From assembly GCA_026126025.1 (NCBI GenBank), contig JAHCJZ010000002.1, positions 310,001 to 374,000 of the forward strand: a stretch of DNA of 64,000 bases. The letters are read 5' to 3'. The translations under genes and the position numbers were made by a program. The DNA comes from Bauldia sp. (GTDB taxonomy: Bacteria > Pseudomonadota > Alphaproteobacteria > Rhizobiales > Kaistiaceae). Under the pieces are notes generated by a model. That model was not told the origin of the DNA. It was given only the letters and a program-made list of their open reading frames with translations, and searched no databases. Shown one piece after another: positions 1-64,000 of this stretch (position 1 is the stretch's first letter; every line of letters starts with the position of its first letter).

Positions 1-650
1 TCGGTGCAGCGCAGCGCCGCCTCTTCGTCCCGCCAGACCGGATGGGAAGACGGGTCCCCAGACACGCGCAGCCCCATCCGCTCGCGAAGCCGCGGCTCGT
101 CCTCGGAATGGAACGCCGCCCGGCGGCGGGTCCGCGACAGGATCGCCTCGACGCCGCCATCGTCATCGACGAGGAGGTCGCCGGTCGACGAGCCCATGAA
201 CACCTTGATGCCGGCGGCCGCCGGCAGGCGTTCCAGCTCCGCCACCTCGTGAGCGTTCTCGTGCGTTCCACCCACCCAGAACGCGAAATCGCAGTGCATC
301 CGGTGATGCGCGCGCTTCACCTTGTCGGCGAGCGCCTCGGCCGAGGTCGTCGCGGGCTTCGTGTTCGGCATCTCGAACACCGCCGTCACCCCGCCCATCA
401 CCGCGGCGCGGGAGCCGGATTCCAGATCCTCCTTGTGCTCGAGGCCAGGCTCGCGGAAGTGGACCTGGGTGTCGATCACGCCGGGCAGAATATGAAGCCC
501 GCGGCAGTCGACAACCTCGCCGCCGGCGTCAGCCGCGATCGGCCCGATGGAGGCGATGCGCCCGGCGCGGACGCCGACATCGCGCGGTCCGACGCCGTCC
601 TGGTTGACGACGGTGCCGCCGCGGAGGATCAGATCGAAGGTTTCGGCCAC
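1..650 (-). CDS. pyrC: dihydroorotase, 5' part only (runs off the left edge)
   Basis: This is the N-terminal 216 residues of an amidohydrolase of the dihydroorotase type, which closes carbamoyl-aspartate to dihydroorotate in pyrimidine synthesis. The reading starts at a GTG (648-650); there is no better start just upstream. The barrel entry motif DTQVHFREPG is at residues 60-69, the probable carboxylated lysine is in GIKVFMGSSTG (K149), and a further metal-binding histidine is in FHSED (H181). The usual HxH pair reads QxH here (Q62, H64), which I recall as normal for alphaproteobacterial members. It is divergent from ygfZ. The C-terminal half lies outside the window, so an allantoinase or hydantoinase cannot be fully excluded. 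Confidence 0.85.
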   Translation of the reverse strand, partial: MAETFDLILRGGTVVNQDGVGPRDVGVRAGRIASIGPIAADAGGEVVDCRGLHILPGVIDTQVHFREPGLEHKEDLESGSRAAVMGGVTAVFEMPNTKPATTSAEALADKVKRAHHRMHCDFAFWVGGTHENAHEVAELERLPAAAGIKVFMGSSTGDLLVDDDGGVEAILSRTRRRAAFHSEDEPRLRERMGLRVSGDPSSHPVWRDEEAALRCT

Positions 651-731
651 TATAACCCCGGCGCGCTGCGGCCTTGCGGCCCGTTTCGGCCCGGCCTACC
701 TAACCCGCGCGGGCGGCGAAGGCGACTCACG

Positions 732-1616
732 ATGGAAACGTCAACGACGCAGCAATGCTATGCGATCCTGCCGGACCGCGGCGTGATCGCGGTCACCGGA
801 CCGGACGTTCGGCACTTCCTCGACAATATCCTCACGATCGACACCGAGGCGGCGCTCCGCGACGGCGCGGCCTATGGCGGGCTCCTGACGCCGCAGGGCA
901 AGGTTCAGTTCGATTTCATCCTGTTCCCGGCCGCTGACGGCTTCCTGTTCGACCTTCCCGCCGCCACCGTCGCCGATTTCGTGCGGCGCCTCGGCCTCTA
1001 CAGGCTGCGCGCCCAGGTCGCGATCGCGGACCGGTCGGCGGATCTCGCCGTGCTGGCCGGGTGGGACGGGGCGGCTCCTGAGGTGACCGGCTCGATCGCA
1101 CCCGACCCGCGCGAGCCGCGGCTGGGGTGGCGGGCGATCGTGCCGCGCGACGCGACGGAGCCCAGCGGCTGGGTCAGAACCACGCCGGAGGACTACGCCG
1201 CCCACCGCATCGCCATGGGCATTCCCGAAGGCGGTGCCGACTTCGCCTATGGCGACGTCTTTCCGCACGACGTCGACATGGACCAGCTCCGCGGCGTCGA
1301 CTTCCGCAAGGGCTGCTATATCGGCCAGGAGGTAGTGTCGCGGATGGAGCATCGCGGCACGGCACGGCGGCGCGTCATCCGCATCGAGGCCGCCACCGAC
1401 CTGCCTGCGCCGGGGACCGAGGTCACCGCGGACGGGCGCGTCCTCGGCACGATCGCCGCCACCACCGGCGGGCGCGGCATCGCCATGATCCGGCTCGACC
1501 GCGCCCGCGAAGCGCTGGATGCGTCGGCCCAGGTCACCGCCGGCGGCATCGCCGTCACGCTCTCGATCCCCGACTGGGCACGGTTCGGCTGGCCCGAACC
1601 CGCCGCAGCGGAGTAG
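732..1616 (+). CDS. ygfZ: folate-binding protein YgfZ / CAF17-like Fe-S cluster maintenance protein
   Basis: A 294-residue protein of the GcvT-related YgfZ family, which binds folate and helps assemble or repair certain iron-sulfur enzymes in the cytoplasm. The family signature K-G-C-Y-I-G-Q-E is intact at residues 193-200 and the N-terminal GcvT-like region begins with ILPDRGVIAVTGPD. The frame is open far upstream, but that stretch only mirrors the dihydroorotase gene on the other strand, so the ATG at 732 is taken as the start. It is followed after 5 bases by the HD hydrolase gene, and the next four genes on this strand are closely spaced, suggesting one transcript. Confidence 0.9.
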   Translation: METSTTQQCYAILPDRGVIAVTGPDVRHFLDNILTIDTEAALRDGAAYGGLLTPQGKVQFDFILFPAADGFLFDLPAATVADFVRRLGLYRLRAQVAIADRSADLAVLAGWDGAAPEVTGSIAPDPREPRLGWRAIVPRDATEPSGWVRTTPEDYAAHRIAMGIPEGGADFAYGDVFPHDVDMDQLRGVDFRKGCYIGQEVVSRMEHRGTARRRVIRIEAATDLPAPGTEVTADGRVLGTIAATTGGRGIAMIRLDRAREALDASAQVTAGGIAVTLSIPDWARFGWPEPAAAE

Positions 1617-1621
1617 CGGCG

Positions 1622-2251
1622 ATGGCCTCGTCGCCTGCCCCGCGCGCCTGGCAGCGGATGCTGTCGGGGCGGCGGCTCGACCTTCTCGATCCTTCGCCGC
1701 TCGACATCGAGATCGAGGACATCGCGCATGGGCTGGCGCGGGTGGCGCGCTGGAACGGGCAGACGCTCGGCGACCATCCCCTGTCGGTCGCCCAGCACTC
1801 GCTGCTGGTGGTGACGATCCTCGAGGAAACCTGGATGGAGCCGGGGCCGGAGGCGCGCCTCGCCGCGCTGCTCCACGATGCTCCGGAGTATGTCATCGGG
1901 GACATGATCTCGCCGTTCAAGGCCGTGATCGGCGGCGACTACAAGGGCGTGGAGCGCCGGCTCCTGGTCGCGATCCACCGCCGCTTCGGCCTCCCCGACG
2001 AGCTCCCCGCCGACCTCGCCGCCGCGATCAAGGCCGCCGACCGCATCGCGGCCTATCACGAGGCAACGCAGCTCGCCGGCTTCGCGGCGGAGGAAGCGCG
2101 CCGCTTCTTCGGCCGGCCCCGCATCGCCCATGACCGCCTCGAACTGGCGCCGTGGCCGACCGCCGACGCCGAGCGGCGCTTCCTCGAGCTCTTCGCAACG
2201 CTCGGCGCCGGGACCGCCATGCCCGGTGACCGGGCGGTCGAACAGCGCTAA
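1622..2251 (+). CDS. HD-domain phosphohydrolase, YfbR-like
   Basis: A 209-residue HD-superfamily protein. The metal site is visible as H59 (AQHS), the H85-D86 pair in LLHDAPEYVIGD, and D140 in IKAADRIAAYHEA, the order expected for YfbR-type 5'-deoxynucleotidases. Family members hydrolyse phosphate esters of nucleotides; the actual substrate cannot be read from the sequence. The open frame extends upstream through ygfZ in another frame, so the ATG at 1622, right after the ygfZ stop, is chosen. It sits in the ygfZ-HD-phosphatase-nadQ run, whose tight spacing suggests co-transcription. Confidence 0.85.
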   Translation: MASSPAPRAWQRMLSGRRLDLLDPSPLDIEIEDIAHGLARVARWNGQTLGDHPLSVAQHSLLVVTILEETWMEPGPEARLAALLHDAPEYVIGDMISPFKAVIGGDYKGVERRLLVAIHRRFGLPDELPADLAAAIKAADRIAAYHEATQLAGFAAEEARRFFGRPRIAHDRLELAPWPTADAERRFLELFATLGAGTAMPGDRAVEQR

Positions 2252-2271
2252 GGTTCGCGCGAGACAGAACG

Positions 2272-2787
2272 ATGCCCACCATCCACGTTTGCTCGCTGGC
2301 CCGGCTGGGGCCGACCGTCGCCGCCTCCGGGGCGAGCCACATGGTCAGCATCGTCAATGCCGGAACGCCGGTGACGCGGCCGGCGACGATCGCCGCCGAG
2401 CGCCATCTCTTCCTCGGCTTCGACGACCTCGCCGAGCCGATCGCCGGCATGGTGGCGCCGTCGACGGCGCATGTGGGGCGGTTCATCGACTTCCTCGGCC
2501 GCTGGGACCAGGCCAATCCACTGGTGGTGCATTGCTTCGCCGGCATCAGCCGCTCGACCGCCGGCGCGTTCATCGCGCTCTGCGCCCTCGCGCCCGAGCG
2601 CGACGAGGAGGACATCGCCGCCGCGCTCAGGCGGGCGTCGCCCTATGCCTTCCCCAATCCGCTGATGGTGGAGCATGCCGACGCCATCCTCGGCCGCGGC
2701 GGGCGGATGACGCGAGCGATACTCGGGATAGGCCGCGGCGTCGAGACCTATGACTCCGCCCCCTTCATGCTGCCGGTACGGCTCTAG
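2272..2787 (+). CDS. tyrosine / dual-specificity protein phosphatase-like protein
   Basis: A 171-residue cytoplasmic protein with the phosphatase loop V-H-C-F-A-G-I-S-R-S-T at residues 86-96, giving nucleophile C88 and phosphate-binding R94 (the HC-x5-R signature). The FDDLAEP segment (about residues 50-56) may supply the general acid. This is a known alphaproteobacterial type of small phosphatase with unknown substrate. It ends 3 bases before the nadQ-like gene, so the two are probably translated from one message. Whether the substrate is a protein, a nucleotide or an inositol phosphate cannot be told. Confidence 0.8.
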   Translation: MPTIHVCSLARLGPTVAASGASHMVSIVNAGTPVTRPATIAAERHLFLGFDDLAEPIAGMVAPSTAHVGRFIDFLGRWDQANPLVVHCFAGISRSTAGAFIALCALAPERDEEDIAAALRRASPYAFPNPLMVEHADAILGRGGRMTRAILGIGRGVETYDSAPFMLPVRL

Positions 2788-2790
2788 CCG

Positions 2791-3762
2791 ATGGCCGGCA
2801 CCAGCCGGACGGAAATCGAGATCGGGCTCAACGCGGCGATCGTGTCGGTCGAAGCCGACGCGCCGCAGATCCTGGTGGTTCTCGGCGGTGAAGGCGAGCC
2901 CGACGGTCTGCCCTTCGGGCCGTTCGACCCGATCCGCCATCGTACCTTCGACATCGGCCTTCGAAGCTGGGTGGAGGATCAGACCGCCCTCAAGCTCGGC
3001 CATGTCGAGCAGCTCTACACCTTCGGCGACCGCGGCCGCCACGCGCTCCCCGGCGATGTCGGCCATGTCGTCTCGGTCGGCTATCTCGCGCTGACGCGGC
3101 AGGATCCGGAATCGGCGGCGACGCTGGTCCGGGCGGGCGCCCGGTGGCGACCCTGGTACGATTTCTTTCCCTGGGAAGACTGGCGGGCGGAGCGTCCGGA
3201 CGAGCTCGACGCCACCATCCTTCCTGCGCTGGAGGCCTGGGCCGTGGCGGACCCGACGGCCGCCCCGCCCGGCCGCGCCCTCGGCCGGATGGACCGCTTC
3301 CGCCTCGCCTTCGGCCTCGACGCCGGGTGGGACGAGGAGCGCGTCCTCGACCGCTACGAGCTTCTCTACGAGGCAGGGCTGGTGGACGAAGCGGTCCGCG
3401 ACGGCCGCGCGACCGCGCGCGCCGCCCCCGCGCTCGGCGCCACGCTGCGGTTCGATCACCGCCGCATCCTGGCGACCGCGATCTCCCGGCTTCGCTCCAA
3501 GCTCAAATACCGGCCGGTCGTCTTCGAGCTGATGGCGCCGACCTTCACGCTCACCGAGCTCCAGCGCACGGTGGAGGCGATCGCCGGGCGCCACCTTCAC
3601 AAGCAGAATTTCCGCCGGCTGGTCGAGGCGACCGAGCTGGTGGAGCCGACCGGCGGCACCAGCACGCGGACCGGCGGCCGTCCGGCCGCGCTCTTCCGGT
3701 TTCGCCGCGAGGTTCTCCTAGAGCGGCCGGGCGCCGGGCTTCGCTTCGGCCAGCGCGGCTGA
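2791..3762 (+). CDS. nadQ: NadQ/NrtR-like transcriptional regulator of NAD synthesis (Nudix-related + winged helix)
   Basis: A 323-residue protein with a Nudix-fold N-terminal part (about 1-160) and a C-terminal winged-helix part (about 225-323), including the segment HLHKQNFRRL at 268-277 that is typical of NrtR-type regulators. The Nudix box is degenerate: where REUxEE is expected the protein reads RSWVED (58-63), so it is probably a ligand sensor without hydrolase activity. Regulators of this architecture (COG4111, NadQ) control nadABC in Hyphomicrobiales. Consistent with that, nadABC lies 4 kb away and carries a palindrome over its promoter. The family assignment is from memory of NadQ/NrtR; the function is inferred. 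Confidence 0.75.
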   Translation: MAGTSRTEIEIGLNAAIVSVEADAPQILVVLGGEGEPDGLPFGPFDPIRHRTFDIGLRSWVEDQTALKLGHVEQLYTFGDRGRHALPGDVGHVVSVGYLALTRQDPESAATLVRAGARWRPWYDFFPWEDWRAERPDELDATILPALEAWAVADPTAAPPGRALGRMDRFRLAFGLDAGWDEERVLDRYELLYEAGLVDEAVRDGRATARAAPALGATLRFDHRRILATAISRLRSKLKYRPVVFELMAPTFTLTELQRTVEAIAGRHLHKQNFRRLVEATELVEPTGGTSTRTGGRPAALFRFRREVLLERPGAGLRFGQRG

Positions 3763-3835
3763 CGCAAGCTGTTGCGGTTTGCCGCCCGGGACCGCTAGGT
3801 ACCGCCACGCGCCGCGACCGGCGCGCGGAATCGCC

Positions 3836-6517
<2,682 letters not shown>

Positions 6518-6558
6518 AATGCCTGCCGAATCCACGGCTTCCGCCATCGCCGCGCCGC

Positions 6559-6581
6559 ATTAACCCGGCTTCAAGGTTAAT
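6559..6581. repeat. inverted repeat ATTAACC-N9-GGTTAAT
   Basis: Perfect 7-base arms separated by 9 bases lie 42 bases after the ppdK stop and about 75 bases before the cell wall hydrolase gene. There is no T-run, so it is not a typical terminator. The TTAACC half resembles the half-site bound by the cell-cycle regulator CtrA, but the spacing is not the TTAA-N7-TTAA of known sites. A binding site for some regulator of the hydrolase gene is possible. Confidence 0.4.
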
Positions 6582-6654
6582 CGCTCCATTTTGAGCAACG
6601 CGGCACGCCGGCCACAGGGGGGCGACCGCGGCGGGTTGGTTCAGTCGGCGTGGA

Positions 6655-7683
6655 GTGTTGCGTTTGCCACCGAGGATGAGGCGACCGCGCGGTCAGCGTG
6701 AGCTGGCGATCGTCGCACGGACGGCGATAGCCGTAGCGCTCTTCATCGCCTCGACCGTTCCGACGGCATTGACCCAGGTCGCGGGATTCGATCCGCGCGT
6801 GGTGCTGGCGGCGGCCGACGGCGACCCGGTGATCACCGGCGCGATCCCGACCCCGGCCGGCAATTTCGTCAACCGGTCCCTCAAGGGCGACCGCACGGTC
6901 GTCCCCGGCCCGGCCACCGCGGGCACGGTGGGGCCACAAGTCGCGCTCTTCGCAGGGACGCTCGCCGCAGCGAGCAGCTTCGCGCCACGCGCGACGGAGG
7001 TTGCGCAGCGGGTCGCGATGGGGCCGATGCCCTGGTACGTCGAACCGGTCGCCATCGACCCCGAAGCGGCTATCGACGGCATGATGGTCGCCGCGATCAA
7101 TCCCGACGCCCCGATCGGCTATGCCAACGACGCCGGCACGGAGGACTTCGAGGCGCCGTTCCGCGCGCTGATGATGATGCCGACCGCCCGGCCGCAGATC
7201 GACATGCCGCGCCCCGACCCGGTCGCCGACCATGACTGGGTGGCGAACCCCTACCCCGACAGCGCGCGGACCGCGCCCGAGTTGCGCTGCCTCGCCGAAG
7301 CGATCTATTTCGAGTCGCGGAGCGAGCCGTGGGAAGGCCAGCTCGCAGTCGCGCAGGTGGTGATGAACCGGGTCAAGAACCCGGCCTACCCGGACACGAT
7401 CTGCAACGTCGTCTACCAGAACCGCACCTGGTACAATGCCTGCCAGTTCTCCTTCGCCTGCGATGGCATCCGCGACGTCGTGCGCGACTACGCCCAGTGG
7501 GAGATCGCCCAGGAGCTCGCGCGCTCGGTCGTCTATGGCGAGGCCGAATGGCTGGAGGAGATCGGATCGGCGACGCACTACCACGCCGTTTATGTGCGCC
7601 CGAACTGGGCGCCGCAGATGCGCCGCATGACCCAGATCGGGCTGCACATCTTCTACCGCACCTATGGCGGCGGCTGGATCTAG
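6655..7683 (+). CDS. SleB/CwlJ-type cell wall hydrolase, membrane-anchored
   Basis: A 342-residue protein with one N-terminal hydrophobic segment (about residues 23-40, TAIAVALFIASTVPTALTQ), a long low-complexity periplasmic linker, and a C-terminal SleB-like hydrolase domain from about residue 210. The domain shows CLAEAIYFESRSEPWEGQ with the probable catalytic glutamate in YFE, then VAQVVMNRVKNPAYP and CQFSFACDG. Such enzymes cut peptidoglycan and are common in alphaproteobacteria that do not sporulate. The start is uncertain: GTG at 6655, TTG at 6658 (close after GGAG) or ATG at 6676; all keep the membrane segment. It is convergent with nadC, with an extragenic repeat pair between them. 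Confidence 0.85.
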   Translation: MLRLPPRMRRPRGQRELAIVARTAIAVALFIASTVPTALTQVAGFDPRVVLAAADGDPVITGAIPTPAGNFVNRSLKGDRTVVPGPATAGTVGPQVALFAGTLAAASSFAPRATEVAQRVAMGPMPWYVEPVAIDPEAAIDGMMVAAINPDAPIGYANDAGTEDFEAPFRALMMMPTARPQIDMPRPDPVADHDWVANPYPDSARTAPELRCLAEAIYFESRSEPWEGQLAVAQVVMNRVKNPAYPDTICNVVYQNRTWYNACQFSFACDGIRDVVRDYAQWEIAQELARSVVYGEAEWLEEIGSATHYHAVYVRPNWAPQMRRMTQIGLHIFYRTYGGGWI

Positions 7684-7711
7684 GCGCCCAATCACGACCG
7701 CCTTCCCGCTT

Positions 7712-7795
7712 CGTCATTCCGGCGAAGGCCGGAATCCAGAGCCACACGCTCCCGGCCTTCGCGGGTCCTGGACCCCGGCCTTCGCCGGGGTGACG
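7712..7795. repeat. extragenic palindromic repeat pair, class A
   Basis: Two units face each other between the convergent hydrolase and nadC genes. The first has arms ATTCCGGC/GCCGGAAT around loop GAAG (7716-7735); the second has ACCCCGGC/GCCGGGGT around CTTC (7772-7791), flanked by GTCA and TGAC and by CCAG and CTGG. The same two-unit arrangement recurs at 33818-33900. The rest of the 305-base gap (7684-7988) shows no gene or RNA that I recognise. The pair may act as a bidirectional terminator or mRNA end protector. Confidence 0.8.
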
Positions 7796-7988
7796 CGAAG
7801 ACGGAAAGTGCAGATCGTAGAATCGCTTATCCGGCAAAGCTCAGGCGGAGGGCGATTGGCTCTGTCGTGACTCGCGATCGGCGGACAGCGATTCGAATCA
7901 AGGACTTGCTACGGCTGATTGGTTTGGCGCCTAAGCACCTTCCACGACTGCCGCAACTCCGGAGAGAAAACGCTGCCCGATCAGTGCG

Positions 7989-8891
7989 CTACGGCGGCGA
8001 CTGGCCCTCGATCACCGTGTCGAGGCCGAGGTCGAGCGACGGGGCGGAGTGGGTGATCCAGCCCGACGAGATGCGGTGGACGCCGGTCTCGGCGATCTCG
8101 CGGACGGTCGCAGGCGTGACGCCGCCGGAGGCCTCGGTGATGGCGCGGCCGCCGACGCGCCACACCGCGTCGCGCAGCTGGTCGAGCGTCATGTTGTCGA
8201 GGAGGATGGCGTCGGGTCCGGCCGACAGCGCTTCGCCGAGCTGCTCCGGCGTGTCGACCTCGACCTCGATCTTGACGAGGTGCCCGACGGCGGCGCGGGC
8301 GCGCTCGATCGCGGCGGCGACGCTTCCCGCAACCGCGATGTGGTTGTCCTTGATCAGCACCGCATCGTCCAGGCCGAAGCGGTGGTTAGAACCGCCGCCG
8401 CAGCGCACCGCGTATTTCTCCAGCGCCCGGAGGCCGGGCGTCGTCTTGCGGGTGCAGGTGATCTCCGCCCGGGTTCCGCGCACCGCGTCGACCAGAACGG
8501 CGGTGGCGGTCGCGATACCCGAGAGGTGGCCGAGGAAATTGAGCGCCACGCGCTCGGCGGTGAGGATCGCCCGGGCGTTGCCCGAGACCTCCGCGACAAG
8601 CGCGCCCGGCGTGACGCGGTAGCCGTCGCCGAGCTTCGGCCTGAACGACACCGCCGGGTCGATGGCGGCAAAGGCGGCCGCCGCGAGGGGGAGGCCGGCG
8701 ATGACGCCGGCGGCCCGCGACGCGATCACCGCCGTGGCTGTCGCGTCGGCCGGAATCACGGCGGCGGAGGTGATGTCCCCTGCCCGGCCGAGATCCTCCG
8801 CCAGCGCGGCGCGGACCGCGTCGGCGATCACCGCGGGCGGCAGCACTGGCAGCTTGGTTCCCGCCGGCGCGGTGCGTGTCGTCTCGTTCAC
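7989..8891 (-). CDS. nadC: nicotinate-nucleotide pyrophosphorylase (quinolinate phosphoribosyltransferase)
   Basis: A 300-residue cytosolic enzyme that converts quinolinate and PRPP to nicotinate mononucleotide, the third step of de novo NAD synthesis. Family landmarks are [12 protein letters not shown] near the N-terminus, [38 protein letters not shown] and the C-terminal EASGGV. The frame is open further upstream into nadB, but the GTG at 8891 directly follows a GGGGGCGA purine stretch and gives the family length. It is the last gene of nadA-nadB-nadC, 17 bases after nadB, and so shares the promoter and operator ahead of nadA. Confidence 0.95.
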
Positions 8892-8908
8892 TGCTCGCCC
8901 CCGCGCAC

Positions 8909-10516
8909 CTACACCGCTTCGGTCTGCTCCAGGCGGTTCGCGACCGCCTCGGCGGCGGTCAGATTGGCGTCCCGCAGCGTAAGATAGCTCCGATGCGCCC
9001 ATTGCGGGTCGCTCTCCGGATAATCCGACCGGAAATGCGCGCCGCGGCTTTCAGTACGGCGGAGGGCGGCGGCGGCGATCATCTTGGCCGCGACGAGCCG
9101 GTTGCGGGCGCGGCGGCCCCTGGCCTGCCGTTCGAGCGTGACGATGACGGCCAGGGCGCGGGAGAGCCCCTCCGCATCGCGGACGACGCCGACATCGGCG
9201 GTCATGGTGCGGCGCAGCAGCGACGGCCCGCCCTCCTCGGCCTCGAAGGGCAACTCGTCATGGTCGCTGCCGCGCAGATCCCACGAGCCGGTGCTGGGCG
9301 CCGGCAGGAGGCCCTGGATGTCGTCGGCGATCCGCGCCGCGAAGACGACCGCCTCGAGGAGCGAATTGGAGGCGAGGCGGTTCGCGCCATGCGCGCCGGT
9401 CGATGCGGTCTCGCCGCAGGCCCACAGGCCGTCGATCGTGGCGCGGCCAGCCGCGTCCACCAGCACGCCGCCCATATGGTAGTGCGCGGCGGGCGCGACC
9501 GGGATGGGCTGGCGCGCCGGGTCGATGCCGGCGGCGAGGCAGATGGCGTTGACCGCGGGGAACTCGGCCGCGAACCGGTCGCCGATCGCCTGCCGCGCAT
9601 CGAGGAAGACCTTGCAGCCGCCGACGATGGCGCGGTGGATGGCGCGGGCGACGACATCGCGCGGCGCAAGGTCGGCGAGCGGGTGGACGCCTTCCATGAC
9701 CGGCTGCCCGGTCTCGTCGACCAGCACCGCGCCGGCGCCGCGGATCGCCTCGGTGACGAGCGGCGCGGGGTCGCGGCCGATCGCCAGCGCCGTCGGGTGG
9801 AACTGCACGAACTCGGCGTCGGCGATGACCGCGCCGGCCTCTGCCGCCATGGCGATGCCGGCGCCCTCGGCCTCGGCCGGGTTGGTGGTGACGGCAAAGA
9901 GATGGCCCGAGCCGCCCACCGCCAGCACCACGGCGCGGGCCGGCAGGACGACGCGGCGATTGCCGCCGCGGGCGACGATGCCGGTGACGTGATTGCCGCT
10001 GGTGCGGATCTCTTCGCCGACCATGCCTTCGAGGAGCCGGATCGACGGGGTGCGGCGCACGGCGGCGACGAGCGCGGCCATGATCGCGCTGCCGGCGCCG
10101 TCGCCGCCGACGCGGATGATGCGCGCCGCGGAATGCGCGGCCTCGCGCGACGCCTTGAGATGGCCTTCGAGGTCGCGGTCGAACGGGACGCCGAGCGCGA
10201 GGAGGTCGTGAACCCGATCCGCGGCCTCGCCGACCATGAGCGCGGCGATCCGCGGATCGACGATGCCGCCGCCGGCCGCGATGGTGTCGGCGAGATGCGA
10301 GGCGATGGTGTCGCCCGGCCCCATCGCGGCCGCGATGCCGCCCTGCGCCCAGGCCGACGACGCCCCCTCGCCGATCGGCGCGGCGGCGACCACCGTCACC
10401 GGGCGCGGCGCGAGGCGAAGGGCGCAGAACAGGCCGCCAAGCCCGCCGCCGAGGATGACGACATCGTCGATGCCCGCCCAGGACTGGGGCGGAACGATCG
10501 CGTCGGTTTCAAGCAT
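8909..10516 (-). CDS. nadB: L-aspartate oxidase
   Basis: A 535-residue flavoprotein that oxidises L-aspartate to iminoaspartate, the first step of NAD synthesis. It shows the FAD-binding [14 protein letters not shown] near the N-terminus, [23 protein letters not shown], and the active-site/flavin region [17 protein letters not shown]. The C-terminal helical part ends with the family's [11 protein letters not shown] motif. The ATG at 10516 (protein begins MLETD) matches the family; the open frame upstream only mirrors nadA. It lies 29 bases after nadA and 17 bases before nadC in one operon. Confidence 0.95.
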
Positions 10517-10545
10517 CGGCCGGCGGCCTCCGGGTCGGCTCCGCG

Positions 10546-11610
10546 CTACTGGCGGAGATTGACCATGCGCTCCACGGCCTGCCGCGCGCGGGCCGCGACC
10601 GCGGGGTCGATGGTCACTTCCTCGGTCAGCGTCAGGAGGCTGTTCAGGATCTTCGGCAGGGTGATGCGCTGCATGTGCGGGCAGAGATTGCATGGCCCGA
10701 CGAAGCGGACGCCCGGCACCTCGGCCTGGATGTTCGCCGCCATCGAGCACTCCGTCATCAAGAGCGCCTTCGCCGGCCGGCGATCCTTGACGTGCTCGAT
10801 CATGCCGGCGGTCGAGCCGGTGAAGTCGGCGATCGCGATCACTTCGGGCGGGCATTCGGGATGCGCGATGATCTCCAGCCCCGGATGCGCCTCCTTGAAG
10901 GCGAGGAGCTCGGCCGCGGTGAAGCGCTCATGCACCTCGCAATGGCCCTTCCAGGCGAGGATCTTCACCTTGGTGCGCGCCGCGACGTTCTTCGCCAGGT
11001 ACTCGTCCGGGATGAGGAGCACGCGGTCGACGCCGAAGCTCTCCACGACCTCCAGCGCATTGGCGGAGGTGCAGGTGATGTCGCTCTCCGCCTTCACCTC
11101 GGCCGAGGTGTTGACGTAGGTGACGATCGGCACGCCCGGATACCGCTGGCGCAGCAGCCGGACGTCGGCGCCGGTGATCGATTCGGCAAGCGAGCAGCCG
11201 GCCTGGAGGTCGGGGATGAGGACGGTCTTGTCGGGCGACAGGAGCTTCGAGGTCTCGGCCATGAAATGCACGCCGGCTTGGACGATGACCGACGCCTCCG
11301 TCTTCGCCGCCTCGCGGGCGAGCGCCAGGCTGTCGCCGACGAAGTCGGCAACGCCGTGATAGATCAGCGGCGTCTGATAATTATGCGCGAGGATGACGGC
11401 GTTGCGGACCGTCTTGAGGTCGTTGATCGCCTTCACATAGGGGGCGTGGACCGGCCACTCGATTGCCGGGACGACATCCTTCACGCGCTCGTACACATGC
11501 GCCGTCGCGCGCGCGACCTCGGGCGTGAAGTCGAGCGAGGGCATTGGCAGAACCGACCGGCGGGCACGGACCTTGCCGGCCGTCGTCAGGCCTTCACGAA
11601 GCTCTGTCAT
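10546..11610 (-). CDS. nadA: quinolinate synthase
   Basis: A 354-residue 4Fe-4S enzyme that condenses iminoaspartate with dihydroxyacetone phosphate to quinolinate. Typical segments are [43 protein letters not shown] and [12 protein letters not shown]; cysteines in these blocks supply the cluster ligands. The ATG at 11610 is preceded by GGAGGG at a good distance. It is the first gene of nadABC and is expected to be repressed through the palindrome at 11635-11659. Confidence 0.95.
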
Positions 11611-11634
11611 CCAACCCTCCTACTCCATTGAGCC

Positions 11635-11659
11635 AGATATGCTCAATCTGAGTATATCT
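11635..11659 (-). promoter_or_regulatory. probable NadQ operator of nadABC
   Basis: A 25-bp palindrome with half-sites AGATATgCTCA and TGAGtATATCT around a 3-base centre; the only broken pair is the lower-case position in each arm. It sits 25-49 bases upstream of the nadA start and overlaps the predicted -10 box, the right place for a repressor. A weaker look-alike (TACTC-N2-TTGAG, 11621-11632) lies next to it. The sequence agrees with my memory of NadQ sites in Hyphomicrobiales. The palindrome is seen directly; the regulator is inferred from the NadQ-like gene at 2791-3762. Confidence 0.7.
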
Positions 11660-11683
11660 AGGCTATGGGTCGCGCGGGTTCAA
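11655..11683 (-). promoter_or_regulatory. predicted promoter of nadABC
   Basis: On the minus strand TTGAAC (11678-11683) is followed after 17 bases by TAGATA (11655-11660). The -35 box is good and the -10 box weak. The -10 box is covered by the operator palindrome. No other promoter-like pair was seen before nadA. Confidence 0.45.
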
Positions 11684-11766
11684 TCCCCCGGCTTCCCTCC
11701 CTCTCGGGTCGAGGGACTATAGGAGGCGGGACCGCCCTTGGCCAGCGGCGCCCTGTCGCGCCCGGC

Positions 11767-11904
11767 TCAGGCGGCGAGGCCGATGATGCCGATAGCGATC
11801 AGATAGATGGCGACGATGTAGTTCAGGAGCCGCGGCATGATGAGGATGAGAACGCCCGCGGCGAGGGCGACGATCGGCTGGATAGTGATGGCGTCCAGTT
11901 CCAT
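11767..11904 (-). CDS. DUF3096 family small membrane protein
   Basis: A 45-residue peptide beginning MELDAITIQPIVALAAG, with a nearly continuous hydrophobic stretch in two parts (QPIVALAAGVLILIMP and LNYIVAIYLIAIGIIGL) that would form a short hairpin in the inner membrane. The central PRLLNYIVAIYLI is the hallmark of the DUF3096 family, known from many proteobacteria with no assigned function. The ATG at 11904 is preceded by GGAG. A longer open frame upstream adds unlike, uncharged-poor sequence and is not used. It stands alone on its strand. Confidence 0.8.
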   Translation of the reverse strand: MELDAITIQPIVALAAGVLILIMPRLLNYIVAIYLIAIGIIGLAA

Positions 11905-12206
11905 GGGTGCTCCGTTGGTTGCGTCCCGGATGGGTCCTGGCCAACGATGCGCCGGAACCGATTGTTCCGGCCACCCCTTCAACCGCTCATCCCGGACAGT
12001 GCGCGGCGAAGCCGCGTCCTAGGGCACGACCAGTGCCGTGGCGCTGGCCGCGCAACGAGCGTCGCTGCGCGACGAGTCTTGCGCTGGGTCCCGGCTCTCG
12101 CGATGCACGCGGGCCGGATGAGCGGTGAAGGAGGGACAGTGATCCTTTGTCCGCTTTCCATCGTTGAGATGTGCGAACGCGGGCCCATGGCTCGACCGAG
12201 TGGAGA
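11905..12206. other. intergenic region with hairpins, no gene seen
   Basis: This 302-base gap contains a perfect hairpin GCCGGAAC-N5-GTTCCGGC (11951-11971) and a tight one CGCGGC-GAA-GCCGCG (12002-12016). The rest looks like degenerate extragenic repeat material (fragments such as CATCCCGGAC and GGGTCCCGG). The short open frames here have no family features and no convincing ribosome sites. Confidence 0.6.
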
Positions 12207-12599
12207 CTACCGGCGGGCGGCGACGAGGATCAGCGCGAAGGCGACGATGCCGGTCGCCGCCGTGGCGACGACCATCGCCGGCTGACCGGCCGCCGAGTAA
12301 TAGCCGGTGCCTTCGATGGTGGCGTAGAGGAGAAGGCCGAGCGAGGCGATGTGCCAGCCGGCCGCCCAGCGCCGGCTGCGCAGGAGGCCGTAGCCGGCGA
12401 CGAGCAGCGTCGCCGCGGTGAGCATCTCGGCGCCGATGTGGAAGGCGACGCGCACCGGCCGGGTCGTCCATTCCGGAACCGCGCCGATCGCGATCCAGCG
12501 GACCCAGGTCGCGATCAGCGCGATGCCGACGATGATGGAAAAGCCGGCGCGAAAGAGGCGGACGGCATCGCTGACGCGACTGCCACGCCGCTGGCTCAC
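12207..12599 (-). CDS. small multi-pass membrane protein of unknown family, coupled to glyS
   Basis: I do not recognise this 130-residue protein. It has four likely membrane helices: [55 protein letters not shown] and [20 protein letters not shown]. The GTG start at 12599 overlaps the glyS stop in a GTGA junction, so it is translationally coupled to glyS. The open frame continues upstream only as a shadow of glyS. No catalytic motif is visible; a role in the inner membrane is all that can be said. Confidence 0.65.
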
Positions 12600-14893
12600 C
12601 CAGCGACCCGGGAGAAGTCCGCGACCGTCCGCGTGGCCTCGCGGAGGCGGTTGAGGAGGCGAAGCCGGTTCTCGCGCACCGCAGCGTCCGGCGCGTTGAC
12701 CAGCACCTTGTCGAAGAACGCGTCGACCGGTGCCCGCAGCGCCGCCAGCGCGGTCATCGCCGCGGCGAATTCCTCCGCCGCCACGGCGGCGGCCGCCTCG
12801 CGCGCCGCGGCGTCGAGGGCCGTCGCCAGCGCCTGTTCCTCCGGCTCGACAAGGAGGGTTGCCTCCACCGGACCGTCGTAGCGCGCGCCGGACTTCTTCT
12901 CCTCGTCGCGGAGGATATTCGCGGCACGGCGATAGCCGGCGAGGAGGCTCGCGCCGTCCTCGGTGTCGAGGAAGGCGCCCAGCGCCTCGACGCGCTTCAC
13001 GACGAGGAGGAGGTCGTCCTGCGGCGCACCGCCCTCGCCGAGCGCGAACACGGCATCGACGAGATCGTGCCGCGCGCCCTGCTCGCGGAGCTGGACCTTC
13101 AGCCGATCGGCGAAGAAGGCGAGGAGGTCGCCGGCGACGGCCACCGTCTCCAGCGCGATGCAGTCCTCGCGAAGCGCGTCGGTCCATTGCAGGTCGGCGC
13201 GGCCGGCATCGCCCTTGGCGATGTGCCGGTCGATGAGCTCCTTCACGAAGGCCGGATCGGCCGTCGACCGCCGATCGACCGGCGCCACCGCCGCTGCGGT
13301 CGCGATCGGTCCGATGCGGAGGCGAAGGCCGCGTTCGAGGACGATGCGGATGACGCCGAGCGCGGCGCGGCGGAGGGCGTAGGGGTCCTTCGACCCGGTC
13401 GGCTTCTCGTCGATCGCCCAGAAGCCGGCGAGGATGTCGAGCTTGTCGGCGAGCGCCACCGCGATCGCGACCGGGTCGGACGGCACGCGGTCGCCCGGCC
13501 CCTGCGGCTTGTAGTGATCCTCGATCGCCGCCGCCACAGAAGCGGGCTCGCTTTGCGCCGCGGCGTAGTAGCGGCCCATCAGGCCCTGCAACTCGGGGAA
13601 CTCGCCGACCATCTCGGTCGTGAGGTCGGCCTTGGCCAGCGAAGCCGCACGCGCGGCGAGGTCCGGATCGGCGCTGACGAGCGGCGCGATCTCGCGCGCC
13701 AGCTGGACGATACGCGTCACGCGATCGCCTTGGGTGCCGAGTTTCTCGTGAAACACCACGCCGGTCGCTGCAAGCTTCGCCATGCGCTGGTCGAGCGGCC
13801 TCGCGAGGTCGAGGCCGAGACGCTCCGCGGCCTCGCGCATCGCCGGCGCGTCATGGCCGGGGAGGTCGCGCCGGTCGGTGTCCCAGAAGTGCCGCGCGTC
13901 GGCGAGGCGGGCGCGGATGACGCGCTCATTGCCGGCGACGATCGCATCGCCGCCGTCCTTCGCCTCGACATTGGCGACCATGATGAAGCGGTTGGCGAGC
14001 CGGCCCTCCGCATCGCGCAGCACGAAACATTTCTGGTTGGCCCGGATGGTCGCCCGGATCGCTTCGGCCGGGATCGCGAGATACGCCGCGTCGAAGCTGC
14101 CGACCAGCACCACCGGCCATTCGTTGAGGCCGGCGACCTCCTCCAGCAGACCCTCATCCTCGACCAGCTCGAGGCCAAGGGCGAAGGCGCGGTCGCGGGC
14201 GTCGGCGCGGATGATGTCCTTCCGCCGGTCGGCGTCGAGCACCACCCTGGCGTTGCGCAGCGCCGGCTCGTAATCGTCGAAGCGCCGCACCCTGATCGCG
14301 CCCGGGGCCATGAAGCGGTGGCCGTAGGTCGTGTCGCCCGAGCGGACGCCGTCGACGGCGAAGCCGACCACCGCCGGCTCCTCGGTCTCCGGCCCGAACA
14401 TCGCCACGATGGCGTGGAGCGGGCGCACCCAGCGCAGGCTCCCCGGCTCAGCCGAGGCGGCGCCCCAGCGCATCGATTTCGGCCAGGGGAAATCGCGCAC
14501 GATCCGCGGCAGCGCCTCGGCCAGCACCTCGGCCGCTGCCCGGCCGGCGCGCGTCGTCACCGCGACGTAGAAGTCGCCCTTCTTCGGGTCGGACTGCACC
14601 GTCGCCTCCTCGACCGACGCGAGCCCGGCGCTCTTGAGGAAGCCGGCAATCGCGCCCGCCGGCGCATCGACCCGCGGGCCCTTCTTCTCCTCGCGCGCAT
14701 CCGGCGAACGCGCCAGCACGCCGCTCACCGTCAGCGCCAGCCGCCGCGGCGTCGCAAACGCCTTGGCGCCGTCATAGGTGAGCCCGGCCTCGACCAGCGC
14801 GTCGGTCACCAGCTTCCGCAAATCCTCCGTCGCCTTCCGCTGCATGCGGGCGGGGATTTCCTCGGAGAAGAGTTCGAGAAGGAGATCGGGCAT
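12596..14893 (-). CDS. glyS: glycyl-tRNA synthetase, beta subunit
   Basis: A 765-residue subunit of the bacterial alpha2beta2 glycyl-tRNA synthetase, which charges tRNA-Gly together with GlyQ. The N-terminus [17 protein letters not shown] is the family signature, followed by [13 protein letters not shown] and later [17 protein letters not shown]. The length suits alphaproteobacterial members. glyQ is normally just upstream on the same strand, but here it is 6.9 kb away with seven-odd kilobases of opposite-strand genes in between, so glyS must have its own promoter in the 227-base gap it shares with the exported-protein gene at 15121. Confidence 0.95.
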
Positions 14894-15013
14894 GGGCGGA
14901 TCAGCTGCGCGGGAAGGAGCGCCTGTGACTAGTCGGTTCCCGCAAGGCTGTCACTCCAGAGATGAGGCGGCGCAACTCCACTCGCCCTTGGCCGATTGCC
15001 AGATGTTCATGTC

Positions 15014-15042
15014 TTGTTCCCGCGCCCGAGACACGCTATCGT
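15014..15042 (+). promoter_or_regulatory. possible promoter of the exported-protein block
   Basis: TTGTTC (15014-15019) and TATCGT (15037-15042) are separated by 17 bases, about 80 bases before the ATG at 15121. Both boxes are partial matches to the sigma70 consensus. A GGGGGAAG ribosome site precedes the ATG. Confidence 0.3.
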
Positions 15043-15120
15043 CCCCCGGTCGACTGCTGTCGAAGCGGGTCGGCCCCGGTTCTTGAAACGACTGTGCCAC
15101 CTGCGCTGAGGGGGAAGACG

Positions 15121-17433
15121 ATGCGTGGGCTCACGCGCGTCCTGGTGGTGATGTGTGTGCTCGTGGCGACGACGCTGGTAGCTCCGGCGTCGGCTCAGGA
15201 TGTGGTCCCCTACATTGACAACCGATCCACGCCCGAGACGCTGCTCGCCTCGCTGGCGAGCGCATTCTCCCGACGTGAAGGCGCGCGCGTACAGCACTAT
15301 TTCGATCGAGCAGAGGCAGGTGGTTTCACGGCCGGAACGAATTGGGGCGGCTTCACGAGGAATGTGTCGATTCTCACGGGCCCGACGAGCCGCATCGTCG
15401 GCGATGAGGGCGACACAATCTACTATGTGCCTGCTGTCGTCATCCTGACCAGCTGGCGCGACGACCAAGTCCGCGTCGAAACCGGCTGCTACGTCATGCG
15501 CCGGCCGCCGATCGATTCGCGATGGTTTCGACCCCTTGCCATAGTTTCTTACACGCTCACCCCCGCGGGCGAAGATGTGCGCATGCCGTCCGACTGCGGC
15601 AGCAATCCGGCGCGACAGCCAGAAGCCGATGTGCCGCTCGACGATCGGTCGACACCCGAGGCCCTGATCCTCTCTTTCCACGATGCGCTCGCGCGAGGCG
15701 AGTTTGCGCGTGCCCGAAACTACGCGTTGGGACAGACGCCCACCGCTCTCATCGCGCACGCCGACCTTCTGGCGCAAGCCGCAAGCGTCGTCGTCGGGGC
15801 CGGAAATGCTGAGCCGGAGGAAGGCGGCGTTGCCATGGTCCCGATGATCCTGATGGAACGGGACGGCGAGGCCGCAACCATCGGCTGCTATGCAATCCGC
15901 GCCGCCCGCACCGAGACTTTCGGCTTCGAGTCGATGAAGATCGTCGGCGTCCACTTCACCGGGAGCGAAGCTTTAGCCTGCCGCGACCCAGCCGAAATCG
16001 ATGTCGCTCCATCGGAGCCCGAGGGCCCGAACGATGAGCCCCGGGTGGTGATGAGGGTCGAAGAACGGCCCTATCGCGACGACCGGTCAAACCCTGAGGT
16101 GCTCATCCAATCCTACTACAACGCGCTCAATCGCCGCGAATATGCCCGCGCCGCCGGTTATTGGGCGGCAGGCGCCGGGATCAGCGCGGAAGCGTTGGCG
16201 GAAGAGCACGCGTTCTTCGTCAATCTTGGTGTGTTTCCCAGTCCTGCAACCTACGATCCGTCAGGCAACATCACGACCTTTCACGTCTATGTCCTTGTGC
16301 AGCTCACGTATGAGGACGGCGACACTCACGCCGTAGCGCGCTGCTATTCCATGAGGCTGATCGAAGAAGACGGCGGCGGGCCTCGGAAGCTGACGATCGT
16401 CGAAGCTTCGCAACCCAACCACGCCGATGCTTGCGGCGCTGGTGAGAACCGCCTTGAGATCGGTACGCGCCGCGACGACCGCTCGGATGCGGCATCGCTG
16501 GTGCGTTCGCTCTACGACGCGCTCTACCGCGCAGATTATGCCCGCGCCTGGTCCTACTTCGCAGTCCCGCCAGAGGCGAGCTTCGAGGACTATGTCGCGG
16601 GATTTGCCGACACGGGCGAGATCATGGCGGTGGTCGGGAACGACTTGCGCATAGTGATCGTCGACGGGGAGTCCGCGGTGTCGGTTCCGATAGAGATCAC
16701 TGCGATGATCCGCGACGGAGCCCCGATCTCCTACAGCGGCTGCTACTTCGTCGGGCCGCCTCATGACGCCGCGGAAGGTCCGTTCGAGCCCGCTGCAATC
16801 GTCGGCTGGGACATCGGGGAAGGCAGCGGCAGTGCAGCCCTCCAGCGCTGCGCGGATGGCGTGCGTCCCGGCGCCCCGCCCATCGTCGAACCCGATCCCG
16901 CCACCGCCGCCTTCGGCCTCGCCTATGCCGGCATCTGCATGGAGCCCTACGAGCACAATCCGTACCCAGAGGAACCCGCGATCTACGAGATACCCGGCCC
17001 GGCGGATGAACCGAAGGCGACCTGGCAGCTCTACGTCTTCTTCTGCAGCCCGGGCATGTACAGCTCCAGCTATGCGTTCTTTGCCCACCGGGCGGACGGC
17101 AGCGTCGAGCAGCTCACATTCGCGATCCCAGCGGTTGACTTCGACATCAAGGGGGACCCGGAGTTCGTGGAGTCCGCGACGTTCCGGGGCTTCCACGTCG
17201 AATATGATCCCGTCGACCGTTCCTTCGACCCGACCGTGCTGTTCGATCCGGTATCGATGACGGTCTTCGTGCACCATCCATGGCGGGCTGGGCCGAGCGA
17301 CGCGTTCACCGAGGGACGATGGATGCTGCTCGATGGTCGCTTCGTTCTGGTCGATTACGACATCGATCCGACCTTCGACTTCGACCAGAACCCGATCCCG
17401 ATCGTGCGAGATGGTCAGGTGGTACTGCAATGA
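15121..17433 (+). CDS. exported protein with four tandem DDRS/GCY modules and a C-terminal tail domain
   Basis: A 770-residue protein with a signal peptide (residues 1-26, ending APASAQ). It has four repeats of a roughly 125-residue module (about 31-159, 173-287, 318-438, 451-577). Each starts with D-(D/N)-R-S, then S-x-Y/F-x-A-L-x-R-x-E-Y-A-R-A, and ends with a (G/R)CY motif and a second cysteine 30-36 residues on (C123/C159, C256/C287, C408/C438, C541/C577), probably disulfides. The tail (about 590-770) has two cysteines (C606, C642) and ends with EGRWMLLDGRFVLVDYDIDP, faintly like DUF1176. The helical first half of the module could be NTF2-like. The next gene overlaps by ATGA. Function unknown. 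Confidence 0.8.
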   Translation: MRGLTRVLVVMCVLVATTLVAPASAQDVVPYIDNRSTPETLLASLASAFSRREGARVQHYFDRAEAGGFTAGTNWGGFTRNVSILTGPTSRIVGDEGDTIYYVPAVVILTSWRDDQVRVETGCYVMRRPPIDSRWFRPLAIVSYTLTPAGEDVRMPSDCGSNPARQPEADVPLDDRSTPEALILSFHDALARGEFARARNYALGQTPTALIAHADLLAQAASVVVGAGNAEPEEGGVAMVPMILMERDGEAATIGCYAIRAARTETFGFESMKIVGVHFTGSEALACRDPAEIDVAPSEPEGPNDEPRVVMRVEERPYRDDRSNPEVLIQSYYNALNRREYARAAGYWAAGAGISAEALAEEHAFFVNLGVFPSPATYDPSGNITTFHVYVLVQLTYEDGDTHAVARCYSMRLIEEDGGGPRKLTIVEASQPNHADACGAGENRLEIGTRRDDRSDAASLVRSLYDALYRADYARAWSYFAVPPEASFEDYVAGFADTGEIMAVVGNDLRIVIVDGESAVSVPIEITAMIRDGAPISYSGCYFVGPPHDAAEGPFEPAAIVGWDIGEGSGSAALQRCADGVRPGAPPIVEPDPATAAFGLAYAGICMEPYEHNPYPEEPAIYEIPGPADEPKATWQLYVFFCSPGMYSSSYAFFAHRADGSVEQLTFAIPAVDFDIKGDPEFVESATFRGFHVEYDPVDRSFDPTVLFDPVSMTVFVHHPWRAGPSDAFTEGRWMLLDGRFVLVDYDIDPTFDFDQNPIPIVRDGQVVLQ

Positions 17434-18917
17434 GCGTTGTGCGGCGACACGTTGCGATGCTCGCCGTCGCCCTGCTTGCGCTCGTCACGCCGGCGGCATC
17501 GCAGGACGCCGAACTGCCGCGGCGTGAGCGACCCTATGTCGACGACCGATCGACCGCGGTCCGCGTCGTCGCCTCCTACTACAGCGCCATCAGCCGCGGC
17601 GAGTATGCGCGGGCCTGGAGCTACCTGGCGGAGGGAGTCGCGGAGAGCTTCGAGACGCTCGTCGCCAACAACGAGCAGTTCCTGGGAAGGCCGCCTAGCC
17701 TCTATTGGCCAGCGATCGAAACGACGGTCAATGGAGGGCCTGGCTACGAACTGGTGATGTCCATCAACATACCTGGGCCCAACGGCAGCTTCCCGGCTTT
17801 TTACCGATGCTACCAGATCGCCGGGGCATCGGGCCTGGAGGAAGGCACCTTCATTCCGCTGACGATCACGAGAGAGGCGCCGGCGCAACGTCCCTCCGAC
17901 ACGTCCGCCGATTGTGGCAGCAATATCTATCGATGGGACGCTGAACTTTCGCCAAGTCCCTATCTCGACGACCGATCGTCGCCGGGCGCCGTGGTCCGAT
18001 CGCTCTACAATGCGATCGACCGCGGCGAATATGCGCGCGCCTGGTCCTACTTTGCAGTGCCGCCCGAGACCTCGTTCGAAGCCTATGTCGCGGGCTTCGC
18101 GGATACCGGTTCTGTGAGCGTTTCCGTGGGCGGTGCAATCCGCATGCCGACCGACGCCGGGCTTCGCCATGGCGTACCGGCATTGGTAACGGCAACTGCG
18201 CGCGACGGGACGGAGTCGACGTTCAGCGGCTGCTACTTCGTTCGGGACGCCAACCCCGGCTCCGAACCCGGTTCGTTCGTCCCGTTCGCCATCGTTGCCG
18301 GAGAGCTTGCACCCGGAGCAATGTCGGACCTCGTCGATGGGTGCAGCGCGTACCGTCCCTCGCCGGCGGCGGAGGGCGAGGAGGGGTTCCCGCCCGGAGT
18401 TGCGGAGGCATCCGCCCGTTTCGCAGCCGAATTCGGCGATTCATGTCTCGACACTGGCGGGACGCTGCCGAGCGTCTATCCGGTACAGCTTCTGCCGGGA
18501 CTGCGCGAACCTGAATACGGCGAAACAACGGAGTACTTCTATTTCTTCACCTGCAGGAAGCCCGACGCGTTTGCGACCACCGTCGTCTATGCCAGTAGCA
18601 GAGGCTTCAGGGGGGTGCACATCCACCAGATCGGGTTCGCCGAACCGGTCGTGACGATCGATGTCGAGCGTGACGGACGGGTGTCGTTCGTTGGCGTTAC
18701 GGTGCGCAATGAACTCGCGGGCGCGGTGTTCGATGCGAGCGGGCGGACTCTCCACAGTAGCGAAGAGCGTGCGGACGGCTCAGCGATTACCACTGAATGG
18801 AGCCTCCGCGGGAACGTCTTCATGCTCACCGACTATGAAGTGTTCCTTGATGATCGCGTCGTGCCGGTGATGCAGAGCGGCCTCGTGGTGCTTCACTCAG
18901 ATGAGGGAGCGCCATGA
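17430..18917 (+). CDS. exported paralogue with two DDRS/GCY modules and a tail domain
   Basis: A 495-residue protein related to its upstream neighbour. Signal peptide 1-25 (ending PAASQ); module 1 about 37-162 (VDDRST...RAWSY, C127/C162) and module 2 about 179-305 (LDDRSS...RAWSYFAVPPETSFEAY, C268/C305); tail about 320-487 with C339 and C375. Module 2 is very close to module 4 of the upstream protein, which points to gene duplication with loss or gain of modules. The tail has lost the WRGLGDA motif kept in the other family members. The ATG overlaps the upstream stop (ATGA), so the two are translationally coupled. Function unknown. Confidence 0.8.
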   Translation: MSVVRRHVAMLAVALLALVTPAASQDAELPRRERPYVDDRSTAVRVVASYYSAISRGEYARAWSYLAEGVAESFETLVANNEQFLGRPPSLYWPAIETTVNGGPGYELVMSINIPGPNGSFPAFYRCYQIAGASGLEEGTFIPLTITREAPAQRPSDTSADCGSNIYRWDAELSPSPYLDDRSSPGAVVRSLYNAIDRGEYARAWSYFAVPPETSFEAYVAGFADTGSVSVSVGGAIRMPTDAGLRHGVPALVTATARDGTESTFSGCYFVRDANPGSEPGSFVPFAIVAGELAPGAMSDLVDGCSAYRPSPAAEGEEGFPPGVAEASARFAAEFGDSCLDTGGTLPSVYPVQLLPGLREPEYGETTEYFYFFTCRKPDAFATTVVYASSRGFRGVHIHQIGFAEPVVTIDVERDGRVSFVGVTVRNELAGAVFDASGRTLHSSEERADGSAITTEWSLRGNVFMLTDYEVFLDDRVVPVMQSGLVVLHSDEGAP

Positions 18918-18950
18918 TACGACTTCACCTTGAGGGCGCCGGCGGGCTGA

Positions 18951-18965
18951 CGCCTCCGTGAGGCG
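18951..18965 (+). terminator. possible weak terminator hairpin
   Basis: CGCCTC-CGT-GAGGCG forms a perfect 6-bp stem 34 bases after the stop of the two-module gene and is followed by a short pyrimidine/T stretch (CTTCGGTCTTT). It could end that transcript or be a mere hairpin in the 116-base gap. Confidence 0.35.
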
Positions 18966-19033
18966 CTTCGGTCTTTGGCGCGTCAGGCATTGTGGGCGTG
19001 CAACAGGGTTGCACTGGAGGCTGGAGCCATAAG

Positions 19034-19630
19034 ATGCGCCGTGCAGCTGTTGCCATTGCCGCACTGTGGGTTCCGCTATCAGGTGTGTCGGGCTCGCTTG
19101 CCCAGAGCGTCCCGGATCTGGACGCGGTCATCGCAGCGTTTCGCGATACGTTTGGCAGCGATTGCGATTCCGGCGGCATGGACAGCGATTTGTTCGAGAG
19201 GTTTCCGCCGGAGGTCTATTCGGTCGGATCGCCTGATCGGGGCGAGCGCCTCTATGTCCTGATCTGCAATCTCGCGGCCTACAACGCGACCTACGCCCTC
19301 TACCTGTCGCGCCCCGATGGGCAGATCGAGCAGCTCGAATTCGCCACTCCAGTCGTCAATTTCGGGGCCTCACCCGACGACGCTGGCGAGTCCGCGGCCT
19401 TCGTCCGCTTCGACACCGACGCCCTTCTTTTCAACGTGGTGGTGGATCCGGCCCAGATGTCGATCACTGCGCGGGTGAACTGGCGCGGGCTCGGCGACGC
19501 ATTCTCCGAAGGTCGGTGGGTGCTACGTGATGGCGAAGTGGTGCTCACTGACTACGTCATCGATCCGACCCTCGATCTTGAAGAGAATCCGATTCAGATC
19601 GTGCAGGACGAGATCGTCGTTCTGCCGTAG
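19034..19630 (+). CDS. exported protein consisting of the tail domain only
   Basis: A 198-residue protein with a signal peptide (1-24, ending SGSLAQ) followed directly by the tail domain of the neighbouring family, without any DDRS/GCY module. It keeps the two tail cysteines (C44, C78), the central QLEFATPVV segment and the C-terminal block NWRGLGDAFSEGRWVLRDG followed by LTDYVIDPTLDLEENPI. This shows that the tail folds as an independent unit. The ATG at 19034 follows GGAGG-like sequence (CTGGAGGCTGGAG) and gives a good signal peptide. Function unknown; possibly a processed or minimal form of the same activity. Confidence 0.75.
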   Translation: MRRAAVAIAALWVPLSGVSGSLAQSVPDLDAVIAAFRDTFGSDCDSGGMDSDLFERFPPEVYSVGSPDRGERLYVLICNLAAYNATYALYLSRPDGQIEQLEFATPVVNFGASPDDAGESAAFVRFDTDALLFNVVVDPAQMSITARVNWRGLGDAFSEGRWVLRDGEVVLTDYVIDPTLDLEENPIQIVQDEIVVLP

Positions 19631-19700
19631 CTACGCTGCCTTGGTCGGCCGCAATTGAGGCGCTAGGGTCGCATCGTCTTTCCGCCTGGAGTCCCCGCCG

Positions 19701-20747
19701 ATGCCAGTCCTTTCGCGTGCGGCGCTTGGCGCCGTCATTCTCGCCGCCCTCGCCGCACCGGCCTTCGCCCAGCAGCCGCCCTTCCTTGACGATCGCTCCA
19801 GCGGGCCGGCGTTGATCCGGTCGCTCTACAATGCGATCGAGCGGCAGGAATATGCGCGGGCGTGGGACTATTTCGCCGAACCGCCGGCGGCGAGCTATGA
19901 GGCCTATGTTGCCGGTTACGCCGACACGGCGTCGGTGCGGATCACGACCGGCAACGCGTCGGAGGAAGGGGCGGCGGGCAGCGTCTATTTCGAGGTGCCG
20001 GTGATCCTCGAGGCGACCGCAACCGACGGGACGGTGTCGGTCTTCGTCGGCTGCTACACGGTGCGGCAGGTCAACCCGGCGATCCAGGATCCGCCGTTCC
20101 GGCCGATGCAGATCACCGCGGGGCGGCTGAAGGCGGCGGGCGGCGATGCCGCTTTCCCGAGCAATTGCGGTGCCGGCGGCTCCGCTTCGGCCGGCGGAAA
20201 CGCCGATCGCGTGATGGCGATCTTCACGGCCTCCTATGACGACGACATCTGCATCAGCCTCAGCCGGGAATACAACCCGGAAGGCGTCACGCCGGACGTC
20301 TACGAGCTCCGCTTCAACTACGCCTCCGACGAGCCGGATTTCGGCGCGCGCGTCTTCCACCTCTACCGGGTCTGGTGCTGGCGCGGGGCCTACAATGAGG
20401 GCCACATCTACTATCTGGAGGATGACCTCGGCGACATCCGGCAGCTCGCCTTCGCGCATCCCGACGTGGAGGTCACCTACGCCGACGAGATGAACGAGGT
20501 GCTGGACGGGCTGGCGGTCGTGGGCTTCACCGCGTCGGCGGAGCTCTCGCTGTCGGACTTCGATCCCGCCACCGGCACCATCTCGGAATTCGCCAAATGG
20601 CGCGGCCTCGGCGACGCCGCCTCGAGCGGGCGCTGGGTCTTCGACCAGGGCGCCTTCCGCCTCGACTACTACCAGGTCGACCCGACCTTCAACGGCGAGA
20701 TCGATCCGATCACCATCGTCGAGGACGGACGGGTGGTGTTCGACTGA
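19701..20747 (+). CDS. exported protein with one DDRS/GCY module and a tail domain (likely family prototype)
   Basis: A 348-residue protein with signal peptide (1-23, ending APAFAQ), one module (about 28-156, LDDRSS...EYARAWDYF, C118 in VGCY and C156) and the tail (about 175-348, C184 and C226, KWRGLGDAASSGRWVFDQG). I recall single-module proteins of this layout in other Hyphomicrobiales, some labelled DUF1176, so this copy is the probable ancestor and the three upstream genes lineage-specific offshoots. By eye its codon third positions are as GC-rich as the flanking genes, while the three upstream paralogues look somewhat less so. A GGAG site precedes the ATG. Function unknown. Confidence 0.8.
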   Translation: MPVLSRAALGAVILAALAAPAFAQQPPFLDDRSSGPALIRSLYNAIERQEYARAWDYFAEPPAASYEAYVAGYADTASVRITTGNASEEGAAGSVYFEVPVILEATATDGTVSVFVGCYTVRQVNPAIQDPPFRPMQITAGRLKAAGGDAAFPSNCGAGGSASAGGNADRVMAIFTASYDDDICISLSREYNPEGVTPDVYELRFNYASDEPDFGARVFHLYRVWCWRGAYNEGHIYYLEDDLGDIRQLAFAHPDVEVTYADEMNEVLDGLAVVGFTASAELSLSDFDPATGTISEFAKWRGLGDAASSGRWVFDQGAFRLDYYQVDPTFNGEIDPITIVEDGRVVFD

Positions 20748-20764
20748 GATTGCAGGGCAGACGT

Positions 20765-20792
20765 AATTGGGATAAATAGGATGCTCCCAATT
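20765..20792 (+). promoter_or_regulatory. probable autoregulatory operator of the DUF433/DUF5615 pair
   Basis: Perfect inverted repeat AATTGGGA-N12-TCCCAATT, ending 17 bases before the antitoxin start codon. A weak promoter (TTGCAG 20750-20755, 17 bases, TAAATA 20773-20778) places the -10 box inside the repeat. Antitoxins commonly repress their own operon through such sites; here that is inferred. Confidence 0.5.
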
Positions 20793-20809
20793 GCATCAGG
20801 AGTTGCCCG

Positions 20810-21448
20810 TTGCGAAAGCTGGTCGCGGATCCGTTCGGGGCTATTGAGAACGTTCGGCGCTTCGCCGCGGAGCTGAAACGGCAGCCCGAGCTCGCCGAAC
20901 GGCTTGGTCACGCCTCAGCGTGGTACGCCTTTCGCGAGCGCAAGGGATGGGTGTTCGCACCAAGCAAATTCGTCGGCTACGAACGAAATACGTCGCGGGA
21001 GTATCTCGCCACCGCGCGAGACCATGGCGACGGGCGGAAGACGGAAGCCGCACTTGCCCGATGGTTCAAACCCGTCGACCCGGAGAGCCGGCTGGGCCGC
21101 GAACTCCACAAGGCGCTGGACGCCTTCCTGGGTCAGTGGAACCGCCGCCCGCACAAGCGAGCGCGCATCAGCGTCGTCGGCGGCGAGCGCGGCGGAGAAC
21201 GACCGACCTCCGTCCGGTCGGAAGAAGAACTCATGCGTCGCATCGCGGTCGACCCCGGCATCAATGGCGGCCGGCCGACGATCGTCGGCACGCGCGTCCG
21301 GGTCAGCGACGTGGTCGAGATGGTCGCCGGCGGCGCGGAGCGGAACACGATCCTCGCCGACTTCCCCTACCTTGCCGACGACGACATCTCGGCGGCTCTT
21401 CTCTATGCCGCAAGAGCCGCGTCCCATCGCGTCGTTCGGGCTGCGTGA
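20810..21448 (+). CDS. DUF433 antitoxin with a long N-terminal extension
   Basis: A 212-residue protein whose C-terminal part (about 143-205, RRIAVDPGINGGRPTIVGTR ... ILADFPYLADDDISAALLYA) is a DUF433 domain, the antitoxin of VapBC45-like pairs. The first 140 residues form a separate domain I do not recognise, with WVFAPSKFVGYERN and DGRKTEAALARWF as its most striking parts; plain DUF433 proteins are about 75 residues. The start is TTG at 20810, chosen because AGGAG lies 7 bases upstream. The toxin gene begins 3 bases after the stop. The pair lies at the end of the block between glyS and glyQ. Confidence 0.75.
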   Translation: MRKLVADPFGAIENVRRFAAELKRQPELAERLGHASAWYAFRERKGWVFAPSKFVGYERNTSREYLATARDHGDGRKTEAALARWFKPVDPESRLGRELHKALDAFLGQWNRRPHKRARISVVGGERGGERPTSVRSEEELMRRIAVDPGINGGRPTIVGTRVRVSDVVEMVAGGAERNTILADFPYLADDDISAALLYAARAASHRVVRAA

Positions 21449-21451
21449 CTT

Positions 21452-21784
21452 GTGCGCTTTCTCGTCGATGCGCAGCTGCCTCCTTCCTTCGCCAGCTGGC
21501 TGAACGGGCAAGGACACCAAGCAAGGCACGTCACGGAGGTCGGTCTGGGCAGCTCGGCCGACCAGGAGATTTGGGACGAAGCCAGTCGTTCCGACGCCAT
21601 CATCGTGTCGAAGGACGAAGATTTCGCCGATCTCGTCCGTCGAACCGCCAGCGGACCCGCGGTGCTGTGGGTCAGGTTAGGCAATACGACAACCGCCGCG
21701 CTGCTGGGTGCGATAGCACCGGTATTCAGCGACATCGTTGGCGCGTTCGAGCGCGGCGAAAGACTGGTGGAGTTCGCCGACTAG
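21452..21784 (+). CDS. DUF5615 (Mut7-C-like PIN) toxin
   Basis: A 110-residue protein of the PIN-like DUF5615 family, presumed ribonucleases and partners of DUF433 proteins. Visible acidic residues are D6 in FLVDAQLP and the K54-D55-x-D57 motif in [10 protein letters not shown], as in the family. The GTG start follows the antitoxin stop by 3 bases, so the two are co-translated. Its stop codon overlaps that of glyQ on the opposite strand in a shared CTAG, so nothing separates the block from the ancestral glyQ 3' end. Confidence 0.85.
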
Positions 21785-22701
21785 CCTCCCCCCCCGGCGG
21801 TCTGGAGCCAGGCGGCGCCGCAGGCTTTGGCGAGGTCGCGGACGCGCAGGATGTAGCTCTGACGCTCGGTGACGGAGATCACGCCGCGGGCGTCGAGGAG
21901 GTTGAAGGCGTGGCTCGCCTTGATGCACTGGTCGTAGGCGGGCAGCGCGAGGCGGTGCGGGGCGGCGGCGTCCGCCGGCGCGCCGGCGGCGAGGAGCGCC
22001 ATGCATTCCTTCTCGGCGTCGCGGAAGCGCTGGAACAGGATCGCGGTGTCGGCGAACTCGAAATTGTGCCGCGAATATTCCTGCTCGGCCTGGAGGAAGA
22101 CGTCGCCATAGGTCACCTTGTCGGCGCCGTCGCGGCCGTTGAAGTTGAGGTCGTAAACGTTCTCGACGCCCTGGACGTACATCGCGAGGCGCTCGAGGCC
22201 GTAGGTGAGCTCGCCCGCGACCGGCGCGCATTCGAAGCCGGCGACCTGCTGGAAATAGGTGAACTGCGACACCTCCATGCCGTCGCACCAGCACTCCCAG
22301 CCGAGGCCCCAGGCGCCGAGCGTCGGGCTCTCCCAATCGTCCTCGACGAAGCGGATGTCGTGAAGGAGCGGGTCGATGCCGATCGCGGCGAGCGAGCGGA
22401 GATAGAGGTCCTGGAGGTCCGGCGGGCTCGGCTTCAGGATCACCTGGTACTGGTAATAGTGCTGGAGCCGGTTGGGGTTCTCGCCATAGCGCCCGTCCTT
22501 CGGCCGGCGCGAGGGCTGGACATAGGCCGCCTTCCACGGCCGCGGCCCGAGGGCGCGCAGCGTCGTCGCCGGGTGAAACGTGCCGGCGCCCATCTCCATG
22601 TCGTAGGGCTGGAGGATGACGCAGCCTTCGCCCGCCCAGAACGACTGGAGCGTCATGATGAGGTCCTGGAAGGACCGCTGCGGGTCGAGGGTGGCTGGCA
22701 T
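21781..22701 (-). CDS. glyQ: glycyl-tRNA synthetase, alpha subunit
   Basis: A 306-residue class II synthetase subunit that carries the aminoacylation site of the alpha2beta2 glycyl-tRNA synthetase. Signature parts are [56 protein letters not shown] and [19 protein letters not shown]. The upstream genes on the same strand (SohB-like protease and a small membrane protein) are the usual neighbours in Hyphomicrobiales, but glyS no longer follows directly. Confidence 0.95.
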
Positions 22702-22763
22702 GGCGTCGGTCCGGCGTCGTTGCGCGGAGCTAGTCCGCCCGGCCGGGCAACGTCAAGCGAGGC

Positions 22764-22949
22764 TCAGTCGTCAGCGGGGCGATAGACGCCGGTGACGGGA
22801 TCGCGGACGAGGCGCGTCGGCTCGACCTGCGGCTTCGGCGCAGCGGACGCCGCACGATGCCGCGTCGGCCGCGGGCCGTAGGTCCGCCACGCCAGCCAGC
22901 CGGCGACCCCGACGAGAGCAACGAATGTCAGCGGACCCATCATCGTCAT
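22764..22949 (-). CDS. small single-helix membrane protein
   Basis: A 61-residue protein with one N-terminal membrane helix (GPLTFVALVGVAGWLAW) and a short basic/proline-rich tail ending LVRDPVTGVYRPADD. The ATG at 22949 overlaps the stop of the protease gene as ATGA, which decides the start over a further upstream codon. Its position between a signal-peptide-peptidase-like protease and glyQ suggests an envelope role. I do not recognise a named family. Confidence 0.65.
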   Translation of the reverse strand: MTMMGPLTFVALVGVAGWLAWRTYGPRPTRHRAASAAPKPQVEPTRLVRDPVTGVYRPADD

Positions 22950-23776
22950 AACCCGTAGCGCCGCCACAGCGCCCGATCCTCGATGGCGCCGATCATCGCA
23001 TCGAGCGATCCCGCCGCCAAGTCGGCGGCGGCGCGGCCGGAGAACCAGCGCCGGAACAGGCCGCGCTGGCGGCCGCCATAGATCGGGAGCCGCACCTTCG
23101 GCCCGTAGCGCTCACGCAGCACCGAGCGGAGATCGCCCAGCCGGTCGACCAGGCCGAAATCCCTGGCCTTCGGCGCCAGCCAGAACGCGCCGCTGAAGAG
23201 CTCGCCGTCATTGTCGCGAAGGCCCGGCCGCCGCTCCTTCACCATCGCGATGAAGGCGTCGTGGACGCTCTCCTGGAGCTCGGCGAGGCGTTTCACGTCG
23301 TCGCGCTTCTCCGGCAGGAACGGGTCGAGCATCGCCTTGCTCCTGCCGGCGGTGTGCATCCGGCGCTCGACGCCGAGCTTCTCCATCAGCCCGGTGAAGC
23401 CGAAGCCGGCCGAGACGACGCCGATCGAGCCGACGATGGCATAAGGGTCGGCGATGATCTCGTCGCCGGCGATTGCGATCATGTAGCCGCCTGACGCAGC
23501 GACATCCTCGACGAAGGCGAGCACCGGCTTCTTCTTCTCCGCCGCCAGCGCGCGGATGCGCCTGAAGATGAGGTGCGCCTGCACCGGCGAGCCGCCGGGC
23601 GAGTTGATCAGGATCGCGACCGCCGGGGCGTTCCTGACGGCGAACGCCTTGTCGAGCGGCGCCGCCACCGAGGCGAGGTTGAGCCGGGCGCGGAACGCTT
23701 CGCCCGCGGCGATCGTCCCGGCCAGCCGCACCACCGGCACGACGGGCCGCCGGCTCAACGATGGCATCAGGCGCAA
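22946..23776 (-). CDS. S49 family serine protease, SohB/SppA-like
   Basis: A 276-residue protease with the Ser-Lys dyad of the S49 family: S95 in DVAASGGYMIA and K147 in AGRSKAMLDPF. ILINSPGGSPVQAH is the family's oxyanion-side segment. It lacks a clear N-terminal membrane anchor, as in many alphaproteobacterial members, which are thought to degrade signal peptides or membrane proteins. The start is TTG at 23776 because AGGAGG (23783-23788) lies just 6 bases upstream; the ATG three codons in would be 15 bases away. It is followed by an overlapping small membrane protein gene and glyQ. Confidence 0.85.
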   Translation of the reverse strand: MRLMPSLSRRPVVPVVRLAGTIAAGEAFRARLNLASVAAPLDKAFAVRNAPAVAILINSPGGSPVQAHLIFRRIRALAAEKKKPVLAFVEDVAASGGYMIAIAGDEIIADPYAIVGSIGVVSAGFGFTGLMEKLGVERRMHTAGRSKAMLDPFLPEKRDDVKRLAELQESVHDAFIAMVKERRPGLRDNDGELFSGAFWLAPKARDFGLVDRLGDLRSVLRERYGPKVRLPIYGGRQRGLFRRWFSGRAAADLAAGSLDAMIGAIEDRALWRRYGL

Positions 23777-23798
23777 TCCAGACCTCCTCTTCGATGAC

Positions 23799-24602
23799 TC
23801 AGAATGATCCGGCGACGATCCGCTGCCAAGCGGGGTGGATCGCCGGGAGGTCCGTCTCGCCGCGAAGGAGCCGCGCGACCTCGGGGGCGAAATCCTTGCC
23901 GGCGGCGCCGTGGAGCACGAGGCCGGGGAGGACCGTCGTTGCCGCGCGGCTGCCTTTGGTGGCGTGCAGCATCACGCGCAGCGCCGCCATGTCGGGGCGC
24001 GGGTGGACAGGCAGCACGGCGACGCCGCCGAACCGGCCGCGCAGCGCGGTCAGGGCATCGGTCAGCATCGCGGCGGCGAGGATCGCGACCAGCGCACCGC
24101 CCGGCTGCAGCGCCCAGGCGGCAAAGCGGAACCACGGGTCGAGCCCGGCGGGAAGGATGTGGGCGCCGGCGCGCGGCTGAGCGGGCGAAGCGCGGACCGC
24201 GTCAGGATCGTGAAACGGCGGGTTGGTGACAACGAGGTCGGCCGCCTCGCGCGCCACGCCGGCGGCGAGCCGGACCGGTTCGGGCGCCTCGATGTCGAGC
24301 GCGGCGACCGACACGCGCGCCGCGAAGCCAGCGTTGGCGGCAAGGGCGAGCGAGGCGTTGGCTGCATCGACCAGCGCCGCCTCGCGCTCGACCAGCGTCA
24401 CGGCGAGCGCCTGGCAGCGCGCGGCGAGCCCGAAGCCGGCAATGCCTGCCCCGGCGCCGAGATCGAGCGCGCGACCGCGCGCTTCGGCAGGGACCGAGGC
24501 AGCAAGGAGAACCGCTTCCAGCCCGGCGCGATGGTGCCCCGTGGCCGGCTGGATCGCGGTGACCAGCCCGCCGAGAAACGCGTCCGTGGTCGCGGTCGTC
24601 AT
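23799..24602 (-). CDS. TrmN6-like SAM-dependent N6-adenine methyltransferase
   Basis: A 267-residue Rossmann-fold methyltransferase. The SAM-binding motif DLGAGAGIAG is at residues 47-56 and the N-P-P-F motif of amino-methylating enzymes at 127-130. It starts TTDAFLGG...QPATGHHRAGLEAVLLA, as in proteins related to the enzyme that methylates A37 of tRNA-Val, so tRNA is the likely but unproven substrate. The ATG overlaps the DUF2007 stop (ATGA), making a coupled pair. Confidence 0.8.
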   Translation of the reverse strand: MTTATTDAFLGGLVTAIQPATGHHRAGLEAVLLAASVPAEARGRALDLGAGAGIAGFGLAARCQALAVTLVEREAALVDAANASLALAANAGFAARVSVAALDIEAPEPVRLAAGVAREAADLVVTNPPFHDPDAVRASPAQPRAGAHILPAGLDPWFRFAAWALQPGGALVAILAAAMLTDALTALRGRFGGVAVLPVHPRPDMAALRVMLHATKGSRAATTVLPGLVLHGAAGKDFAPEVARLLRGETDLPAIHPAWQRIVAGSF

Positions 24603-24829
24603 GGCCGCCCGGGCGCGAGCTCGTCGCCGATCCCGGCTTCGCCGAGCAGCCGCCGCGCCGCCGCGGCCTCGGCCTGCGGCACCACGAGCCGGCGCGGCAG
24701 GATGCCGAGCGAGCCCTCCATGATGCTCATATTGGTGTCGAAGAGGATCGGGTGGAAACCGGCTTCCTTCAGAAGAGCCTCGGCGAAGGACAGCAGCACC
24801 GCGTCATTGGTGCGCATCAGCTCTTCCAT
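24599..24829 (-). CDS. DUF2007 family protein
   Basis: A 76-residue protein starting MEELMRTNDAVLLSFAEALL, which matches my memory of DUF2007 proteins of Hyphomicrobiales. These are small ferredoxin-like-fold proteins thought to bind partners in signal transduction; no catalytic residue is evident. The ATG at 24829 matches the usual N-terminus; a longer open frame upstream is not used. It is translationally coupled to the methyltransferase gene and divergent from the polyprenyl synthase gene. Confidence 0.8.
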   Translation of the reverse strand: MEELMRTNDAVLLSFAEALLKEAGFHPILFDTNMSIMEGSLGILPRRLVVPQAEAAAARRLLGEAGIGDELAPGRP

Positions 24830-24968
24830 GGATCGTTCCGCGCCGGAGTTCGGTCTCAACGGAACCTAACGGGCCCGGGGTGCGTCACACAATCGCCGGG
24901 ACGAGGCATTGTTTGCCGCGGCGGGCTTGCCTAATGTCGCCCGCCACTTGGATCGGAAGGACGTTGGT

Positions 24969-25985
24969 GTGGGTGTTGTCGTTGCCCTGGACGAGGAAAA
25001 ACGGCGCGCGAGCGGCGTTGCGGCGCTGGTCGAGCTCTGCGCCGGCGACATGCGCGAGGTCAACCGGCTGATCCTCGACCGGGTCGGGTCGGACGTCGCG
25101 CTGATCCCCGAGGTCGCCAACCATCTCATCTCGTCCGGCGGCAAGCGCCTGCGGCCGATGCTGACGCTGGCTGCGGCGCGGATGTGCGGCTATGGCGGCG
25201 AGGGTCATGTGCGGCTCGCCGCGGGCGTCGAGTTCATGCACACGGCGACCCTCCTCCATGACGACGTCGTCGACGGCAGCGAGCTTCGCCGCGGCCGGCT
25301 GGCGGCGCGGATGCTGTGGGGCAATTCGGCGAGCGTCCTCGTCGGCGATTTCCTGCTCGGCCAGGCGTTCAAGATGATGGTCGAGGTCGGGTCGCTGGAG
25401 GCGCTCGGCATCCTGTCCGACGCGGCCGCCGTGATCGCCGAGGGCGAGGTCCGCCAGCTCGCCTCCGCCAAGAACATGGCGACCACGGAGGACGAGTATC
25501 TCTACGTCGTCCACGCCAAGACGGCCTCGCTGTTCGCGGCCGCGGCGGAGGTCGGACCGGTGCTGGCGGCGCGCGACCGCGGCGAGCGCGCCGCGTTCCG
25601 CTCCTATGGCGCCAATCTCGGCACCGCGTTCCAGCTGGTCGACGACGTCCTCGATTATGACGGCGACGCCGCCGACCTCGGCAAGGAGATCGGCGACGAT
25701 TTCCGCGAGGGGAAGATCACGCTCCCGGTGGTGCTGTCCTATCGCCGCGGCTCCGACGAGGACCGCGCCTTCTGGCGCCGGGTGATGGAGCAGAACGACC
25801 GGCGCGACGGCGACCTCGACCATGCGATCGCGCTCCTGCGTCGTCACAATGCGCTCGCCGACACCATCGCGCGCGCCCGCCATTTCGGCGCCGTCGCCCG
25901 CGATGCGCTGGCGCCCTTCCCCGACTCCGAGCACAAGGCCGCCCTCCTCTCGGTGGTCGATTTCTGCATCGAGCGCGCCCACTAG
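24969..25985 (+). CDS. ispB: octaprenyl-diphosphate synthase-type polyprenyl synthetase
   Basis: A 338-residue trans-prenyltransferase making the long side chain of ubiquinone from IPP and allylic diphosphates. Both aspartate-rich motifs are intact: DDVVD at 98-102 and DDVLD at 225-229. GGKRLRPMLTLA is the usual IPP-binding region. The frame is open from 24909, but the GTG at 24969 has GGAAGGA 7 bases upstream and gives the N-terminus seen in relatives (VGVVVALDEE). The product chain length cannot be read off. It is followed by the TPR protein after an intergenic palindrome. Confidence 0.9.
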   Translation: MGVVVALDEEKRRASGVAALVELCAGDMREVNRLILDRVGSDVALIPEVANHLISSGGKRLRPMLTLAAARMCGYGGEGHVRLAAGVEFMHTATLLHDDVVDGSELRRGRLAARMLWGNSASVLVGDFLLGQAFKMMVEVGSLEALGILSDAAAVIAEGEVRQLASAKNMATTEDEYLYVVHAKTASLFAAAAEVGPVLAARDRGERAAFRSYGANLGTAFQLVDDVLDYDGDAADLGKEIGDDFREGKITLPVVLSYRRGSDEDRAFWRRVMEQNDRRDGDLDHAIALLRRHNALADTIARARHFGAVARDALAPFPDSEHKAALLSVVDFCIERAH

Positions 25986-26082
25986 AGCGTGATCCGACCA
26001 AGTCGAATCTCGCTCTTGTGCACTGTCTTTGCTGAGCATGATCTTCCCGGAAAACCGGCCTCCACTTTTCCGGATCATGCTC
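25985..26082. repeat. Hyphomicrobiales-type intergenic palindrome
   Basis: GAGCATGATC (26034-26043) and GATCATGCTC (26073-26082) form the outer stem; CCGGAAAA (26047-26054) and TTTTCCGG (26066-26073) extend it inward. Just upstream AGAGCG (25985-25990) and CGCTCT (26011-26016) form a second, looser pair. I know the GAGCATGATC...CCGGAAAA element as a dispersed repeat in Rhizobiales genomes. It lies between the polyprenyl synthase and TPR genes and may stabilise or end the upstream message. Confidence 0.7.
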
Positions 26083-26171
26083 TCGTCGCGCGGTTGCGGC
26101 CGGGCGGCAAAACCGCCATCTTGCCGCTCCGCGCGGGGCCGATCCGGCCCCGGAACCGCCAGGATGGCGCC

Positions 26172-27881
26172 GTGATCGCCCGCTTCGGACGCCGACTCGC
26201 CCGCTTCGCGCTGCCGCTGGCAGTCGCGGCCGCGATGGCCGTCGCGGCATCGCCGGCGGGCGCGCAGCGTCCGATCTTCGCGCCGTTCTCCACCAGCTTT
26301 TCCGGCAACTACCTGGCCGGCCTCAGCGCCGACACAGATGGCGATACGCGCCGGGCCGCGGCCTTCTTCAGCCGGGCGCTGGTGTTCGACCCGGGCAACA
26401 TCGCACTGGCGGAGGTCGCGCTCCTGCTGTGGCTGGCGTCCGGCGACGTGCCCGAGGCGATCGGCTTCGCCGAATCGATGGCGCGGATCGACCCGGGGCA
26501 CGAGCCGGCGCGGCTGACGCTGACGGCCGAGGCGTTTCGCACCGGCGACTATGCGGAGGCGCAGGAGCAGCTCGACGCGCTGGGCGGCGACGAGATCATC
26601 CGCCTCACCTCCGGGCTGCTTTATGGCTGGGCGGAATACGGGCTCGGCAATGTCGACGAGGCGCTCGCCATCATTGCCGGCCTTGAAGGCCCCCTGTGGT
26701 ACGAGCCGTTCAAGGCCTATCACGGCGCCCTCATCGCGCATCTCGACGGGCGGCCCGAAGCGCTCGACCTCATGGCCGGCGCGGCTACCACGGACACCAT
26801 GCTGCGGCCGCTGGAATCCTATGCGCGGATGCTTGCACGCTCGGACCAGCGGGACGCGGCGATAGAGCTTCTCCGCAGCTTCCTCGGCTTCATCCCGAAC
26901 GATCCGATGGCCCTCGACCTCGTCGCCCGGATCGAGGCCGGCGAAGAGATCGAGGCGCCGGTCAGGAGCGCCGCGGCGGGTGCGGCGGAAGTCTTCTACG
27001 GCATCGCTTCCGCGATCGGTGGCGACGTGAATGACGGCATTTCGCTGCCGTTCCTCCAACTGTCGCGCTATCTCGGTCCCGACACCGAGCTGCCGTCGCT
27101 TGCGGTCGGCGAACTCCTGCAGGAGGCCGGCCGCCACGAGGCGGCGGTCGAGGTGCTCGACGCCATCGATCCCGCCTCGCCGCTTCACGGCGTCGGCAAT
27201 GTCCGCGCCGCGCTGAGCCTTGAGGTGCTGGACCGGTCGGAGGCGGCCGCCGAGCGGCTGGTGCCGGTAGTCGCGGAGAACCCGTCCAGCCTCTCCGCGG
27301 TCACCGCGCTCGCCACGATCTATCGCAATGCCGACCGCTATGACGACATGATCGGCGTGCTGACGCCGGCCATCGAGTCCGGACCCGACATCGCGGCCGC
27401 CGCATGGCGGCTGCGCTATCTCCGCGGCATCGCCTATGAGCGGTCGGGGCGATGGGAGCTGGCCGAGGCCGACTTCCTCGCCGCGCTCGACCTCGTGCCC
27501 GACCAGCCCGACGTCCTCAACTATCTCGGCTACAGCTGGATCGACCGCGGCGAGAATTTCGAGGAGGGGCTCGCCCTCATCGAACGCGCGGTCGCGCAGC
27601 GTCCCGACGCCGGCTACATCATCGACAGCCTCGGCTGGGCGCACTATCAGCTCGGCAATTACCAGGAAGCAGTCGCCGCGCTGGAGCGCGCGGCGCGGAT
27701 CGAGGTCAGCCACCCGGTGGTGCTCGATCATCTCGGCGACGCCTACTGGCAGGCAGGCCGCCGCCGCGAGGCGATGTACCAGTGGGCGCACGCGCTGGAA
27801 TCCGATCCCGACGACGACCTTCGCGCCCAGGTGGAAGAAAAGCTCCGCAGCGGCCTTCCCGAGAATGAGCCCGCCAAATAG
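26172..27881 (+). CDS. exported tetratricopeptide-repeat protein
   Basis: A 569-residue protein with a signal peptide (about 1-36, LPLAVAAAMAVAASPAGAQ) followed by TPR-type helical pairs over almost the whole length, for example AAFFSRALVFDPGNIALAEV near the start and LADFLAALDLVPD-like units (ELAEADFLAALDLVPDQP) near the end. Such proteins form periplasmic scaffolds for protein-protein contacts; no enzyme motif is seen. GTG at 26172 is preceded by AGGA and gives the signal peptide at the very N-terminus, which decides against the open frame upstream. Its 3' end overlaps ispE by 17 bases. Confidence 0.8.
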   Translation: MIARFGRRLARFALPLAVAAAMAVAASPAGAQRPIFAPFSTSFSGNYLAGLSADTDGDTRRAAAFFSRALVFDPGNIALAEVALLLWLASGDVPEAIGFAESMARIDPGHEPARLTLTAEAFRTGDYAEAQEQLDALGGDEIIRLTSGLLYGWAEYGLGNVDEALAIIAGLEGPLWYEPFKAYHGALIAHLDGRPEALDLMAGAATTDTMLRPLESYARMLARSDQRDAAIELLRSFLGFIPNDPMALDLVARIEAGEEIEAPVRSAAAGAAEVFYGIASAIGGDVNDGISLPFLQLSRYLGPDTELPSLAVGELLQEAGRHEAAVEVLDAIDPASPLHGVGNVRAALSLEVLDRSEAAAERLVPVVAENPSSLSAVTALATIYRNADRYDDMIGVLTPAIESGPDIAAAAWRLRYLRGIAYERSGRWELAEADFLAALDLVPDQPDVLNYLGYSWIDRGENFEEGLALIERAVAQRPDAGYIIDSLGWAHYQLGNYQEAVAALERAARIEVSHPVVLDHLGDAYWQAGRRREAMYQWAHALESDPDDDLRAQVEEKLRSGLPENEPAK

Positions 27882-28773
27882 AGCCGACGCGCCCGGCATC
27901 GCCGGGCGGGAGGCGGCGCCGGCGAAGATCAACCTCGCGCTCCATGTCCGCGGCCGCCGGCCGGACGGCTATCACGATCTCGATTCGCTGGTCGTGTTCG
28001 CCCCGCCAATGGACGAGGTCGAAGCCGCCGCGACCGCGCAGGGCTTCACGCTCGCCGTCGAGGGCCCCCTCGCCGCGGGGCTCGCGGCGACTGCGGCGGA
28101 GGACAATCTCGTGCTCCGCGCCGCCCGCCTGATGGCCGCGGAAGCCCGCTATGCCGGCGGTGTTGCGCTTCGCCTGACCAAGCGGCTGCCGGTCGGCGCC
28201 GGGCTCGGCGGCGGGTCGGCCGACGCCGCGGCGACGCTCCGCCTCCTTCACCGCCTCTGGCACGACAGGGTCGACGCAGCGCGGGTCGCAGCGCTCGCCG
28301 AACAGCTCGGCGCCGACGTGCCGATGTGCCTGCAGTCGCGGCCACTCCGGGCCGGGGGCAAGGGCGAGACCCTGACGCCGGTCGCAGGGTTCCCCGCGCT
28401 CTGGATCGTGCTCGCGCACCCGGCGGTCCCGGTCGGCACCGCCGCCGTCTTCCGGCGCCTGGCCGACCCCGCCGATCCCCCGCTGCCGCCCCTGCCGACG
28501 AGCCCCCGCCTTTCCCCGGGCGACATCGTCACGTGGCTCGGCGCGTCGGCCAACGGGCTGACGGCGGCGGCCTGTCTTGAGGCGCCGGTCATCGGCGACG
28601 TGCTCCAGGCCATCGCCGCGCAGCCGCGAAACCTCGTCGCGCGGATGTCGGGCTCGGGCTCGACCTGCTTCGGGATCTTCCCCGATCGCACGGCCGCCGA
28701 AAGCGCAGCCGCCCGCCTCGCACAGGACCACCGCGACTGGTGGATCGTGGCGACCGCCACCCTCCCGTCCTGA
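27865..28773 (+). CDS. ispE: 4-diphosphocytidyl-2-C-methyl-D-erythritol kinase
   Basis: A 302-residue GHMP kinase that phosphorylates CDP-methylerythritol in the non-mevalonate isoprenoid pathway. The substrate region APAKINLALHV, the ATP-binding glycine loop GAGLGGGSADAAATL and the C-terminal ARMSGSGSTCFGIF are all present. The start at 27865 overlaps the TPR gene by 17 bases, implying coupled translation; a slightly later start cannot be excluded because the first 18 residues are not conserved. Together with ispB here and ispH at 53.2 kb it belongs to the same pathway. Confidence 0.95.
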   Translation: MSPPNRADAPGIAGREAAPAKINLALHVRGRRPDGYHDLDSLVVFAPPMDEVEAAATAQGFTLAVEGPLAAGLAATAAEDNLVLRAARLMAAEARYAGGVALRLTKRLPVGAGLGGGSADAAATLRLLHRLWHDRVDAARVAALAEQLGADVPMCLQSRPLRAGGKGETLTPVAGFPALWIVLAHPAVPVGTAAVFRRLADPADPPLPPLPTSPRLSPGDIVTWLGASANGLTAAACLEAPVIGDVLQAIAAQPRNLVARMSGSGSTCFGIFPDRTAAESAAARLAQDHRDWWIVATATLPS

Positions 28774-28799
28774 CGGAAGCGGAGACGGTGCACCAGCAC

Positions 28800-28902
28800 C
28801 CGACCTCATCCTGAGGCGCCCGGCGAAGCCGGGCCTCGAAGGATGGGACACGCGCTCCTGCCGTCCTTCGAGGCTCGCTTCGCTCGCACCTCAGGACGAG
28901 GC
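28800..28902. repeat. extragenic palindromic repeat pair, class B
   Basis: The unit reads CGACCTCATCCTGAGG, a hairpin CGCCCGGC-GAA-GCCGGGC, then CTCGAAGGATGG; an inverted second unit (CCTTCGAGG, CTCGCTTCGCTCGCACC, TCAGGACGAGG) follows. The same pair, in reversed order, recurs at 55561-55679. It lies between ispE and the radical SAM gene and takes up most of the 188-base gap. Confidence 0.8.
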
Positions 28903-28921
28903 CGGGCTGTTTCCCCCATAT

Positions 28922-28936
28922 GTTCTTGCTATGTTC
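28922..28936 (+). promoter_or_regulatory. LexA-type SOS box
   Basis: GTTC-N7-GTTC, the direct-repeat operator of alphaproteobacterial LexA, with spacer TTGCTAT. It ends 25 bases before the start codon of the SplB-like gene, a position expected for repression. The exact match of both tetramers and the spacing are seen directly; LexA control is inferred. Confidence 0.65.
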
Positions 28937-28961
28937 TAATTCCTGGTATAGGAATGAATTC

Positions 28962-30086
28962 ATGTCTGCCCTTCCCCGATTCGTTTCCGGCCCGCGCCCG
29001 CCGTATCCGGCGGAGAGCGCCCCCATCGTCCCAGACCGCCGCCGCGGGCGCGGGTCGGAGTCCAACCGTTCGGGCCGTTATGAGCCGCAGCAGCGCGCGC
29101 TGGTGGACGATGGCTGGGATTCGCTGGACGAGCTGCCGCCGCTGAAGACGACGGTGCAGGTCGAGAAGCCCCGCCGGATCATCACCACCAATGATTCGCC
29201 GGACATCTCGTTCAACCAGTCGATCAACCCCTATCGCGGTTGCGAGCATGGCTGCGCCTACTGCTTCGCCCGGCCAACGCACGCCTATATGGGCCTGTCG
29301 CCCGGCCTCGATTTCGAGACGCGGCTGTTCGCCAAGCCGGACGCGGCGCGGCTTCTGGAGCGCGAGCTGTCGAAGCCGGACTACGTCCCGCAGGTGATCG
29401 CGATCGGGACCAACACCGACCCCTACCAGCCGATCGAGAAGCGCTTCCGCATCATGCGCGAGGTGCTCGAGGTGCTGTCGCGGGCGAACCACCCGGTCGG
29501 CATCGTCACCAAATCGGCGCTGATCCAGCGCGACATCGACATCCTCGCCCCGATGGCGGAGCGCGGCCTGGTGCGGGTCGCGCTTTCCGTCACCACGCTC
29601 GACCGGAAGCTCGCGCGGGCGATGGAGCCCCGCGCCGCGACGCCGCCGAAGCGCCTGGAAACGCTGCGCCTTCTGTCCGATGCCGGCATCCCGACCGCGG
29701 TGATGGTGGCGCCGATCATCCCGGCGCTCAACGATTCGGAGATGGAGCGCATCCTCGACGCGGCGGCCGGCCAGGGCGTGCGCGACGCCGGCTTCGTCCT
29801 CCTCCGCCTCCCGCTGGAGGTTTCCGGCGTGTTCCGCGAATTCCTCCACCGCGAATTCCCCGACCGCGCCGACCATGTGATCAGCGTCCTTCGCACCATG
29901 CGGGGCGGAAAGGACTACGACGCGGAATGGGGAAAGCGCATGCGCGGCAGCGGGCCCTACGCCTGGCAGATCGCGCGGCGCTTCGAGATCGCGGCCAGGC
30001 GCCTCGGCCTAAACCAGGAGAAATACGCGCTCCGGACCGACCTTTTCGTGCCGCCGATCGGCCAGAAACAGCTGTCGCTCTTCTAG
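28962..30086 (+). CDS. PA0069-type radical SAM protein, SplB-like
   Basis: A 374-residue radical SAM protein of the COG1533 group related to spore photoproduct lyase. The iron-sulfur motif C94-x3-C98-x2-C101 is in NPYRGCEHGCAYCFARPTHA; the following region AIGTNTDPYQPIEK and GIVTKSALIQRDID are typical of PA0069-like proteins. It ends DLFVPPIGQKQLSLF. No activity has been proven for this branch that I know of; DNA repair is suggested by its relatives and by the SOS box just upstream. ATG at 28962 follows an AGGA site; the upstream open frame would include the operator and is not used. Confidence 0.85.
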   Translation: MSALPRFVSGPRPPYPAESAPIVPDRRRGRGSESNRSGRYEPQQRALVDDGWDSLDELPPLKTTVQVEKPRRIITTNDSPDISFNQSINPYRGCEHGCAYCFARPTHAYMGLSPGLDFETRLFAKPDAARLLERELSKPDYVPQVIAIGTNTDPYQPIEKRFRIMREVLEVLSRANHPVGIVTKSALIQRDIDILAPMAERGLVRVALSVTTLDRKLARAMEPRAATPPKRLETLRLLSDAGIPTAVMVAPIIPALNDSEMERILDAAAGQGVRDAGFVLLRLPLEVSGVFREFLHREFPDRADHVISVLRTMRGGKDYDAEWGKRMRGSGPYAWQIARRFEIAARRLGLNQEKYALRTDLFVPPIGQKQLSLF

Positions 30087-30174
30087 TCGCGCGATCCGCC
30101 GCAGCAGCGGAAGGTTGCCAAGCATCGCTCCGGCTCCCTATCGTTGTCCCTGGCCAGGCAACGGAGCGGACCGG

Positions 30175-31899
30175 ATGCCCCATGATCTTCCCCTGATCAC
30201 GATGATCGTTGCCGGTCTCGGCATCGCGTTCCTTCTGGGCGCGCTGGCGAGCCGGCTGCGCATATCGCCGCTCGTGGGGTACCTGCTCGCCGGCGTCGCC
30301 CTCGGCCCGGCGACGCCGGGCTATGTCGCCGACGCCGAGCTCGCCAACCAGCTCGCCGAGATCGGCGTCATCCTCCTGATGTTCGGCGTCGGGCTCCATT
30401 TCTCGCTGAAGGAGTTGCTGGCGGTCCGTGCCATCGCCATCCCCGGCGCCATATTCCAGATGGGGATCGCGACCGCGCTCGGCGTCGGGCTCGGGCTTCT
30501 CCTCGGCTGGACGATCGGCGCCAGCCTGATCTTCGGCCTCGCGCTGTCGGTGGCGAGCACGGTCGTCCTGTTGCGCGCGCTGCAGGAACGACGATTGGTC
30601 ACCACCGACCGCGGCCACATCGCGGTCGGCTGGCTGATCGTCGAAGACCTCGCAATGGTGCTGGCGCTGGTGATCATTCCCGCCATCGCCGAGCTCGGCG
30701 GCGGGGAGGCCAACGGCGAATCCGCCGGCACCCTCATCGGCACGCTGGCGCTGACGATCGGAAAGGTCGTCGCCTTCGTCGCGATCATGCTGATCGCCGG
30801 GCGGCGCATCATCCCGTGGCTCCTCCACCGCATCGTGCATGGCGGCTCGCGCGAGCTGTTCCGCCTCGCGGTGCTCGCGGTCGCGCTCGGCGTCGCCTTC
30901 GGCGCGTCGGAGCTGTTCGGCGTCTCCTTCGCGCTCGGCGCGTTCTTCGCCGGCATGGTGCTCGGCGAATCGCCGCTCAGCCAGCGCGCCGCGCAGGAGA
31001 TCCTCCCGCTGCGCGACGCGTTCGCGGTGCTGTTCTTCGTGTCGGTCGGCATGCTGTTCGACCCGGCGATCATCATCGAGCAGCCGCTGCCGGTGCTGGC
31101 GACCGTGGCGATCATCGTGTTCGGCAAGTCGGCGGCGGCTTTCGCGATCGTCCGCCTGTTCGGCCACCCCAACCGCACCGCGCTGACGATTTCCGCGAGC
31201 CTGGCGCAGATCGGCGAATTCTCGTTCATCCTCGCCGCGCTCGGCGTCAGCCTGATGATCCTGCCGCAGGAAGGCCAGGATCTGATCCTCGCCGGGGCGA
31301 TCCTGTCGATCCTGATCAACCCCCTCCTCTTCGTGCTGATCGGGCGGAAGGAGCCGGTCGACGACGTCACGACCGTCCCCGGCGTCGAGCCGGCCGGCCC
31401 GCGGCTGACGCCCACCACACTCAGCGGCCATGCCGTGGTCCTCGGCCATGGCCGCGTCGGCCAGGTCATCGCGGACGAGCTGCGCGCCGCCGGCGTCGCC
31501 CTTGTAGTGGTCGACGAGGACGAGGACCACCTCACGCTGGCGCGCGCGGCGGGCAACGAGACGATCTTCGGCAATGCGGTGCGCGAGGACGTACTCAAGG
31601 CCGCCAACATCGTCGGCGCGCGGTGGCTGTTCGTGGCGATCCCCGGCGCCTACGAGGCGAGCGACGTCGTGGCGACGGCACGCGCGGCAAACCCCGCGCT
31701 CCGCATCCTCGCGCGCGCCCATGCCGACGCGGAGGTCGACAATCTCCGCGCCAAGGGCGCCGACACCGTCATCATGGGAGAACGCGAGATCGCGCTCGGC
31801 CTCGTCGCCGCCGCGCTCGCGGGCGGCGGGCCGGCGCCGGACGCGCCGGCTACACCGACATCAGCTGACAACCCGACACATATGCCGGCATCTGGTTGA
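30175..31899 (+). CDS. Kef/YbaL-type monovalent cation:proton antiporter with NAD-binding domain
   Basis: A 574-residue inner-membrane antiporter of the CPA2 family. About twelve membrane helices occupy residues 5-390 (for example the block RISPLVGYLLAGVALGP and SVASTVVLLRAL), followed by a cytoplasmic TrkA-N/RCK domain from about 415 with the NAD-binding GHGRVGQVIADEL. It lacks the long C-terminus of KefC and resembles YbaL/RosB. The ATG at 30175 has GGAG 8 bases upstream. Its last 50 bases overlap the 3' end of the opposite-strand DUF1906 gene. Confidence 0.9.
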   Translation: MPHDLPLITMIVAGLGIAFLLGALASRLRISPLVGYLLAGVALGPATPGYVADAELANQLAEIGVILLMFGVGLHFSLKELLAVRAIAIPGAIFQMGIATALGVGLGLLLGWTIGASLIFGLALSVASTVVLLRALQERRLVTTDRGHIAVGWLIVEDLAMVLALVIIPAIAELGGGEANGESAGTLIGTLALTIGKVVAFVAIMLIAGRRIIPWLLHRIVHGGSRELFRLAVLAVALGVAFGASELFGVSFALGAFFAGMVLGESPLSQRAAQEILPLRDAFAVLFFVSVGMLFDPAIIIEQPLPVLATVAIIVFGKSAAAFAIVRLFGHPNRTALTISASLAQIGEFSFILAALGVSLMILPQEGQDLILAGAILSILINPLLFVLIGRKEPVDDVTTVPGVEPAGPRLTPTTLSGHAVVLGHGRVGQVIADELRAAGVALVVVDEDEDHLTLARAAGNETIFGNAVREDVLKAANIVGARWLFVAIPGAYEASDVVATARAANPALRILARAHADAEVDNLRAKGADTVIMGEREIALGLVAAALAGGGPAPDAPATPTSADNPTHMPASG

Positions 31900-32881
31900 G
31901 CGGGCGGAGATATTCCGCCGCGACGAAGCCGTCCCCGCGACCGTCCTCGTTGATGTCGACCTCGGCCCAGTCGCCGCGCATGTCGACGACGTGGACGGTG
32001 CGGGCGATGCAGAGATTGCCGATCGCGTCGCCGCCCGGGCGGTTGCGGAGGTTCAGCGTCGTCGCCGCCACGAAGCGGCGCCGATCATAGGCGTACTGGA
32101 CGTCCGCCGGATCGTAGACGACGCGCTGGCCGTAGCGGTCGAACGCGCCGATCGTGTCGAAGCGCGGGTTGAGGATGTTGGTGTCGATCGGGACTCTGCC
32201 GGCGCTCATGATCGGGCTGTCCTCGATCTGCGTCTTGTTCTGGTAGAGGTGCCAGCCGCCCGAATTGATGAAAGCCCGCGTGCCCGCCCATGCCGGCGCC
32301 TCCGCGATCCACGACATCATCGCGACGCCGGTGGCAACCGCCGCCGCGCAATGCCCGCCGGCGCCGTAGCAGCCGACAGTGTAGCGTCCGGCGAACACCT
32401 CGTTGACCGAGGCGAGATAGGCGAGCACCTCGTTGGTGGTGTGGGCGTCGCTGTCGATGGCGAAGAAGATCGCGGTGCCGTAGGGCTGGCCGATCTCGGC
32501 GGCGCGGCCGAGGCAGAAATTGGCGTCCTCGATGCCCGTGGCGGTGGTGAAGCGGCCCGGCCGGCGCGCCTCGTGCTGGTAGACGATCGCGATCGACAGG
32601 CCATGCTCGAAGATCATGTCGCGCTCGCGCACCGTGATGTTCTTGCCGGGAATATTGTCGCGCTGGGCGTAGTAGCGGAAGATCGTCTGGACACCGTTGG
32701 CGGCGAGCGGCCGGAGGAAGTCCGGGTTCGTACCGTGGCCGGTGTCGACGATCCTGATCCGGCTGTCGCGGCCGGCGGCGAAAGCGAGGCCGCCGAGCTT
32801 CGGCGACACCGCGGCCGCGGCCAGCGCGCCGCCGCCCATACGCAACAAGGATCGGCGGGAAATCGCGGTCGAAAGGGCCAT
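31850..32881 (-). CDS. Tat-exported DUF1906 (glycoside hydrolase-like) protein with SH3-type tail
   Basis: A 343-residue protein with a twin-arginine signal (SRRSLLRMGGGALAAAAV, residues 8-25), a DUF1906/Rv2525c-like TIM-barrel domain from about 40 to 255 (IRIVDTGHGTNPDFL, FFAIDSDAHTTNEVLAYL, VGCYGAGGHC), and a bacterial SH3-like tail (LNLRNRPGGDAIGNL ... GDWAEVDINEDGRG). DUF1906 proteins resemble lysozyme-like hydrolases acting on cell wall glycans; activity is mostly unproven. The ATG at 32881 gives the Tat signal at the N-terminus. Export folded, via Tat, is inferred. It overlaps the antiporter gene end-to-end by 50 bases. Confidence 0.8.
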   Translation of the reverse strand: MALSTAISRRSLLRMGGGALAAAAVSPKLGGLAFAAGRDSRIRIVDTGHGTNPDFLRPLAANGVQTIFRYYAQRDNIPGKNITVRERDMIFEHGLSIAIVYQHEARRPGRFTTATGIEDANFCLGRAAEIGQPYGTAIFFAIDSDAHTTNEVLAYLASVNEVFAGRYTVGCYGAGGHCAAAVATGVAMMSWIAEAPAWAGTRAFINSGGWHLYQNKTQIEDSPIMSAGRVPIDTNILNPRFDTIGAFDRYGQRVVYDPADVQYAYDRRRFVAATTLNLRNRPGGDAIGNLCIARTVHVVDMRGDWAEVDINEDGRGDGFVAAEYLRPLNQMPAYVSGCQLMSV

Positions 32882-33113
32882 GACGCCTTCGGTCCTCGTC
32901 CGGATGTGGTTCGTTGGCGCGCCGCGGCCACTCGGACCCGGACCGCGGAAGGCCTTGGCCTTCCCCGATCCGGCGGAGCCACCGACGGGCGCGATCGATT
33001 GTATTGTCGGCAACCCGGAAACAGATCGTTAACCCGGCGCAGGGGCCGACTTCGGTCCACAGGGCCCGCCTTCCGCGCTTGAGCTTGCCGCCGCGCTGCG
33101 GCATCCATCGGCA

Positions 33114-33797
33114 ATGCGCCGCACCACCGGGGAATCACAGCTGCCGCTCGATGCCGCGCCGGTGCCGACCGATCATTTCGAGCGGCGGGCGCGCAAGCGC
33201 GGCGCGACCCTGGTCGCGGGGGTGGACGAGGCCGGCCGGGGGCCGCTCGCCGGTCCGGTGGTGGTCGCGGCGGTGGTGTTCGACGGCCGGCGCTACCCGC
33301 GGGGGCTTCGCGACTCCAAGCTTCTCACCGCCGCCGAACGCCACCGGCTCTACGACAAGATCATGGGCGCGGGGATGGTCTCGGTGGTGGTCGCGAGCCG
33401 TGCCCGGATCGACCGGATGAACATCCTGCGCGCCTCGCTGTGGGGGATGAGCCGCGCCGTCGCCGGCCTTCCCTGCCGGCCGGACCATGTGCTAGTCGAC
33501 GGCAACATGCTGCCGCCGGAGCTGCCCTGCCCTGCCGAGGCGCTGGTCGGCGGCGACAACCGCTCGGTGTCGATCGCGGCTGCCTCGATCATCGCCAAGG
33601 TGACGCGCGACCGGCTGATGGCGGCGCTCGGCCGGGCGTTTCCGGCCTACGGCTTCGAGAGCCATATGGGCTACTCGACGCCCCGGCACTTCGCCGCGCT
33701 CGACGCCCACGGCCCCTGCGAGCATCACCGCCGCAGCTTCGCGCCGGTGCGCGCCCAGCTCGAGCCGGCGCAGGAGCCCCTCCCGCTCCTGCTCTGA
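33114..33797 (+). CDS. rnhB: ribonuclease HII
   Basis: A 227-residue nuclease that removes single ribonucleotides and RNA of RNA-DNA hybrids. [17 protein letters not shown] carries the catalytic D38-E39 pair; the later DHVLVDGN and [17 protein letters not shown] blocks are intact. The N-terminal extension of about 30 residues is common in this order. It stands divergent from the DUF1906 gene and convergent with atpF, the latter junction being filled by an extragenic repeat pair. Confidence 0.95.
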
Positions 33798-33817
33798 TCC
33801 CGGGGGGCACCACTTCT

Positions 33818-33900
33818 CGTCACCCCGGCGAAGGCCGGGGTCCAGTCAACACGACGGGCCGTGCAAGGGGTGCTGGATTCCGGCCTTCGCCGGAATGACG
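33818..33900. repeat. extragenic palindromic repeat pair, class A (second copy)
   Basis: Two facing units, CGTCACCCCGGC-GAAG-GCCGGGGT and ATTCCGGC-CTTC-GCCGGAATGACG, separated by about 30 bases. It is the same arrangement as at 7712-7795 but with the unit types swapped. It lies between the convergent rnhB and atpF genes and fills nearly all of the gap. Confidence 0.8.
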
Positions 33901-33925
33901 AAAGAGGAGGGAAGGCGGCGAGAGC

Positions 33926-34411
33926 CTAGTGCAGCCGCGCCTTCACTTCGCCGATGGCGTCGGCGACGAGCTTCTGGGCGGTGGTGCCTTCGACCTTGGC
34001 CATCAGGATGCGCTCGGCGGCGGCGATCGCGAGGTCGGCTGAGAGTGAGCGCACTTCGAGCAACGCCTGCGCCTCGGCCTGGCCGATCTTCTGCTCGGCC
34101 ATCTGAGTGCGGCGGGCGACCTGCTCTTCCGACTTCCGCTTCGCCTCGTCGGCGAAGGCCGCCGCTTCCTTGCGGGCCTGGTCGATGATGTCCTCGGCCT
34201 CGCGCTCGGCCTCGCGGGCCTTGCGCTGATATTCGGCGAGCAGCGTCTGCGCCTCGTCGCGCAGCCGCCGCGCCTCGTCGAGCTCGCGCTTGATGCCCTC
34301 GGCCCGCTTGTCGAGCGCGCCGGCGAGCTGGCCGGGCACCTTGAGGTAGACGAGCAGGGCTAGGAAGAGGATGAGGGCGACGAGTGCCCAGAATGCCGGA
34401 TCCTCAAACAT
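33926..34411 (-). CDS. atpF: F0F1 ATP synthase subunit b
   Basis: A 161-residue stalk subunit with one N-terminal membrane helix ([19 protein letters not shown]) and a long charged coiled coil to the C-terminus. It is the last gene of the F0 operon atpI-B-E-F'-F and overlaps the b' gene by 8 bases. Having two different b-type subunits is typical of alphaproteobacteria and other photosynthetic-type ATP synthases. The F1 genes are not in the window, as usual for this order where F0 and F1 form separate operons. Confidence 0.95.
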
Positions 34412-35033
34412 CGGCGCCCTCCCGGCGGTTGGCGGCGGTCACCGCGGCGCTGACCTCGCTCGCGCTCGGCTTCTGCCCGAGCAGCCGCTCGACGACCGCC
34501 TCGGCAGCCTCGGCGGCAACCGCACCGACATCGCCCAGCGCGCGGTCCTTGATCTCGGCGATCCGCTTCTCGGCGGCGGCGAGTTTCTGGTTGAGCTCGG
34601 CGTCGATCGTCGCCTGCTTGGCGGCCGCCTCGGCCTTGGCGGCGTCGCGGGCCTCGTTGGCGATGGCGTAAGCGCCGGACCGCGCTTCGGCCAGCGCCCG
34701 CTCATAGCCGGCGATGGCGTCGTCGGACTGCTGCTTGAGCCGGCTCGCCTGGTCGAGGTCGTTGGCGATCCGGTCGCGGCGGTCTTCGAGGATGCCGCCG
34801 ATCCGCGGCAGCACCACCCGGGCCATCAGGAGATAGAAGGCGACGAAGGTGATCGCGAGCCAGAGCAACTGGGACGGGAAGGTCGTCGCGTCGAACGGCG
34901 GGAAGGTGTCCTCGTCCGCGTGCTCGATCTCGACGCCCTCGACGGCTTCCGCCTCGAGCTCCTCGCTCAGCGGAACACCGTCGCCTTCAGCCTGGGCGAT
35001 CACGATCACGCCCGGGATGCCGCTCTCGTTCAC
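34404..35033 (-). CDS. F0F1 ATP synthase subunit b'
   Basis: A 209-residue b-type stalk subunit. It has an unusually acidic N-terminal extension (residues 1-50, rich in Glu and Asp), then a membrane helix ([20 protein letters not shown]) and a coiled coil. It pairs with subunit b in the peripheral stalk. The start is GTG at 35033, preceded by AGAGGA at 8 bases. The gene is often named atpG or atpF2 in this order; to avoid confusion with the gamma subunit no symbol is given. Confidence 0.9.
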
Positions 35034-35063
35034 GGCGTCGTCCTCTCGTTGCGCTTCGGCCGA

Positions 35064-35294
35064 CTAGCTGTTGGCGAAGAGGAGGAGAAGCGCGATCAGC
35101 AGCGAGAAGATGCCGAGCGCCTCGGTCACCGCGAAGCCGAAGATCAGGCGGCCGAACTGGCCGTCGGCCGCGGCCGGGTTGCGGATGGCGCCGGCAAGGT
35201 AGTTGCCGAAGATGCTGCCCACGCCGATGCCGGCGGCGCCCATGCCGATGCAGGCGATGCCCGCGCCGATGGCGTTTGCTGCGTCGAGTTCCAT
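35064..35294 (-). CDS. atpE: F0F1 ATP synthase subunit c
   Basis: A 76-residue proteolipid of two membrane helices forming the proton-driven ring. The first helix has the glycine-rich [19 protein letters not shown], the polar loop has RNPAA, and the second helix carries the proton-binding glutamate E58 in [14 protein letters not shown] at 35294 gives the family length; the upstream open frame is not used. It lies between atpB and the b' gene. Confidence 0.95.
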
Positions 35295-35340
35295 TGTCGA
35301 GACTCCCGTCTGAGGTTGGCTTGAAGGATCGGCCGGGCCG

Positions 35341-36090
35341 CTAGTGGCTCGGATGGATGGCGTCGTTGAGATAGAGGCAGGTGAGCATCGCGAAGACATA
35401 GGCCTGGAGGGCGGCGACGAGGAATTCGAGCGCCGTCAGCGCGACGGTCATGATCAGTGGCAGGATGGCGCCGAGGAAGCCGAGCGCGCCGAGCGAGCCG
35501 AGCGTCACGACGAAGCCGGCGAACACTTTCAGCGTGATGTGGCCGGCGAGGACGTTGGCGAAAAGCCGGATCGAGAGGCTGATCGGCCGCGAGACGAAGG
35601 ACAGCACCTCGATGAAGACGACGAAGGGGAGGATCACGCCCGGCACGCCCTTCGGCACGAAGAGCCTGAAGAAGCCGAAGCCGTTCCGCCAGAAGCCGTA
35701 GAAGATGACGATGCCGATCACGAGGATCGAGAACACCGCCGTCACGACGAGATGGCTGGTGACGGTGAAGAAATAGGGGAACATCCCGAGCAGGTTGGCG
35801 ATCAGGATGAAGGTGAAGAGCGTGAAGACGATGGGGAAGAATTTCATCCCCTCGCTGCCTGCCGTACTTCGCAGCGTTCCGGCGACGAATTCGTAGAGCA
35901 TCTCCGCCGACGACTGCAGCCGCGACGGCACCAGCCGCCGGCGCCGCGTGGCGAAGATGAGGAAGGTGGAGCTCAGCACCACCGTGATGACCATGAACAG
36001 CGCGGAGTTGGTGAAGGAGACGTCAACGCCGCCGACCTCGATCGGAATGATCGGGTCGATGTGGAACTGGTGGATCGGATCCGTCGCCAA
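35341..36090 (-). CDS. atpB: F0F1 ATP synthase subunit a
   Basis: A 249-residue multi-helix membrane subunit that forms the proton half-channels against the c ring. The essential arginine lies in [14 protein letters not shown], and the C-terminal helix contains [16 protein letters not shown]. The start is the TTG at 36090, because AGAGG lies 6 bases upstream and the N-terminus MATDPIHQF then matches relatives; an earlier TTG at 36105 would overlap atpI. Twelve or so bases separate it from atpI. Confidence 0.95.
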
Positions 36091-36101
36091 GCCTGACCTC
36101 T

Positions 36102-36515
36102 TCAACCGGCCGCGGAAGAACCGCCGCCGTCATCCCCCGTGCCGTCCTTCCCCTCGCGCCGAAGGCGCGCGGGTGACTCAGTGGCAAGGCCCGCGGTGCG
36201 CAGCGCGTTGAGGACGCCTGCGGCGAACCCAAGCAGCACGAACACGATGAGCCCCCACGGCGACGTTCCCAGCCAATTGTCCAGGAACCAGCCGATCGCT
36301 CCCCCGACGAGAATCCCGGCCACGAACTCGGCCGCGATCTTCATCCCCTGACTCTCGCCGCGCGCGCCCGTGCGGGACGGCTCGACCGGAGTCATCTCGA
36401 CGCGGCGCACGTTCAGGCGATCGCCCAAAGCCCGCAGCCGCGCGGACAGCGAAGAATCCTGCTCGGTCGTCGGCCGACCGGCCCCGTCGCCGTTCCCGGC
36501 ATCCGGTTCACTCAT
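36102..36515 (-). CDS. atpI: ATP synthase subunit I / AtpI-like assembly protein
   Basis: A 137-residue protein with a charged N-terminal half (including a likely short coiled segment [13 protein letters not shown]) and two membrane helices ([20 protein letters not shown] and [19 protein letters not shown]), as in AtpI/Mg-transport-like proteins that help assemble the c ring. It is the first gene of the F0 operon, 70 bases after a good sigma70-like promoter. The C-terminal tail is unusually glycine-rich. Confidence 0.9.
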
Positions 36516-36584
36516 CGGCCGAACGTCTCTTCAGAGGGCCGGAAGGAGGGAAACGACGAGGCAAATCCGCCGAAAACCGCGCGC

Positions 36585-36613
36585 ACCATAGTGACCACCC
36601 TATAGTGTGTCAA
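36585..36613 (-). promoter_or_regulatory. promoter of the atpI-B-E-F'-F operon
   Basis: On the minus strand a perfect TTGACA (36608-36613) is followed after exactly 17 bases by TATGGT (36585-36590). It lies 70 bases before the atpI ATG, with no other gene in between. This is the best match to a housekeeping promoter that I found in the window. Confidence 0.6.
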
Positions 36614-36732
36614 GAAAACCGCCGCGAGGCATAGGGTACTGACAAACAACGGCTTTTTCCTCTTTTCGTTCAATGCACAGGCGGTTCCTCCAACACCTTC
36701 CCAGCATCATGCGGCTTGTGCGACAAAACGTC

Positions 36733-37224
36733 ATGTCTTCCGGCCGTTCCTCGCGCCCGGCGCAGCCGATCGCCCGTCTCGCCGGCGCCGTGCTCGATCC
36801 GCTCGTCGCCAGGCGGGGCTTCGCCTCGGCCTCCCTCCTCTCCGCCTGGGAGGAGGTCGTCGGCCCGCGCTATGCCGCGGTGTCGCAGCCGGAGAAGATC
36901 ACCTGGCCGCGCGGCCGCGACGGCGCCGGCGTGCTCACGGTGCGGGTCGAGGGGCCGGGCGCGGTCTACCTCCAGCACGACAGCGGGCCGTTCATCGAAC
37001 GCATCAACCGCTATCTCGGCTTCACAGCCGTCGCCGACATCCGCATCGTCCAGAAGCCCCTCGAACGCCCACGGAAACGCGGGCCGAGGGAACTGCGCCC
37101 GCTCTCGCCGGCGGAGCAGAGCCGGGTGGCCGCGACGGTCGCGGGAACCGACGACCCGGATCTGGCGCGCGCGCTGACGGAGCTCGGCGAGCGGGTGATC
37201 GCGGACCGTCTCCCGCGTCCGTGA
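36733..37224 (+). CDS. DUF721 protein (DciA-type helicase-loading factor family)
   Basis: A 163-residue protein with the DUF721 core (SAWEEVVGPRYAAVSQPEKI ... LTVRVEGPGAVYLQHDSGPF). DciA proteins of this family help load the replicative helicase DnaB where DnaC is absent; alphaproteobacterial members are assumed to do the same. ATG at 36733 gives the usual N-terminus; an ATG at 36673 would add 20 residues. It is divergent from atpI and upstream of the DsbA-like gene and smc, a conserved neighbourhood in this order. Confidence 0.8.
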   Translation: MSSGRSSRPAQPIARLAGAVLDPLVARRGFASASLLSAWEEVVGPRYAAVSQPEKITWPRGRDGAGVLTVRVEGPGAVYLQHDSGPFIERINRYLGFTAVADIRIVQKPLERPRKRGPRELRPLSPAEQSRVAATVAGTDDPDLARALTELGERVIADRLPRP

Positions 37225-37335
37225 TTGCCTTCCCCGGACATTTGCCACATTTCCTTGTTCCGTTGCGGCCGGTGGGGCACAGTCGCGACCAGCGGCCGTA
37301 AACGGCCCTTTCGCGTGCCTCTGGAGGACCATTCC

Positions 37336-37989
37336 GTGACATTCGGGTTCATGCGCCACAAGCGAAGCGGCGGCTTCCTTGCCATGGCATCGGCGGCGTT
37401 CGCCGCGTTCATTGTGCTGGCCGCTCCCGCGAGCGCCCAGAACCGCATCAACGAGATGGAGCTCGCGGTCGAAGGCCCGCTCGGCGACGTCGTCCTCGGC
37501 GCGGCGGACGCGCCGGTCACGATCATCGAATACGCCTCGATGACGTGCCCGCATTGCGCCAATTTCCACAACACGACCTTCGATGCGCTGAAGACCGAAT
37601 ATATCGACACCGGCAAGGTGCGCTTCATCATGCGCGAATTCCCGCTCGATCCGCTGTCGGCGGCCGGCTTCATGCTGGCGCGCTGCGCGCCGGGCGAGAA
37701 TGGCTATTACGGCATGGTCGACCTCCTGTTCGAAACCCAGGGCGAATGGATCGTCTCCGAGCCGATCCCGCCGCTCTTCGCGCTGGCGAGCCAGTCGGGC
37801 TTCACGCAGGAATCGTTCGAGGCGTGCCTGACGAACCAGGAAATCCTCGACGGGGTCTATGCGGTCTACGACCGGGCCGCGCAGCAGTTCGCGGTCGACG
37901 TCACCCCGACCTTCTTCATCAACGGCGTGCGCTACACCGGCAGCCGCCCGATCGAGGACATGCGGGCGATCATCGACCCTTTGTTGTAG
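37336..37989 (+). CDS. exported DsbA-family thiol oxidoreductase
   Basis: A 217-residue periplasmic protein with signal peptide (about 1-35, ending PASAQ), a thioredoxin-fold domain with C71-P-H-C74 in ASMTCPHCANF, and the cis-proline segment VTPTFFING. CPHC is the DsbA-type active site, so a role in forming disulfides in exported proteins is likely. The start is the GTG at 37336 because GGAGG lies 8 bases upstream; the ATG at 37351 is too far from any ribosome site. It precedes smc. It may serve the cysteine-paired exported proteins at 15-20.7 kb, which is only a guess. Confidence 0.85.
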   Translation: MTFGFMRHKRSGGFLAMASAAFAAFIVLAAPASAQNRINEMELAVEGPLGDVVLGAADAPVTIIEYASMTCPHCANFHNTTFDALKTEYIDTGKVRFIMREFPLDPLSAAGFMLARCAPGENGYYGMVDLLFETQGEWIVSEPIPPLFALASQSGFTQESFEACLTNQEILDGVYAVYDRAAQQFAVDVTPTFFINGVRYTGSRPIEDMRAIIDPLL

Positions 37990-38094
37990 CGCTGGGGCCG
38001 GCGCCCGAGGCGTCGCCGGCTTCAGCGTATCGCTGCATCGAGGCCCATCACAGGCGCTGCCGCGACTAGCGCCGGGGAATCAGTCAATACTGCG

Positions 38095-38123
38095 AGCCGG
38101 GTCCGGGCCCTCCGGACCCGGCT
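38095..38123. repeat. strong hairpin in the dsbA-smc gap
   Basis: AGCCGGGTCCGG and CCGGACCCGGCT form a perfect 12-bp stem with a 5-base loop. It lies 105 bases after the DsbA-like gene and 31 bases before the smc ATG. There is no U-run, so it may be a 5' leader structure of smc or a transcript end without U-tract. The rest of the 165-base gap holds nothing recognisable. Confidence 0.6.
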
Positions 38124-38154
38124 TCGATTCCAGTCCACGCCGTGAGCTGAACCG

Positions 38155-41100
38155 ATGAAGTTCACACGCCTCCGCCTCACCGGCTTCAAATCCTTCGTCG
38201 AGCCGTCCGACGTGCTGATCGAGCCGGGCCTCACCGGCATCGTCGGGCCCAATGGCTGCGGCAAGTCGAACCTCGTCGAAGCCCTCCAATGGGTGATGGG
38301 CGAGAGCTCCTACAAGGCGATGCGCGCCTCCGGCATGGACGAGGTGATCTTCTCCGGCAGCGGCGCGCGGCCGGCGCGGAACACGGCCGAAGTCTCACTC
38401 ACCATCGACAATTCGGACCGCTCGGCGCCGACCGGGTTCAACGACGGCGACGCGCTGGAGATCAGCCGGCGCATCGAGCGCGAGGCGGGCTCGTCCTACC
38501 GCGTCAACGGCCGCGAGGTCCGCGCCCGCGACGTGCAGCTCCTGTTCGCTGACGCGGCCGCCGGCGCGCACTCGCCGGCGATGGTCGGCCAGGGCCGCGT
38601 CGGCCAGCTGATCGCCGCCAAGCCGCAGGCGCGCCGCGCCGTGCTGGAAGGCGCGGCCGGCATCACCGGGCTCCACGGCCGCCGCCACGACGCCGAGCTC
38701 CGCCTCAAGGCGGCGGAGCAGAATCTGGAGCGCGTCGAGGACGTGCTCGCCGAGATCGACCGCCAGCTCGAGGCGCTGCGCCGTCAGGCGCGGCAGGCGA
38801 TCCGCTACCGCGCGCTCTCCGGCGAGATCCGGAAGGCCGAAGCGACGGTGCTGGCGCTTCGCCATCGCGCCGCGGTCGAGGCGCTGCGCGAAGCGGAGGC
38901 AGCGCTCGCCGAGGCGACGGCACTGACCAATGTCCGCGCCGAGGAACAGACGAAGGCCGCGCGCGACCAGGGTGTCGCCGCCGCCGCAATGCCGGCGCTC
39001 CGCGACCGCGCCGCCGCCGCCGGCGCGGCGCTGCAGCGCCTCAAGCTCGAAGAGGCGCGAATCGAGGGCGAGGAACGGCGCGTCAACGCCCGGCTCGACG
39101 AACTCGGCCGCCACGCGCGCCAGCTCGGCGAGGACATTGCGCGCGAGCGCCGGCTGATCGACGAGAACGCCGCCGTGCTCGCCCGCATCGTCGAGGAGGA
39201 AGCGACGCTGACGGCCTCGGCCGAGGATCACACCGCCGAGGAGGAAGCGGCGCGCACGCGGCAGACGGCCGAGGACGCGCTGGCGGCGAGCGAGAAGCTG
39301 GCCACCGAGGCGTCCGCCACGCTGGCGGAGCTTTCCGCCCGCCGCAGCCAGCTGACCCGCGCCCTGTCGGAAGCCGTCGACCGCGAGCGGCGGCTGGCGG
39401 ACGAGGCGGCGCGCGTCGCCCGCGAGCGCGGCGAACTGTCGGGTACCGAGACCGAGCGCCGCATGGCGACGCTCGCCGTCTCGGTCGAGACCCTCAAACG
39501 GCAATTGATGGAAGCCGAGGCCGCCGCGCAGGGCGCCGAGACCCGCGCGATCGAGGCGCGCGGCCGCGAGGCGCAGGCGCGCACCGGCCTTGCCGACGCC
39601 GACGCCGCGCTTGCCCGCGTCGAGACCGAGATGGCGACGCTCCAGGCGCTGCTCGCACCCGACGCCAGCGACAAGCCGCTGATCGACGCGGTCGAGGTGA
39701 AGCCCGGCTTCGAGGCCGCGCTCGCCGCGGCCTTCGGCGACGAGCTGACGCTTTCCGACGACCCGGAGGCCCCGGCGCATTGGCGCCTCGTGCCGATGGC
39801 GGAGGGTGACCCGACCCTGCCGGACGGCGCGTCGCCGCTCGGCGCGGTGGTGGATGCCCCGGCGGTGCTGGCGCGGCGCCTCGCGCAAACGGGGATCGTC
39901 GAGCGAGCCGACGGTCCGCGGCTCCAGCTGGCGCTGAAGCCGGGGCAGCGCCTCGTCAGCCGCGAGGGCGACGTCTGGCGATGGGACGGTCACACCAGCG
40001 GCGCGGAGGCGCGCCGGCCGGAGGCCGAGCGGCTCGCCGGGCGGAACCGCCTCGCCGAACTTGGCGGCCGCGCCGAGGAGCTTCGCCGCGTCGCCGATCG
40101 CGCGCGCGGGCAGATGACGGAATCGCACGAGGCGGCGCTGCAGACGGCGCAGGAGGAGCAGGCGGCGCGGGCCGCATGGCGCGAGGCGCAGAAATCGCTC
40201 GACCGCGCCCGCACCGATCTCGGCCTCGCCGAGCGCGAGCATGGGCGGATCGCCACGCGCCTCGCGGCGCTTGCCGAGGCCGAAGCGCGCGTCGCCGCGG
40301 GCCGCGAGGAAAGCACGGCCGCACGGCAGGCCGCCGAGGCGGCGCTGGAGCGGCTGACCGATCCCGCGACGCTTGAGCAGCCGCTCGCCGACCTCCGCGC
40401 GCGGGTCGCGGCCGATCGCGCCGCGGTCGCCGATGCCCGCGCCGCCGTGGCCGGCTTCGAGCGGGAGGCGGCGCAGCGCCGCGAACGCCTGCAGCGCCTC
40501 GTCGCCGATCGCGCGGCGTGGCAGCAGCGCCAGGCAAGCGCCGAGAACCACATCGCCAATCTCGCCAACCGGCAAGCCGAGGCGGAGGCCGAGCGCGCGT
40601 CGCTCACCGACCGGCCGGCGGCGCTCGCCGCCGAACGCCGCGCGCTCTCCGGCACGATCGAGACCGCCGACCGCGACCGCGCTGCCGCGACCGACGCGCT
40701 CGCCGTCGCCGAGACGGAGCTTGCCGCTGCCGACAAGGCCGCGGCTGCCGCGCTGCAGGCGCTCTCCGAGGCACGCGAGCAGCGCGGACGCGCGGAAGAA
40801 CGCCTCGCAGCCGCCGGCCAGCGCACCGCCGAAGTGGCGGCCCGCATCGCCGAGGTGCTGCGCTGCCGTCCGGAGGAAGCGGCCGAAGCCGCGGGGCTCG
40901 GCGACGGGCCCGCGCCCGCGCTCGATCAGGTCGAGGCGCGCACCGAGCGGCTGAAGCAGGAGCGCGAGCGGCTGGGCGGCGTCAATCTCGCGGCCGAGCA
41001 GGAGGCCGAGGAGCTCGCCACGCGCCGCACGACGATCGTCGCCGACCGCGACGACCTCATCGGCGCGATCCAGAAGCTCCGCCAGGGCATTGCCAGCCTC

Positions 41101-41598
41101 AACCGCGAAGGCCGCGAGCGGCTGCTGGCCGCGTTCACGCAGGTCGACGAGCGGTTCCGCTCGCTCTTCACCCACCTCTTCGGCGGCGGCACGGCCGAGC
41201 TGCAGCTGACCGAATCCGACGACCCGCTCGAAGCCGGGCTTGAGATCATCGCCCGGCCGCCCGGCAAGAAGCCGCAGTCGATCACGCTCCTCTCCGGCGG
41301 CGAGCAGGCGCTGACTGCGCTGGCGCTGATCTTCGCGGTGTTCCTCACCAACCCGGCGCCGATTTGCGTCCTCGACGAGGTCGACGCCCCGCTCGACGAC
41401 GCCAATGTCGAGCGCTTCTGCGCGCTCCTGGAGGAGATGATCCGCCAGACCGACACCCGCTTCCTGGTGATCACCCACAACCCGATCACCATGGCGCGGA
41501 TGAACCGGCTCTATGGCGTGACCATGGCCGAGCGCGGCGTGTCGCAACTGGTGTCGGTCGACCTCGAAACCGCCGAGCGCTTCCGCGAGGCGGGGTAG
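38155..41598 (+). CDS. smc: chromosome segregation SMC protein
   Basis: A 1147-residue SMC ATPase that compacts and segregates the chromosome with ScpA and ScpB. The N-terminal head has Walker A GPNGCGKS at 31-38; two long coiled coils flank a hinge at roughly 495-640; the C-terminal head has the signature LSGGEQ (1046-1051) and Walker B VLDEVDAPLDD with E1075. The length is typical. A vapBC toxin-antitoxin pair follows after 65 bases, where the order in relatives would be other genes, so an insertion behind smc is likely. Confidence 0.97.
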   Translation: MKFTRLRLTGFKSFVEPSDVLIEPGLTGIVGPNGCGKSNLVEALQWVMGESSYKAMRASGMDEVIFSGSGARPARNTAEVSLTIDNSDRSAPTGFNDGDALEISRRIEREAGSSYRVNGREVRARDVQLLFADAAAGAHSPAMVGQGRVGQLIAAKPQARRAVLEGAAGITGLHGRRHDAELRLKAAEQNLERVEDVLAEIDRQLEALRRQARQAIRYRALSGEIRKAEATVLALRHRAAVEALREAEAALAEATALTNVRAEEQTKAARDQGVAAAAMPALRDRAAAAGAALQRLKLEEARIEGEERRVNARLDELGRHARQLGEDIARERRLIDENAAVLARIVEEEATLTASAEDHTAEEEAARTRQTAEDALAASEKLATEASATLAELSARRSQLTRALSEAVDRERRLADEAARVARERGELSGTETERRMATLAVSVETLKRQLMEAEAAAQGAETRAIEARGREAQARTGLADADAALARVETEMATLQALLAPDASDKPLIDAVEVKPGFEAALAAAFGDELTLSDDPEAPAHWRLVPMAEGDPTLPDGASPLGAVVDAPAVLARRLAQTGIVERADGPRLQLALKPGQRLVSREGDVWRWDGHTSGAEARRPEAERLAGRNRLAELGGRAEELRRVADRARGQMTESHEAALQTAQEEQAARAAWREAQKSLDRARTDLGLAEREHGRIATRLAALAEAEARVAAGREESTAARQAAEAALERLTDPATLEQPLADLRARVAADRAAVADARAAVAGFEREAAQRRERLQRLVADRAAWQQRQASAENHIANLANRQAEAEAERASLTDRPAALAAERRALSGTIETADRDRAAATDALAVAETELAAADKAAAAALQALSEAREQRGRAEERLAAAGQRTAEVAARIAEVLRCRPEEAAEAAGLGDGPAPALDQVEARTERLKQERERLGGVNLAAEQEAEELATRRTTIVADRDDLIGAIQKLRQGIASLNREGRERLLAAFTQVDERFRSLFTHLFGGGTAELQLTESDDPLEAGLEIIARPPGKKPQSITLLSGGEQALTALALIFAVFLTNPAPICVLDEVDAPLDDANVERFCALLEEMIRQTDTRFLVITHNPITMARMNRLYGVTMAERGVSQLVSVDLETAERFREAG

Positions 41599-41616
41599 CT
41601 TCGCGGACTCGCGGCA

Positions 41617-41651
41617 TTGGATTGCGCATCATCTGATGCTATTTCTGATGC
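41617..41651 (+). promoter_or_regulatory. vapBC promoter and operator
   Basis: A perfect palindrome GCATCA-TC-TGATGC (41626-41639) is followed by a third half-site TGATGC (41646-41651) in direct repeat. It lies within a promoter-like pair TTGGAT (41617-41622), 17 bases, TATTTC (41640-41645). A GGAGG ribosome site follows. Autoregulation by the VapBC complex is inferred. Confidence 0.5.
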
Positions 41652-41663
41652 TTGGAGGATGCG

Positions 41664-41861
41664 ATGCGTACCACCGTCACGATCGATGACGAACTGATCG
41701 CCAAGGCCAGCGAATATCTGGGGGTCAAGGAGAAGTCCGCCATCGTTCGAGAAGCGCTGACCGCTTTGATCGAACGGGAAGCGGCGCGCCGGTTAATCCT
41801 GCTCGGGGGAACCGAGCCCGATATCAAGCCGGTGCCGCGTCGGCGGCCACCCATCGAGTGA
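41664..41861 (+). CDS. vapB: VapB-type antitoxin
   Basis: A 65-residue protein with a ribbon-helix-helix-like N-terminus (MRTTVTIDDELIAKASEYLG, EKSAIVREALTALI) that would bind the operator upstream, and a basic/proline-rich tail that would wrap the toxin. It is of the VapB kind with the RTTVTIDDEL start common in alphaproteobacteria. ATG at 41664 is 5 bases after GGAGG. It overlaps vapC by GTGA. Confidence 0.85.
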   Translation: MRTTVTIDDELIAKASEYLGVKEKSAIVREALTALIEREAARRLILLGGTEPDIKPVPRRRPPIE

Positions 41862-42225
41862 TACTCGTCGACACCTCCGTCTGGCTCGACCATTTCGCTC
41901 GCAGCGACGAGCAACTAAACGACCTGCTTCGCGGCCGACAGGTTCTCGTGCATCCGTTCGTCATCGGCGAGATCGCCATGGGGTCGATGCGCCAACGGCT
42001 CATCATGCTGGAAGAACTGCAGGCATTGCGGAAGCCGAATGTCGCGACGGACGACGAGGTGCTCGACTTCGTCGGACGCCACGGACTGTTCGGCCGGGGC
42101 ATTGGCTACATCGACGCCCACCTGCTGGCCTCCGTCCGACTCACGATCGGCAGCACGCTCTGGACACGGGACCGACGGTTGCTCACCGCGGCGCAATCGT
42201 TGTCGATCGCGGCGGACCTGAAGTG

Positions 42226-42226
<1 letters not shown>
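41858..42226 (+). CDS. vapC: VapC-type PIN-domain ribonuclease toxin
   Basis: A 122-residue PIN protein with the acidic active site D5 (ILVDTSVWLD), E38 (VIGEIAMG), D86 (GYIDAHLLA) and D105 (LWTRDRRL), so it is expected to be an active RNA-cleaving toxin restrained by VapB. The GTG start overlaps the vapB stop as GTGA. Its own stop overlaps the mutY start as TGATG, so the toxin and the repair gene are translationally linked. Confidence 0.9.
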
Positions 42227-44444
<2,218 letters not shown>

Positions 44445-44603
44445 CTATACGCAACACTCGGCGCCACGCGGCGCATCGGAGCGTTAAGGTTGCCGAACAG
44501 GGTGAAAGCGGCGTTCAGAAACGTGGTTAAGCGATGGTCACCTCGCGCCGCACGTCCGAACGCGTGCGCTATGATTGTGCGGATGGATTCGGTTGGAGGC
44601 TCG

Positions 44604-46091
44604 ATGCGGCAGCTCTTCCGGTGCGTCGGCGCGGCGATCCTCGCCGTCGCGCTGTCGGCGACGGCATTCGCGCAGCCGGGCGCGAGCGTCGCGCCGGTCT
44701 CCGGGGTCACGCAGGGCAGGCCATTCGAGGTCGCGTATCAAGGACCGCTGGGGCCGGGCGACCAGATCCGCGTCGCCTGGGTCGGCAGCCCGGCGGACGA
44801 TTATGTGACGGCGGCCGCCATCGCCTTGGACGGGGCGCCGGTGAGCCTCACCGCGCCGGTCGAGCTCGGCCTTTACGAGCTGCGCTACTGGGAGGCGGAG
44901 ACCGGTCTCGTCCTCGCCCGGCTGCCGCTCATTCTGGCCCCGCTCGTCCCCACGCTCGACGCGCCGGAGCGCGTGGCGCAGGGCGGCGCGATCGTCGTCG
45001 CCTGGACCGCTGATCCGCGCATTGCCGGCCAGATCGAGCTGGCCGACCCGAACAAGCCGCTCGCGCCGCCGCTGGCGATCGCCCAGGTGGTACGGACCGA
45101 GCCGACCGTGACGCTGATCGCGCCGATCGATCCCGGGCGCTACGAGATTCGCTTCATCCGCGAGGAGCAGACCTTCGCCGAGGCGCGCATCCGCGGCTCC
45201 GACGCCGATCGCGTGCTGGCGCGGCGGGCGATCGACGTCACATCCGCAGTGGCGACGCTCGCGATCGTCGGCGACCCGGTCGCCGGCGCGGGCCTCACGG
45301 TAGAATGGACCGGCCCCGGCGCGCCCGAAGACCAGATCCGGCTCGCGACGCCGGAAATGACGCCATACGAATTCATCGACGCGAGGCTCGTCGGCGCGGC
45401 GGCTCCGGTCACGTTCGCCGGGCCGCTGCCCGCCGGCTCCTACGAGCTTCGCTACTGGTCGGCGGCGCTGTGGGAGGTGGTCGGCACGACGCCGGTCACA
45501 CTGGCCGAGCCTTCGGCGACCCTCGACGCGCCGGGCGAAGTCGCCGGCGGCGCCACCGTCACCATCGCTTGGGACGGTCCGGCCAATATCGGCGACCGCA
45601 TCGCGATCTCCGTGGTGGATGCGCCGGCCGATTTCGTGCTCGCCGTCGCGCGGGTATCGTTCGGCGGCGTGCCGGTGCGGCTCGGCGCCCCCGTCCAGGC
45701 CGGCACCTACGAGCTCCGCTACCTCGCGGCCGACGGTGCGGTCATCGCGCGGCGGCCGATCGCCGTCACCGCCGCCGACGCGAGCATCGCGCCGCCGGGC
45801 ACGGTCGAAGCAGGCTCGGCGTTCACCGTGGCCTGGAGCGGCCCCGCCGGACCGTTCGACGAGCTCCGCATCACGCTGCCGGCAGGCCCCGACGACGAGC
45901 CGTTCACGGCCACCCGCGTCACCGCCGGCGTCGCGGCGACGCTGGTCGCCCCGGACCGGCCGGGGACGTATCTCATCCGCTACTGGTCAGCGAGCAGCGC
46001 GACCGCGATCGCGTCGGCGCCGCTGGAGGTGGTGTGCGCGAACTGCGCGCCGGCGGAACCCACGCCGGATGTCGAGGAGCTCCGGCCCTAG
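44604..46091 (+). CDS. exported protein of five tandem Ig-like repeats
   Basis: A 495-residue protein with signal peptide (about 1-24, LAVALSATAFAQ) and five repeats of some 90 residues. Each has a (V/A)xWxGP core, a G-D-(Q/R)-I strand, an AP-x-x-x-G-x-Y-E-L-R-Y-W strand near the end and an R-x-P-I/P-V closing strand. The YELRYW block appears at about residues 93, 287 and 375 and in altered form in the other two repeats. It ends with CANCAP. Such repeats occur in front of VWA domains in other proteins of the order, but no VWA domain follows here. ATG at 44604 has GGAGG 4 bases upstream; ATGs at 44571 and 44583 are alternatives. Function unknown. Confidence 0.75.
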   Translation: MRQLFRCVGAAILAVALSATAFAQPGASVAPVSGVTQGRPFEVAYQGPLGPGDQIRVAWVGSPADDYVTAAAIALDGAPVSLTAPVELGLYELRYWEAETGLVLARLPLILAPLVPTLDAPERVAQGGAIVVAWTADPRIAGQIELADPNKPLAPPLAIAQVVRTEPTVTLIAPIDPGRYEIRFIREEQTFAEARIRGSDADRVLARRAIDVTSAVATLAIVGDPVAGAGLTVEWTGPGAPEDQIRLATPEMTPYEFIDARLVGAAAPVTFAGPLPAGSYELRYWSAALWEVVGTTPVTLAEPSATLDAPGEVAGGATVTIAWDGPANIGDRIAISVVDAPADFVLAVARVSFGGVPVRLGAPVQAGTYELRYLAADGAVIARRPIAVTAADASIAPPGTVEAGSAFTVAWSGPAGPFDELRITLPAGPDDEPFTATRVTAGVAATLVAPDRPGTYLIRYWSASSATAIASAPLEVVCANCAPAEPTPDVEELRP

Positions 46092-46154
46092 GCCGCGGAT
46101 TCAACCGCCCCCAGACTCCGCGTCACCCGGCGAAAAGAGAGGATGCGAGTCCCG

Positions 46155-46664
46155 CTAGCGGATGAAGCCGGTGACGATGCGGACGATCTGGCTGGCGGCC
46201 GGGGTTGCGATGGTGACCGGCTCGGTGGTGATGTTGAAATTGCCGCCATAGCCCGGCGGGCCGAGATTGGCCGACACCTGGTAGGCCTGCTGCGAGACCA
46301 TCGCGCCGTCGACGAGGATCGACACCTGGAGCTGCGCGCTGCCGGTGCCCGAGCCGCGCGGGCCGGCGGCGATGCGGCCGCCGATGCCGACGGTGAAGGT
46401 GACCGTGGTTCCCTGGGCGCGGCACTGCCGCGCGGTGTTGAGGATCGCCGCCTGGTAGCGGACATTGCCGGGGTCTTCGGCGCCGGCGAAGAAGACCACC
46501 GATTCCGCGCCCGGGATGATCTCGACCTCGGGGCAGGCGCCGACCGCGACCAGGACCTCGGGCTGGCTGGCCGCGAGGCCACCACCGCCGCCGGCGCAGG
46601 CGGCGAGGGAAAGCGCCGCCGCCCCCGCCATCGCAATCCCGACCGATCGTCCAAAGCGCATCAT
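46155..46664 (-). CDS. small exported lipoprotein of unknown function
   Basis: A 169-residue protein whose signal ends in a lipobox L-A-A-C at residues 20-23, followed by a glycine linker. The mature part is a beta-rich single domain (VGACPEVEIIPGAESVVFFA ... ARQCRAQGTTVTFTVGIGG ... VSILVDGAMVSQQAYQVSAN) with two further cysteines that could pair. It would be an outer-membrane or periplasm-facing lipoprotein. I know similar lipoproteins in this order without a function. It is convergent with the Ig-repeat gene 63 bases away. Confidence 0.7.
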   Translation of the reverse strand: MMRFGRSVGIAMAGAAALSLAACAGGGGGLAASQPEVLVAVGACPEVEIIPGAESVVFFAGAEDPGNVRYQAAILNTARQCRAQGTTVTFTVGIGGRIAAGPRGSGTGSAQLQVSILVDGAMVSQQAYQVSANLGPPGYGGNFNITTEPVTIATPAASQIVRIVTGFIR

Positions 46665-46817
46665 GGCCTGCCTCCCTTAACCAACGCTGGGGTGGCTTCT
46701 ATAGCACCGCGGCGCGGCGGGGCGACAGGCGGCCGCCAAGGTTGCCCGGGCGCGGACGTGTGGTTAGGTTGCCGCGCTGCCGCGGCCGGGCATCGATCGG
46801 CCAGGAGATTCAGTCCG

Positions 46818-48224
46818 TTGGATTATTACAGCACCCGGGGCGAAGCGCCGGTCCGCGGCTTTCGCGATGTGCTCCTTGCGGGGCTGGCCGAAGATGGCGG
46901 GCTCTATCTGCCGGCGATCTGGCCGAAGATCACGCCCGACGAGATCGAGGGCTTCGCGGGGCGGCCTTATCACGAGGTCGTCGCCGACCTCGTCGGCCGC
47001 TTTGCCGGGGGCGAGATCGCCGACGAGGCGCTGCGCGCGATGTGCCGCGAGGCCTATGCCGGGTTCAACCATCCAGCGGTGACGCCGCTGGTCGAGCTCG
47101 CGCCGAACCGGTGGGTGCTGGAGCTCTTCCGCGGGCCGACGCTCGCCTTCAAGGACCTCGCCATGCAGCTGCTGGCGCGGCTGATGGACCACGTCCTTGC
47201 CGAGCGCGACGGCCGGGCGACGATCGTCGCCGCCACCTCCGGCGATACCGGCAGCGCGGCGATCGAGGCCTTCCGCGGCCGCGAGCGGATCGACGTCTTC
47301 GTCCTCTTCCCCAGCGGCCGGGTCTCGCCGGTCCAGCAGCGCCAGATGACGACGGTCCTCGACCCGAACATCCATACGCTCGCGGTCGAAGGCTCCTTCG
47401 ACGATTGCCAGTCGCTGGTGAAGGCCCTGTTCGCCCGCGAGCGCTTCCGCAAGGACGTGTCGCTCGCCGCCGTCAATTCGATCAATTGGGGGCGCATCGT
47501 CGCCCAGACCGCGTATTACTTCTCCTCGGCGGCCGCGATCGGCGGCGCCGACCGTCCGGTCGACTATGCCGTGCCGACGGGCAATTTCGGCGACGCCTTC
47601 GCGGGCTATGTAGCGCGGTGCATGGGCCTGCCGATCGCGCATCTTGTCATCGCCACCAACAGCAACGACATTCTGGCGCGGGCCTTCGCCGACGGGCGCT
47701 ACGAAGTCCGCGGCATCGTCCCCACCAGCTCACCGTCGATGGACATCGGCATCTCGTCGAATTTCGAGCGCCTGCTGTTCGAGGTGCATAATGGCGATGC
47801 TCCCGCGGTCCGCCGGATGATGGCGGGCCTTGCGCAGAGCGGCTCGTTCAGCATCGGCGCGGGGCCGCTGGAGGAGATGCGGCGGCTCTTCGCCGCGGGC
47901 CGGGCGGACGAGGCGGAGACCGTCCGGACCATCCGGGAGACTTACGAGGCGACCGGCTATCTGGTCGACACGCACACCGCGGTGGGGCTTGCCGTCGCGA
48001 GCCGCTATGCCCGGCCCGAAGTGCCGATGATCACGCTGTCGACCGCGCATCCGGCGAAGTTCCCGGACGCGGTGGAGGCGGCGAGCGGCGTCCGGCCCGG
48101 CCTGCCGCCGGCACTGGCCGACCTGATGGATCGCGAGGAGCGGTTCACCACCATCGCCCCCGACGCCGACGCCGTCGAGGATTTCATCAGGGCGCATGCC
48201 CGCGCCGTCACGATCGAGGTTTGA
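46818..48224 (+). CDS. thrC: threonine synthase
   Basis: A 468-residue PLP enzyme converting phosphohomoserine to threonine. The N-terminus (M)DYYSTRGEAPVRGF is typical; PLP lysine K112 is in LAFKDLAMQ, and SGDTGSAAIEAF and PTGNFGDAFAGY are the phosphate- and cofactor-binding loops. The start is TTG at 46818, preceded by AGGAG 10 bases upstream; the open frame upstream is only a shadow of the lipoprotein gene. It is followed closely by the M16 protease gene. thrB lies 6 kb downstream on the same strand. Confidence 0.93.
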   Translation: MDYYSTRGEAPVRGFRDVLLAGLAEDGGLYLPAIWPKITPDEIEGFAGRPYHEVVADLVGRFAGGEIADEALRAMCREAYAGFNHPAVTPLVELAPNRWVLELFRGPTLAFKDLAMQLLARLMDHVLAERDGRATIVAATSGDTGSAAIEAFRGRERIDVFVLFPSGRVSPVQQRQMTTVLDPNIHTLAVEGSFDDCQSLVKALFARERFRKDVSLAAVNSINWGRIVAQTAYYFSSAAAIGGADRPVDYAVPTGNFGDAFAGYVARCMGLPIAHLVIATNSNDILARAFADGRYEVRGIVPTSSPSMDIGISSNFERLLFEVHNGDAPAVRRMMAGLAQSGSFSIGAGPLEEMRRLFAAGRADEAETVRTIRETYEATGYLVDTHTAVGLAVASRYARPEVPMITLSTAHPAKFPDAVEAASGVRPGLPPALADLMDREERFTTIAPDADAVEDFIRAHARAVTIEV

Positions 48225-48232
48225 ACCGCCCC

Positions 48233-49507
48233 ATGTCCGTCGAGCTCACCCGCCTCCCCTCCGGCATCACCGTCGTGACCCAGACGATGGACCAGCTGCA
48301 AAGCGCGGCGCTCGGCGTGTGGGCCGGCGTCGGGTCGCGCTCGGAGAGCGAGGGCGAGAACGGCATCGCCCACGTCCTGGAGCACATGGCCTTCAAGGGA
48401 ACGCGGCGGCGGAGCGCGACGGCGATCGCCGAGGAGATCGAGGCGGTCGGCGGCGAGCTCAACGCCGCCACCAGCGTCGACACCACGCATTATCATTCGC
48501 GCGTCCTCAAGGAGGACGTGCCACTCGCCATGGACATCCTCTCCGACATCCTGCGCAACTCGACTTTCGACGAGAGCGAGCTGGCGCGCGAGAAGCACGT
48601 CATCGTGCAGGAGATCGGCGCCGCTCTCGATACGCCCGAGGACGTGGTCTACGATTTCTTCGGCGAGGCGGCCTATCCGGGTCAGGCGCTCGGGCGGCCG
48701 ATCCTCGGGACCGAGGCGACCGTGCGCGCGACCACCCGCGAAGGGCTGATCGGCTATCTCGACCGGCACTATCACGGGCCATCGATGGTGGTGGCCGCCG
48801 CCGGCGCGATCGACCACAAGGCGATCGTCACGCTCGCCGAGGACGGGCTCGGCGACGTCTCGCCCGAGCCTGCGCCGAAGCCGGCGGCCGGGCGCTATCA
48901 TGGCGGCGACCGCCGCGAGGTCCGCGACCTCATGGAGGCGCAGATCGTGCTCGGCTTCGCCGGCCGCGCCTACACCTCGCCCGACTACTACACCGCGCAG
49001 ATCCTCTCCACCGCGCTCGGCGGCGGAATGTCGTCGCGGCTTTTCCAGGAAGTGCGCGAACGGCGCGGTCTTTGCTATTCGATCTACTCGTTCCATTGGG
49101 CTTTCGCCGATGGCGGCCTGTTCGGGATTCACGCCGCGACCGGGGAATCCGACGTAGCGGAGCTGATGCCGGTGGTGCTGGGCGAAGTGGAGAAGGCGGC
49201 CGACACCCTCACGGAGGAAGAGGTCGCACGGGCGCGGGCGCAGCTTCGCGCCGGGCTCCTGATGGCGCTGGAGAGCCCGACCGCGCGGGCCGGCCAGCTG
49301 GCGCGGCAGATGCTGGTGTTCGGCCGCGTCGTCCCGGTGGAGGAGCTGGTGGGGAAGATCGACGCCATCACCGCCGACTCCGTCCGCCGCCTTGCCGGCG
49401 CGCTGTTCACCGGCAGCACGCCGACCCTGGCCGCCGTGGGCCCGGTCGGCAGCCTGATCCAGCACGACGACGTCATGGCGCGGCTCGGCACGCGCGCTGC
49501 CGCCTGA
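48233..49507 (+). CDS. M16 family zinc metalloprotease (processing-peptidase-like)
   Basis: A 424-residue peptidase with the inverted zinc motif H47-x-x-E50-H51 in HVLEHMAFKGT and the third ligand E127, exactly 76 residues on. The second half has the Rossmann-like FQEVRERRGLCYSIYS segment of mitochondrial-processing-peptidase beta relatives. Bacterial members probably degrade peptides; the substrate is unknown. Start ATG at 48233 lies 8 bases after thrC; a TTG at 48221 would overlap. The order thrC-M16-GNAT is usual in Hyphomicrobiales. Confidence 0.9.
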   Translation: MSVELTRLPSGITVVTQTMDQLQSAALGVWAGVGSRSESEGENGIAHVLEHMAFKGTRRRSATAIAEEIEAVGGELNAATSVDTTHYHSRVLKEDVPLAMDILSDILRNSTFDESELAREKHVIVQEIGAALDTPEDVVYDFFGEAAYPGQALGRPILGTEATVRATTREGLIGYLDRHYHGPSMVVAAAGAIDHKAIVTLAEDGLGDVSPEPAPKPAAGRYHGGDRREVRDLMEAQIVLGFAGRAYTSPDYYTAQILSTALGGGMSSRLFQEVRERRGLCYSIYSFHWAFADGGLFGIHAATGESDVAELMPVVLGEVEKAADTLTEEEVARARAQLRAGLLMALESPTARAGQLARQMLVFGRVVPVEELVGKIDAITADSVRRLAGALFTGSTPTLAAVGPVGSLIQHDDVMARLGTRAAA

Positions 49508-49517
49508 GGAAACGCGC

Positions 49518-50105
49518 ATGGCCTTCCTCCGCTCGGTGCCGCCGCCAAGTCCGCCCGGGGCGCTGCGCGGGCAGGCGGTGCTGATCCGGCCGCCCAGCGT
49601 CAACGACTTCCCGCAATGGGCCCTGCTGCGGTCCGAGAGCCGCCGCTTCCTCGCGCCGTGGGAGCCGGTGTGGCCGGCCGACGAGCTGTCGCGGCTCGCC
49701 TTCCGCCGCCGCATCCGCCGCTACCAGCGCGAGGCCCGGGAAGGCAGCGGCTACCCGTTCTTCGTCTTTTCGGTGGACGGCTCGCTGCTGCTCGGCGGCC
49801 TCACCCTCTCCCACGTCCAGCGCGGCGTGACCCAGTCCTGCTCGCTCGGCTACTGGATGGGGGAACGCTATGCGGGCAAGGGCTACATGACCGACGCGGT
49901 GCGCGTCGCCCTTTCCTTCGCCTTCGACGCCCTGCGGCTCCACCGGGTCGAGGCGGCGTGCCTGCCCCATAATGCGGCGTCGATCCGCCTCCTCGAAAAG
50001 GTCGGATTTTCGCGGGAGGGCTACGCCCGACGATACCTTTGCATCGACGGCCGCTGGCAGGATCACCTCCTTTTCGCGATCGTCTCGGACGATCCCCGCC
50101 GCTGA
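49518..50105 (+). CDS. GNAT N-acetyltransferase, RimJ/RimL-like
   Basis: A 195-residue GNAT acetyltransferase with the acetyl-CoA-binding segment GYWMGERYAGKGYMTDAVRV and the following LRLHRVEAACLPHNAASIRL and LLEKVGFSREGYARRYL, as in ribosomal-protein N-acetyltransferases RimJ/RimL. The substrate is likely an N-terminal amine of a protein. A GAGGAAA site precedes the ATG. It lies 10 bases after the M16 gene. Confidence 0.85.
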   Translation: MAFLRSVPPPSPPGALRGQAVLIRPPSVNDFPQWALLRSESRRFLAPWEPVWPADELSRLAFRRRIRRYQREAREGSGYPFFVFSVDGSLLLGGLTLSHVQRGVTQSCSLGYWMGERYAGKGYMTDAVRVALSFAFDALRLHRVEAACLPHNAASIRLLEKVGFSREGYARRYLCIDGRWQDHLLFAIVSDDPRR

Positions 50106-50175
50106 GGACGCGGCCGAGGATCGTCCTTGGCATGCCCGGCTGCCGTCACTAAGAGTTCTGGGACCGGGAAGACGG

Positions 50176-53100
50176 ATGGTGGACTTGCCGGTGGGGAGGT
50201 TGGTGACGCCGTTGCGTCGGGTATTCGTTCTCGTCAGCGCCCTCGCCGCATTGTGGATCGGATCGAACGCCGCCACGGCGTTCGAGGCTGTCGCCGTGTC
50301 GACCGACTCGCCGACCATCGACCTCACCGGCGCGGTCGACTTCCTCGTCGAGAATGCCGACTTCATCACCGTCTCCACCGCACCGGGTGCTGACGGCATC
50401 GTGCGCGCAATGCGCGTGCCGTCGGTCGACTCTGGCACCGCCATCTCGCGCTGGGTCGTCTTCGCCATTTCCAACACCGGCACGGTGCCGGTGGATCGCC
50501 TCCTGGTCGCGCCGCATTTCCGGCTGACCAATTCGGGCCTCTTCTGGCCCGACCTCGGCGGCTCGCGCGTCGCGCAGATCGCTACCAGCGAAGGCGAGCG
50601 CCCGGTTCCCGAACTGAGCCAGGAAGCCGACGTCTTCCCCATCACCATCAATCCGGGCGCGGTGGTGACCTTCGTCGCCGAGCTCCGGACAAGCGACCTC
50701 CCCCGGCTGATGCTGTGGGAGGAGGACGCCTACAAGGACTCGGTGAACAGCTACACGCTGTTCCGCGGCATCGTCCTCGGCATCTCCGGCCTGCTCGCCC
50801 TGATGCTGACCGTGGTGTTCGTGATCCGCGGCACCGCGCTCTTCCCGGCCGCGGCGTCGCTGGCGTGGTCGGTGCTCATCTATCTCTGCGTCGATTTCGG
50901 CTTCTGGAACCGGGTGATCCAGCTCCAGCCCGGCGAGGACCAGGTGTGGCGCGCGATATCGGAGGTGCTGCTCGCGGCGACGCTCCTCATCTTCGCCTAC
51001 ACCTATCTCCATCTCGGCCGCTGGCACGTCCGCTACCGCCACCTGACGCTGGGATGGCTGGCCGGCCTCGGCGTCCTCCTCGCCATCGGCCTCCTCGAGC
51101 CGTCGATCGCCGCGGGCATCGCCCGGTTCTCCTTCGGCCTGACCGCGATCATCAGCCTCGCCCTCGTGCTGCAGCTCGCCGGCCGCGGCTTCGACCGCGC
51201 AGTGATGCTGATCCCGGCCTGGGTGCTGCTCATCCTCTGGGTCGGCGCGGCGGGCCTGACGGTGGTGGGCGCCTTCGCCAGCGACATGATCCAGCCGGCG
51301 CTGGCCGCCGGCCTCGTGCTGGTCGTGCTCCTCGTCTCGTTCACCGTGATGCAGCACGCCTTCGCCGGCGGCACGGTGATCCAGGGGCCGATCGACGACA
51401 CCGAGCGCCGCGCCCTCGCCCTCGTCGGCGCCGGCGACATCGTCTGGGACTGGGACGTCGGCCGCGACCGGATCACGACCGGCCACGAAGCCGAGGAGCT
51501 GCTGGGGCTCGAGAAGGGCAAGCTGACGGCGCCGTCGCTCGACTGGATGGCGTTCATGCATCCGGCCGACCGCGACCGGTTCAAGGCGGTGCTCGACGCG
51601 ATGATTGAGATCCGCCGCGGCCGCATCAACCAGGACTTCCGCCTCCGCTCCGAGGACGGCCACTACCGCTGGTTCGTGCTGCGGGCGCGGCCGGTGCTGG
51701 GCGGCGACAACGAGGTGCTGCGCTGCGTCGGCACGCTCCTCGACATCACCGAGGCGCGGGTCGCCGAGGAGCGCCTGCTCCACGACGCGGTGCGCGACAA
51801 CCTCACCGGCCTTCCCAACCGGCAGCTCTTCCAGGACCGGCTCGACGGCGTGATGGCGCGCGCCAATGCCGAAGGCATCACCAAGCCGTCGGTGCTGGTG
51901 CTCAACCTCGACCGCTTCAAGCAGATCAACGACAGCTACGGCATATCGGTCGGCGACTCGGTGCTCCTCACCATTTCGCGCCGGCTCACCCGCCTCATCA
52001 AGGCGCAGGACACCCTTGCCCGCCTCGGCGGCGACCAGTTCGGCATCATGCTTTTGTCGGAGAGCCAGGCCGAGCAGATCGCGGTGTTCGCGGAATCGGT
52101 CCGCCGCGCGATCCGCAGCCCGATCGGCTTCGGCGACAAGGAAATCCTCGTCACCGCCTCGATCGGCATCGCCACGCCCGACGACAAGCACAAGCAGGAA
52201 TCGGACGATCTCGTGAAGGAAGCCGAGATCGGCATGTACCACGCCAAGCGGAGCGGCGGCGACCGCATCGAGGCATACCGGCCGGCGCTGCGCCAGGTCG
52301 GCAGCGACATGTCGTCGATGGAAGCGGACCTCAAACGCGCGCTCGGCCGCGAGGAGATCAAGGTCCTCTACCAGCCGGTCGTCAGCCTCTACGACCGCTC
52401 GATCGTCGGCTTCGAGGCGCTGGTCCGCTGGGACCATCCCAAGCACGGCCGGATCCCGCCGACCGACTTCCTGCCGCTGGCGGAGCGGAGCGGCCTCATC
52501 TCGCAGCTCGGCATGTTCGTGCTGGAGCGCGCCACCAAGCAGCTCGGCGACTGGCATCACGAGATGCGGATCCCGGTCCCGCCCTTCGTCTCGGTGAACA
52601 TTTCGAGCCGCGAGCTCCTCCGGCACGACCTGATCAACGACGTGAAGGGGCTCCTGGTGCGCACCAATGCCGAGCGCGGGTCGCTGAAGCTGGAGATCAC
52701 CGAAAGCCTGGTGATGGAGAACCCGGAATATTCCGCGCAGGTGCTGTCGCGGCTGCGCGAGCTCGGCGCCGGCCTTTCGCTCGACGATTTCGGCACCGGC
52801 TATTCGTCGCTCGCCTATCTGCAGCGCTTCCCGTTCGACACGCTGAAGATCGACAAGAGCTTCGTGCGCGGCCAGAACGGCGGACCGCGCGAGATCATCC
52901 TTCGCGCCATCGTCACCCTGGCGCACGACCTCGACATGGAGGTGGTGGCGGAAGGCCTCGAATCCGAGGACGAGCTGACCGAGCTCCTCGACCTCAATTG
53001 CGAGTATGCGCAGGGCTATCTGTTCGGCGCGCCGATGACCGCGACCGAGGCGACCAAGCTTCTCCTGCGCGAGAAGGACCAGGTGCCGGCCCTCACTTGA
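50176..53100 (+). CDS. membrane PAS-GGDEF-EAL protein with degenerate GGDEF
   Basis: A 974-residue signalling protein: signal/anchor (about 15-36), a periplasmic beta-rich sensor domain (about 38-190), seven or so membrane helices (about 195-400, 7TMR-like), a PAS domain (about 412-540), a diguanylate cyclase domain (about 545-700) and an EAL domain (about 715-960). The cyclase signature reads G-G-D-Q-F (618-622), so synthesis of c-di-GMP is doubtful. The EAL motif (747-749, GFEALVRW) and [10 protein letters not shown] (D870, D871) are intact, so c-di-GMP breakdown is expected. ATG at 50176 puts the signal at the N-terminus; the open frame upstream mirrors the GNAT gene. I recall EAL genes after rimJ in this order. 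Confidence 0.88.
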
Positions 53101-53161
53101 CAGGCGGGGGACGGCACGCCAAGTCCGGCGGGCTTCGGAAGCCGTCGAGCCCCCAGGCAGC

Positions 53162-54115
53162 ATGACCGCCAAACCGCCCCTCGAGATCCTGCTTTGCGCC
53201 CCGCGCGGCTTCTGCGCCGGCGTCGACCGCGCGATCCAGATCGTGGAGTTGGCGCTGAAGCGCTATGGGCCCCCGGTCTACGTGCGCCACGAGATCGTCC
53301 ACAACCGCTTCGTGGTCGACAGCCTCAAGGCGAAGGGCGCGGTATTCGTCGAGGAGCTCGACGAGATTCCCGAGACCACGCAGCCGGTCGTCTTCTCGGC
53401 GCATGGTGTGGCCAAGGCGGTGCCGGAGGCGGCGCGCGCGCGCAACCTCTTCCAGCTCGACGCCACCTGCCCGCTCGTCACCAAGGTGCACCGCGAGGCG
53501 GAGATTCATTTCAAGCGCGGCCGCGAGATCGTGCTGATCGGCCATGCCGGTCACCCCGAGGTCACCGGCACGATGGGCCAGCTGCCGCCGGGAGCGGTCG
53601 CGCTGGTGCAGACCGTGGACGAGGCGCGCGTCTTTGCGCCGCGCGACCCCGAGGCGCTCGCCTACATCACCCAGACGACGCTGTCGGTCGCCGACACAGC
53701 CGAGATCGTCGCCGTCCTCCAGCAGCGCTTCCCGGCGATCGTCGGCCCGCATCGCGAGGATATCTGCTACGCCACCACCAACCGCCAGGAGGCGGTGAGC
53801 CGGGTCGCGCCGCAGGTCGATGCGATGGTGGTGGTCGGGGCGCCGAACTCCTCCAACTCGCAGCGCCTCAAGGAGGTCGCCGAGCGGGCAGGCTGCAAGG
53901 TCTCGGTCCTGATCCAGCGCGCCGACGAGCTCGACTGGTCGCTGTTCGACGGCATCCGGAAGCTCGGGATCACTGCCGGCGCGTCGGCGCCCGAAGTGCT
54001 GGTCGAGGAAGTGGTGGACGCCTTCGCCGCCCGGTTCGCGGTCACCGTCAACCTGGTGTCGACCGCCGAGGAATCGATCGCCTTCAACCTGCCCCGCGAG
54101 CTGCGGGTCGCATGA
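53162..54115 (+). CDS. ispH: 4-hydroxy-3-methylbut-2-enyl diphosphate reductase
   Basis: A 317-residue iron-sulfur reductase, the last step of the non-mevalonate isoprenoid pathway, making IPP and DMAPP. Cluster ligands lie in [29 protein letters not shown] and the later AGCKV region; the substrate-binding SSNSQRLKE motif is present. It is followed by thrB and rnhA, the order usual in this group. Confidence 0.95.
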
Positions 54116-54135
54116 CCCGCGCCTGAGCCGATCCC

Positions 54136-55101
54136 ATGGCGGTCTATACCGAGATCAGCAGCGACGAGCTGGCGGCGTTCGTGGCCGGCTACGACATAGG
54201 CACGGTGCTGTCGGTGAAGGGGATCGCCGAGGGCGTCGAGAACTCCAACTTCCTCCTCGTCACCGAGAAGGGCCCCTTCATCCTCACGCTCTACGAGAAG
54301 CGGGTCGACGCGGACGACCTCCCCTTCTTCCTCGGCCTGATGGAGCATCTCGCGGCGAAGGGCATCCCCTGCCCGCTCCCGGTCAGGGACCGGGCGGGCA
54401 GCGCGCTCGGCACCGTCGCCGGCCGGCCGGCGGCCATCATCACCTTCCTCTCCGGCGTCTGGATCCGGCGGCCGCGGCGCGAACACTGCGCGGCGCTCGG
54501 CGCGGCGCTCGCCGGCCTCCATCTCGCCGCCGCCGATTTCCCGCTGAGCCGGCCCAACGCCCTTTCCGTCGCCGGGTGGCGGAAGCTCTTCGAGGCGTCG
54601 GCGCCGCGGGCGGACGAAGTCGTGCCCGGCCTTGCCGCCGAGATCGCCGGCGAGCTCGCCGCGATCGAGAAGGCCTGGCCGGCCAGCCTGCCGTCGGGCG
54701 TGATCCATGCCGACCTCTTCCCCGATAATGTCTTCTTCCTCGGCGACCGGCTGTCGGGGCTGATCGACTTCTATTTCGCCTGCAACGACATGCTGGCCTA
54801 CGACATCGCGGTCTGCATCAATTCGTGGTGCTTCGAGCCCGACGATTCGCTCAACGTCACCAAGGCGAAGGCGCTCCTCGACGGCTACGTCCGGGTGCGA
54901 CCGTTGGGCGCGGACGAGATCGCGGCGCTGCCGCTCCTCTGCCGCGGCTCGGCGCTCCGCTTCCTGCTGACGCGCCTCCATGACTGGCTCAACGTGCCGC
55001 CCGGCGCGCTGGTCGTGCCCAAGAACCCGCGCGAATATCTCAACAAGCTCCGCTTCCACCAGCGGGCGCGGAGCGCCGCCGCCTACGGCCTCTCGGCGTG
55101 A
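54136..55101 (+). CDS. thrB: homoserine kinase
   Basis: A 321-residue kinase of the choline-kinase/APH fold (not the GHMP type), which phosphorylates homoserine for threonine synthesis. The catalytic loop is [14 protein letters not shown] and the metal-binding segment is [11 protein letters not shown]. The N-terminus [16 protein letters not shown] fits family members. It overlaps rnhA by GTGA and shares the pathway with thrC at 46.8 kb. Confidence 0.93.
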
Positions 55102-55556
55102 CGGCGGGCCGCGTCACGATCTGGACCGACGGTGCGTGCTCGGGGAATCCCGGCCCCGGCGGCTGGGGCGCGGTGCTGATCTGGAACGGTCATGAGCGCG
55201 AGCTGTCGGGCGGCGAGCGCGAAACCACCAACAACCGCATGGAGCTGATGGCAGCGATCTCGGCGCTGGAGTCGCTGAACCGGCCGGTCGCCGTCGACCT
55301 CTACACCGACTCCCAGTATGTGCGCGGCGGCATCACGCAATGGCTGGCGCAGTGGAAGCGCAACGACTGGCGCACGGCCGACCGCAAGCCGGTGAAGAAT
55401 GTCGACCTGTGGCAGCGCCTCGACGCCGCCCGCCAGCGCCACGACATCGCCTGGCACTGGGTGCGCGGCCACGCCGGGACCGAAGGCAACGAACGCGCCG
55501 ACGCCCTCGCCCGCGCGGGCATGGCGCCGTTCAAGCTGGCCCGGAACAGATCGTAA
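55098..55556 (+). CDS. rnhA: ribonuclease HI
   Basis: A 152-residue nuclease that degrades the RNA of RNA-DNA hybrids. The catalytic acidic residues are in [39 protein letters not shown] and NERADALAR. The GTG start overlaps the thrB stop (GTGA), giving coupled translation. It is convergent with the DsbD-alpha-like gene, with a class B repeat pair between. Confidence 0.95.
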
Positions 55557-55560
55557 CCGC

Positions 55561-55679
55561 CGTCCTTCGAGGCCCGGCTTCGCCGGGCACCTCAGGATGA
55601 GGTCAATTGTTGGCTTGCGCGAGCATACACTCCTCCGACCTCATCCTGAGGTGCGAGCGAAGCGAGCCTCGAAGGATGG
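55561..55679. repeat. extragenic palindromic repeat pair, class B (second copy)
   Basis: The first unit (CCTTCGAGG, hairpin GCCCGGC-TTC-GCCGGGC, ACCTCAGGATGAGG) is followed after about 40 bases by a facing one (CGACCTCATCCTGAGG, TGCGAGCGAAGCGAG, CCTCGAAGGATGG). It is the mirror of the pair at 28800-28902. It fills the gap between convergent rnhA and the DsbD-alpha-like gene. Confidence 0.8.
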
Positions 55680-55700
55680 CCGCGAGCTCCGCGCCCGAGG

Positions 55701-56522
55701 CTATTCCACGACCAGCGTCTGCTCGATCGCCTCGCGGCCGGACGCCACTGTGAGGCGGAGCGCCTCGCCGACGAGCACGGCGTCGTCCTCCAGCCGCTCC
55801 AGCATGAAGGCGAAGGTGACGCGGTCGCCGTGGGCGGCGATGCGGTAGGCGGTCATCGGGTACCAGCCTTCCGGCGCCTCGACGAACAGCTCGGCCTGCG
55901 GGCGCGGCGCCGTCAGGGTCGCGGTGAAGCCGACAAGGGCGCCCTCGCCGAGGCGGACGAGGCGGTCCACGGCGAAGACGCGTTCGCGCGGCGGGCCGGG
56001 AAGGCGCGCGGCCGCGAGCTGGATGATCGACGCGACCTGGGGGTCAAAATCGTTGGGCGCGAGCGCGACCTCCGCTTCGAGCCGCATCGGGATGCAGATC
56101 GTCTCGCAGACGCCGAGCTCCATCGCGACGCGAAGCGTGATCGGCGCACCGCCCACGGCCGGTTCGACGGCGACCGGCAGGATGACGCGATCCTCATAGA
56201 CATTGGTGATCGAAACGCCGTCGTCGTAGCGGCGGGGGGCGGGGAAGCCGACGGTGGCGCTCGCGACGTTCACCGAGCCGGAGAAGTCGAAGGTCGGCGC
56301 AAGGCCGCCTTCGCCAGGCACGCGCCAGTAGGTCTTCCAGCCGGGGTCGAGCGCGATCTCGATCGCCGCCCGGGGGACGCCGGTATCGTCGATGCTCGCG
56401 ATCAGGCGAACGCCGACATGCGGCTCCTCGGCCCAGAGGCCCATGGCCGCCAATGCGGCCAGCGGCAGCAGCGGGACGGCGGCGAGGGCAAGGAGGAGAG
56501 AGCGAAACGAAATAGGAGCCAT
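55701..56522 (-). CDS. exported DsbD-alpha-like protein
   Basis: A 273-residue protein with a signal peptide or anchor (about 8-28) and an N-terminal DsbD-type immunoglobulin-like domain: DPGWKTYWRVPGEGGLAP, NVYEDRVILPVAVEP and LGVCETICIPMRLEA with a C139-x3-C143 pair. The membrane and thioredoxin parts of full DsbD are absent, so it may accept or pass electrons in the periplasm together with a separate partner. I recall it as a stand-alone gene beside yqgE in Hyphomicrobiales. The ATG at 56522 has no strong ribosome site. Confidence 0.75.
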   Translation of the reverse strand: MAPISFRSLLLALAAVPLLPLAALAAMGLWAEEPHVGVRLIASIDDTGVPRAAIEIALDPGWKTYWRVPGEGGLAPTFDFSGSVNVASATVGFPAPRRYDDGVSITNVYEDRVILPVAVEPAVGGAPITLRVAMELGVCETICIPMRLEAEVALAPNDFDPQVASIIQLAAARLPGPPRERVFAVDRLVRLGEGALVGFTATLTAPRPQAELFVEAPEGWYPMTAYRIAAHGDRVTFAFMLERLEDDAVLVGEALRLTVASGREAIEQTLVVE

Positions 56523-56611
56523 CAACGTTGATCTAACCGTCAATGCGGGCGCGATCACGACGGTTCGCCGGCCGCGTTCCATTTTGCCGGGCTCGTGCTA
56601 GGATTCCTACC

Positions 56612-57220
56612 ATGCCTCGGTTCTCAAGGCCCTCGGGCGGCGACGGCTATCTGGAAGGGCAGGTGCTGATCGCGATGCCCGGCATGTCCGATCCCCGGTT
56701 CCAGCGCGCGGTGATCTATGTCTGCGCGCATTCGCCCGAGGGCGCGATGGGCATCCGGATCAACCAGGCGGCGCCGCGGCTGACCTTCTCGCAAGTGCTG
56801 GAGCAGCTCGACATGCTGCCGGAGGGCGAGGCGATCAACCTGCCGCCGCCGGCGGCCGAGGTTCCGGTCCATCGCGGCGGCCCGGTCGAGACCGGGCGCG
56901 GCTTCGTCCTCCACAGCGCCGACTACGTCATCGACCGCTCGACGCTGATCATCGGCGAGGATGTCTGCCTCACCGCGACGCTCGATATCCTGCGCGCCAT
57001 CGCCGCCGGCACCGGCCCGCGCAACGCGCTCCTCGCGCTCGGCTATGCCGGCTGGGGACCGGGCCAACTGGAGGGCGAACTGCAGGCCAATGGCTGGCTG
57101 TCCTGCCCGGGCGATCCGGGCCTCGTTTTCGATCCCGACCTCGATTCCAAGTACGAGCGCGCGCTCGGCCTGATCGGGGTCAATCCTGGAATGCTGTCGA
57201 GCCTGTCCGGACACGCCTGA
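56612..57220 (+). CDS. YqgE/AlgH (UPF0301) family protein
   Basis: A 202-residue cytoplasmic protein of a widespread family with unsettled function. It shows [52 protein letters not shown] and the C-terminal [14 protein letters not shown], all diagnostic. ATG at 56612 has AGGA upstream; the open frame before it is basic and unlike the family. It is divergent from the DsbD-alpha-like gene and 10 bases before the membrane protein gene. Confidence 0.9.
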
Positions 57221-57230
57221 GGGGGGCGCG

Positions 57231-57602
57231 ATGATCGGTGTTGCCTGGGTCGGCGCCGCGATCCTGATCGGGGTCGCGGTCTTGCAGACCGTGCTCGCGC
57301 TGGGGGCACCCTATGGCGGCGTCGCCTGGGGCGGCCGGCGGAAGGGCAAATTGCCCTGGTACCTCCGGGTCGCCAGCGCGATCGCCGTCCCGCTCCTCCT
57401 CGGCTTCGCCTATGTCATCCTCGCGCGCGCCGGCGTCTTCGGCGAATCCGAGCAGCGCGTGCCGGCTTTCGTGGTCGCCGCCGTGCTGACGCTCAACGTC
57501 GTCGGCAATTTCGCGTCGCAGAGCTTCATCGAGCGCTGGGTGCTCGGGCCGCTGGCGGTCGTCGCCGCCGTCGCGGCGTGGCTGGTCGCGATCTGGGGCT
57601 AG
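57231..57602 (+). CDS. small multi-pass membrane protein of unknown function
   Basis: A 123-residue protein with four likely helices: VAWVGAAILIGVAVLQTVLALG, VASAIAVPLLLGFAYVILA, FVVAAVLTLNVVGNFAS and LGPLAVVAAVAAWLVAIWG. I do not recognise a named family. It lies 10 bases after yqgE, so probably in the same transcript, and its stop shares CTAG with surf1 on the other strand. Confidence 0.7.
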   Translation: MIGVAWVGAAILIGVAVLQTVLALGAPYGGVAWGGRRKGKLPWYLRVASAIAVPLLLGFAYVILARAGVFGESEQRVPAFVVAAVLTLNVVGNFASQSFIERWVLGPLAVVAAVAAWLVAIWG

Positions 57603-58366
57603 CCCGCCTGCCTGCGCCGCTGCGCGCGGACGTAGACCAGGAACACGGCCACCAGCGCCACCGCAAGGCCGTACCAGGTCACGGCGTATTGGAGGTGGTT
57701 GTTGGGGAAGGTGACGGTGGTCTCGCCCCCTTGCGGGAGGCCGTCGGGCAGGGTCGGGTCGAAAGCGGCGTCGATGTAATAGGGCGCGACGCGGTCCGCC
57801 GGGAGGCCGAGCGCGGCGGCGACGGCGGCGGGATCGCGGGTGAACCAGAGATTGCCCTCCGGATCGTCGGCCGGGGTGAAGGCGTTCCGGCCCTGCGGCG
57901 GGCGGAGGAGTCCGGTAACCGCCACCTCGCCTTCGACCTGGCCGGCGGCGCGGGTCGCCGGGTTCTTGCGGTCCGCCGGGACGAAGCCGCGATTGACGAT
58001 GACCCACCAGCCGTCGGCGGTCTGAAGCGGCGTCAGGATGAAATAGCCCTGCCCGCCATGGCGGCCATGCGGCTCCGACAGCGAGGCGAAGGAGTGCGCC
58101 TCGCCGGCGTGGTCGAACACGCCGCTGGCGGTCACCGGCAGGTAATCGGCGGCGTCGAGATCGAGCGCCGGCCAGGTATCGGGGCCGGGCGCGGCGACCG
58201 GCGGCAGCGCGGTTCGCGTCTCGACCCGCTCGATCAGGTCCTGCTTCCAGGCGAGCCGTTCGAGCTGCCAGGTGCCGAGGCCGATCAGGATCGCGGTGCC
58301 GACGACCGCTCCGATGGTGAGAAGGAGGAGGCGCCGGCGCGGGGCAGCCGCCGGGGCGGCGGTCAC
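57599..58366 (-). CDS. SURF1-family cytochrome oxidase assembly protein
   Basis: A 255-residue protein with membrane helices at both ends (LLLLTIGAVVGTAILIGLGTWQ and YAVTWYGLAVALVAVFLVYV) and a periplasmic middle part, as in SURF1/Shy1, which helps insert heme a into subunit I. GTWQLERLAWKQDLI and VNRGFVPAD are conserved. The GTG start overlaps the DUF983 stop. It is the last gene of the oxidase operon. Confidence 0.92.
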   Translation of the reverse strand: MTAAPAAAPRRRLLLLTIGAVVGTAILIGLGTWQLERLAWKQDLIERVETRTALPPVAAPGPDTWPALDLDAADYLPVTASGVFDHAGEAHSFASLSEPHGRHGGQGYFILTPLQTADGWWVIVNRGFVPADRKNPATRAAGQVEGEVAVTGLLRPPQGRNAFTPADDPEGNLWFTRDPAAVAAALGLPADRVAPYYIDAAFDPTLPDGLPQGGETTVTFPNNHLQYAVTWYGLAVALVAVFLVYVRAQRRRQAG

Positions 58367-58752
58367 TCGTCCGCCAGCCGGCCTTCAGCCGCCTTGTGAC
58401 GGAACTGCTGGCCGATGAACCAGCCCTTCAGCGGGCGAAGCATGCCGAACGATAGGATGAGGACGAGCGGGATCCACACCACCATGTGCACCCAGTAGGG
58501 CGGGTGGACGGCGAACTCGACCACCAAGGCGAGGCCGACGACGAGGAAGCCGACGATGAGGATGATGAAGACCGCCGGCCCGTCGCCGGCATCGGTGAAG
58601 CCGTAGTCGAGGCCGCATTCGGAGCAGGAATCCCGGGTGGTCAGGTAGCCCGCGAAGAGCTTGCCCTTGCCGCAGCGCGGGCAGCGGCCCCTGAAGCCGG
58701 CGCCGGACGCGGAGACCCCGGGATAGGACCCCGCACTGGAAGATGGGTTCAT
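58363..58752 (-). CDS. DUF983 membrane protein with zinc-ribbon-like N-terminus
   Basis: A 129-residue protein with a possible zinc-binding site, CPRCGKGKLF (residues 24-33) and CSECGLDY (43-50), then two membrane helices (AVFIILIVGFLVVGLALVVE and VVWIPLVLILSFGML). The family is standard in alphaproteobacterial aa3 oxidase operons and may act in assembly. It lies between ctaE and surf1, overlapping the latter. Confidence 0.9.
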   Translation of the reverse strand: MNPSSSAGSYPGVSASGAGFRGRCPRCGKGKLFAGYLTTRDSCSECGLDYGFTDAGDGPAVFIILIVGFLVVGLALVVEFAVHPPYWVHMVVWIPLVLILSFGMLRPLKGWFIGQQFRHKAAEGRLADE

Positions 58753-58799
58753 CGGGTTCCGGCCGCGACGCGCGTGGCGCCGCGGCCGGCCTCACTGAG

Positions 58800-59633
58800 C
58801 TAGTGGTAGGTGGCGCCCCAGCCACCCCAGACGTAGATGAAGAAGAACAGGAAGATCCACACCACGTCGACGAAGTGCCAGTACCAGGCCGCGGCCTGGA
58901 AGCCGAAATGCTGCTGCGGCGTGAAGTGACCCCGCAGCGCCCGGAAGAGGCAGACCAGAAGGAAGATCGTGCCGATCAGGACGTGGGCGCCGTGGAAGCC
59001 GGTCGCCATGAAGAAGGTCGAGCCGTAGATGCCGCCGCCGAACGAGAACGCCGCGTTGGAGTACTCGTAGATCTGGACCGCGGTGAAGGTCGCGCCGAGC
59101 GCGATGGTCAGCACCAGGCCCCAGATCAGGCCGCGGCGGTCGTTGTGGATGAGCGCATGGTGCGCCCAGGTGACCGTCGTGCCCGAGGTGAGGAGGATCA
59201 GCGTGTTGAGGAGCGGCAGATGCCACGGGTCGAACACCGTGGTGCCTTCCGGCGGCCAGACGCCTCCGGTGAAGGCGACGCGCGCGACCTGGACCGGATC
59301 GTCGGGGTTGAGGCTCGCGTCGAAGAACGCCCAGAACCACGCGACGAAGAACATCACCTCGGAGGCGATGAAGAGGATCATGCCGTAGCGCAGATGCAGC
59401 TGCACCACCGGCGTGTGGTGGCCGGTATGGGCCTCGTCGATGACGTCCCGCCACCAGACCCAGAATGTGTAGAAGACGCCCAGGAAGCCCGGGACCATCC
59501 ACAAAATGCTGCTGCCGTGCATGTAGGAGATGAAGCCCAGCGCCAGCGCCAGCGCCGAGATTGCACCCACCGCCGGCCACGGGCTGGGGTTCACCAGATG
59601 GTAGTCGTGATGCTGTGCGTGAGCCTCAGCCAT
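58800..59633 (-). CDS. ctaE: cytochrome c oxidase subunit III
   Basis: A 277-residue subunit with seven expected membrane helices. The segments HHDYHLVNPSPWPAVGAISA, RDVIDEAHTGHHTPVV, FFVAWFWAFFDASLNP and the C-terminal FQAAAWYWHFVDVVWIFLF are characteristic. It completes the catalytic core with CtaC and CtaD in the inner membrane. It precedes DUF983 and surf1. Confidence 0.96.
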   Translation of the reverse strand: MAEAHAQHHDYHLVNPSPWPAVGAISALALALGFISYMHGSSILWMVPGFLGVFYTFWVWWRDVIDEAHTGHHTPVVQLHLRYGMILFIASEVMFFVAWFWAFFDASLNPDDPVQVARVAFTGGVWPPEGTTVFDPWHLPLLNTLILLTSGTTVTWAHHALIHNDRRGLIWGLVLTIALGATFTAVQIYEYSNAAFSFGGGIYGSTFFMATGFHGAHVLIGTIFLLVCLFRALRGHFTPQQHFGFQAAAWYWHFVDVVWIFLFFFIYVWGGWGATYH

Positions 59634-59712
59634 ACTTGTTGTCTCCGCTCAATCCCCCCGCCGGGCGGCGACGCCCCGGCAGTCAAACCTTCCGCCCGCC
59701 GCCGGGCCAGTC

Positions 59713-60327
59713 CTATCCTCCGGCAGGGGCCGGCGCCAATGCGACAGGTTCGCTCGGCGTACCGGTAGCCGGGTAAAACGTGTACGACAAGGTGATCGTG
59801 TCGATAAAATCCAGCGTCGGATCGTCCGCGATCCGCGGGTCGACATAGAACAGCACCGGCATGTCGACGCCCTCGCCGGCCGCGAGCGTCTGCTCGTTGA
59901 AGCAGAAGCAGGAAATCTTCATGAAGTAGCCGCCGGCCTGGGTCGGCGTGACGTTGAAGACCGCCGTTCCGGTGGTGGCGATGTCGGCTTCGTTCTCGGC
60001 GCGATAGGCGACCTCGGTGGCCTCGCCGAGCCGGACGGTGACGCTACGCTGCTCGGGCTGGAACGACCACGGCAGGGTCGACGCGATGTTGGCGTCGAAC
60101 TGGACCTTGATGGTGCGGTCGAGGATGCGGTCAGGCGCGGCGTCGGCGACCTGCGTCGTGCCGCCGAAGCCGGTAACCTCGCAGAACAGGCGGTAGAGCG
60201 GGACGGCCGCGAAGGAGAGGCCGACCATGCCGAAGACGACGCCGACGACGATGAGGCCGGTGAGGCCCTTCCTGCGGGGTCTGGCCTCGGTCGGCTGTGC
60301 TTCTGATCCGCGCGGCGAGTCGGTCAT
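59713..60327 (-). CDS. ctaG: cytochrome c oxidase assembly protein CtaG (Cox11)
   Basis: A 204-residue protein with one N-terminal membrane helix (TGLIVVGVVFGMVGLSFAAVP) and a periplasmic Ig-like domain with the copper-binding C-F-C-F motif in KISCFCFNEQTL. It delivers copper to the CuB site of subunit I. The first cysteine after the helix (LFCEVTGFGG) is also conserved. One base separates it from the CoxF-like gene. Confidence 0.95.
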   Translation of the reverse strand: MTDSPRGSEAQPTEARPRRKGLTGLIVVGVVFGMVGLSFAAVPLYRLFCEVTGFGGTTQVADAAPDRILDRTIKVQFDANIASTLPWSFQPEQRSVTVRLGEATEVAYRAENEADIATTGTAVFNVTPTQAGGYFMKISCFCFNEQTLAAGEGVDMPVLFYVDPRIADDPTLDFIDTITLSYTFYPATGTPSEPVALAPAPAGG

Positions 60328-60328
60328 C

Positions 60329-60511
60329 TCACAGCGACGGGTCGACCGCCGTGGAAGCGAGCTTCACCATGGTGATGACGTAGAAGAGGACGACGAGCCC
60401 GGCGAGGATGACCGCGATCGCGATCGACCGGCTGCGCCGGCGGCGACGCTGATCGTCGGTCAGGGTGATCCGCTCGTCGGGCGACGACATGGCGACCTGC
60501 TCCACCGCCAT
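60329..60511 (-). CDS. small single-helix protein between ctaB and ctaG (CoxF-like)
   Basis: A 60-residue protein with a basic cytoplasmic N-terminus (DDQRRRRRSRS) and one membrane helix (IAIAVILAGLVVLFYVITMVKL). Its place in the operon is that of CoxF, a small protein of unknown role in Hyphomicrobiales oxidase clusters. The ATG overlaps the ctaB stop (TGATG); a second ATG seven codons on (MSSPDER) is possible. Confidence 0.75.
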   Translation of the reverse strand: MAVEQVAMSSPDERITLTDDQRRRRRSRSIAIAVILAGLVVLFYVITMVKLASTAVDPSL

Positions 60512-61440
60512 CAGAACCAGCCCAGCCGCGCGACGATGCCCTCGACCAGAAGCGCGGCGAAGAGCACGAAGAGATAGACCAGCGAGTAGCCGAACATGCC
60601 GCGCGCGGCGGCGCGGTCGGTCCCGGCGGAGCGGAGGATCGGCAGCGCCTTCCAGATCAGCACCGCGCCAAGGCCCGCGGCGATGACGCCGTAGACGGGC
60701 GACGCGAGGCCGATGAAGGACGGGACCACGCCGACCGGCGCGAGGATCAGCGAATAATAGAGGATGCGGTGCGCGGTGACGGCGGCGCCCGCAACGTTGG
60801 GCAGCATCGGCACGTTGGCGCGGCGATAGTCTTCCTCCTTGAGGAGCGCCAGCGCCCAGAAATGCGGCGGCGTCCAGAGGAAGATGATGGCGAAGAGGAC
60901 GAGGCTCTCCCAGCCGACGGCGCCGGTCAGGACGGCCCAGCCGACGACCGGCGGCAGCGCGCCGGCGGCGCCGCCGATGACGATGTTCTCCGGCGTCGAG
61001 CGCTTGAGCCACATCGTGTAGATCACGGCGTAGAAGAAGATGGTGAAGGCGAGGAGCCCGGCGGCAAGCCAGTTGGCGGCAAGGCCGAGAAGCGCCACCG
61101 AGCCGACCGAGAGGACGATGCCGAAGGCGAGCGCCTCACCCGGCGCGACGCGGCCCGACGGCACCGGGCGCAGGCGGGTGCGCGCCATCTTGCGGTCGAT
61201 GTCGGCGTCGTACCACATGTTGAGCGCGCCCGAGGCGCCGGCGCCGATGGTGATGGCGAACAGCGCCACCGCTCCGGAGAAGAGGTCGATCGAACCCGGC
61301 GCCATCACCATGCCGACCAGCGCGGTGAAGACGACGAGCTGCATCACCCGCGGCTTCAAGAGCTCGAAATAGTCGCGCGGGGTCGCAAGCGACACGCCCG
61401 GAACGGGTTCGGTCGCGTTGAGGTCGTTGACGTAAGCCAT
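60511..61440 (-). CDS. ctaB: protoheme IX farnesyltransferase (heme O synthase)
   Basis: A 309-residue polytopic prenyltransferase that makes heme O, the precursor of heme A. The aspartate-rich motif is [19 protein letters not shown]; a second polar loop is [12 protein letters not shown]. The ATG at 61440 follows AGGAG at 5 bases, which decides over a start eight codons upstream. It belongs to the oxidase operon after ctaD. Confidence 0.95.
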
Positions 61441-61497
61441 CTTGTCTCCTGCCCGGGCCGGCACCCAATGCCGGCCCGATAGTCGCGCCCGTCGCGA

Positions 61498-63132
<1,635 letters not shown>

Positions 63133-63190
63133 TTATCCCGCCGGCCGCTCGGACCGGGAGAGTAATCCCCTTGGTTGCTCTCAGCCGCGC

Positions 63191-64000
63191 CTAGTCGAGG
63201 GCCGCGAGCCTTTCCTCTTCCCAGGTATCCAGCAGGCCGTTGGCCGCCGACGGATCGGTCAGCACCAGCTCGCTCCACTCGGCGAACTGATCCTGGCTGA
63301 CGACGTGCATCTCGATCGGCATGAAGGCGTGGCCGGCGCCGCACAGCTCGGAGCACTGGCCGTAGAAGATGCCCTGGCGGTCGGCGCGGAACCACATCTC
63401 GTTGATGCGGCCCGGCACGGCGTCGAGCTTCATGGCCATTGCCGGCATCGCGAAGGCGTGGATCACGCCCGTCGGGTCCGCGGTGGCCTGGAGATGGACG
63501 ACAGTGTCGACCGGAACGACCATCGGCGCCGTCGTCTCGAGGAGCCGCGGCTCGCCGGCATAGTTGCCGTCGGCATCGCGGACGATGAAGGAGTCGACCG
63601 TGATGTTGCCGTTGTCGGGATACTCGTAGCTCCAGTACCAGCCGGCGCGGCCGATCGCCTTGACCGTGATCGACTCGTCGGGGTTGTAGTCCTCGATCGC
63701 CCGTGCCGGATCGTACTGCGCGAAGAGGAGCGAGAAGGACGGGATGGCGATGCCGACCAGGATGAGGACCGGGACGACCGTCCACAGCACTTCGACCACG
63801 GTGTTGTGGGTGGTGCGCGAGGGAACCGGGTTGGCCTTGGCATTGTAGCGGATGATGACCCAGGCCAGCAGCGCCAGCACGAAGAGGACGATCAGCCCGA
63901 TGAGGATCTGAAGCGGGTAGTTGAAGTCCCGGATCTGCTGCATCAGCGGGGAGGCTGCCTGCGGGAAGTACACCTCCCAGTCGTCGGCCTGTGCATTCGC
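63191..64000 (-). CDS. ctaC: cytochrome c oxidase subunit II, lacking its 5' end (off the right edge)
   Basis: The last 269 residues of subunit II. The mature N-terminus (QADDWEVYFPQAASP) is inside the window, but the signal peptide and start codon are not, and an internal GTG at 63973 is not the true start. Two membrane helices (QILIGLIVLFVLALLAWVII and VEVLWTVVPVLILVGIAIPS) are followed by the CuA domain with YGQCSELCGAGHAFMPI, in which both cysteines, the histidine and the methionine are intact. It starts the oxidase operon. Confidence 0.96.
   Translation of the reverse strand, partial: ANAQADDWEVYFPQAASPLMQQIRDFNYPLQILIGLIVLFVLALLAWVIIRYNAKANPVPSRTTHNTVVEVLWTVVPVLILVGIAIPSFSLLFAQYDPARAIEDYNPDESITVKAIGRAGWYWSYEYPDNGNITVDSFIVRDADGNYAGEPRLLETTAPMVVPVDTVVHLQATADPTGVIHAFAMPAMAMKLDAVPGRINEMWFRADRQGIFYGQCSELCGAGHAFMPIEMHVVSQDQFAEWSELVLTDPSAANGLLDTWEEERLAALD

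Follow-up and report, generated by a model that had tools for sequence, protein, structure and literature searches.

XAC2610 (X-Tfi, PDB 4QTQ) is a Xanthomonas inhibitor of a GH19 peptidoglycan hydrolase and has a beta-propeller topology and a loop insertion in common with PliI and Tsi1 (PMC10933484). A homologue, t0732, is included in SAIDI-1, an orphan immunity islet of Salmonella Typhi (PMC7400221). On the side of wall binding, two studies report that the pocket of the Pgp2 NTF2 domain binds peptidoglycan (PMC8038945) and that the NTF2 domain of periplasmic Bd1075 localises that enzyme (PMC8938487). In Pgp2, Csd6 and Bd1075 the NTF2-like domain is fused to an LD-carboxypeptidase. A further point of reference is DUF1176, an uncharacterised family that extends to E. 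coli (ypfG) and Brucella. The literature passages naming it give no demonstrated function; in one of them DUF1176, DUF1192 and SPOR proteins are jointly credited with a probable role in cell-wall maintenance by homology (PMC12343572). In a published expression table (PMC5105897), a LolCDE inhibitor raises ypfG 38- and 44-fold, and the lysozyme inhibitors mliC (24, 37) and ivy (23, 37) are listed there as well. That induction belongs to a whole envelope-stress response with many functions, and applies to a protein whose N-terminal half differs from those described below.

The locus described here lies in a window of 64,000 nucleotides (the whole stretch of DNA that was analysed) from Bauldia sp. 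Four adjacent + strand paralogues (15121-20747), exported judging by their composition, make up a locally expanded family (Table 1). All four are complete ORFs, the ATG of P2 overlapping the TGA of P1 (ATGA). Profiles built from the seven modules and four tails gave the domain order four modules plus tail (P1), two plus tail (P2), tail alone (P3) and one plus tail (P4), the same set of exported paralogues that the original prediction had outlined. The modules have 26-34% identity to the first row of their alignment (at most 49% in the closest module pairs) with 12 invariant columns, and the tails 26-38% with 21. These low identities, and the confinement to the cluster of all modules and tails found in this genome, agree with the local expansion into diverged copies that had been proposed. 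P4 as a lone query retrieves P1-P3 at E-values of 3e-41 to 1.5e-8, so that the paralogy is beyond chance. At each N terminus a basic n-region precedes a hydrophobic 12-mer (mean Kyte-Doolittle 2.25-3.07); judged by eye, an A-x-A-like site follows ahead of a Gln (AAS in P2). These features uphold the signal peptides predicted for all four. Downstream of the signal no second membrane-length stretch was found in P1-P4 (top 19-mer 1.56 in Kyte-Doolittle units), and inspection by eye revealed no lipobox in any of them. Three terminator-like sites (3.8 expected) and no promoter-like sites (1.2 expected) were counted.

Table 1. Features of the cluster. Module E-values (1.4e-43 to 1.3e-57) are for modules against their own profile and are strong by construction.
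Feature	Position	Strand	Description	Basis
P1	15121..17433	+	770 aa, 4 NTF2-like modules + DUF1176-type tail	ORF, translation, domain scan
P1 module 1	15202..15621	+	NTF2-like	profile match E 4.4e-53
P1 module 2	15625..16017	+		profile match E 1.4e-43
P1 module 3	16060..16452	+		profile match E 8.4e-50
P1 module 4	16465..16860	+		profile match E 3.5e-52
P1 tail	16894..17409	+	Cys pair kept, AYN loop is MYS, G154 is S	profile match E 5.9e-44
P2	17430..18917	+	495 aa, 2 modules + tail	ORF, domain scan
P2 module 1	17526..17933	+		profile match E 1.2e-51
P2 module 2	17952..18353	+		profile match E 1.7e-57
P2 tail	18396..18866	+		profile match E 6.6e-28
P3	19034..19630	+	198 aa, tail-only, export signal	ORF, domain scan, predicted structure
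P3 tail domain	19103..19606	+		profile match E 9.5e-45
P4	19701..20747	+	348 aa, 1 module + tail	ORF, domain scan, predicted structure
P4 module	19773..20180	+	NTF2-like fold (predicted)	profile match E 1.3e-57, fold matches
P4 tail	20199..20723	+	DUF1176 C-terminal part	profile match E 8.7e-61

The module had been described as roughly 125 residues long; the unit itself is confirmed, but its measured length is ~130-140. Scans of P1-P4 against Pfam and NCBIfam gave it no match above the cut-offs, and of the NTF2 clan only DUF4878, an NTF2-like family, appeared in Pfam, at 12.4 bits (cut-off 24.1). The AlphaFold2 model of P4 (pLDDT 87.4) shows three helices (H35-47, H51-56, H66-72) followed by five strands, with the helices against a curved antiparallel beta-sheet, i.e., the NTF2-like cone fold; the module is confidently predicted to be NTF2-like. 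The 50 entries listed by VIA-align matched within residues 20-168 of the model, with Z-scores of 9.6-11.7 (the top match extending over 114 residues at 3.4 A), and nearly all of them were NTF2/cystatin-like, by title or fold. Foldseek matches of the P4 model include 7o21 (Bd1075), while Pgp2 and Csd6 were not among the fold matches listed for the module by either program. A viral structure library gave one NTF2 match, the rest being mostly of low probability. The module resembles the NTF2-like domains of Pgp2, Csd6 and Bd1075 in fold class, compartment and accessory role, but is attached here, in up to four copies, to a putative inhibitor rather than to an LD-carboxypeptidase.

The label DUF1176, originally attached to the module, belongs to the tail. 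Pfam DUF1176 (PF06674) matches P4 at residues 221-329 (48.3 bits, E 1.4e-12, above the gathering cut-off of 34.8), which rules out the module as DUF1176; P3 reaches 30.7 bits, under the cut-off, and P1 and P2 have no DUF1176 match in the Pfam scan. The matches span only profile positions 211-306 of 322 (215-306 in P4), and judged from these alignments the tail corresponds to the C-terminal third of the family and lacks the rest of the domain. YpfG matches the family over its full length (1-322), in contrast to the cluster proteins, in which the N-terminal two thirds give way to NTF2-like modules or, in P3, to nothing. Residues 278-333 of YpfG can be aligned to the profile of the tails (probability 92%, E 5.6e-7), and YpfG carries a C..GAYN stretch as the tails do. 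Over 54 tails (P3 numbering) the most conserved residues include C78 (54), R151 (54), A82, Y83 and D155 (53 each) and N84 (52); C44 is also invariant. The P2 tail is the most diverged of the four: Y83, N84, W150, G152, D155, G160 and G167 are altered or missing, and both Cys, R151, G154, A156 and W162 are retained. Searched against PDB sequences, the tail profile gave only six chance-level matches to gyrase and P4 alone only two chance-level matches.

The structure predicted for the tail (P3 model, pLDDT 84.5, pTM 0.81) has 4qtq as its top solved-structure match, at rank 1 in both Foldseek and VIA-align. The match is weak, with a TM-score of 0.20 and E 0.016 in Foldseek and a VIA-align Z of 6.5 (142 residues, 4.0 A), lower than the 7-8 that, by the program's own note, models lacking a clear match usually reach. 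The PliI-lysozyme complex (4pj2_B) appears at VIA-align rank 27 (Z 4.7, 103 residues, 18% identity), and Tsi1 is not among the VIA-align matches listed for the tail. In a local profile-profile comparison the tail scored 30.9 against the XAC2610 family (11 members found with NF047539; E 6e-4, probability 29-34%, ~50 columns) and 31.3 with the untrimmed tail alignment. The local-mode controls were lower: at most 17.7 in 100 column shuffles, 14.7 for the reversed profile, 9.9 for the module, and at most 19.6 for 25 neighbour-derived alignments, which are the only control against generic beta-hairpin repeats and include several antisense frames of real genes. The local signal is confined to one C-terminal hairpin region, without the AYN loop. 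In global mode the score was 16.2 (probability 3.5%), and 60 shuffles there were too erratic to serve as a null (mean 4.0, maximum 127). A profile of three PliI sequences gave no signal (11.4), NF047539 (XAC2610) and PF16743 (PliI) had no match to P1-P4 in the NCBIfam and Pfam scans, and inspection by eye found no D-x-N-x-D-G calcium loop of the XAC2610 kind in the tails. The tail is thus set apart from XAC2610 and PliI by the lack of a family-model match and of a visible calcium loop, and by the added NTF2 modules.

Given the peptidoglycan binding reported for the NTF2 pocket of Pgp2, a wall-tethered periplasmic inhibitor appears as the best explanation of the cluster. The tail would be a distant relative of the beta-propeller-like inhibitors including XAC2610 and PliI, and would act by inserting an exposed loop into a peptidoglycan hydrolase's active site, with the near-invariant AYN hairpin past the second Cys and the WRGxGDAxSxG loop as candidates. 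The pocket of the NTF2 module may bind peptidoglycan and keep the inhibitor on the wall, with more modules in tandem giving higher avidity. On this view the target of P4 would be a widespread hydrolase, either the cell's own or a foreign one, and P1-P3, as local variants, would have altered loops and targets. The first rank of 4qtq, the local profile score, the induction of ypfG alongside mliC and ivy, the AYN and Cys conservation, the fusion of module and tail, the fold of the module and the precedents of Pgp2 and Bd1075 argue for this explanation. It is weakened by the weakness of the 4qtq match, the ~50-column extent of the profile signal, the calcium loop not seen by eye and the lack of a neighbouring hydrolase (none among the neighbours scanned, the S49 peptidase excepted). 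Among the binding, adhesion or inhibitor roles of the original prediction we favour the last, but tentatively, giving it somewhat less than an even chance; granted that role, the modules are about as likely as not to act as a peptidoglycan tether. It is unlikely, by our estimate, that the cluster is a locally evolved array of tandem peptidoglycan-binding NTF2 cups and inhibitor tails in which each paralogue has been retargeted to a different own or foreign hydrolase, but if so, DUF1176 including YpfG would join the PliI/XAC2610 inhibitors as a new branch. The inhibitor hypothesis, with the NTF2-cup tether here, renders the DUF1176 family testable, and the array would be a natural experiment relating repeat number and loop changes to wall binding and inhibitor specificity. 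SAIDI-1 is similar in being a non-conserved chromosomal gap holding several exported proteins, and different in that the genes here are paralogues of one family with no known relationship to an effector. The T6SS sheath protein was looked for in this genome and two congeners and found in none of them.

NTF2-like domains bind many ligands and some act as enzymes. The cluster proteins might accordingly be periplasmic ligand binders or metabolite scavengers, their cups holding a small hydrophobic or charged molecule, extra copies raising capacity and the tail serving as a structural or docking domain. The presence of ketosteroid-isomerase-like proteins and of designed binders of vitamin D and cortisol among the fold matches listed for the module fits such a role, as does the occurrence of the module without a strong tail (E < 1e-40) in 13 of the 32 module-bearing genomes, 3 of the 13 having weak partial module matches only. 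This explanation, which we rate only a little less probable than the inhibitor role, leaves unaccounted for both the inhibitor-like matches of the tail and the behaviour of ypfG in the LolCDE experiment.

Less probable again is that only P4 is usefully selected and that P1-P3, as duplicates under weak constraint or as foreign genes, have accumulated in a permissive gap. The cluster sits between glyS and glyQ, in a gap that is filled differently in two congeners, neither of which has module or tail there. P1-P3 are long-branch diverged copies, with terminal branches of up to 3.7 substitutions per site, and their GC3 is 0.74-0.76 against 0.88 in P4. Four flanking genes (glyS, glyQ, S49 peptidase, methyltransferase) have 0.87-0.94, the DUF433/DUF5615 pair after the cluster 0.78 and 0.74, and of five further ORFs in the window four have 0.86-0.92 and the putative ORF 3551-6547 0.72. 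The motif residues lost from the P2 tail also favour weak constraint on these copies. Against it stand frames intact over 198-770 codons with signal-like starts, the invariant module residues, the retained tail Cys and pairwise dN/dS values below 1 (0.28-0.70 in 9 of 10 pairs, the tenth being unusable with saturated dS). As dS exceeds 1 in all ten pairs, the fast divergence may equally reflect relaxed constraint, and the selection for variety suggested earlier finds no backing. Surface adhesins or antigenically varying exported proteins are very improbable: module number differs among the paralogues and a candidate P4 counterpart of Brucella (DUF1176 protein WP_002964611.1, 351 aa) stands in a table of candidate antigens and occurs in brucellin extract (PMC6304850, PMC12343572), but neither anchor, lipobox nor adhesin domain match was found in P1-P4, which tells against the proposed adhesive or surface role, and the single-copy relatives, with 28 invariant columns in an alignment of 53 rows, are conserved in a way that varying surface antigens are not.

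P4 looks like the conserved gene of the cluster, in its ordinary single-module form. Proteins with its domain order, a single NTF2 module and a DUF1176 tail, are ordinary in Mesorhizobium, Aquibium, Nitratireductor, Aminobacter and others, as had been anticipated for the relatives; the closest is from Aquibium (50% identity). When 231 relatives were ranked by their likeness to P4, each of the best 80 loci had a single module with a single tail and, unlike the cluster, none of these 80 is multi-module or clustered. Profile searches of both domains in two samples of 397 and 385 genomes found no other genome with a multi-module expansion. Ten ORFs of the glyS-glyQ region used as queries were not found beside the best 80 of 231 relatives either. 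A plasmid-borne cluster was rejected: 17 plasmid records match P4, none of them with a coverage of 80%, and among the 15 listed 14 match only the module part (31-58% identity) and one the tail. A phage origin was rejected as well: a search with P1 through 50,697 phage records gave no match at E 0.01, none of seven pattern matches to viral contigs was confirmed, and PADLOC gave no match to known anti-phage proteins. Modules and tails occur in 32 and 31 genomes, respectively, with an overlap of 19 that is dominated by fused genes and is not counted as evidence. The two are on separate genes in three genomes (G177, G261 and G400) and in one fused gene elsewhere; module-only and tail-only genes also occur in other genomes. 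At one Mesorhizobium locus (L060) the neighbours are hydrolase-like, MobA-like, XdhC, CoxE, AAA and flavin-reductase proteins, which sit on the strand opposite to the module-plus-tail gene and are taken to have no functional link to it; in a comparison of 19 of the 80 loci, their homologues are present at 11-12 of the other 18.

All four paralogues, P1 to P4, proved to be real, complete ORFs on the + strand, as had been expected (see the table), and the overlap of the P2 start with the P1 stop suggests that these two are probably translationally coupled. Start codons were picked so that a signal-like segment forms the N terminus (longer frames are possible for P1, P2 and P3). The hydropathy and charge of the N termini, a matter of composition only, are consistent with signal peptides in 4/4 proteins, in line with the predicted export, and a hydropathy scan found no membrane segment downstream of the signal-like start in any of them. 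Profiles built from the seven modules and the four tails reproduced the architectures of the original prediction: four modules plus tail (P1), two plus tail (P2), tail only (P3) and one plus tail (P4).

Coordinates of the genes of the cluster (positions in the window) and of related loci elsewhere
Feature	Location	Strand	Remarks
P1	15121-17433	+	ORF
P2	17430-18917	+	ORF; start on ATGA overlap with P1 stop
P3	19034-19630	+	ORF; 116-base gap upstream
P4	19701-20747	+	ORF; 70-base gap upstream
DUF433 and DUF5615 (PIN-like) gene pair	20810-21784	+	directly downstream of P4; second gene overlaps glyQ stop
Tail-only gene	L134 5902-6582		congener, elsewhere than glyS-glyQ gap; DUF1176 34.0 bits against cut-off 34.8
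Tail-only gene	L135 6420-7283		congener, elsewhere than glyS-glyQ gap; DUF1176 32.2 bits against cut-off 34.8
Tail-only gene	G001 (congener) C66:133555-134016		elsewhere than glyS-glyQ gap; found by tail profile; G001 has two copies
Module-only protein, annotated hypothetical	L137 3941-4426		plasmid record labelled Roseateles, marked UNVERIFIED_ORG; about 160 residues
Module-only protein, annotated hypothetical	L138 3929-4405		plasmid record labelled Paracoccus; about 160 residues

The label DUF1176, formerly attached to the module, was misplaced, since Pfam puts this family on the tail (P4 residues 221-329, E 1.4e-12, over the gathering score) and YpfG of Escherichia coli, a full-length DUF1176 protein, matches the tail profile over that same region. 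The Pfam match is limited to profile positions 211-306 of 322; it is slightly under the gathering score in P3 (E 3.2e-7), and the scan gave no DUF1176 match in P1 or P2. The stretch C..GAYN can also be read in YpfG. Pfam gave DUF1176 alone for this protein (NC_000913, locus L136 735-1778) and no other family. Its N-terminal half has a pattern, FSDWQVTC...C, that we take to resemble IalB-type invasion-associated proteins, so that DUF1176 may be a two-domain protein, its C-terminal domain being the mobile unit of the P1-P4 cluster.

Structure prediction for the module used P4 and 52 other sequences (mean pLDDT 87.4, pTM 0.58, the low pTM suggesting that the mutual arrangement of module and tail is uncertain). 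The modelled module has three helices followed by five strands, and its conserved features are DDRS preceding helix 1, EYARAW.YF around helix 2, and GCY with a late cysteine. Nearly all of the 50 VIA-align matches listed (Z 9.6-11.7) have a title or a fold that marks them as NTF2-like or cystatin-like; Foldseek listed proteins of the same kind, at E-values no better than 0.023. The model thus places the module in the NTF2-like fold, an assignment that is new within the searches made.

The tail was modelled from the tail-only P3 and 53 other sequences (pLDDT 84.5, pTM 0.81). Foldseek ranked 4qtq first (E 0.016, probability 0.60, TM 0.20), and so did VIA-align run on the Foldseek candidates (Z 6.5, 142 residues, 4.0 A, 13% identity), a match that is weak by the tool's own yardstick; below it came many beta-propellers, and the PliI-lysozyme complex 4pj2_B at Z 4.7. 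The 4QTQ entry is the structure of XAC2610, which inhibits the GH19 effector XAC2609, and two sources describe a common beta-propeller topology for XAC2610, PliI and Tsi1, with a loop inserted into the active site of the wall hydrolase (PMC10933484, PMC6536674). We have compared profiles, the XAC2610 family being represented by 11 members that NF047539 retrieved in 299 genomes of the phylum, trimmed around the match and aligned. The score of hhalign in global mode (16.2, probability 3.5%) cannot be judged because shuffles in that mode reach 127. In local mode the score was 30.9 (probability 29%, E 6e-4); 100 column shuffles averaged 11.5 and peaked at 17.7, the reversed profile scored 14.7 and the module alignment 9.9. 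A broader tail set (67 rows, including YpfG and the congeners) scored 32.0, and the highest score among 25 control alignments, from frames adjoining the gene in relatives, was 19.6 with the same query and 20.2 with the broad one. Trimming was not the source of the signal (31.3 untrimmed). The tail gave no profile signal with PliI (3 sequences, 11.4); PliI and XAC2610, a pair of published common topology, score just 17.4. Taken together, a single region of some 50 columns gives moderate support for a remote relationship between tail and XAC2610 family. We propose, as new within the searches made, that the C-terminal domain of DUF1176 is linked to inhibitors of the XAC2610 type.

Expression data on ypfG point along similar lines. 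In a study of E. coli treated with a LolCDE inhibitor, ypfG RNA increased 38-fold at one dose and 44-fold at another, and the table with these values also has colanic-acid genes and the lysozyme inhibitors mliC (24 and 37) and ivy (23 and 37); the authors mention a possible beta-barrel for YpfG and the raising of ivy via the Rcs system (PMC5105897). This would fit a wall-protecting role, though the stress response is wide. A multi-stress study names ypfG among hub genes and in a signal-peptide group (PMC9501238). The passages on DUF1176 in the papers searched demonstrate no function or fold; one paper assigns DUF1176, DUF1192 and SPOR proteins jointly, by homology, a probable part in cell-wall maintenance, remodelling and division (PMC12343572).

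The fold class predicted for the modules of P1, P2 and P4 is also carried by two periplasmic proteins: the NTF2 domain pocket of Pgp2 binds peptidoglycan and pocket mutants do not restore cell shape (PMC8038945), and the NTF2 domain of Bd1075 directs the enzyme's periplasmic placement (PMC8938487). For the tail, three lines lead to wall-hydrolase inhibitors: fold and profile, both of them weak, and how ypfG behaves. Combining these, we infer each step from fold to function and propose that a protein of this type would be exported and fixed to the wall, with the NTF2 module serving as anchor and the tail as inhibitor. Candidate contact sites would be the WRGxGDAxSxG loop and the near-invariant AYN hairpin (A 53/54, Y 53/54, N 52/54 tails), which, read by eye, may be the counterpart of the inhibitory loop of XAC2610. 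Both are kept in P3 and P4. The P1 tail reads MYS for AYN and has S for G154; the P2 tail has AFA there and lacks W150, G152, D155, G160 and G167, retaining both cysteines, R151, G154, A156 and W162. These changes fit either new targets or decay. Such an inhibitor might protect from the hydrolases of other organisms or control the cell's own; protection against its own T6SS is unlikely, since a search found the sheath gene absent from this genome and the two congeners.

As predicted, the multi-copy expansion is local: all seven modules and four tails of the genome lie within the cluster, and profile searches of 397 genomes of the order and 385 of the class found the multi-module form of P1 and P2 in no other, making it new as far as these searches go. 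The module occurs (E <= 0.01) in 32/397 genomes of the order, the other 31 with a single copy each, and in 2/385 of the class (this one and another with a single copy). The tail (E <= 1e-4) occurs in 83 of the 397, with four copies here, two in G001 and one in each of the other 81; the best match is below 1e-40 in 31 genomes, and 31 of the remaining 52 have open frames of 330-400 residues, like a full DUF1176 protein. P4 was matched (E <= 0.001) in 6/28 genomes of the family, outside its own over the tail only. The single-module form expected in relatives is indeed common as a single copy, but there it is module plus tail, with DUF1176 on the tail. Among named genomes it occurs widely in Mesorhizobium, Aminobacter, Nitratireductor, Aquamicrobium and others, and each of the best 80 of 231 relatives, a set biased to P4-like proteins, has a single module and a single tail; this single-copy pair is ordinary in Mesorhizobium-type bacteria. 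Module and tail are separate genes in three genomes (more than 1 Mb apart in G177 and G400, on different contigs in G261). Plasmid records from Shinella, Sinorhizobium and Paracoccus, among others, match the module part alone. The L137 protein shares 58% identity with the P4 module, which makes it as close to that module as a Shinella plasmid copy is, so that its organism label, or a transfer, merits attention.

The tail tree groups P1, P2 and P3 (96/90) on long branches and puts P4 among ordinary fused proteins; the congener tail genes stand apart on a long branch of their own (100/100). End branches in the module tree are 0.49 for the P4 module and 1.9-3.7 for P1 modules 1-3 and P2 module 1; two changes have to be assumed for the seven modules on the best tree but a single one on 60% of bootstrap trees, at a place where long branches meet, a result compatible with one origin or with more. 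P1 module 4 and P2 module 2 have 76% of 144 nucleotides in common (49% amino-acid identity, dN/dS 0.43). GC3 is 0.74-0.76 in P1-P3, 0.88 in P4 and 0.87-0.94 in four flanking genes. The cluster occupies the gap between glyS and glyQ (window 14894-21780, 6.9 kb), which is shorter in the two congeners, G001 (about 4.7 kb) and G002 (2.6 kb), with neither module nor tail found in it there. The gap is a variable site in the genus, with the cluster in one of three genomes compared. The DUF433/DUF5615 pair downstream of P4 is presumably of toxin-antitoxin type; the gap may collect such pairs, because a 33-residue match (64%) to its DUF433 protein also adjoins glyS in G001 (L132 6388-6768).
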